A stretch of DNA of 32,439 nucleotides from Planctomycetota bacterium (GTDB taxonomy: Bacteria; Planctomycetota; UBA1135; GCA-002748355): the NCBI GenBank assembly GCA_020426005.1, contig JAGQQW010000034.1, positions 1 through 32,439 on the forward strand, written 5' to 3'. Positions within the stretch are counted from its first letter, which is position 1. The number at the start of each line of letters is the position of its first letter. Position numbers and translations under genes: made by a program. Shown here piece after piece: positions 1 to 32,439 of the stretch. Under the pieces are notes generated by a model. It searched no databases, was not told the origin of the DNA, and saw only the letters and a list, made by a program, of their open reading frames with translations.

Positions 1-1
1 C

Positions 2-2281
2 GATGCGTTCAACGTCGAGAAGGACTTCCTGATCGGGAACACGACGACGCTCACCAAGCGCGAAGTCGTCACGACGGCCAACTGCAACCAGTGCCACGAG
101 TCGCTCCGCGCGCACGGCACGATTCGCCGCAACGTCGAGCACTGCTTGATGTGTCACACGTCAGGTGCCGAAGACCAGAACGACCCGACGCGGCAAGGCG
201 GGACGCCCGGCGTCTCGATCGACTTCCGCGTGATGATCCACAAGATCCACAACGCCCAGCACTTGCCGTCGGTCCTCGGCGTCACGACCAACGCGGATGG
301 CACCCGCAAGTATGACTCGACTCCGGCCCCGTACCTGATCGGCCGCAGCACCGACTTCTCCGATATCGGGTTCCCGATCTGGCCGAACTTGACGAACCCG
401 ATGCCGCGTGACGAGGGCTACAGCGCGCTCACGTCGACCGAGCGAGGGCTCGAGGATCAGATGCGCTCGGGGGTCACGAGCTGTGACAAGTGCCACGGCG
501 ACCCCGACGGCGATGGCCCGCTCCCGGCTCCGGCCCAGGGCAACCTCGCCTACACCAATCCGATCCGGTCCGCTTGCAGCTCTTGCCACGACGACTGGGA
601 TCCGGCGAAGCCCTACAAGAGCAACTTGCTGATCATGCCGGCGCAACCGGACAACACGGTCTGCGTCCAGTGCCACACCGAAACGGGTTCAGGCCTCGCG
701 GTCCGCGACGCACACATGCACCCGCTGCTCAATTCGACCACGAACGCCGGTCTCGTCTTCAACGTGACGCAGGTCACCGAATCGGGCACGAACAACAGCA
801 ACGGCAAGCTCGATCCGGGTGAGAAGATCAAGGTCGACTTCACACTCAAGGACTGGCAAGGACTCGACGTCAACGTGAGCGAACTGGCTCGCATGGAAGC
901 GGTCGTCTCCGGCCCGACCTCCAACTCCAACGTTCTGCTCGAAGCGAGCTTCCCGACCGCCGCGATCAGCGGCGCCTCGATCAGCACGCACCTGCCATCG
1001 AAGCAGTTCGTCGAGTTCGTCGGCGACGCGACCTCGAGCCCGGACACATTCACGACGAGCATGGCTCCGCACTGGAACGTCACGGCCGCCACGACCACGG
1101 TCTGGCACGTCGACAGCAAGGCCACGGGCAGCACCCTGAGCGCAGCCGCGAACGCGATGCAGAATTACGTCGATGTCGTCGACGGTACCAAGTTCACGCG
1201 CGGGGACTATGTCGTCATCGCGGACGGTCTCGCGGGTGAAGAATACCTGCGCGTCCAGTTCGTTCAGACCAACCGCCTGTGGTTCTCGTCGACCCACAGC
1301 TCGTACGACCAGCCCGCGCTGCGCGCCGCACACGCCAACGGCACCGCGATCGAACCGGTCACGCTCGTCGAGAAGACCCTGACGACCGACTACACGCTCA
1401 ACGCAACGACCGGCGCGATCACCGAGGTCGCCAACTTCCCGGACGGCAAGGGCGTCCTCGTGTCCTACACGACCGACTTCGTCGTGCCGGCCACGTACCC
1501 GACCGCTCTCAACGGTTCGCCGAGCTATGACTCGACCTACGGCAAGTGGGCCGGCATGAGCCTCGTCGACGGGACCTACACGGTGTCGCTCTGGGGTGAA
1601 CGAACCTTCACGGTCAGCGCCGTCGGCGAAACGACGAGCTACAACTCGGTTTCCCCCGCGGGCCAGAAGGACTTCCTGGTCGGCTCCGCGACGACGATCA
1701 CGCCACGCGCGGCGATCTCCTCGGCGGACAACTGCAACGCGTGCCACAACGACATCTGGTTCCACGGCTCGCACCGCCGCGGCTTCGATACCTGCCTCGC
1801 TTGCCACGGCACGGCCGGCGCGGAAGACCGTCCTCAGTACGTCGCGGCCAACGCGCCAGCGACGAACGACACGACGATCGACTTCCGCCAGATGCTGCAC
1901 AAGATCCACATGGGCAGCGACCTGACCAACGCGTCGACCTACACGGTCGTCGGCTTTGGCTCGGGCTACCCCAACAACTACTCGGCGCACACCTACGACA
2001 AGGTCGGCTTCCCGGTCATGCCGGGTGGCACGAAGCAGTGCGCGAAGTGCCACGGCGACGGCAACACGGTCTGGACCAACCCGCCGAGCCGCAACCACCC
2101 GTCGCAGCCGAAGGACACGCGTTCTTGGCTCGTCGCGTGCAGCAGCTGCCACGACTCCGACGCGGCGAAGGCGCACATGGACGCGCAAACGTCTCCGATT
2201 GGCAGTGGCACCGAGTCCTGCGCCGTCTGCCACGGCGTTGGCAAGGAATGGAGCGTCACCGAGCGCCACAAGGCGCAGTGA
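2..2281 (+). CDS. OmcA/MtrC-type decaheme c-type cytochrome (5' truncated by window edge)
   Basis: The frame is open from base 2, so the start lies upstream of the window; 759 residues are visible. There are ten CXXCH haem sites, in two matching pentahaem modules. Module 1 has its first Cys at visible residues 28, 48, 161, 192 and 221; module 2 at 578, 598, 680, 713 and 740. Each module opens with KDFL(I/V)G, has two close haem sites, then an IDFR-x-M-(I/L)-HKIH segment, so it looks like an internal duplication. About 330 residues of beta-rich sequence lie between them. Ten haems in two pentahaem groups separated by beta domains is the architecture of outer-surface MtrC/OmcA cytochromes, which pass electrons to extracellular acceptors. 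The missing N-terminus should carry the export or lipoprotein signal. No MtrA/MtrB partner is visible. Family call is strong; role is inferred. Confidence 0.9.
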   Translation, partial: DAFNVEKDFLIGNTTTLTKREVVTTANCNQCHESLRAHGTIRRNVEHCLMCHTSGAEDQNDPTRQGGTPGVSIDFRVMIHKIHNAQHLPSVLGVTTNADGTRKYDSTPAPYLIGRSTDFSDIGFPIWPNLTNPMPRDEGYSALTSTERGLEDQMRSGVTSCDKCHGDPDGDGPLPAPAQGNLAYTNPIRSACSSCHDDWDPAKPYKSNLLIMPAQPDNTVCVQCHTETGSGLAVRDAHMHPLLNSTTNAGLVFNVTQVTESGTNNSNGKLDPGEKIKVDFTLKDWQGLDVNVSELARMEAVVSGPTSNSNVLLEASFPTAAISGASISTHLPSKQFVEFVGDATSSPDTFTTSMAPHWNVTAATTTVWHVDSKATGSTLSAAANAMQNYVDVVDGTKFTRGDYVVIADGLAGEEYLRVQFVQTNRLWFSSTHSSYDQPALRAAHANGTAIEPVTLVEKTLTTDYTLNATTGAITEVANFPDGKGVLVSYTTDFVVPATYPTALNGSPSYDSTYGKWAGMSLVDGTYTVSLWGERTFTVSAVGETTSYNSVSPAGQKDFLVGSATTITPRAAISSADNCNACHNDIWFHGSHRRGFDTCLACHGTAGAEDRPQYVAANAPATNDTTIDFRQMLHKIHMGSDLTNASTYTVVGFGSGYPNNYSAHTYDKVGFPVMPGGTKQCAKCHGDGNTVWTNPPSRNHPSQPKDTRSWLVACSSCHDSDAAKAHMDAQTSPIGSGTESCAVCHGVGKEWSVTERHKAQ

Positions 2282-2299
2282 TCTCCTGATGCTCGACGC

Positions 2300-3139
2300 A
2301 TGAGGGCCGCGCTCTTCTCGCTGATCGTGCTCGCCTGCCTGGTTGGCTGGGCGACCCTCGGCGGGGGGAGCGCGGCCCCGACGTTACTGCCCGGCTCGAT
2401 CGAGGAGACGGAGGCAGGTCTCGAAGCGGAGTATGCCGAGATCTTCGGGGAGGAGCCCGAACCGCTTCCTCTCCAGCGCGACCTGCGCGAACGCACGGTG
2501 AGCCGGGCGCTGCGCCCCGAAGCCTTCGAGAACGACGCGCCGAAGGCCGTGCACCCGGATTCGGAGCGCGCCTACTACGCAGCGTTCGCCGAAGTCCTGC
2601 AACGTGACGAAGCGGAGTTCCGGCGCATCGCGGAGCAGACACTGTCCGAGTCGACGAGCGTTGCCCAGCGCGTGGCGGCAATTCGCGTTTGGCATGACGC
2701 GCCTGTCGAGCCTCGCTATCGACTCGTCGAGACCGCACTCTCGATGCCCGAACTCGACGAACGCGTGCGGGACTTCGCGCTGCGCTTCGCGAGCGAACGC
2801 GCGCGGCGCGGCCCCGACGCGCGCGCAGCGCTCGCGCACTTCTTGGACCGAGCCCTCGCTCGCGGTTCGCAGATCGAAGCACGCTACCGCGCCGAGGCGT
2901 CGTTCGCGCTCCTGCGTTGGGGCGACGCCGCCGAGATTCGCGGCCGCGATATCTATCTCTTCGCCGAGAACGATCCCGGCGTCGTCGCGCGAGCCGCGAC
3001 GGCACTCGCGGCGAGCGACGTCCCCGATGCACGCTTCGTGCTCGACCGCCTCGAACGAACCCATCCGACTCGCCAAGTCCGCGAAGCGGTAGCGCGAGCG
3101 CGTCGCGACGCGGCGAACCAGGAAAGCGAAGATCGCTGA
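2300..3139 (+). CDS. Exported protein with HEAT-like helical repeats, function unknown
   Basis: This 279-residue protein starts at ATG 2300, 18 nt after the cytochrome stop, so the two are probably cotranscribed. Residues 1-25 form a hydrophobic signal or anchor segment. An acidic linker follows, and then a series of amphipathic alpha-helical units rich in Ala, Arg and Glu (roughly residues 90-275) that resembles HEAT/TPR-like solenoids. No catalytic motif is visible. Such solenoids usually mediate protein-protein contacts, so an accessory role for the multihaem cytochrome is possible, based only on position. No convincing Shine-Dalgarno site precedes the ATG, which fits translational coupling to the upstream gene. 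Confidence 0.7.
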   Translation: MRAALFSLIVLACLVGWATLGGGSAAPTLLPGSIEETEAGLEAEYAEIFGEEPEPLPLQRDLRERTVSRALRPEAFENDAPKAVHPDSERAYYAAFAEVLQRDEAEFRRIAEQTLSESTSVAQRVAAIRVWHDAPVEPRYRLVETALSMPELDERVRDFALRFASERARRGPDARAALAHFLDRALARGSQIEARYRAEASFALLRWGDAAEIRGRDIYLFAENDPGVVARAATALAASDVPDARFVLDRLERTHPTRQVREAVARARRDAANQESEDR

Positions 3140-3204
3140 TTGGTGATCGCGGCGACGCGACTGTCCGCTGGCAACCCGCGCCTCGGAACTGTCTACTTCG
3201 CGTC

Positions 3205-4068
3205 GTGACGAAAGGGCTCAGCATCGACCCGAGTGAACTCGCGGCGCGGCACTACGAGAACTTCCCGGTCGGGAGCTTCCTACTGCCGCGCAAGAAGCGC
3301 GTCCACGTCCACCGGCTCTACGCGTTCGCGCGCGTTGCGGACGACATCGTCGACGAGATGCACGATCGGACAGGATTGCTCGCATGGCGGGATGCCACAC
3401 GACTCGCCCTCGAAGGTGTCCAGCCGCCCCGCGTCCCGCAGCTTCTCGTCGATCTCGCGGCGACCGTCCGATCGGAGAAGCTCGATGCCAAGTTGCTGTT
3501 TCGCCTACTCGATGCGTTCGAACGCGACCTCGATCAGGACAGGTATCGCGACCGCGAGGACGTCGCTTCGTACTGCCGTGACAGTGCCGACCCGGTCGGA
3601 CGCCTCATGCTGCAGCTCTTCGAACGCGAGACGCCGGAGAACGTCGCGCTCTCCGACGCGATCTGCACGGGGCTCCAGATCCTCAACCACGCCCAGGACG
3701 TGAAGAAGGACTGGACCGAACGCCAACGCATCTACCTTCCCGAACGCTCGCTCGACGCACACGGTGTATCGCTCGAACACTTCGATCGCGAAGACATCTC
3801 GGATGGCCTGCGCGCGTGCGTGCGGGAGTTCGCGGATTGGGCACGCGAAAACTTCGCACAGGGCTGGCCCCTCCCACGCCGCATCGGTGGTCGCTTCGGC
3901 CTCGAGCTCGCGTCGATCCTCGCGGCGGCCACGCTCGTGCTCGAACGACTCGATGCGTGCGCGTACGACGTGTTCCGCGTGAGGCCGAAGATCCACAAGA
4001 CGGATCTGCCGCGCATCCTGCTGCGCGCGATGCGGCGCAAGCCGCCAAAGGTCCTAGGCGGTCGCTGA
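3205..4068 (+). CDS. hpnC: Squalene synthase family protein HpnC
   Basis: This 287-residue trans-isoprenyl diphosphate synthase-fold protein has the usual length of HpnC. HpnC, with HpnD and HpnE, makes squalene from two farnesyl diphosphates: HpnC converts presqualene diphosphate to hydroxysqualene. Both Asp-rich metal/diphosphate motifs are present: DDIVDE at residues 46-51, and DVKKD at 165-169 within a LNHAQD context, followed by RIYLP. The frame is open further upstream, but GTG 3205 leads straight into the family's typical N-terminus (ELAARHYENFPVGSFLLP); the upstream translation overlaps the 2300-3139 gene and looks like read-through of another frame. The 65-nt gap from the previous gene shows nothing distinctive. 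HpnC and HpnD are paralogues. I assign this one as HpnC from its N-terminal motif and because the other copy matches HpnD better. Confidence 0.88.
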   Translation: MTKGLSIDPSELAARHYENFPVGSFLLPRKKRVHVHRLYAFARVADDIVDEMHDRTGLLAWRDATRLALEGVQPPRVPQLLVDLAATVRSEKLDAKLLFRLLDAFERDLDQDRYRDREDVASYCRDSADPVGRLMLQLFERETPENVALSDAICTGLQILNHAQDVKKDWTERQRIYLPERSLDAHGVSLEHFDREDISDGLRACVREFADWARENFAQGWPLPRRIGGRFGLELASILAAATLVLERLDACAYDVFRVRPKIHKTDLPRILLRAMRRKPPKVLGGR

Positions 4069-4077
4069 TCGACTCGG

Positions 4078-5397
4078 CTATTCCTTCTGCTGGTCCGGCG
4101 TCTTTTGCCGGTCCTGCGCGTCGTCCCCGCGCTCGCCTATGCACCAGAGCCCCTCATGCGTGCGGAGGAACAGCTCGCCATCCGATACGGCCGGCGTCGA
4201 GTTCGTCTTCTCGCCCAGTGCGTTCTCGGCGATCTTCGCGAAGCGCTCCGCGTCGGGGCGGAACACGAACGTCACTCCGAGTTGGTTCATCAGATACATG
4301 CGACCTTCGGCGACGACGATCGAGCCCCACATCTGGCCCTTGCCCGGCCGCTCGCGCCACAAGAGTTCGCCGGTCGTGGCGTCGTAGCAGACGAGTTCGC
4401 GCATGAACGGCTGATAGATCTTGCCGTCGATGCAGACACCGGTTCCCACGCTGCTCGCGACATCGGGATGGAACCACGCGCGTCGATCGGTTTCGCCCTC
4501 GTCGAGGTCACCGATGCGCAGGCCGAGCGACGGCCCTTCGTAGCCTCCTTGCAGGAAGGCGAGGTCACCCGCGATCACGGGAGTCGAGTAGGCCAGGTCG
4601 CCGCGCTTGTTGCTGACACCCTCTGCCGTCCAGCGGATCGCACCATCGGCATATGCGAGCGACACGACGCGCGTCGGGTGCACCTGCAAGATCGACTTCG
4701 ACGAACCTTTGCCGAGCAGGACCGGCATCGCCCACGAACCCGTCATGCGCGGCTCCATCCCGTCGTCGCCATAGTCGGCGAGCTTCTCGTCCTGCCGCCA
4801 GATCGTCGAACCGTCCTTCGCGTCGAGCAGCGCGACGAACGGCTGCTTTCCCGGCCCACTGTGAAGGAGCACGCGCCCCTCGTGCAAGATCGGCGACGTG
4901 CCGTAGCCCCAACGGTGCCGAAACTCGCCGAAGTCGCGCTTCCAGAGCAACTCCCCTTCGAAGTCGTAACACCAGAGCCCGGCCGAGCCATGCCACACGA
5001 CGACGCGTTCGCCGTCGGCAGCCGGTGTCGATCCGCAGTACGGATTGGTCGGGTGCGTCGGCATCTTCTTGTCGAACAGGGCGGTGCGCACCCAGAGCCG
5101 TTTGCCATCGACACGATCGAAACAATACAGCGCCCGGCGCTTGCCCTCTTCGTCCTCGGGCATCGTCAGGAACACGCGCCCGTTGGACACGATCGGGCTT
5201 CCGTTGGCGGCGTGCTCGAGTTGGGTGCGCCAACGCACGTTCTTCTTCGTCGCTCCGTCCCACTCGACGGGCACGTGCTTCGCGGGTGTCGCCCCATCGC
5301 CGCTCGGCCCATGGAAGTTCGGCCAATCTTGAGCGTACGTCGGCGCCGCGAAGAGCGCGGACATGCCCACCAGACCTGAAGCGAATCGATGGCGCAT
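4078..5397 (-). CDS. Exported PQQ-like beta-propeller repeat protein
   Basis: This 439-residue protein starts at ATG 5397. Residues 1-22 are a clear signal peptide ending TYA, followed by a DWPNFHGP segment that begins many planctomycete PQQ-like propellers. The body is a chain of blades with the recurring pattern of small hydrophobic strand, G-x-(L/I)-W and then the next strand (for example GKRLW, GELLWKRDF, GSTIW, GELLWRER). This is the BamB/PQQ-dehydrogenase-like eight-bladed fold. No dehydrogenase catalytic site is evident, so a binding or scaffold role in the periplasm is more likely than an enzyme. The ATG overlaps the stop of the upstream membrane-protein gene by one base (TGATG), so the two are translationally coupled. 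It converges with hpnC, with nine bases between the stops. Confidence 0.82.
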   Translation of the reverse strand: MRHRFASGLVGMSALFAAPTYAQDWPNFHGPSGDGATPAKHVPVEWDGATKKNVRWRTQLEHAANGSPIVSNGRVFLTMPEDEEGKRRALYCFDRVDGKRLWVRTALFDKKMPTHPTNPYCGSTPAADGERVVVWHGSAGLWCYDFEGELLWKRDFGEFRHRWGYGTSPILHEGRVLLHSGPGKQPFVALLDAKDGSTIWRQDEKLADYGDDGMEPRMTGSWAMPVLLGKGSSKSILQVHPTRVVSLAYADGAIRWTAEGVSNKRGDLAYSTPVIAGDLAFLQGGYEGPSLGLRIGDLDEGETDRRAWFHPDVASSVGTGVCIDGKIYQPFMRELVCYDATTGELLWRERPGKGQMWGSIVVAEGRMYLMNQLGVTFVFRPDAERFAKIAENALGEKTNSTPAVSDGELFLRTHEGLWCIGERGDDAQDRQKTPDQQKE

Positions 5398-5987
5398 CAC
5401 GCGGCACTCACCGCTTCGAAGCGCACGTTGTGCGCGATGCGCTCGATCTCGTCGACCATGCAGCGACGCGAGTGCAACGCGAGACCGCCGATCAAGAACG
5501 GAGGCCACAAGACGTGGATCGCTTGCATCATCTGGAACACCATCCCGGGCATCGCGGAAGGGAGTGCGTAGGTGCGCAGGATGAAGTAGAGCGCGACGAT
5601 CACGACGAAGCCGAAAACGATGAGGAATCGACCGGTCATGCGGAACGCGTGCGCGCCTTCCTCGAAGCTCCATTGCAATCGCGTCGGGCTGGCCTCGAGT
5701 CGCGCCTCGCCGTGGTGGATGAAGCCGCTACTACTGTGCCAGCGAACACGGCTCGGCTCGACGACATCCAACGCGATCCCGCGGACCATCTGGGACCGGA
5801 TCTCGCTGAGCCGACTCGCGAAGATCTTCAAAAACGGTCGAGAAACGCCATCGAGTGGCACTTCGCGTGTGACACTGGCAGCGAGCGCGCTCTCGGCACG
5901 GAGCAAGAACACGGCGCCCGCTCCCCAGATCACGAGCGCACTGACGAAGATGACGTGAAGCCAGAAGCTCGCGGTTTCTTGGGTCAT
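5397..5987 (-). CDS. Membrane protein of unknown function, coupled to the PQQ-like propeller gene
   Basis: This 196-residue protein starts at ATG 5987. It has a hydrophobic helix at about residues 7-30, a soluble basic/acidic stretch of about 85 residues, a second strong helix at about 117-140, and a third hydrophobic stretch (about 145-172, with PPFLIGGLAL). I do not recognise a named family. Three hydrophobic spans with a soluble domain after the first suggest a small inner-membrane protein. Its stop overlaps the start of the exported propeller protein (TGATG), so the two probably work together, for example as a membrane anchor for a periplasmic propeller. That role is inferred only from the gene overlap. 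Confidence 0.7.
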   Translation of the reverse strand: MTQETASFWLHVIFVSALVIWGAGAVFLLRAESALAASVTREVPLDGVSRPFLKIFASRLSEIRSQMVRGIALDVVEPSRVRWHSSSGFIHHGEARLEASPTRLQWSFEEGAHAFRMTGRFLIVFGFVVIVALYFILRTYALPSAMPGMVFQMMQAIHVLWPPFLIGGLALHSRRCMVDEIERIAHNVRFEAVSAA

Positions 5988-6037
5988 GTTCGATCTCGGG
6001 GTGCGATTGACGGTCTCTTCGGTTCACACCGTCGTCG

Positions 6038-6043
6038 ATCATA
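6038..6043 (-). promoter_or_regulatory. Possible -10 element of the minus-strand 5987-4078 operon
   Basis: On the minus strand TATGAT, preceded by GGC, lies 50 nt upstream of ATG 5987, in the 128-nt gap between divergent genes. It matches five of six bases of the sigma-70 -10 consensus. I see no good -35 box at standard spacing. Similar GCTATnAT/TGCTGTTA elements precede other genes in this window. Confidence 0.35.
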
Positions 6044-6115
6044 GCCGGCTCCCCCGCGTGCCGCGTTGGACCCTCCGGGCTTGTTTCCCGAGACCTGGTG
6101 CTGCGTGATGGCTCG

Positions 6116-6724
6116 ATGGGAATCATCACCATCGTCCGAGCGATCACGGAAGCCGAACTCGAGGCGTTGCACGCGGATCCAGATTCGATCCACGAGTTTC
6201 TCGAAGGCGACGACTGGGTCCGCGAGGTGGTCACGCCCAAACGGCCTTGGTGGCAGTTCTGGCGCAAACCGCAGACGTTGCCGTTCACGATTTCGGCACG
6301 CTTCGAATCGCCACGCGACGAAGACGTCGTCGATCTCGACAAGGCATGGCACGGCTTGCATTGGCTCTTGACCGGCAGCTCCGAACCGCTCGGCGACCTG
6401 CGCTCCGTGCTCGCCGACGAGGCCGGTGACGTGTGCCGTCTCGTCGGTGGCCATGCTCACGAGGTCGGCTACGGCCCCGCACGCACGCTCGACGTCACCG
6501 CGACCCGCGAGTTCGCGAAGATCTTGCACGCGCTCGACCACGCGACGTGTAGGCAGCGGTACGACCCCGAGCGCATGGAAGCCGATGAGGTCTACCCCGA
6601 GGGGATCTGGCGCGCCGAAGGCGAAGGAGCTCTCGAGTTCGTCCTCGACGCGCGCGATCGCTTGGACGCGTTGCTCCAGCGCGCGAGCGCCTCGGGTCGC
6701 TGCCTCGTAATCTGGGCCACTTGA
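6116..6724 (+). CDS. DUF1877 (YfbM-like) family protein
   Basis: This 202-residue soluble protein has no signal peptide. I place the start at ATG 6116 because DUF1877/YfbM proteins begin with a short MG-hydrophobic segment, as here (MGIITIVRAIT); GTG 6098 would only add six unrelated residues. Other family-like features are an EFL segment near residue 30, a DLDKAWHGLHWLLTG block near residue 75, and a later GYGPARTLD block. DUF1877 proteins are cytoplasmic and of unknown biochemical role. The gene sits alone on the plus strand, divergent from the membrane-protein/propeller operon and 39 nt before the MNT gene. Family assignment is confident; no function can be inferred. Confidence 0.8.
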   Translation: MGIITIVRAITEAELEALHADPDSIHEFLEGDDWVREVVTPKRPWWQFWRKPQTLPFTISARFESPRDEDVVDLDKAWHGLHWLLTGSSEPLGDLRSVLADEAGDVCRLVGGHAHEVGYGPARTLDVTATREFAKILHALDHATCRQRYDPERMEADEVYPEGIWRAEGEGALEFVLDARDRLDALLQRASASGRCLVIWAT

Positions 6725-6763
6725 TCGAGCGGCTCCGACGCGCGTTGCTGTTACGATTCCATC

Positions 6764-7171
6764 ATGGATTCCTCCGCCGTCATCGCCTGCTTGCAGCGCT
6801 ATTTCGAGACGCGAAGCGACGTTGTCGCCGTGTATCTCTTCGGAAGCGTTGCGCGCGGTGTCGACACACCCAAGAGCGACGTCGACGTCGGGATCTTCTT
6901 CGGCTCGTTCGCGCGCGACGAGCTGCAGCGGCTCGGAGACCTCGAGGACATCCGAGCAGATCTGGAGACCATGCTTGCGCGCACAGTCGACGTGATCGCT
7001 GTCGACCGCGCGTCGCCGGACTTCCTGCATCGCATGCTGCGCGACGGCATCGTCATCGCCGATCACGACCACCAGGCGCGACTCGAGTTCGAGGTCAAAG
7101 CACGCAACGAATACTTCGACCTCCTCCCGATCCTCGAACGCTACAGAGCCTCGGTGCTCGAGAGGCTCTGA
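6764..7171 (+). CDS. MNT-type (MntA-like) nucleotidyltransferase, orphan
   Basis: This 135-residue protein is about the length of minimal nucleotidyltransferases. It has the polymerase-beta-like signature GSVARG at residues 27-32, then SDVDV at 38-42 supplying metal-binding Asp39 and Asp41, and a third Asp in the RTVDV strand (Asp76). MntA proteins usually act as antitoxins that adenylylate the partner HEPN toxin HepT, encoded next door. No HEPN/DUF86 ORF is visible in the flanking sequence: upstream is DUF1877, and downstream, after a 98-nt gap, is hpnD. It may be an orphan antitoxin, may act on an unlinked partner, or may have another nucleotidyl-transfer target. ATG 6764 gives the natural N-terminus. 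Confidence 0.83.
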   Translation: MDSSAVIACLQRYFETRSDVVAVYLFGSVARGVDTPKSDVDVGIFFGSFARDELQRLGDLEDIRADLETMLARTVDVIAVDRASPDFLHRMLRDGIVIADHDHQARLEFEVKARNEYFDLLPILERYRASVLERL

Positions 7172-7269
7172 TGGACGGCTCTCTGATCGGTGGGGCGGCG
7201 TTTTGGCCCTGCGAATCCGCCGATCTGCCGTAGCGCCTTGCGCGTGGCCCCCCTAAGCTCCTGTCCGCC

Positions 7270-8154
7270 ATGGCCTCGCCTCCCCTGGCCGCCGCGCGGA
7301 GCCCCGCCGAGATCGCCCGCGCGTCCGGTTCGAACTTTCTGACGAGCTTCCTGTTCCTGTCGCCGGGACGCCGTCGCGCATTGCTCGCGGTCTACGCGTT
7401 CTGCCGCGTCGTCGACGATGCGGTCGATGCGATCGACGAGGATGGCGCGGCGACCGACGAGCGGCGCGTTGAGGCGCGCCGCCAACTCGACTTCTGGCGC
7501 GAAGAACTCGACGCCGCCTTTGCGGGCAGGCCACAGACACCGACCGGGTTCGCACTCCATCGCGCGGCCGAGCGGTTCGACCTCGACCCTGCGCCACTGC
7601 ACGACGTGTGCAATGGCTGTGAGATGGATCTCGAAGCGCGGAGCTACGTGACGTTCGCTGCACTCGAGGTGTACATGCGGCGCGTCGCGTCGGCGGTCGG
7701 GATCGCATGCCTGCCGATCTTCGGTGCTGATCCCGAGCGTTCGCGTGCGTATGCCGACAAGCTCGGGATCGCGCTGCAGTACACGAACATCCTGCGCGAC
7801 GTCGCCGAGGACGGCGCCCGCGGCCGTCTCTATCTACCGCTCGATACTTTGGAAGCACACGGCGTCGATCGCTCGACACTCGTTCCCGCACCACCGCCGG
7901 CATCACTCACACCGGGTGGTCCGATCGCACGCATGCTCGTCGCCGAACATCAGCGAGCGAAGTCGTTGTATGCGGAAGCCGACGCGGTGCTGCCCGATGC
8001 CGATCGCAGCGCGTTGAGGCCCGCACGCATCATGGCGAACATCTACAGCGACCTGCAGGGGCGCGTCGAGAAGCTCGGCCCCGATGTCCTGACCGCACCG
8101 CGTTGCCGCGTGCCTCTCGTGCGCAAGCTCTACCTCGCCACGTTCGGTCTCTGA
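7270..8154 (+). CDS. hpnD: Presqualene diphosphate synthase HpnD
   Basis: This 294-residue protein, of normal family length, condenses two farnesyl diphosphates to presqualene diphosphate, the first step of the HpnC/D/E squalene route. Visible motifs are SGSNFLTSFLFL near the N-terminus, FCRVVDDAVDAID with the first Asp cluster at residues 49-53, and QYTNILRDVAED with Asp177 and Asp181 as the second cluster, followed by GRLYLP. Other hallmarks are the CNGCEMDLE segment and MRRVASAVG. The start at ATG 7270 gives the expected N-terminus; no strong ribosome-binding site precedes it. The gene lies 13 nt upstream of hpnE, so the two form an operon, while hpnC lies about 3.2 kb away. Confidence 0.93.
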   Translation: MASPPLAAARSPAEIARASGSNFLTSFLFLSPGRRRALLAVYAFCRVVDDAVDAIDEDGAATDERRVEARRQLDFWREELDAAFAGRPQTPTGFALHRAAERFDLDPAPLHDVCNGCEMDLEARSYVTFAALEVYMRRVASAVGIACLPIFGADPERSRAYADKLGIALQYTNILRDVAEDGARGRLYLPLDTLEAHGVDRSTLVPAPPPASLTPGGPIARMLVAEHQRAKSLYAEADAVLPDADRSALRPARIMANIYSDLQGRVEKLGPDVLTAPRCRVPLVRKLYLATFGL

Positions 8155-8167
8155 GTCGTTTCGCACG

Positions 8168-9505
8168 GTGTCCGACGCGCGTCCCCTCGTGACCATCGTC
8201 GGTGGCGGCGTCGCGGGTATCGCCTCGGCCCTCGAACACGCGCGACTCGGCTTTCGAGTCCGACTCGTCGAAGCTCGCTCGACCCTCGGTGGTCGTGCGT
8301 GGTCCAAGTGCGGCATCGACAACGCGACCCACGTCATGCTCGGGTGCTACGACGCGTTTCGGCGCGTGCTGCGCGAACTCGGGACCGAGGATCGCTTCTA
8401 CGTCCCGCCAGGGCTGCGACTGACGTGGCTCGGCGAAGACGGGACGTTGCACAGACTCAGGGCATCCGCGCGTTTGGGCAAGCTCGGCCTCCTCGCGGGC
8501 ATCCTCGGCATGCGCAGTCTCGAACTGTCCGTGCGCATGGGCTTGCTGAGCGCGGGACGGATCGCGATGCGCGGCGGCGCGCTGGCAGGAGAAACCGTCT
8601 CGACGTGGCTCGCGCGAGAAGGCGTCACACCACGCGTGCGCGGTCTCTTCTTCGAACCACTCTGTCGCGCGATCATGAACCAAGAACCCGATCACGCGTG
8701 TGCGATGCTCTTCGCGAACACGCTGAAGATCGCGTTCACGAGCGGTGCTCGCGGGATGGCGCTCTGGGTGCCGACGACGGAGTGGCACGCGATTCTCGGC
8801 GAGCCGGCGCAGGCCGCGCTGCGCGATCGCGGCGCCGACGTGCGCCTCGGCACTCGCATCGATAGCGTCGACATCGACGGCGACCGCACTCTGCTGCGTA
8901 CGAACGACGGCGAAACACTGCGAGATCACGAGCGAGTCGTACTCGCGGTTCCCTGGCACGTTGCGGCGAAGCTCGACCCGGACGGCCGCTTCGTGCCGGC
9001 AGCAGCCGACATGCACTCGGTGCCGATGCTCGGGCTGCACGTCGCGCTCGACGCAGCGGACGTACCGTGCAGCGATCCCGTAATCGCCTTCGAGAACGGA
9101 CAACCCTTCCACTTCTTGTGTCGACGTCCCAACGAGTCGGGCAATCCGCAGGAAGGCGTTCCTGCATGCCTCCTCGCGGGAGAAGCGTTCGCACTCGATG
9201 GCTTGCCGAGACGTGAGATCGTCGAACTCGGCCTCGCGCAGCTCGCGCGCTTCACGAAGCGCACGCGGAGTTGGCCCGATCCCGTACGCGCGACGGCGCA
9301 CGTCGTGCGCGAAGCACGCGCGACACTCGCCAGCACTGCCGGACCGAGCGCACCGCGACCTGCAGCAGGTGCGACGCGCGTGCCGTCGCTATTCCTCGCA
9401 GGCGATTGGACCGATACCGGGCTACCGTCGACGCTCGAAGGCGCGGCGCGCAGCGGCTTCGCCTCGGCTCATCGATTGGGCGCGGACGCCAAATCGATGA
9501 CGTAG
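8168..9505 (+). CDS. hpnE: Hydroxysqualene dehydroxylase HpnE (FAD-dependent)
   Basis: This 445-residue flavoprotein reduces hydroxysqualene to squalene, the last step of the HpnC/D/E route. The N-terminus carries the Rossmann FAD-binding motif IVGGGVAGIASA (residues 10-21) and the downstream E-A-R-x-x-LGGRA that binds the FAD ribose and phosphates. The C-terminus has the amine-oxidase-type FLAGDWTDTGLPSTLEGAARSG block, which closes the FAD site. GTG 8168 is the only sensible start, giving the Rossmann strand directly. The gene follows hpnD by 13 nt. Its 3' end overlaps by 37 nt the 3' end of the convergent zinc-ribbon gene. No squalene-hopene cyclase or squalene epoxidase follows, so the fate of the squalene is not visible here. 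Confidence 0.92.
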   Translation: MSDARPLVTIVGGGVAGIASALEHARLGFRVRLVEARSTLGGRAWSKCGIDNATHVMLGCYDAFRRVLRELGTEDRFYVPPGLRLTWLGEDGTLHRLRASARLGKLGLLAGILGMRSLELSVRMGLLSAGRIAMRGGALAGETVSTWLAREGVTPRVRGLFFEPLCRAIMNQEPDHACAMLFANTLKIAFTSGARGMALWVPTTEWHAILGEPAQAALRDRGADVRLGTRIDSVDIDGDRTLLRTNDGETLRDHERVVLAVPWHVAAKLDPDGRFVPAAADMHSVPMLGLHVALDAADVPCSDPVIAFENGQPFHFLCRRPNESGNPQEGVPACLLAGEAFALDGLPRREIVELGLAQLARFTKRTRSWPDPVRATAHVVREARATLASTAGPSAPRPAAGATRVPSLFLAGDWTDTGLPSTLEGAARSGFASAHRLGADAKSMT

Positions 9506-9786
9506 CTGAGCGCCGCACCGAAGATCGACAGCAAGAACGCGAGGATCACGACGTACGCAGTCACGATCACCCATCGCGGCGTGCCGCTGGTGGACTTGCC
9601 GCCGTTCTCCCAGATCTCGGGATCGTAGGTGTCCGGGATCTCGACGGATTGATACGAGATCTCCTCGGCGCTCTTCCACCCGGTGCGCTCATCGGAACCA
9701 CATTCGGGACAAGCCCGGCGTCCCGCTACGAACTCAGTGCCGCAGTGCGGACAGACGACTCTTCGTTTTGGACCTGCTTCGGCCAT
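9469..9786 (-). CDS. Small zinc-ribbon protein with C-terminal membrane anchor
   Basis: This 105-residue protein starts at ATG 9786; longer in-frame starts exist but add unrelated sequence, and the zinc ribbon follows immediately from this Met. Cys12, Cys15, Cys26 and Cys29 (CPHC...CPEC) form a classic four-Cys zinc ribbon. A polar acidic linker follows, then one hydrophobic helix at about residues 76-98, so the ribbon probably faces the cytoplasm on a tail anchor. I do not recognise a specific family; similar small zinc-ribbon/anchor proteins are common in planctomycetes. The last 37 nt overlap the convergent hpnE end. It is divergent from the glycosyltransferase gene. Confidence 0.75.
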   Translation of the reverse strand: MAEAGPKRRVVCPHCGTEFVAGRRACPECGSDERTGWKSAEEISYQSVEIPDTYDPEIWENGGKSTSGTPRWVIVTAYVVILAFLLSIFGAALSYVIDLASAPNR

Positions 9787-9853
9787 TGGATCAAGGTTAG
9801 CACGTGACCGGATTGCCGTAGGTCTACTCGAACCCGATAGTGCAATGACCATG

Positions 9854-9862
9854 CCCCCCCCC
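9854..9862 (+). repeat. Nine-C homopolymer tract directly after an ATG
   Basis: ATG 9851 is followed immediately by nine C. With nine C the ATG frame differs from the 625-codon glycosyltransferase frame. With eight C (or eleven) ATG 9851 would be in frame with it and would supply the missing start of the first membrane helix. Confidence 0.9.
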
Positions 9863-9911
9863 GCAAGAACGAGACCAGCCGCGACTCGAGCGCACGACGC
9901 TGCGAATCGTT

Positions 9912-11789
9912 TTGGCAGCAGCGATATGCCTCTATGGGATCGCCGTGTGGCGCGCAGCATGGATCGGAGACGATGCGCTCATCACGATGCGCGTCGTCGA
10001 CAACTTCGTGCATGGCGATGGAATGCGTTGGAACCTCGCCGATCGTGTCCAAGTCTCGATCCACCCGTTGTGGATGCTGCTCGTGTCGGGCGCGTATACC
10101 ATTCTCAAGGACCCGTATTGGTCCTTGATGGGCCTCTCCCTGTTGTGCGTCGCCATCAGCGTCATTCTGCTGACTCGCTGGGCGAACTCGCTCGGAACCG
10201 CAATCCTGGCGATCGCGCTCCTCGCTTCGTCCAAGGCCGTATGCGACTACTCGACGAGTGGCCTCGAGAACCCATTCACGATGTTGCTTCTCGTGATTGC
10301 AGTGCATCTAACGACGCGTGCGGCCAGGTCCGAGCGGGCCTACCTCGGACTGTGCATCGTGAGTGGCTTGATCGTACTCGCACGGTTCGACCAGTCGTTG
10401 GTGGTGTGGCCGTTCTTGGCCGCATACGGCTACCCGCATCGGTGGGGCCGCGCGATTCGATCGATGTTGATCGGGTTCCTACCACTTGTGGTGTGGCTCG
10501 CATTCGCAACCGTGTACTACGGAAGCCCTTTACCAATCATCGCGCACGCCAAGGTCTTCGCGCTCGGCGTCGATTCTTCAATTCTCGCGGAGCAAGCACT
10601 TCGGTATTACGCCGATTCTTGGACTCGAGATCCAATCAGCATCGTCGCGATCGCGTTCGGCCTGCTCCTCAGCATCATCCGCCGAAGCCGCCTGTCGACC
10701 TGCATCGCGATCGGCATCGTCTCGATCTTCGTCTACTGCTTGCGTGTCGGCGGTGACTTCATGTCGGGACGCTTCCTCTTCACACCAGTCGTCCTCGTGG
10801 CCCTCTGCATCGCACGCGAGTCGTCGATCACGAATCGGCGCCGCGAGTTCGTGCTCGTCGGTGCGGCCGCCATCGTGGGACTCGGCCTGCTTTCGCGACC
10901 ACCGACGTGGCTCTCACCGACCGACGGCTATCGTTCGCCCAACACGGTGCGAGGCGTCGTCGACGAACGCGCACACTACTACCACGAGCTGGGGCTCGCG
11001 AGTTCGGCGCGACAGCCGATCGTCGCACGCGCACTCGAGCCACTGTTACAGGCGAGTGACAGCGCTCGACCATTGGTCATCGTCAAACGCGCAGTCGGTT
11101 ACTTCGGCGTCGTCGCAGGCTGTGCAGCCCATATCGTCGACCCACTGCTGACCGACCCGCTCCTCGCTCGACTACCCGTTGCACAGCCTTCGAAGTGGCT
11201 CCCTGGCCATGGAACCAGGCGCATTCCGCGTGGATACCTCGAGACGCTCACGACGGGTGAGAACAAGATCGAACATCCGTCGCTCCGGCGCTTCTACGAC
11301 AACCTCGAGCTTGTCGTGCGGGGGCCTGTCTTTTCGAAGAAGCGATTCGCTGCCATGTGGAAGCTCTGGACCGATGACGGCGATCTCGAGCGCTACGTCG
11401 AAGAAGAGTATCGAACTGCCCCACAGAGAACCTGGTCCATCGATCGCTTCCGAGGACGCGTCGAAGTTATGAGCCGCTTCGACCCCCGAGTACTGCAACT
11501 GGACTCGGATGGGATTGTCGTGATGCTGGGACAGGTGAAGCACGCGAGCCGCATTACGGTTTGTCTGGACGTTCACGACACGTATCGCGTCACCTTCGAA
11601 AACGAATCCAAGTCGGTCGCGGCGATCGAAGTCTCGACCGTTGCACAAGTGCTCGAAGGCGTGCGACCTCACGAACTCGCAGTCCCCGCGGCTGCGATGA
11701 AGTCGGGTTTCGACAGCATTCGAATTGAAGTCCTTCAGTGCGACGCGGACGGCATCGCGTCGATCGGCCCGATCGAACTCTCGCAATAG
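9912..11789 (+). CDS. GT-C-like polytopic glycosyltransferase, AftB-like
   Basis: The protein has 625 residues from TTG 9912, but the frame is open from 9849 and the upstream residues (ERTTLRIVLAAAICLYG) complete the first membrane helix, so the true start is probably ATG 9851 (or 9845) across the C tract. The first loop has the GT-C acidic pair in WIGDDALITMRVVDNF, then GMRWN and RVQVSIHPLWM. About nine to ten membrane helices follow, up to about residue 325, with a soluble C-terminal domain of about 300 residues including VDPLL, DPLLARLP and IEHPSLRRFYDNL. This pattern resembles mycobacterial AftB, which uses a polyprenyl-phosphate sugar donor on the outer face of the membrane. Expected role: adding a sugar to a surface glycan. 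The actual sugar is unknown. The soluble part may bind substrate. Confidence 0.72.
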   Translation: MAAAICLYGIAVWRAAWIGDDALITMRVVDNFVHGDGMRWNLADRVQVSIHPLWMLLVSGAYTILKDPYWSLMGLSLLCVAISVILLTRWANSLGTAILAIALLASSKAVCDYSTSGLENPFTMLLLVIAVHLTTRAARSERAYLGLCIVSGLIVLARFDQSLVVWPFLAAYGYPHRWGRAIRSMLIGFLPLVVWLAFATVYYGSPLPIIAHAKVFALGVDSSILAEQALRYYADSWTRDPISIVAIAFGLLLSIIRRSRLSTCIAIGIVSIFVYCLRVGGDFMSGRFLFTPVVLVALCIARESSITNRRREFVLVGAAAIVGLGLLSRPPTWLSPTDGYRSPNTVRGVVDERAHYYHELGLASSARQPIVARALEPLLQASDSARPLVIVKRAVGYFGVVAGCAAHIVDPLLTDPLLARLPVAQPSKWLPGHGTRRIPRGYLETLTTGENKIEHPSLRRFYDNLELVVRGPVFSKKRFAAMWKLWTDDGDLERYVEEEYRTAPQRTWSIDRFRGRVEVMSRFDPRVLQLDSDGIVVMLGQVKHASRITVCLDVHDTYRVTFENESKSVAAIEVSTVAQVLEGVRPHELAVPAAAMKSGFDSIRIEVLQCDADGIASIGPIELSQ

Positions 11790-11929
11790 AATTGCTCACC
11801 AGAGTTCCGTGGCTTCGTGGCTTCGCGCCGATTCTCGGCCTGAAGTCGCGCCCGCCGGACGCCTACGGAGAAATCGTGCATACTGTCCGGCTCCTCTCTC
11901 GCGCTCTTTCTGGCCGCTGCACGTTCGCC

Positions 11930-14900
11930 ATGCTCCGTACCGCTTTCGCGTCGTCGTTCCTCTTTGTTTGCTTTCCTGGCCTGTGTCACGGCGCTCTGGC
12001 AGCCCAAGGGCAGCAAGAACAGCTCGAAGCGAAATCGGGCGTCGTCCATCGCGCGGGGAGCATGAAGGCGGTCGACTGGACGAAGCCGTTCGTGCCCGCC
12101 GCGTCGCAGCCGAAACCGATCCAGCACGGGAACCCGTGGCCCGTCCTGCCCACGGTTGCGGAAACCGCACCGCTGCGAACGCCCGCGACACCAGCACCCG
12201 CGTTGGATCCACGCAACCCGAAGCCACTAGGACTGCTGCCGCACATCCAGGCCAATCGAGACGTCACGTTCACGGGTCAGTTTCGCTCGACGGTCAGCGA
12301 GCCCACGACTTCGCAGTGGGGAAACACGCTCTTCTACACGCACAACTGGGACGCCGCGACATCGACCAATGGCGGACTCTCGTGGTCCCGTCGCGACCCA
12401 CGACGCCTGCCTAGCATCGACGGCGGCTTTTGCTGCGACCAATACACGATCCACGTGCCGACGCTCGGCAACGAGATGACGCTCTGGCTCCTGCAGTACA
12501 GCTACAGCCAGACGACCCAGAGGAACACACAACGCATCTGCGTCTACCGCTCCGAGGACAGCCTACGAAGCGGCGCCTTGGTGTGGTGGGACTTCGACCC
12601 ATCGCTCTTCGGTTTCTCTGCGAAGCATTGGCTCGACTTCCCACACATGTCGTACGGCGATCGATTCGCGTATGCGACGAGCAACGTGTTCCTCCGCAAC
12701 GCGAACGGCACGGACAGCTACGCCGGCAGCGTCTGCTTCCGCATGCTCCTGAGCGACCTCAAGACACAGAACGTCTCACTCCCGTTCAGCTACGTCGTGC
12801 AGGGCACGACCGCGTCGACGTGGCGCCTCGCACAGGGGATCAAGGCGACGGCGTATTGGTGGGAGATCCTGAACTCCGCGACCGGTCGTCTCTACTGGTG
12901 GCCCGAGAACTCGTCCACGGTCACACGTCGCCAGATCGCGATGTTTTCGTTCAACTTCGCGAGCGGCTCAGTCAGCCTCGACAAGAGCGGGCGCAACTTC
13001 ATGGGACGCGCCGACTCGCGCCCGCTCGCGGGCTGGGTCGCCCGCGGCGTCATCGGCTTCGCGTGGATGGCCGGCCCGAGCACCAACCGTCCACACCCGT
13101 TCACGCGGTTCATCGAGCTGAGCGAAGCGAACAAGACGCGCATCCAGGAGATCGACATCTGGAACCCCGCAGGCTGCTGGGCCTACCCGGCTGTGGGTGT
13201 GAACCAACGCGGCGACGTTGGTGGCGTGATGACGTACGGCCAGAGCGATCGCTACCCCGGCTCGACCTGCTGGATCATGGACGCGACGGATCCGAGCCCG
13301 GTGCAAAACGCGCTCTACTTCGCGAACGGCGCCGGGGGCCCGTCGCAGAACGACTGGGGCGACTACATGACGGTCGAGCCACATCCGAAGTATCCGAACT
13401 CGTGGATCGGAACCGGCATGGCGCTCAACTCGACGAACGGCTTCGGGTCGAATCAGATTCCGCGTTTCGTTTGGTTTGGTCGAACGGCGGATCTGCAGGT
13501 CAAGCCCGACCTCGTGCCGACGTCCTTGACGGCATCGACGACGAATCTCCAACCGCTCGCCTTCCTCCAGCTCTACGCGAACGTCACCAACGAGGGCCCG
13601 GGTGCGAGCACGAGCGCGGCATCGATCGGCTGGTATCTGTCGACGGACTCCGTGATCTCGACGAACGACACGCTTCTCGGCCAGACGACGATGCAGGCCC
13701 ACAGCGCCTACGCGAGTCACCTCTACACCACGACGGTGCGCGTTCCCGCGACTGCCCAGCCTGGGACCTGCTACCTCGGCGTCTACGCCGATCACACGAA
13801 CGCGAACGCCGAAGAGTTCGAGAGCAACAACACGCGCGCTCTCGCCGTGATGTGCAAAGCGCCCCTCGCGGATTTGATGGTATCGACGTTCCTCGTCACG
13901 CCGACGACGTTCCAGCGAGGTCAGCAAGTCGGCGTCGAGACGATCGTCTTCAACGCCGGCAACATCGCTTCGACGGCGTGTACGTCGGCCTACTACCTTT
14001 CGCAGGACAGCCTGATCACGACGAGCGATCAGTTGCTCGCGACCTTCACGACTCCAGCGATCGGCGCGCAATCGATCGCGCCGACGGACAAGCGCTCGAT
14101 CCAGATCCCGACGTCCGCGCCGCTCGGCACGTGCTACGTCGGTGCCTACGCGGACACGCTGAACACGGTCGTCGAGAGTTCGGACACCAACAACTACGCC
14201 TCGCGCATCGCGACATGTCAGGACGGCACGCCCGATCTCGCGATCCTCAGCGTGACCGCCGATGCCACCGCGGTCGGTGGCGCGCTCTTCGGGATGCCCA
14301 TCACGACGGAGAACCGCGGCACGGGCGTCGCGCCCGCGTCGGTCACGGGAGTTCTGCTGTCGAACGACCTGACGATCTCGACGATGGATACGCTGCTCGG
14401 CAAGCAGCAGATTCCGTCGCTCGACCCGGGGCGCACGTCGACGCAAACGAGTCGTTTCGTGTTGCCGCGTTCTTTTGGTCAATCGACCGGCTACGTCGGT
14501 GCGTGGGCCGATGTCGATGGCTCGGTCACCGAACTCTCCGAGACGAACAACACGCTCGCCTCGTCTGCCGTAGCCATCACGCCCTTCGCCGGCAGCGGCC
14601 GAGACCTGGAGTGGATTCCTCGCATCGGGACCGCGGCAACGACCGCGTCCGGGCCGGCGACCTTCCAGCTCGGCGCCGGTCCGCGCAACGCGGCGATGTG
14701 CGTCGTCGCTCCTTCGCATGTCGGTGAGTATCACGTGCTGTTCTGGAGCGGCAGCAAGACCGTCGCGATCGATCCGCTGTCCGAGTTCAGCTTCCGCTTC
14801 GCGAACACGAACGTGCTGCCAGGCTTCCTCGGCTTCGTGAAGGCGTCGGGTCGCAGCTATCCCGAACAGAACCTGCCGCAGATTCTCGGACTACCGAAGA

Positions 14901-14995
14901 TCCAGGTCTTCACGTTCAGTGCGTGGTTCGACGCGTCGTTCACGACGTTCCTCGGGTTCGGCACGAGCAGCACCGAAGCGTTCGTCGGCAGTTGA
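11930..14995 (+). CDS. Large secreted protein with BNR-like N-terminal half and three CARDB domains
   Basis: This 1021-residue protein starts at ATG 11930; the frame is open back to 11738, but the Met at 11930 begins a good signal peptide (residues 1-25). Residues 90-520 are beta-rich and aromatic, with an Asp-box-like STNGGLSW near residue 145, suggesting a sialidase-like propeller without clear catalytic residues. Three CARDB (cell-adhesion-related, Ig-like) domains follow at about residues 525-640, 645-763 and 765-885, each ending with an E-x-x-E/D-x-NN motif. The last 130 residues form a beta-rich tail resembling the tails of the secreted proteins at 21942 and 25231. Likely cell-surface or released; binding role inferred. 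It lies 140 nt after the glycosyltransferase gene. Confidence 0.8.
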   Translation: MLRTAFASSFLFVCFPGLCHGALAAQGQQEQLEAKSGVVHRAGSMKAVDWTKPFVPAASQPKPIQHGNPWPVLPTVAETAPLRTPATPAPALDPRNPKPLGLLPHIQANRDVTFTGQFRSTVSEPTTSQWGNTLFYTHNWDAATSTNGGLSWSRRDPRRLPSIDGGFCCDQYTIHVPTLGNEMTLWLLQYSYSQTTQRNTQRICVYRSEDSLRSGALVWWDFDPSLFGFSAKHWLDFPHMSYGDRFAYATSNVFLRNANGTDSYAGSVCFRMLLSDLKTQNVSLPFSYVVQGTTASTWRLAQGIKATAYWWEILNSATGRLYWWPENSSTVTRRQIAMFSFNFASGSVSLDKSGRNFMGRADSRPLAGWVARGVIGFAWMAGPSTNRPHPFTRFIELSEANKTRIQEIDIWNPAGCWAYPAVGVNQRGDVGGVMTYGQSDRYPGSTCWIMDATDPSPVQNALYFANGAGGPSQNDWGDYMTVEPHPKYPNSWIGTGMALNSTNGFGSNQIPRFVWFGRTADLQVKPDLVPTSLTASTTNLQPLAFLQLYANVTNEGPGASTSAASIGWYLSTDSVISTNDTLLGQTTMQAHSAYASHLYTTTVRVPATAQPGTCYLGVYADHTNANAEEFESNNTRALAVMCKAPLADLMVSTFLVTPTTFQRGQQVGVETIVFNAGNIASTACTSAYYLSQDSLITTSDQLLATFTTPAIGAQSIAPTDKRSIQIPTSAPLGTCYVGAYADTLNTVVESSDTNNYASRIATCQDGTPDLAILSVTADATAVGGALFGMPITTENRGTGVAPASVTGVLLSNDLTISTMDTLLGKQQIPSLDPGRTSTQTSRFVLPRSFGQSTGYVGAWADVDGSVTELSETNNTLASSAVAITPFAGSGRDLEWIPRIGTAATTASGPATFQLGAGPRNAAMCVVAPSHVGEYHVLFWSGSKTVAIDPLSEFSFRFANTNVLPGFLGFVKASGRSYPEQNLPQILGLPKIQVFTFSAWFDASFTTFLGFGTSSTEAFVGS

Positions 14996-15001
14996 CCACG
15001 A

Positions 15002-15019
15002 CGCCGGCGCGTGCCGGCG
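15002..15019. terminator. GC-rich hairpin between convergent genes
   Basis: A perfect 7-bp stem (CGCCGGC / GCCGGCG) with a GCGT loop lies in the 30-nt gap between two convergent stop codons. There is no T tract on either side, so it may end transcription from both sides only weakly or with Rho. Confidence 0.45.
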
Positions 15020-15025
15020 CGTCGG

Positions 15026-15952
15026 TCAGAGCGCGGACACGATCGCGCGCGCGATGCGGTCGACCCTGGATGGATCGGCTTCCATCTCGGAGAACGGCGT
15101 GAACGTGCCCACGAGGTGATCGCGACGCACTTCGAAGCAGAGCGTCTTGCCCACGTAGCGTCGACCGAGACTCGCGGCCAAGGTTCCTTCGTGCAGCGCG
15201 TACGTTCGTGAGATGCCGACGTCGAACTCGAGTGCGTCGCCCGCGGTGACGAGCGCCTTCACGAGCTCTGGCGCAGCGATGCGTGTTCCGCTCGGGTCGT
15301 CCGCAATCACGTCGATGTCGGGTCGCAACGGCCAGTGCTCGATGCGCGAGGGCTCGTATTCGGCTCGCAGGCGCTCGACGATGCGCTCGTCGACCGGCAC
15401 GTCGAGACTCCGTGGGGCATAGCTGTGCACCATCAGCGCTCGGCCACCGTGCGGCACGACAGCCTCGTACGCCGCTTCGATCGATCGCACGTAGCTCTGG
15501 TATCGCTCGAGTAGAAGCGCGCGATCGCCCTCGTCGGTGACGTAGACGTGCAGCCCCGGTGTGACCCCGCCACCACGGGAAGGTCTCTCGCCACCGTCCG
15601 CATAGGGTCGCTGCGCGACCTCGATCACGCGGTTGCAGTCGACGAACGTCCTCGGAACGAGGCAACGCGCGACCACGCACCACGCGCCCGCATCGGCCTC
15701 GACGTGCAGCGCAGCGATCGCATTCGCGAGTTCGGGCGCACCGACGTCCGTGTTGACGAAGAAGAAGTCGCGCAAGTCCGCGGGATAGTCACCGGCGAGC
15801 TTCGCGCGCACTTCATCGAAGTGGCTCGCCCGCGTCGCGCCATGCGGCACTTCGAGCAAGACGGTCGGCGCGCTCGCACGAGATCCGCGGAACTCCGTGA
15901 ACTCGACGACGTGAGGAAGACTCTCGAACGCGCGCGACCCCGTCGTCTTCAA
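15026..15952 (-). CDS. N-formylglutamate amidohydrolase family protein
   Basis: This 308-residue soluble protein belongs to the N-formylglutamate amidohydrolase (FGase, PF05013) family, zinc-dependent amidases with a peptidase-like fold. Visible family features are LLEVPHGA near residue 33, the NTDVGAPELANAIA segment near residue 67, FVDCNR, and VHSYAPRSLD, in which the His is a likely metal ligand. The only usable start is TTG 15952, which lies three bases after the stop of the upstream gene (TGA TCG TTG), so translation is probably coupled. Family members cleave N-formylglutamate in histidine degradation, but many are generic amidohydrolases. No hut genes are nearby, so I would not assign histidine catabolism. 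Its 3' end faces the CARDB gene. Confidence 0.78.
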   Translation of the reverse strand: MKTTGSRAFESLPHVVEFTEFRGSRASAPTVLLEVPHGATRASHFDEVRAKLAGDYPADLRDFFFVNTDVGAPELANAIAALHVEADAGAWCVVARCLVPRTFVDCNRVIEVAQRPYADGGERPSRGGGVTPGLHVYVTDEGDRALLLERYQSYVRSIEAAYEAVVPHGGRALMVHSYAPRSLDVPVDERIVERLRAEYEPSRIEHWPLRPDIDVIADDPSGTRIAAPELVKALVTAGDALEFDVGISRTYALHEGTLAASLGRRYVGKTLCFEVRRDHLVGTFTPFSEMEADPSRVDRIARAIVSAL

Positions 15953-15955
15953 CGA

Positions 15956-17254
15956 TCAGATCACTCCGAGGAAGAACAGCACCATCACGACCAAGATCAC
16001 ACCGCCGATGACATACGTCCACAGGGCGGAGCGGTCGGCTGCTTCGATCTCGACGCTCGGAGCGGCAGGGCGTTGGGGCCGAACGACTCGCGCCGGAGTC
16101 GGCTCGGAGACGGACACAGCACGGTCCGCGGCGATGCGCGCGGCGGCAACGTGTTCGACCAAGACCGGGCGCGTGGCTGTCACGATCGCGACAGCGGGCG
16201 GCTTGCGGCGACGAGGACGTGCCGACATGGCGAGCGCACCGCACGTCGGGCAGGCGAGCCAGTCCAACGCGTACTGTCGACGGCAGTACTTGCATGTTTC
16301 GCCGGTGTGGATGCGCCGCGATTCCTCGACACGCCTACGATCGACCACCGGATTCGCCGCGACTGCACTCGGCGCCGGTGGTGTCGGTGCACACGGTGTC
16401 GCTCCACTCGATGCTGCTGGGCGTGCTGCTGGCTTGGCCGCGACCTGAAGCACGTGCAACAGGCTCGGTTCACGACGAGCCGGTAGCGCGGTCTTGACGT
16501 GGACGATCGGAAACGCCATCGGCTTCGGTGCGGGGAGAGCACGCAGAACGACGGGCTCACGACGCGCATCGGTGACGGCCGCTCGCGAGACGGTGACTTC
16601 GGTTGCGGCAACGTCGGCTTCCGCGAGTTCGGGCACCACCACCTCGGGCACTGCGACTTCGGGCGCCGCGACTTCGGGCGCCGCGACTTCGGGCGCCGCG
16701 ACTTCGGGCACGACGGCCTCGGCAACTTCGGCATCCACGGCCGCCGCTGCAAGAGTCGCCGAATCGACCATCGGCTCGTCGAGCGCATCGGGATTCGGGA
16801 GGAAGCCCGTGAACCCAGCCGTCGACAAGTCTCGCCGCAACAAGTTGTGGAGATGCGACGGGAGCGACGACGACCCGTCGCGCCGCGCGTCGCGTCGTGC
16901 GGGACGGGTGACTGGCGCATTGCCGGACCCGGGCAACTGCTTGCCCAAACGTTGCGCGACGCGCAGGCGCGCGGGGCGCGACGCCGACAGGCGCAGCGAG
17001 CGCAGACGGCGCGGTGCGCCTTCTTCCATGCCCATGTCCGCGTCCTGAGAGTGCGCGCTGACATCCGACTTCGCGGCGACGAACGCCTGGGTCGTGAACG
17101 TCTGCTTCGCCGCGGCGCTGGTCACGAGTTCGGCCTCGAGAACGCGCTGCACGACCTGCCTCGCGGCCTTGCGCGACGCCTTGTTGCCGCTTCCGCGCAC
17201 ACCGCGTTCCGGCCCCCTATGCAATACGCAGGCGAAAGCCCGGCTGCCCACCAT
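15956..17254 (-). CDS. Zinc-ribbon, low-complexity, tail-anchored membrane protein
   Basis: From ATG 17254 the protein has 432 residues, but the start is uncertain: the first 70 residues are unremarkable and an internal MGMEEG start (near 17035) is equally possible. The order is a basic N-terminal region, a run of E-V-(A/V)-(A/V)-P pentapeptides (about residues 179-208, encoded by 15-bp repeats), an Ala/Pro-rich linker, a four-Cys zinc ribbon (CKYC...CPTC, about residues 320-337), a second Ala/Val-rich basic linker, and one membrane helix at about 410-432 at the extreme C-terminus. The architecture suggests a cytoplasmic protein tethered to the membrane by its tail. No known family is recognised. 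It lies just upstream of, and probably cotranscribed with, the FGase-type gene. Confidence 0.65.
   Translation of the reverse strand: MVGSRAFACVLHRGPERGVRGSGNKASRKAARQVVQRVLEAELVTSAAAKQTFTTQAFVAAKSDVSAHSQDADMGMEEGAPRRLRSLRLSASRPARLRVAQRLGKQLPGSGNAPVTRPARRDARRDGSSSLPSHLHNLLRRDLSTAGFTGFLPNPDALDEPMVDSATLAAAAVDAEVAEAVVPEVAAPEVAAPEVAAPEVAVPEVVVPELAEADVAATEVTVSRAAVTDARREPVVLRALPAPKPMAFPIVHVKTALPARREPSLLHVLQVAAKPAARPAASSGATPCAPTPPAPSAVAANPVVDRRRVEESRRIHTGETCKYCRRQYALDWLACPTCGALAMSARPRRRKPPAVAIVTATRPVLVEHVAAARIAADRAVSVSEPTPARVVRPQRPAAPSVEIEAADRSALWTYVIGGVILVVMVLFFLGVI
16631..16720. repeat. Six tandem 15-bp repeats encoding EVAAP-like pentapeptides
   Basis: Six 15-bp units run head to tail. The third to fifth (16661-16705) are identical (GGGCGCCGCGACTTC on the plus strand) and the outer units have diverged by a few bases. 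In the minus-strand gene they encode a Glu-Val-Ala-Ala-Pro type spacer. Identical central copies point to recent slippage or unequal exchange. Confidence 0.95.
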
Positions 17255-17385
17255 CTCTGTGTCCCTCCCAAGACCAGACTCGAGTCCGAAAGCGGACGAA
17301 GCTCCGAGAGATCGGTCCGCGACTCGATGCGCCGGATTCTACGCCCGTATCGAGACTTCAGGAAGGACCATCTGGTGTCCCCCGC

Positions 17386-18684
17386 TCATTCGCTGCGGCG
17401 TCGCTTCGAGGGCTTCGAAGCGGCACGACCACGACCGGTGGTCTTCGCGTTCTTCTTCGCTCGCGAGTTCGCGGGCTTGCGACGCCCCCGATCGCTCGAT
17501 CCCCGATCGCCCGCACCTGAACCTTGTCCTGCGATCGCAGCGAGAAGCCCCTCGGCAAACGCATCGAGTCGCCACTCCTCGAAGTCGCCCGTCGCTTCGA
17601 GTTCGGCCCGAGTGGAAGGGCGTGGCCGCAACTTCGAAACGCGCTCGAGCACTTCGCGGTGAAGCACGAGCGAGGCATCGATCCTGGTCGTATCGGCGAC
17701 GCGCTTGCGCCAACGCTTGAGGCGCTCGAACACCTCGCCGTCCTCGCGACCCTCCCGACGCTCCGCGGACGAGCGTTCGGGTTCGACCGGCCGGTTGAGA
17801 CCGGGATGATCCCGCAGCGACTCCAGAATCCGCACCCAAATCGCGCCGTAGCGCTCGAGCGGCCGCCCCGCGACGCCGTCGATGCGCGCGAGCCCCTCCA
17901 GGTCCGTCGGCCGCGCACGGGTGATCGCGAGCAGTTGCGCGTTGCCGAGCACTTTGAACGGCGGGAGATCGCGCTTCTCCGCGACACTTTCGCGCCAACG
18001 CCAGAGTTCGCGCAGCACGACGAGTTCTTTGGGCGCGAGCAAGTTCGACCCTTTGATCCGAAGCCACGCGTCCGGGTTCTTCGGTTCTTCCTTCGAACGC
18101 AGACGCTTGAGCCTTCGAAACTCGGCCCGCGCGAGTTCCCACCGGATCGCATCGGCATCGTCGAGCTCTTCGACGAGCTGGCTCGCGAGCTCGAGAAGAT
18201 AGTGCGTGTCCTCCGCGGCGTAGCGCACCTGACTCTCGTCGAGGGGTCGCTTCCCCCAATCACTGCGCTGCTGGGTCTTGTCCAGCTTGGCCCCGAAGCG
18301 GCGATGCACGAGCGACGCGAGTCCGAACTGCTCCTCGCCCAGTGCGGATGCGGCGACCTTCGTATCGAACAGTCCGCGAAGCCGAACGTCGTGTTCCCGG
18401 GAGAGCAGCAAGATGTCGAACTCGGCATCGTGAAAGATCTTCTCGATGTCCGGGTCCTCCAGAATCGCGAAGAACGGATCGAGATCGAAGCCCGCGAGCG
18501 GGTCGAGGATCCAATCGCGCGTCGCATCCGAGCACTGGATGAGGCAGAGACGGGCACGATAGGCGTGCATAGAATTGGCCTCGGTATCGATCGCGAGGCG
18601 ATCCACTCCCTCGATGTCGTCGAGGAAGTCGTCGAACGCCGCCGCGGTCGCGACGAGTTTCGGCTCCACGTGGCGCTTGGTCAT
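17386..18684 (-). CDS. rnd: Ribonuclease D
   Basis: This 432-residue 3'-5' exoribonuclease is expected to trim tRNA precursors and other stable RNAs in the cytoplasm. The N-terminal DEDDy exonuclease domain is complete: Asp33 and Glu35 (AIDTEAN, motif I), Asp90 in IFHDAEFDILLL (motif II), and Tyr155 with Asp159 in YAAEDTHYLL (motif III), preceded by the typical SDWGKRPL. An HRDC domain follows at about residues 215-295 (PPFKVLGNAQLL, then a DL-x-x-L-x-x-I-x-GV turn), then a further helical region that may be a second HRDC-like unit. The last 40 residues are very basic and could bind RNA. ATG 18684 is chosen because a strong Shine-Dalgarno site precedes it; a longer frame to 18792 has no such support. 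Confidence 0.95.
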   Translation of the reverse strand: MTKRHVEPKLVATAAAFDDFLDDIEGVDRLAIDTEANSMHAYRARLCLIQCSDATRDWILDPLAGFDLDPFFAILEDPDIEKIFHDAEFDILLLSREHDVRLRGLFDTKVAASALGEEQFGLASLVHRRFGAKLDKTQQRSDWGKRPLDESQVRYAAEDTHYLLELASQLVEELDDADAIRWELARAEFRRLKRLRSKEEPKNPDAWLRIKGSNLLAPKELVVLRELWRWRESVAEKRDLPPFKVLGNAQLLAITRARPTDLEGLARIDGVAGRPLERYGAIWVRILESLRDHPGLNRPVEPERSSAERREGREDGEVFERLKRWRKRVADTTRIDASLVLHREVLERVSKLRPRPSTRAELEATGDFEEWRLDAFAEGLLAAIAGQGSGAGDRGSSDRGRRKPANSRAKKNAKTTGRGRAASKPSKRRRSE

Positions 18685-18690
18685 GCATTC

Positions 18691-18698
18691 ACCTCCCC
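18691..18698 (-). promoter_or_regulatory. Strong ribosome-binding site of rnd
   Basis: On the minus strand GGGGAGGT lies six bases before ATG 18684. It is the best Shine-Dalgarno match I see in the window and fixes the rnd start. Confidence 0.8.
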
Positions 18699-18832
18699 AC
18701 AGGATGCATCGACGCGGGCGCGTTCGGCGATTTTTTCCGTTCGGGTGCGCGGATTCGTTCGGGAAGGGTATCGCGCCTCGTTCGTTGCCCACGAATTCCG
18801 GGGCTCGGCGCGTACCCGACTACGGGTGCTGT

Positions 18833-18838
18833 TATCCT
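18833..18838 (+). promoter_or_regulatory. Possible extended -10 element (TGCTGTTATCCT)
   Basis: TATCCT, with TG a few bases upstream, lies 38 nt before ATG 18877. There is no clear -35 box. It matches similar elements near 6752 and 25183. Confidence 0.3.
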
Positions 18839-18876
18839 CGCCGGCCCGCGCTCATCACGACCGATCGATCTAGCAC

Positions 18877-20697
18877 ATGCGTCTGCCATTCGTTCCCGTC
18901 GCCCTTCTCGCTGCCGTCCTGCTCCCCGTGCGACGGGGACCCACTGCGCAGTCGGGCCCCCTGCCGGACATCGGCGTCTCGAAAACGCCAACGCAATCGA
19001 TCGAGGGGCGGGTCCTGCGAGACGGCCAGCCGGTCTCCGGTGCTACGGTCACGTGCGCGTGGCGCAGCATTCCGGCCGTCGGCGGGAATAGCGAAATGGC
19101 TCGTGCCACGACCGAGAGAACGGCCACGACCGATGCACAGGGCTATTACCGCCTCGAAGTTCCGCCATGGCGAGACCTTCGAGTCCATGCCAGCACGGCC
19201 GATGCAATCAGCCCGATCCAGGGACCGATTTCGGCCCCGTTCACCGGCTCGGTCGATCTGACGCTCGAAGCCGGCGCCCCGATCACGGGCAAGTTCGACC
19301 TCGAAGGGACCCCCGTGAAGGCAGCGGTCCAGTTCGCGCTCGATCGCCTGCTTCCCTCCAAGACCTCGGTCCCGATGCGGGTCCTGAGCAAGAGCACGAA
19401 CGACGGGTCGTTTCGGGTCGACGGGCTTCCCAAGGGCAAGTGGCAGTTGCGCATCGTGGCCGACGAGCGCGGCCTCAGGCCGCTCGCCGTCCAATTGTGC
19501 GAGACGGGAGTCAATCACGACATCGTGCTGAAGGGCGGCACTCGTTCGGACGTCGTCTTCGTCGACCGCGACGGCAAACCCGCCGAGGGCGTCGACATCG
19601 AAGTGATCGATCACGGCATCGTCGAGCGGGCGACGACGGACGCGACCGGTCGAGCTCACCTCGTCGGGCTGCAACGTGGTCATGCGACGACGATCATCGC
19701 GACACCCAAGACTGGTGGCTCGCGCTGTTACTACCCGCTCGAGCCAGGCATGGACCCTCAGGGCGACCTCCTTCCGGAGATGACGCTGCAGCTCGCCGAG
19801 ACGTACTCGGTCTCGGGCAAGGTCTTCGCGACCGACGGCACGCCAGCGAAGGGCATTCCGGTCGTGTTTCGCGGAGCGATCCATGGCGCCGGCTACCCAC
19901 CGGCGGACTTTTCGCACGTCGTGACGTCCGATGCCGACGGGCACTTCTCCTGCTCGAGGCTCGACAAGCATCTCTTCTACGAAGTCGAAGCCCTCATCGA
20001 CGGCGAGATCCAACCGATCGGCGTCGTCGATCCGCGCCCGCATCTCTTCAAGGCCGAGCTCGACAGCTTTCGGATCGGCTTCCGTCGCATCGCGGTCGAC
20101 ATCGGGTTGCCGGGCGGAGGTCCCTACACCTTCGAGGGGCGCATCTATGGCCCGAAGGACCGAGGAGACTTCTCGTCCTACAAGAAGCTCGTGCGCGTCG
20201 AGGGTTCGAAGTTCGTCTCGCCATGCCTGACGCCCGGGGAATACGCGACGTTCGTCGTGTCGGACATGCTCGGCTTCGCCCGCAACGAGAGCGCCATTCG
20301 CGCGAACACCGGCGGCAAGGCGTCGACCGACTTCAAGCTGTCGCTCGAACAGCCCCGCGTGCTCGAAGGCAAGGTGCTCGATGCAGGTCGAAAAGGCATC
20401 GGTGGCGCGAAAGTCGCGATCGTCTTCGAGGGCAGCGACTTCGAGAACCAGCCTCGCCGCTTCAGTGACGGCATCGTGCAGGCCTTGTGGCAGGACAGCT
20501 ACCCGGCCGAGAAGTTCCCGCGCGAGGCCACGACAGCTGGCGACGGCAGCTTCCGGCTCGTGTGCGTCGAGAGCAACGGCTTCTACGACTTGCTCGCGAC
20601 GCGCGAGGCGAATCCCAATCAGCAGGCAGCGATCCCGCCGACGCGCCTCGGCCGTGTGCTCGCCGTCCCCAACCCGATCGAGATCGTCATCCGCTGA
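18877..20697 (+). CDS. Exported protein with carboxypeptidase-regulatory-like (Ig-like) repeats
   Basis: This 606-residue protein starts at ATG 18877 with a signal peptide (about residues 1-25). Several repeats of the carboxypeptidase regulatory-like fold follow: each has a (I/V)-x-G-(R/K)-V opening, a G-x-P-(V/A) turn, and a T-D-A-x-G-x-(Y/F) closing strand. Examples begin near residues 42 (SIEGRVLRDGQPVSGA), 313 (SVSGKVFATDGTPAKG) and 493 (VLEGKVLDAGRKGIGG). The domain is a beta-sandwich common in secreted bacterial proteins and SusC-type receptors, with no activity of its own. There is no porin barrel or peptidase region. Probably a periplasmic or surface scaffold. It ends 22 nt before the methyltransferase gene, so cotranscription is possible, though the functions look unrelated. 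Confidence 0.78.
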   Translation: MRLPFVPVALLAAVLLPVRRGPTAQSGPLPDIGVSKTPTQSIEGRVLRDGQPVSGATVTCAWRSIPAVGGNSEMARATTERTATTDAQGYYRLEVPPWRDLRVHASTADAISPIQGPISAPFTGSVDLTLEAGAPITGKFDLEGTPVKAAVQFALDRLLPSKTSVPMRVLSKSTNDGSFRVDGLPKGKWQLRIVADERGLRPLAVQLCETGVNHDIVLKGGTRSDVVFVDRDGKPAEGVDIEVIDHGIVERATTDATGRAHLVGLQRGHATTIIATPKTGGSRCYYPLEPGMDPQGDLLPEMTLQLAETYSVSGKVFATDGTPAKGIPVVFRGAIHGAGYPPADFSHVVTSDADGHFSCSRLDKHLFYEVEALIDGEIQPIGVVDPRPHLFKAELDSFRIGFRRIAVDIGLPGGGPYTFEGRIYGPKDRGDFSSYKKLVRVEGSKFVSPCLTPGEYATFVVSDMLGFARNESAIRANTGGKASTDFKLSLEQPRVLEGKVLDAGRKGIGGAKVAIVFEGSDFENQPRRFSDGIVQALWQDSYPAEKFPREATTAGDGSFRLVCVESNGFYDLLATREANPNQQAAIPPTRLGRVLAVPNPIEIVIR

Positions 20698-20719
20698 GAC
20701 ACGACGTGCCTCCGAAGTA

Positions 20720-21760
20720 GTGATCAAGTACATCGGTTCCAAGCGCATTCTCGTTCCGACGATCCTCGAACTGATCAGCGGCCTCGATGGTGTGCGCACG
20801 GTCGTCGACCTGTTCTCGGGCACCTCACGCGTCGGCCACGCGCTCAAGCGAGCGGGCTACTCCGTCCACGCCAACGACTTGCTCGCCTACGCGAGCACAC
20901 TCGCGACGTGCTACGTCGAAACGGATCGTGAGGATGTCGAACACGAGGCTCGCCAATTGATCGACGAGTTCAATCGCCTGCCCGGCGAGCCAGGCTACGT
21001 GCACGCGACGTTCGCGATCGCGAGCCGCTACTTTCGAGAGGACAATGCGGCCAGGATCGACGCGGTCCGAGAAGCGATCACGCAGAAGCAACTCGATCGC
21101 CGTCTCGAAGCCGTCTGCCTCACGTCGCTCCTCGAGGCCGCCGACCGCGTCGATTCGACGACCGGCGTGCAGATGGCCTACCTCAAGGACTGGGCGCCGC
21201 GCGCGAAACGACCGCTCGAACTGCGCATGCCTGCCGTCCTGACCGGCCGCGGTCGAACCTGCACGGCACGCCGCGGCGAAGCCGTCGACGCGGCGCGCGA
21301 ACTCGACGCGGACCTCTTCTATCTCGATCCCCCCTACAACCAACACAGCTACCTGGGCAACTACCACGTCTGGGAGACGATCGTCCTCGGCGACGAACCC
21401 GAGCACTACGGCAAGGCATGCAAGCGTGTCGACTGCAGGGAGCGAAAGAGCGCCTTCAACCGGAAGACGACCGCCGCTGCAGCTCTGGAAGAAGTTCTCC
21501 GAACGATCCGCTCGCGCTACGTCATCGTGTCCTTCAATGACGAAGGGTTCTTGTCGGACGACACGCTGCGCGGGCTTCTCGAGCCACTCGGTAGCGTCCA
21601 TGTCGTGAGCGCAGGACAAGCGCGCTACGTCGGTGCGCGCATCGGCGTCTACAACCCGTCCGGCGAAAAGGTCGGCCAGGTCGGTCGCCTCCGCAACGAA
21701 GAACGGATCTACGTCGTCGATCGACGGGCAGATCCGCTCCGGTCGTTGGCGTCCGGTTGA
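20720..21760 (+). CDS. D12-class (Dam-like) N6-adenine DNA methyltransferase, orphan
   Basis: This 346-residue enzyme transfers a methyl group from S-adenosylmethionine to N6 of adenine in DNA. The start is GTG 20720, giving the IKYIGSKR segment that begins D12 enzymes. Motif I is DLFSGTSRVG (residues 30-39), which binds AdoMet. Motif IV is LDPPYNQHSY, with D203-P-P-Y206 as the catalytic tetrapeptide. The motif order (I before IV, at the two ends of a helical target-recognition region) is the alpha/D12 order. No restriction endonuclease gene is adjacent, so this is either a solitary regulatory or maintenance methyltransferase, or part of a split or lost restriction system. The recognition site cannot be read from sequence. 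Confidence 0.87.
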   Translation: MIKYIGSKRILVPTILELISGLDGVRTVVDLFSGTSRVGHALKRAGYSVHANDLLAYASTLATCYVETDREDVEHEARQLIDEFNRLPGEPGYVHATFAIASRYFREDNAARIDAVREAITQKQLDRRLEAVCLTSLLEAADRVDSTTGVQMAYLKDWAPRAKRPLELRMPAVLTGRGRTCTARRGEAVDAARELDADLFYLDPPYNQHSYLGNYHVWETIVLGDEPEHYGKACKRVDCRERKSAFNRKTTAAAALEEVLRTIRSRYVIVSFNDEGFLSDDTLRGLLEPLGSVHVVSAGQARYVGARIGVYNPSGEKVGQVGRLRNEERIYVVDRRADPLRSLASG

Positions 21761-21941
21761 CGGGGACACAGTGGCCATGCGGTTCGGAGGATTGCCCGCC
21801 ACCGAATCGGTCCGGCGGATCCACTCGAAGACACGGTGCGACGAGGCTCTACGACGAGGCAATTCCTGAAGTTCGAGTACCAAGGTTCTGAATGCACGCG
21901 CGATTCCTGGGACGCAGCGGGAGTACGCGCAGGCAAGGAAC

Positions 21942-23591
21942 ATGAACATGCGTACCGACACCTCGAGCCAGCGATCACCTTCACGCGTCTTCCTGTGCGC
22001 TCTGGCATTCTCGACACTCGGCGCCGTCACGGCGCAAACCCCTGCTCCCGGACATCGCGTCTTCGGTAGCCTCAACGGCACCGACACTTGGTTGGTCGAT
22101 GCGAAGGGCGCGATCGTCCACACCTGGTCGAGCACGTTCACCCCGGGGCTCGCCGTCCACGTCGAGCCCGACGGCACGCTCCTCCGAACCATCGACACGG
22201 GCAAATCGACCCTCGCCGGCGCTGGCGGTGGGCTGCAACGCGTCGCGCTCGACGGCGCGTTGTCGTGGGATTTCCGTTACGACGGACCCGGCGTCCTTTC
22301 ACACCACGATGTCACCGCACTTCCGAACGGCAACGTGTTGATGATCGCATGGGAAGACAAGACCCCCACGGAGGCTCTCGCCGCCGGTCGTGACCCGACT
22401 CGAGTGCCGACCGTACTCCTGCCCGAGCACATCATCGAGGTCCAACAAACCGGACCATCATCCGGAGCAATCGTGTGGGAGTGGCATGTCTGGGACCACC
22501 TGATCCAGGATATCGATCCGACACGGGCCAACTTCGGCGTCGTCGGTGCCCACCCCGAACTCGTGGACATCAACTATCCGCCGACGCGCGCGGCGAACGG
22601 CGATTGGTTGCATTGCAATGGAATCGACTACGACCCGATTCACGACCGTATCATCCTCAGCACGCTGAACGCAGCCGAGATCTGGGTCATCGACCACAGC
22701 ACGACGACTGCCGAAGCAGCGAGCCATCGAGGCGGTCGTTGGGGCAAAGGCGGCGACCTGCTGTATCGATGGGGCAATCCGCAGGCCTATCGTGCAGGCA
22801 CGGGGCAAGACCAGGTGTTTCACGGTCAGCACTCGCCGAGGTTCGTGCCGGCTGGATACCCGGGCGCGGGCAACCTCACCGTGTTCTTGAATCGCCTCAA
22901 CAACGCGAATCAGTCCGCCGTGTACGAGTTGATTCCGCCGCTGGACTCGGCTGGCAATTTCCGGCTCGATGCCAGCGGCCGGTACGGTCCGACAGGACCG
23001 ACATGGAGTTACACCGCGACCGGGTTCTTCTCGACGAACGTCTCGAGCGCCGAGCGACTACCGAACGGCAACACACTGATCTGCAGCGGCCGTCAACGCC
23101 ATGTGTTCGAAGTCACACCGTCCGGTAGTCAAGTCGCATCGCACACCGTCCCGGGTCCCGGCGCACTGTTCAACGCCGAATACGTCGACCGCTGGCTGTG
23201 GTCGAAGAGCGACGCGTTGTCGGTTTCGCCCGGTGGCTCCATCGACCTGGACTTGGTCACGGGAAGCCAGCATGCGGGAAGCACGTATTGGGTGCTCGGC
23301 ACGCTCAGTGGTACGACACCTGGCCTGACCCTGCCAACCGTACACGTTCCACTCAACGTGGACAGCTGGACGTGGGACACGATCGCGTACCCGAACACGG
23401 CGTTGCTCGCGCGAACACTCGGCGTGCTCGACACGAACGGCCGCGCCTCCGCCTCGCTGCTCACCGTACGACCAGGATTGATCCCGCCAGCCTTGATCGG
23501 ATTGCGCTTCGACCACGCGTACATCGTGATCGACCAAACCAATGCCATCACGTTCGCCAGCAATCCCGTCGCGTTTTCGATCACGCGTTGA
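21942..23591 (+). CDS. Secreted arylsulfotransferase (ASST)-like protein
   Basis: The protein has 549 residues from ATG 21942; ATG 21948 is an equally good start because AAGGAA at 21935-21940 lies seven bases before it. A signal peptide (through about residue 30, ending TAQ) leads to a six-bladed propeller region related to bacterial arylsulfate sulfotransferases, periplasmic enzymes that move sulfate between phenols. Supporting segments are TWLVDAKGAIVHTWSS, SHHDVTALPNGNVLMI, WEWHVWDH, WLHCNGIDYDP and DRIILSTLNAAEIWVID, with His residues at places typical of the ASST active site. I cannot confirm the catalytic His, so it may be an ASST-fold binding protein. The last 130 residues form a beta-rich tail like those of the 11930 and 25231 genes. 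Confidence 0.78.
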   Translation: MNMRTDTSSQRSPSRVFLCALAFSTLGAVTAQTPAPGHRVFGSLNGTDTWLVDAKGAIVHTWSSTFTPGLAVHVEPDGTLLRTIDTGKSTLAGAGGGLQRVALDGALSWDFRYDGPGVLSHHDVTALPNGNVLMIAWEDKTPTEALAAGRDPTRVPTVLLPEHIIEVQQTGPSSGAIVWEWHVWDHLIQDIDPTRANFGVVGAHPELVDINYPPTRAANGDWLHCNGIDYDPIHDRIILSTLNAAEIWVIDHSTTTAEAASHRGGRWGKGGDLLYRWGNPQAYRAGTGQDQVFHGQHSPRFVPAGYPGAGNLTVFLNRLNNANQSAVYELIPPLDSAGNFRLDASGRYGPTGPTWSYTATGFFSTNVSSAERLPNGNTLICSGRQRHVFEVTPSGSQVASHTVPGPGALFNAEYVDRWLWSKSDALSVSPGGSIDLDLVTGSQHAGSTYWVLGTLSGTTPGLTLPTVHVPLNVDSWTWDTIAYPNTALLARTLGVLDTNGRASASLLTVRPGLIPPALIGLRFDHAYIVIDQTNAITFASNPVAFSITR

Positions 23592-23606
23592 AGCCAATAG
23601 CCACCC

Positions 23607-23638
23607 GTCGAGAGATCGGTCGAGAGATCGATCGAGGA
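23607..23638 (+). repeat. Two 12-bp direct repeats in the leader of the candidate selenoprotein gene
   Basis: GTCGAGAGATCG occurs twice head to tail (23607-23618 and 23619-23630) with a degenerate partial third copy. The third copy runs into the ribosome-binding site GAGGAG (23634-23639), seven bases before ATG 23647. Confidence 0.8.
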
Positions 23639-23646
23639 GTCCAGTC

Positions 23647-24624
23647 ATGAACCCATCGAAGATCACCATCCTCGCGCTCACCGCCCTACTCAGCTGCGTG
23701 GGTGCCAATGCTCAAGGTCCACTCCCCGGAGTGACTCAGGACTGGAGCAAGGTCGCGCAGCGAATCGCGTGGCACGGCACGTGGAACGGCGCAATCGCCG
23801 CCGCGAAGTCGACGGAACGTCCGATCCTGCTGATCGCTGCGGCTCCGCATTGTGGGCTCGTGCCCGGCATGTGGTGACCGGGCAAGCAGGAGATGGACAG
23901 GAGTTACCTGTCCGACCAAGCCGTCGTTTCGGCATCGCGTGCCTTCGTTTGTGTACGCCTGCTCACGTACGAGAGCGCCGAGGAGGCCGAGGTTCTGAAA
24001 CGGCTCTTCGTGGGTCGGGACGGACTCGAGAACTCGGTGTTCGCGATTCTGGATCCGACTGGCACGAAGACGTTGACCCGATCGGGGCGGTCACCCTCGT
24101 GGGCGTTCGAAGACGCCGCCGAGATGGCCAGCTCCATGCGGAAGATCGCGAAGCGCTACCCCGGTAAGGAGAATCCGCCAACAGTGCAGCTTCCCTGGCT
24201 CGCCGATGTGCGGCGCGGTCTCAACGCCGCTCGGGCCGACTCGCAGCTCCTCATGATCGTCTGCGGCACTGGCAAGAAACGAGATTCCCTCGAGACGGAA
24301 CTCGCGCGACTCGCTTGGTCGGATGCGTGGATCGGCAAGTTCCTCTATGCACGTGCCGACGAGGAGACGGACTGGAACGTTCTCGAGGGCAGCGAGGCCC
24401 ACCCTCGACTCGGCGTGGTCCTCGTGCAGCCCGGCGAGTTCGGCACGGATGGTAAGGTGCTTGCCAGCTTCGACGGGACACCTACGGCAGCAGATCTGGC
24501 CGCCGTGAAGGCCGGTCACGAAGCGGGCCCCGTCGACACGCGTCGCCTGAAGCAGAAGGGCAGGCGTGCCGGAATCGAGTGGAAGCCCGCGATCCCGATC
24601 ACCGATCGCCGCGGCTCGCGCTGA
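23647..24624 (+). CDS. Exported thioredoxin-like protein with in-frame TGA, candidate selenoprotein
   Basis: ATG 23647, seven bases after GAGGAG, begins a 325-residue frame if the TGA at 23875 is read as selenocysteine (residue 77). Residues 1-23 are a signal peptide. Residues 55-105 look like the start of a thioredoxin fold: ERPILLIAAA strand, Cys69, then MW-U-PGKQEMDRSYLSDQAVV, which lines up with the usual W-C-x-x-C-x-x-M-D-(R)-x-x-(L)-S-D-x-x-V of thioredoxin-like proteins, putting residue 77 at the first active-site Cys and Lys at the second. Downstream sequence (FVCVRL, NSVFAILDPTGTK) continues the fold and keeps normal codon use. A SECIS-like hairpin follows the TGA. If read as a stop, only 76 residues are made. 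Cys69 may be the resolving thiol. Alternatives: nonsense mutation or sequencing error. Confidence 0.7.
23894..23914 (+). promoter_or_regulatory. SECIS-like hairpin downstream of the in-frame TGA
   Basis: GGACAGG (23895-23901) pairs perfectly with CCTGTCC (23907-23913) around a 5-nt loop AGTTA; a U-G pair (23894/23914) extends the stem. The loop begins 24 nt after the TGA, and its second base is G followed by U. Bacterial SECIS elements are small hairpins in the coding region just after the UGA, with a short loop, a G in the first two loop positions and about 16-37 nt from UGA to loop, so all criteria I can check by eye are met. The element would recruit SelB. Confidence 0.65.
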
Positions 24625-24664
24625 GCGAACGTCGAACCCGACTGCTGCCGGCGCGGATGGCTGA

Positions 24665-24937
24665 GATAGCGCCCGCAGAAAGCTCCCGGATAAGCTGCAG
24701 GACGGGTTCTCCACCCACGCGTTCCGCCACTCGTTCCAAATCCACCTCCTCGAAGAGAGCGTTGCAGTGCATCACGTCAAAACGCTCATGGGTCACAGCC
24801 GGAACAGGGACAGTATGTACCGCTACGCACACGCTCCGCGCGTGCAACTCCGGCACTCCATGGCGAACGCATTCGACGACACCGATGGCCTGTTCGAACC
24901 GCCAAGCGGGACCGCGGGCGCAGCTGTAAACGGATGA
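24665..24937 (+). pseudogene. C-terminal remnant of a tyrosine recombinase (phage-type integrase)
   Basis: The frame is open from 24665 to a TGA at 24935-24937, about 90 codons with no usable start. It contains three catalytic landmarks of the tyrosine-recombinase C-terminal domain in order: H-A-F-R-HS (box II, catalytic Arg) with HLLE after it, MGHS (His), and MYRYAH with the Tyr nucleophile position. The rest of the enzyme is absent upstream, where the neighbouring thioredoxin-like gene ends, and no other frame carries it. It is therefore a truncated, dead copy. It shows that an integrating element once sat here. Confidence 0.82.
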
Positions 24938-25230
24938 AGTCACGGGCGGAGGAAATCGGATAGCGCCGGCGACGATGGGTCGCTCTCAGATCTCTGCCCA
25001 GCCACGAAGTCTCGCTTGCGTCTCTCCTGTTGACGGCATCGAGCTTCGCGAATGTGCCGATCCTCAATCCACTCGTCGAAGTCCTCGCGAAAGACGAATC
25101 CGCTCCGCGGCCCAGTCCATTCCACCGGAGGAAACGACTATCTCCCCCGATGAGTCTCCGAAGATCGAGGAGACTACGCTGCTATCATGCAGTCGACCAA
25201 TCGGTCTTGACACGCAGGAGTTTTTGACGA
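24938..25230 (+). other. Non-coding stretch between integrase remnant and FG-GAP gene
   Basis: No ORF with protein-like character is visible in any frame. The short open frames are not supported. A possible promoter element (TGCTATCAT) lies at 25180-25188, and CAGGAG at 25215-25220 is the likely ribosome-binding site of the next gene. Confidence 0.6.
25183..25188 (+). promoter_or_regulatory. Possible -10 element (GCTATCAT) of the FG-GAP gene
   Basis: TATCAT, preceded by TGC, lies 42 nt before TTG 25231. It matches five of six -10 consensus bases. No convincing -35 box is seen. Confidence 0.35.
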
Positions 25231-27804
25231 TTGACGTTATTGCAACAAGCTGTCCTGGGAGGCGCACTGACGCTTCCTTCGAGCGTCGCGATTTCACAAG
25301 GGGGCGTGCCATGGTTCCGCCTGCGACAAATGAACGTCGAACGCGCGCTCCCCTATTATCACGACAACAGCCAGACATCACTTGCGCGCTTCAGTGACAT
25401 GGACGGCGACGGTCACTTGGATCTTGTCCTCCAGGGCAAATTCTATTCGCAGAGCCTTGTTCGGATCTTGTTCAACGACGGCACGGGGCGATTCCCCGTC
25501 GGCAGCGATGAGGCCGCGGAATCGAACGTCTACGTCACGGATGTGAACAAGGACGGCAAACAAGACCTCCTTGTTGCTGGATCTAGCGCTACGACTTGCC
25601 GCATATTGCTCGGTAGCCACAGACGAAGCGGCTACAAGCTGCTCTTCGACCGCGTACCCGCTGCGAACTGGTCACCTTCGTCCTTCCCGGTCGTTGACAT
25701 GGTCGCTGGCGACTTCGATCGAGATGGACGAGTTGATATCGCAACGGTCGAGGGCGTGCCTCCGCGCGCGAAGGTCTACATGCAGTTCGCGAATGGCCAG
25801 TGGCGAGATGAAAGCACGATGCGCTTTCCTCAACTCGCCGGCTACGAGCGCGCGATCACAGTGGACCTCGATTCGGATGGGGATCTCGACGTCATCTACT
25901 ACAGATTCGACGGCTTGGCGCAGCCGCGAGCGTGGCTGAACGACGGCTCCGGCAGATTCGCCGATCGAACTTCAGCGGTTTTTCCGTCGAGCAGCACGCA
26001 CACGCGCGCGATCGCCCTGGCAGACTTGAACGGCGACAAACGCCTCGACGTCGTGCTCGCCAACAAGGGCGCCGCATCGCTCTGGCTGCAGAACGCGTTC
26101 GGATCCTTTCAGGACGCGAGCAACCGACTGCCGACGCACTCAATCGATGCCACCGGCATCGCAGTCGGCGACATCGACCAGGACGGGTCTTTCGACATTC
26201 TCATCTCGGCGAACGACTCGTCGCAGGCGTGGAAGAACGACGGCGGCGCCAACTTCACGAACATCACGAGCAGCTTTCGTATTCCGAGCGGCACCGCAGT
26301 TGGGCTCGGAGATGTAGATCAGAACGGATTGCCAGATGTAGCCGTGGCCGGTCGGCAAGATCGCGTGTTCTGGAACATGTGGCCGAGCAACCTCCACGAG
26401 CTGCCAAATCCGGATCCTGACAGGTATCGACTCAACCTCCATCCTTCGGATGTAGTCAAGCTCGACGATCGCATGCCGCCGACGCTCGCCGAAGGCGGCA
26501 GCAGCAACGGCCTACGCGTGCGGGCCATCCGCGGCTTTGGTCGTTACGATCCGTCGCGCTTGCTGCTCTACCCCGGCGATTCACGCCGGTGGCTCGATAT
26601 CGATGCCGACGGAGACCTCGACGTCATCGACAACGACGTTAACGTATTCGTGAACGAGGGGACGCGGTTCGGCAGCTACTACTTTCCGAAGCCGCGGGGG
26701 AGACCAGTCATGGCTGCTGCAGATTTCGATGGCGATCGAGATGTTGACTTTTTCATAGCGCATCCGGGTGTGCGTGATCTTCAACTCACTGCGGGCAGTT
26801 CTTACTTCGTACGAAAAGAAGCGGCAGCGTTTTCATGGACGAAGGTGCCGCAGTCTGCGCTGACGGCGGATCCTGCGTTCTCTGCAGAGATTGTATCGGG
26901 TGACTACGATGGAGATGGCGATATCGACGTCGTGGTTGCGAACGAATGGCTCCCAGCAACAGCATCGCCACCCCCGAGTCGGTTGTGGCTCAATGACGGC
27001 AAAGCGAGCTTTCAGCGGGCACATGCATTCCCCCAGGTTTATGCCAGTGGTGTCGCAACCGGTGATCTCGATGGTGATGGGCGACTTGATCTCTTATTCG
27101 CGAGTTGGCCAGCCCGGCTGTTCTTCGGTGAGTCCGCAGCTCGGTTCCGCGAGGTCACGCAATCCAATCTCGGGGTAACGGTCAACGCCGTCGGTCAGGC
27201 GACGCTCATCGACCTCGACGAGGATCGCGACCTTGACGCCGTGTTGCTCGTTTCTGCGAACAATGCGCTCCACTTTCAAGTGCTCGAAAACGACGGTAGA
27301 GGTGTGATGCGGCCGGCATGGCACTCCGAGTCCTTCTCACCACCGATCTTTGTCGGAACCACGCCGTTTGGCTTGATCGATATCGGTTACGAAGTCGTCG
27401 ACATCGACGAGGATGGGGATCTCGATATCTTCATGAATCCGCAAATCGCATTCGAGAACACGACGCGAGCTTTTGACGCAACGGTGCCCAAGCGTGGATC
27501 GACTTGGGTGGCTCAAGTTCACGCCAGCCGACGCGCATCGAGCGGCTTCACGAGCCTGGCGATCAGCCCACGGCAATCGACACGAATCGTGCTCGATGGT
27601 GTCGGAGTCTTGCGACTCGACCCCGCATCGATACTCTTGACGCCTCTTGAGACGCTCGCGCGGCCAGGGACACGGGTCGAGGTTCCGATCCCCTCTGCAT
27701 TCCCAGGCGGAATCGAGATGAATGTCCAGGCTGCCTACTTCGATCTGCGCCGATCGAGTAACCAGGTGCGCTTGGGGGCACTCTGGAGCGACAGGATCCG
27801 CTGA
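25231..27804 (+). CDS. Secreted FG-GAP/VCBS-repeat protein
   Basis: This 857-residue protein starts at TTG 25231, ten bases after CAGGAG; the first 22 residues are a plausible short signal peptide. It carries about thirteen calcium-loop repeats of the form D-x-(D/N)-x-(D/N)-G-x-x-D-(hydrophobic), for example DMDGDGHLDL, DFDRDGRVDI, DLDSDGDLDV, DIDQDGSFDI, DYDGDGDIDV and DIDEDGDLDI. These FG-GAP/VCBS blades form calcium-binding beta-propellers used for adhesion or ligand binding outside the cell. The C-terminal 110 residues form a beta-rich tail with a TRIVLDGVGVLRLDP segment. The gene uses more A/T-ending codons than its upstream neighbours, and it lies between an integrase remnant and a tRNA gene, so it may have arrived by transfer. 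Confidence 0.85.
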   Translation: MTLLQQAVLGGALTLPSSVAISQGGVPWFRLRQMNVERALPYYHDNSQTSLARFSDMDGDGHLDLVLQGKFYSQSLVRILFNDGTGRFPVGSDEAAESNVYVTDVNKDGKQDLLVAGSSATTCRILLGSHRRSGYKLLFDRVPAANWSPSSFPVVDMVAGDFDRDGRVDIATVEGVPPRAKVYMQFANGQWRDESTMRFPQLAGYERAITVDLDSDGDLDVIYYRFDGLAQPRAWLNDGSGRFADRTSAVFPSSSTHTRAIALADLNGDKRLDVVLANKGAASLWLQNAFGSFQDASNRLPTHSIDATGIAVGDIDQDGSFDILISANDSSQAWKNDGGANFTNITSSFRIPSGTAVGLGDVDQNGLPDVAVAGRQDRVFWNMWPSNLHELPNPDPDRYRLNLHPSDVVKLDDRMPPTLAEGGSSNGLRVRAIRGFGRYDPSRLLLYPGDSRRWLDIDADGDLDVIDNDVNVFVNEGTRFGSYYFPKPRGRPVMAAADFDGDRDVDFFIAHPGVRDLQLTAGSSYFVRKEAAAFSWTKVPQSALTADPAFSAEIVSGDYDGDGDIDVVVANEWLPATASPPPSRLWLNDGKASFQRAHAFPQVYASGVATGDLDGDGRLDLLFASWPARLFFGESAARFREVTQSNLGVTVNAVGQATLIDLDEDRDLDAVLLVSANNALHFQVLENDGRGVMRPAWHSESFSPPIFVGTTPFGLIDIGYEVVDIDEDGDLDIFMNPQIAFENTTRAFDATVPKRGSTWVAQVHASRRASSGFTSLAISPRQSTRIVLDGVGVLRLDPASILLTPLETLARPGTRVEVPIPSAFPGGIEMNVQAAYFDLRRSSNQVRLGALWSDRIR

Positions 27805-28039
27805 TATCTCGCGGGCGCAACGGCGACTCTGTGGAGCTGGCACTAACTCTACGGCGATAAGCCCATGTCGGGCAGCGGCGTTGCGCGCCCCTGAGGCGAC
27901 AGACGGTGCCGCCGCCGATGCGCTTCGGGCGCACAGCGTGGCGCCGCCGAGGGGCCGCCTCGGGCTCCCGTTTGATGCGCGCGATCGCGTCTCGCAGCGC
28001 AATGACCGGACCAAGACTCGACACGGCGCCACGAATGCA

Positions 28040-28085
28040 AAAAACCCCGCGAAGCAGCCAACCACGGCTCCCTCGCGGGGTTTTT
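28040..28085. terminator. Bidirectional Rho-independent terminator
   Basis: A 13-base perfect inverted repeat, AAAAACCCCGCGA (28040-28052) and its complement (28073-28085), has an inner 4-bp stem (AGCC/GGCT) in the loop. It has five T on each strand, so it can stop both the tRNA-Asp transcript from the right and any FG-GAP transcript from the left. The 235 bases between 27804 and this hairpin hold no gene I can support. Confidence 0.9.
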
Positions 28086-28087
28086 AG

Positions 28088-28164
<77 letters not shown>

Positions 28165-28182
28165 TTGCTTGTGACGAGTCGA

Positions 28183-28210
28183 ATTATAGTCGCGCTCGGG
28201 TGCTTCGCAA
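28183..28210 (-). promoter_or_regulatory. Sigma-70 promoter of tRNA-Asp
   Basis: On the minus strand a perfect TATAAT (28188-28183) lies 16 bases downstream of TTGCGA (28210-28205; four of six -35 bases). The -10 ends 18 bases before the mature tRNA 5' end. Confidence 0.78.
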
Positions 28211-28294
28211 GGCCCATGTGAAGGCTGGCGAAAGGCTTCCGCGAAACGAAAGAACTCGCGGCGCGAACATGTCGCTTGTTCCGGTTTTTCGGCC

Positions 28295-28310
28295 GAAACG
28301 CGGACGTTTC
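28295..28310 (-). terminator. Weak hairpin just downstream of the PAS sensor kinase gene
   Basis: GAAACG and CGTTTC pair in a 6-bp stem with a 4-base loop, six bases past the kinase stop on the minus strand, followed by a second palindrome (TTTCGGCCGAAA). No proper T tract follows, so terminator function is uncertain. Confidence 0.35.
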
Positions 28311-28316
28311 TTGAGC

Positions 28317-29936
28317 CTATGGCGTCCATTCCCAATTCGCGTTTTTCGACTCCAGCGGCAAGGAGACAATGATCCGCGTGCCGTGCCCGGGTGTCGAGTC
28401 GATGCGGGCATGTCCGCCCAGTAATCGAGCTCGTTCCCGGATGCCTTCCAGCCCGAAGCGATCGGCGGGAACGTCGGCGACATGAAAACCGCTGCCACCA
28501 TCTTCGATCGACAGAATCAACCGCTCGCCAGGAAGCTCCGTAAGCCCGACGTTGGCCGACTTGGCGCCGCTGTGACGCCGAATGTTGGTTAGCGACTCTT
28601 GAACGATGCGGAACAACGTGTTTTCCAACAGGGCGTCGAACCGATGGGACGAGACGTTATGTTCGAATTGAAATTCGCAACCGCTCTGCGATTCCTCTTC
28701 CTGAATCAGAAAGTCGATCGCGGAAACGATGTCCATCTCCTCGAGCGACATCGGCCGCAATTCGCCGATCAGGCGCCGGCCTTCGTTCATGCCTTTGCCG
28801 AGCGAAGTCATCGCCCGCCGCAACGCCTCGGCCGCGCGCGGCAAACCGGCGTGCTGCGTTACGTCCGCTTCGGCCGTTTGCACCGCCATCTGCGCGCCGG
28901 CCACGTATTGAATCAGCCCATCGTGCAACTCGTAGGCCAGCAGCTTCCGCTCACGATCTTGAACGTCAAGCAGCTTGCGCAACAGGTTCTCGTCGCCCTC
29001 CAATTGATGCTGGGTCAGCTTCAGATTCGTAATGTCCTCGACCATGCTGATCAACAACGGCGAATCTTCATGCTCCTCTTGAATCAGGGATGCACTCCAG
29101 CGTCCCCAGAACATCGTGCCTTGGCAATTCACAAATCGCATTTCGCGTTGCGCTCGCTTCCGTTCGCCGGAGAGCAAGCGATTAACGCGTTCCGTCAAAA
29201 GCCCCGTGTCCTCGAAATGAACAAATTTGCTGAGCGAGTGTTGGCCTAATTCGGACTCCAAGCAAGGAAACATTCGTTGCATGGCGACGTTACAGTTGAC
29301 GATCCGATAGCCCTCGTCCACCTCGCAAACCACAATTCCCAAAGCTGCGTTTTCGAAGATGCCACGGAAGTGAGCTTCCGCGCGGCGCAGCGCGCGTTCC
29401 GTTTGGACATAGGACGTGACGTCAGTGACATGAAACGTAACGCCGGCGACTCGTCCTCGTTCGCGATAGGCGGCCGCGCGCGTTTGATACCACATGGTCT
29501 CGCCGTTCGCGCCGCGAGCCTTGACGCGGATCGATTGTTGCCCTTCTGTTTCGATCACTTCGCGAACCGCATCCCGCAGCCCACCCCGATCCGTCGGCTC
29601 CAGCCAATCAAAGATATAGGTGCCGACGACGTCTTCCACGCTGAAACCGTTTGACGCCCGGTTCAAATAGAGAATCTTGCCGTCACAATCGGCGATCACA
29701 AAGTGGTCGAATGCCTGGCTGGCCAACAGGCGCCACCGAGAATCGGAATCGGCACAAGCCGCCTCGGCCCTTTCGCGCCGGGCCGTTTCCATCGCCAACA
29801 TCTGACGCAGCTTGGTCACTTCCGCCGTGGAGTCGAATGCGGAACTTGGCGTGGATTGAACTTCCGGCGCGGTATCCGACGTAGATTGGTACAACGGATT
29901 CGGACGAGAGGGTCGATCGTGCGGCGGGTGGTTCAC
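28317..29936 (-). CDS. PAS-domain sensor histidine kinase, NarL/DegS type (HisKA_3)
   Basis: This 539-residue cytoplasmic kinase starts at GTG 29936. No membrane helix or signal peptide is present. The order is a polar N-terminus, a short coiled coil (about 38-62), PAS domain 1 (about 64-178, ending VTFHVTDVT), PAS domain 2 (about 187-305, ending SMVEDITNLKL), then the DHp helix with phospho-acceptor His338 in LLAYELHDGLIQ, the HisKA_3 signature, and an ATPase domain with N-box RIVQESLTNIRRHSG (444-458) and G-box EDGGSGF (478-484). The PAS pair should sense a diffusible or redox signal; no haem or flavin ligand can be assigned. A NarL-type response regulator is expected but not visible here. 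It is the last of three same-strand genes, 83 nt after the STAS gene. Confidence 0.9.
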   Translation of the reverse strand: MNHPPHDRPSRPNPLYQSTSDTAPEVQSTPSSAFDSTAEVTKLRQMLAMETARRERAEAACADSDSRWRLLASQAFDHFVIADCDGKILYLNRASNGFSVEDVVGTYIFDWLEPTDRGGLRDAVREVIETEGQQSIRVKARGANGETMWYQTRAAAYRERGRVAGVTFHVTDVTSYVQTERALRRAEAHFRGIFENAALGIVVCEVDEGYRIVNCNVAMQRMFPCLESELGQHSLSKFVHFEDTGLLTERVNRLLSGERKRAQREMRFVNCQGTMFWGRWSASLIQEEHEDSPLLISMVEDITNLKLTQHQLEGDENLLRKLLDVQDRERKLLAYELHDGLIQYVAGAQMAVQTAEADVTQHAGLPRAAEALRRAMTSLGKGMNEGRRLIGELRPMSLEEMDIVSAIDFLIQEEESQSGCEFQFEHNVSSHRFDALLENTLFRIVQESLTNIRRHSGAKSANVGLTELPGERLILSIEDGGSGFHVADVPADRFGLEGIRERARLLGGHARIDSTPGHGTRIIVSLPLESKNANWEWTP

Positions 29937-30019
29937 TGCTAACGACTCCGCCGAAACATCGCCTCATACAGGAAACGGCACCGAACCCCGCGAGCTCGCG
30001 GAAGCAAGTCTTCCCGAGA

Positions 30020-30385
30020 CTAACCGAACCAGCCCTTCTTGGCGTAAGCCTTGACAGCCTTTTCCTCGTTCGGATGAATGTCGAAGACTTTGTTCAACTT
30101 AGTGATCTTGAACACGTCCATGACATTCGACGAGATGTTACACATCTTCAAGTCGACGCCGTCCGTCTTACATTTCTTGTTCAGCAAGACCAGCTTGCCG
30201 ATCATGGCGGACGACATGAAGCTGACGCCCGAAAAATTTAGCAACAGACGATCATCGGTGGCACGAGTCACCATCTCCAGTAACTCAGCGCCTACCTGCT
30301 GAATCTTGGTCTCTTCCAGCAGCTTCGCGTCCGTGAAAGAGACGACCAAGACTCCTTCCATTTCTTCTGATCGCAACGCAGCCAT
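30020..30385 (-). CDS. STAS-domain anti-sigma-factor antagonist-like protein
   Basis: This 121-residue single STAS-domain protein starts at ATG 30385; a longer frame adds unrelated residues. The core is VLVVSFTDAKLL, then RLLLNFSGVSFMSSAMIGKLVLLNKKC, then the C-terminal MCNISSNVMDVFKITKLNKVF pattern, typical of SpoIIAA/RsbV-like antagonists. Ser59 is the candidate phospho-acceptor; the Asp that usually precedes it is Ser58 here. Such proteins bind anti-sigma or kinase partners and are switched by Ser phosphorylation. No RsbW-type kinase lies beside it. Its place between an S1 protein and a PAS kinase suggests a signalling cassette, but that is inference. Confidence 0.87.
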   Translation of the reverse strand: MAALRSEEMEGVLVVSFTDAKLLEETKIQQVGAELLEMVTRATDDRLLLNFSGVSFMSSAMIGKLVLLNKKCKTDGVDLKMCNISSNVMDVFKITKLNKVFDIHPNEEKAVKAYAKKGWFG

Positions 30386-30440
30386 CCGACGCCTTTTCGC
30401 TTCTGAAAAAGTCAATGAAGAAGAGTTCAATCTTCCAGCC

Positions 30441-30484
30441 AAAAATCGCAAGCGGTCAGCCTACCAGCTTCCAAGTCCGCTTGC
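30441..30484 (-). terminator. Rho-independent terminator after the S1-domain gene
   Basis: On the minus strand GCAAGCGG and CCGCTTGC form an 8-bp perfect stem with a 21-nt loop (itself partly paired, AGC/GCT), followed by GATTTTT. It lies about 60 nt past the S1 gene stop, so the STAS and kinase genes downstream may have their own promoter. Confidence 0.75.
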
Positions 30485-30543
30485 AACAAACCCTGCAACA
30501 AGAAACCGATTTTTTGGCTGCCGTTTGGCTTGGCACCAGCCCA

Positions 30544-32268
30544 TTACCATCGCAAACCGAACTGATCGCCGCCGGTGCTGCGTTCCGTACCACCGCGAAG
30601 CGGGCCGGTGTACTTCGGCGTGCGCGGCTCGACCGGAGCTTCCTCTTCCGCTTCGGATTCACCCGTTTCGGAGCTTTCCGAAGCCGGCTTTGCATGGAGC
30701 TCCTTGATTGATAGCCCGATTCGCTGAGCCTCGGAGTCGACCGAGAGAATCTTGACTTGGACCTCTTGCCCTTCCGACACCACGTTGGACACGTTCGCCA
30801 CGCGTTGATGCGAAAGTTCCGAAATGTGGATCAAGCCTTCCACGCCCGGCGCCAACTTGACAAACGCACCGAACTTGGCGATCCGCGAGACATGTCCCGT
30901 CAACGTGCCACCGACGGGAAAACGCGCGGATGCATCGGTCCACGGGTGATCCTGCAAGTCACGGTAGGCCAGTCCTATCTTTCCCGTTTCCGCGTCGATC
31001 CGTTCGACCCGAACGCGAATCTTGTCGCCTTCTTTCAGCACTTCGCTGGGATGCTTGATTCGATCCCAGCTCAATTGGCTGACGTGAATCAAGCCGTCGA
31101 CGCCGCCTAGATCGACAAACACACCAAAGTCCCGGACGTTCCTCACAACGCCCTCGCGCGTCTGCCCCGGCTCCAACGACTCGAGCAACTGCTTGCGTTC
31201 GGCCTCGCGTTCGCGCTCCAGGTAGGCCCGGTGACTAAGCACCAGATTGCGGCGATTCGGATTGGCTTCGGTGACGATGCACAACAGCTTCTGGTCCACG
31301 TAGTCGGAAAAATCCTCGACTCGAAACCGAGCAACTTGGCTGGCGGGAATGAACGCTGGAATGTTGTTTACCTTGCATTCCAGTCCGCCGGTGTTCGAGC
31401 CGGAGACGCGCGCCTCGACCACGGAGCCCTCGACGATGTCCGACCAATCCGCCACATCCAGCGCGGCGCCCGGAATCGCGGCTTCGTACAATCCGTCTTC
31501 GGCATTGAACTGTTTCACTACGACTTCCAACGTCGCTCCAACCTCCGGCGGTTCGGCGAATAGCCGCATTGGGACAATCGCCTCGTTTGGGCCGCCCAAC
31601 GACAGGAAGACGTTCTCGTCGTCCATCCGCAACACTCGACCGCGATGCCGACTTTCCGGCTCCAACGGTTCGGTGGGCAAGGACTCTTTGGCAATCAACT
31701 GTGCCATGTCGGTGTCCGCGAAAGCCGCTTCCATTTCGAGCTCCAGCTCGGGCGGCAGCGGAGCCCGCTTCGATGGCGGTTCGATCCGTTGACCAGCACG
31801 AGGCAAGGAAGCCGTCGACGGAGTAACGGCCGCGGCCAAATCGGCCGACTCGTCCGCGTCGTCCGACTGAGTTGCTTGGGCCGGACCGGATTTCGCGGCC
31901 GGTTGGCTGGGCGACGCCGGACGCGACATCGGCTTGGCAGGCCGCTCGTTGGGCAACATCTGCGGCCGCTTACGGCCAATCTGTATCTTGTTCGGACGGC
32001 CTGCGGCGGGCTGCGAGTTACGCGCCGGGGCCTCGGACTCTGCCGGTTCGCTTCCGCTGTTTTCCTGGGATGCCACCGAGGATGGTGTCCCGCTCTCAGC
32101 CTCACTCGCGTCATTGGCGGGCGATTCGCCGGCCACAATTTGAGCCGCATCGTCGGGAGCTGCGATATCGCGAGCAGGATTGTTTTCCGGCGCGCCGCCG
32201 CTAGGCTCCACGTTCGAGGCCGTAGTTTGATCGACGTCGTCAATAGGTTCGGTTGAGTGGCTGGACAT
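30544..32268 (-). CDS. RNA-binding protein with four S1 domains
   Basis: This 574-residue protein starts at ATG 32268 (GTG 32271 is adjacent). The first 200 residues are disordered, Ala/Pro/Ser-rich and acidic. Four S1 (OB-fold) repeats follow at about residues 206-270, 280-350, 366-440 and 450-528. The third (VRNVRDFGVFVDLGGVDGLIHVSQLSW) and fourth (VSRIAKFGAFVKLAPGVEGLIHISELSH) are canonical, with the aromatic RNA-contact surface; the first two are more divergent. An acidic C-terminal tail follows. Ribosomal protein S1 has four to six such repeats, but the long disordered N-terminus and divergent first two repeats suggest a paralogue that binds mRNA rather than ribosomal S1 itself. No strong Shine-Dalgarno site precedes the ATG. 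Confidence 0.88.
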   Translation of the reverse strand: MSSHSTEPIDDVDQTTASNVEPSGGAPENNPARDIAAPDDAAQIVAGESPANDASEAESGTPSSVASQENSGSEPAESEAPARNSQPAAGRPNKIQIGRKRPQMLPNERPAKPMSRPASPSQPAAKSGPAQATQSDDADESADLAAAVTPSTASLPRAGQRIEPPSKRAPLPPELELEMEAAFADTDMAQLIAKESLPTEPLEPESRHRGRVLRMDDENVFLSLGGPNEAIVPMRLFAEPPEVGATLEVVVKQFNAEDGLYEAAIPGAALDVADWSDIVEGSVVEARVSGSNTGGLECKVNNIPAFIPASQVARFRVEDFSDYVDQKLLCIVTEANPNRRNLVLSHRAYLEREREAERKQLLESLEPGQTREGVVRNVRDFGVFVDLGGVDGLIHVSQLSWDRIKHPSEVLKEGDKIRVRVERIDAETGKIGLAYRDLQDHPWTDASARFPVGGTLTGHVSRIAKFGAFVKLAPGVEGLIHISELSHQRVANVSNVVSEGQEVQVKILSVDSEAQRIGLSIKELHAKPASESSETGESEAEEEAPVEPRTPKYTGPLRGGTERSTGGDQFGLRW

Positions 32269-32439
32269 CACGAAAATTTGCAGGGAACGGGAAGCGAAAA
32301 GGCGTTTCGATAACAGTCGAATTAGTCTAGCAACGGCCCTAGGCGGCGGATAGTGTCAACGAGTTTCGTCCAAGGCCGACCACAGACAATATACGACGTG
32401 CATAAAAAAACGGTCGCCAGGACTTTCAGCCGGCATGGC
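32269..32439 (-). other. Upstream region of the S1-domain gene
   Basis: No gene is supported here. A run of seven A (plus strand, about 32404-32410) could be the T tract of a gene beyond the window edge, but I cannot see a clear hairpin. TTGACA occurs on the minus strand near 32356, without a -10 at normal spacing. Confidence 0.4.

Follow-up and report, generated by a model that had tools for sequence, protein, structure and literature searches.

A bacterial thioredoxin-like selenoprotein family, probably exported, with a C-x7-U layout in place of CxxC

The gene at positions 23647–24624 on the forward strand of the window (the whole stretch of DNA analysed, 32,439 nucleotides of contig JAGQQW010000034.1 from a Planctomycetota bacterium) encodes a protein of 325 residues with selenocysteine (Sec) at residue 77, and represents an apparently new family of selenoproteins of thioredoxin-like fold, in which the conserved redox residues are spaced unusually, as C-x7-U. 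Comparison of sequences indicates that the UGA codon for residue 77 (23875–23877, forward strand) is almost certainly decoded as Sec by tRNA-Sec and SelB by way of a downstream hairpin, and the position of the residue is marked by a TGA column in the alignment, TGY codons in Cys-containing homologues, the predicted structure, and an alignment with the VPGUxxT selenoproteins. For the protein as a whole, the reading we favor, with a probability of roughly 0.6, is that of an exported two-domain thioredoxin-like selenoprotein, recoded through a SECIS element, which would carry out thiol/selenol redox chemistry with U77 as the nucleophile and Cys69 as the resolving residue.

The sequence-only reading from which this work started had described a frame running from the ATG at 23647 to position 24624 with a single internal TGA at 23875–23877, and the frame is present exactly so, closed by its own stop codon TGA at 24622–24624. 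The continuity of codon use across the internal TGA, claimed at the same time, is borne out by GC fractions at the three codon positions of 0.62/0.57/0.76 before it and 0.67/0.51/0.78 after it; the corresponding values in the upstream gene are 0.61/0.52/0.76. A Shine-Dalgarno-like GAGGAG lies immediately 5′ of the ATG, and the homologue alignment shows conservation across the family that spans both flanks of the internal TGA. The mechanical list of open reading frames splits the gene in two, from 23542 or 23647 to 23877 and from 23893 to 24624. By inspection of the sequence, the first ~23 residues (23647–23715, forward strand) form a probable N-terminal export signal that ends with GANAQ before a glycine, and a hydrophobic N-terminal stretch ending near AQ is recurrent in the family alignment. 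The hydrophobic character of this N-terminus suggests that the protein is exported.

Among 61 genomes of the window's order, the window's own genome being one of them, 24 homologues are found with strong scores, and each of the 24 carries an in-frame TGA at the same aligned column. When the search is widened to 392 genomes of the phylum, one TGA is reported in nearly all of the strong matches of full length, and the exceptions are mostly of partial profile coverage, away from the Sec position. After removal of duplicates, 45 distinct Sec-type sites were read individually, and the TGA occupies the same column in 45/45. Five more TGA-bearing genes come from a second phylum, that of a Fimbriimonas MAG. 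The family motif around Sec is VPGxWUPG[KYF], with a cysteine at U-8 and Pro-Gly following Sec in all Sec-type loci read except the divergent member L034; this locus has no cysteine at U-8 and one at U-2 instead (SGCFURG), which looks like a shift of the resolving cysteine from U-8 to U-2. Forms with cysteine in place of Sec were sought by a scan with the family alignment in which Sec was written as Cys, and 11 loci have TGY at the Sec codon; they belong to MAGs of Pirellula/Planctomycetaceae, to one of Fimbriimonas, and to others. These Cys forms are 32–43% identical and share the motif CxGVSGMWCPGK. At position 77, for which Cys in homologues had been proposed as the check, the family thus has TGA in all Sec-type loci read and Cys in these 11. 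A scan of the genome contigs with the single sequence returned no relatives, probably because the Sec forms carry TGA and not TGY, and close relatives may be absent.

The SECIS hairpin occupies positions 23894–23914 of the forward strand. The 7-bp stem reported earlier is found as GGACAGG-AGTTA-CCTGTCC, with a loop (AGTTA, 23902–23906) that starts 24 nt after the TGA and has G at its second position, and an additional outer U-G pair extends the stem to 8 bp. The folding energy of the 61-nt stretch containing the hairpin is unexceptional for the single sequence (z = −0.74), and the case for the hairpin is therefore built on comparison. In 24 aligned sequences, pairing is observed in 90.6% of cells, with double-sided changes at six of the eight pairs; at 0.442, covariation scores above the shuffled mean of 0.246 and above every one of 500 shuffles, while sliding the hairpin partners gives scores of at most 0.134. 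RNAalifold recovers the same helix unprompted. The loop G is at position 1 or 2, usually position 2, in 43 of the 45 Sec forms. The hairpin is lost in the 10 distinct Cys forms examined, the 30-nt region of the hairpin averaging −11.5 kcal/mol in the 45 Sec forms vs −2.9 kcal/mol in the 10 Cys forms. Since the Sec forms have the hairpin and the Cys forms do not, the comparison suggests that it is retained for recoding, beyond the demands of the encoded protein; the constant TGA column, the covariation, and the loss in Cys homologues together make the hairpin more than a chance structure.

The assembly from which the window comes is 67% complete, and it contains tRNA-Sec, selA, and selD, as well as selB in the form of a C-terminal fragment. 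The tRNA-Sec scores 71.6 bits against a cut-off of 47 bits and is classified by ARAGORN as tRNA-SeC with anticodon tca, and selA (460 bits) and selD (356 bits) adjoin on one contig. Only the C-terminal half of selB (396 amino acids) is present, at the start of a contig, and its score of 69.7 bits lies below the cut-off because it is half a gene. All 61 genomes searched of the window's order have selA above the cut-off. We note that the active-site position of selD in the window's genome is itself an in-frame TGA (SSAAG-U-AAKMSP; L011:1531-1533, G000:C165), on account of which SelD is probably also a selenoprotein in this organism.

Three features by which bacterial selenoproteins are recognized are found here, namely decoding genes, a conserved UGA with Cys replacement, and a downstream hairpin with a loop G, and the earlier proposal that residue 77 is Sec is supported by the sel genes, the conserved TGA, the Cys replacement, and the covariation of the hairpin. 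If the TGA were a true stop or a sequencing error, leaving a pseudogene or two short genes, open reading frame callers would yield the two frames that they do yield, and a hairpin whose energy by itself is unexceptional would be in keeping; but the same TGA recurs in all Sec-type homologues read, which span two phyla, the sequence is conserved on both sides of it, the Cys homologues have no stop, and the hairpin covaries, which leaves this explanation with hardly any probability. That independent genomes of two phyla share the TGA rules out a sequencing error for practical purposes, and a pseudogene is rejected on cross-species conservation. Reading of the TGA as another amino acid, by a change of code or by Trp or Gly suppression, such that residue 77 is not Sec, would likewise open the frame through read-through alone. 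This is equally far-fetched, as TGA serves as the normal stop of the same gene, the genome contains tRNA-Sec, selA, and selD, the homologues substitute Cys and not Trp or Gly, and a specific hairpin is conserved; the cross-species evidence leads us to reject a code change.

AlphaFold2, run on the family alignment, predicts tandem thioredoxin folds with a mean pLDDT of 89 and a pTM of 0.86. In the first domain, strand b1 spans residues 60–65 and the active-site helix residues 78–88, and the second domain begins at about residue 183. Thioredoxins carry their attacking cysteine where the active-site helix begins, and in the model U77 takes this place, at the N-terminus of helix 78–88. Strand b1 and this helix are connected by an enlarged loop, evident in both the alignment and the model (residues 66–76; 23842–23874, forward strand), which is about 12 residues long and carries Cys69 at the conserved U-8 position (codon TGT, 23851–23853, forward strand). 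The CxxC, UxxC, or CxxU spacing is absent: U77 is followed by P-G-[KYF], and the conserved cysteine lies at U-8. The loss of the second active-site cysteine, seen earlier in the single sequence, is family-wide, the resolving position of CxxC being Lys80 in the window protein and Lys, Tyr, or Phe across the family. The suggestion that Cys69 is the partner is strengthened by its conservation in 11/11 Cys-type loci and in every Sec-type locus read apart from L034 with its U-2 cysteine; Cys69 would then pair with U77. An invariant Asn129 stands just before strand 130–135, where alignment and model suggest that the cis-proline of thioredoxins is missing, which would make plain thioredoxin activity less sure.

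The remainder of the chain, from about residue 183 and including the tail (24193–24621, forward strand), forms the second thioredoxin-like fold, according to AlphaFold2 and Foldseek, and has no active-site cysteines. Foldseek matches are to DsbD gamma, DsbH, AGR2/ERp18, and protein disulfide isomerase (PDI), both domains together being matched by PDI and ERp44-type chains, and a sequence search found no related sequence among PDB chains. Like the a-b tandems of PDI, which are the top Foldseek matches by E-value, the window protein would combine an active first domain with a second domain devoid of active-site cysteines; however, the whole-chain superposition is poor (TM 0.22–0.27, rmsd near 17 Å or more), and the window protein is bacterial.

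In the mechanism that we propose, the hairpin at 23894–23914 would direct decoding of the UGA by tRNA-Sec and SelB during translation, and the first domain, once extracytoplasmic, would catalyze thiol/selenol redox chemistry. From its place at the start of the helix, U77 would be the attacking selenolate, Cys69 in the enlarged b1-a1 loop would resolve the product in place of the lost CxxC partner, and the resulting C69–U77 selenenylsulfide (C-x7-U) would be restored by an external reductant. The b domains of PDI bind substrate or partner, and by analogy the second domain probably does the same.

The loss of the second CxxC cysteine to Lys, Tyr, or Phe could also point to a selenol peroxidase, in which U77 would reduce peroxides and Cys69 or Cys102 would resolve the selenenic acid. 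The residues Trp76, Pro78, Gly79, Asn129, Arg104, Arg148, and Glu109, which are invariant or nearly so, fit the polar active site of such an enzyme. However, the matches are to Thioredoxin_7 and to DsbD gamma, DsbH, and PDI folds, and none is to the peroxiredoxin or glutathione peroxidase families; we consider a peroxidase unlikely, though deserving of attention, and a thiol/disulfide oxidoreductase the more likely with regard to substrate type. More doubtful still is an oxidoreductase in which U77 pairs with Cys102, or with a cysteine on a different protein, while Cys69 is structural. Cys102 (in FVCVR; codon 23950–23952, forward strand) is invariant in the 23-row alignment, is present even in L034, which has no Cys69, and is found in the Cys-type homologues; yet in the model it lies within core strand 101–106, whereas Cys69 is in the loop beside Sec and is lost only where the U-2 cysteine appears, in L034. 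In the thiol/selenol redox mechanism, the resolving role would fall most readily to Cys69.

Among known families, VPGUxxT (NF041383) is nearest. Profile comparison aligns the two over ~100 columns with a probability of 96% (E 3e-9), and U77 is matched to the Sec of VPGUxxT, so that U77 is independently placed at the active site. Like the window's family, VPGUxxT has a Thioredoxin_7-type N-terminal domain (E 6e-13 in the VPGUxxT gene L099), and the two families co-occur in the same genomes, the window's included. Unlike it, VPGUxxT has the motif FQEVPGUxxC/T (the Cys of UxxC being kept in 7/7 rows aligned here), with neither an enlarged loop nor a cysteine at U-8, and in its second half an MsrA-like GMxUFW domain takes the place of the second thioredoxin fold. 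The window protein scores 17 bits against the NF041383 model, for which the curated cut-off is 275, and its family carries VPGxWUPG[KYF] where that model has VPGUxxT/C. VPGUxxT type 2 (NF041383) corresponds to 'OS_HP5' in a published inventory (PMC13188914). The VPGUxxT gene of the window's genome (G000:C22:34562-35335) has one TGA; genes of relatives (loci among L099-L103 and L106-L108) have two TGA codons each, one in a VPGUxxC motif of the thioredoxin domain and one in a GMxUFW-like motif of the MsrA-like domain (PF01625), and are double selenoproteins, and at loci L104 and L105 the two Sec positions are Cys.

The Trx7/PDZ family (NF041199) is also weakly related through a Thioredoxin_7-like N-terminal domain, with 12.9–17 bits over ~65–70 residues in three family members against a cut-off of 300. 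It differs in its CxxU motif (PMC13188914), and domain searches gave no match to a PDZ domain in the window's family. Against Thioredoxin_7 itself (PF13899), the window protein scores 22.9 bits, the gathering cut-off being 27; of 23 members, 15 give a match with E ≤ 0.01, the best value being 1.3e-6. With the Thioredoxin_7/DsbD gamma/DsbH/AGR2-ERp18 group the family shares the fold and the placement of the active site at a helix N-terminus, but it has C-x7-U for CxxC, an enlarged b1-a1 loop, and an added second thioredoxin-like domain.

No NCBIfam model matches the family, the best scores being 17 bits for NF041383 and at most 17 bits for NF041199. No entry with the family motif is listed among the 119 prokaryotic selenoprotein families of the 2026 inventory, in which VPGUxxT and Trx7/PDZ are nearest (PMC13188914), nor did a term search of the text of the deep-Sep paper turn up such a motif. 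A 2016 planctomycete genome paper discusses selenoproteins (PMC4807772). The family thus appears not to have been catalogued before, with earlier detection possible in the supplements of PMC4807772 or in a groundwater MAG study. We put at somewhat better than even the chance that this is an uncatalogued, widespread, PDI-like exported family in which C-x7-U replaces CxxC, with redox chemistry beyond that of the known UxxC and CxxU selenoproteins.

When 44 Sec forms and 11 Cys forms are placed in one tree, the Cys forms cluster as one group (support 90/69), and their sister is the Sec form L032 (support for the join 100/100). The simplest reading of this topology would be a single Sec-to-Cys exchange; the placing of the root decides which way the change went. 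None of the 11 genomes with Cys forms has selA above the cut-off, vs 61/61 in the window's order, and two of the 11 contain a weak SelA-like protein of ~100 bits. Locus L114, a Sec form from the phylum of the Fimbriimonas MAG (motif HCAGVSGMWUPGK), has the active-site surroundings of several Cys forms with U replacing C, which would help to date the Sec/Cys exchange.

The genomic surroundings of the gene are not conserved: no neighbor is common to more than three of 21 regions and no operon partner is found, so that the neighborhood gives no hint of substrate or reductant. An arylsulfotransferase-like gene upstream was considered as part of the system and rejected, as its relatives occur in only two other regions. 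Directly downstream, 24662–24934 preserves the C-terminal end of a tyrosine recombinase (Phage_integrase, PF00589, E 3.5e-7), a remnant cut by a stop at its upstream end and probably a decayed insertion. Elsewhere, the window contains a multihaem cytochrome related to MtrC/MtrF (146–2281; PF22113, E 1.3e-34), whose start near the window edge is unsure, two squalene/phytoene synthase genes (2917–4068 and 7270–8154; PF00494), and a gene judged by eye to be FAD-dependent amine oxidase/desaturase-like (8168–9505). The two synthase genes and the latter gene may together form a gene set for hopanoids or carotenoids.

Ordinary annotation splits or truncates the gene wherever it treats the TGA as a stop, and for this reason a conserved exported redox enzyme family, found in dozens of species at the least, may so far be unlisted. 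Since Sec and Cys forms coexist, the Cys forms being in genomes without selA above the cut-off, the family offers a natural setting well suited to asking why selenium is retained, and its C-x7-U layout predicts a selenenylsulfide outside the usual CxxC geometry.
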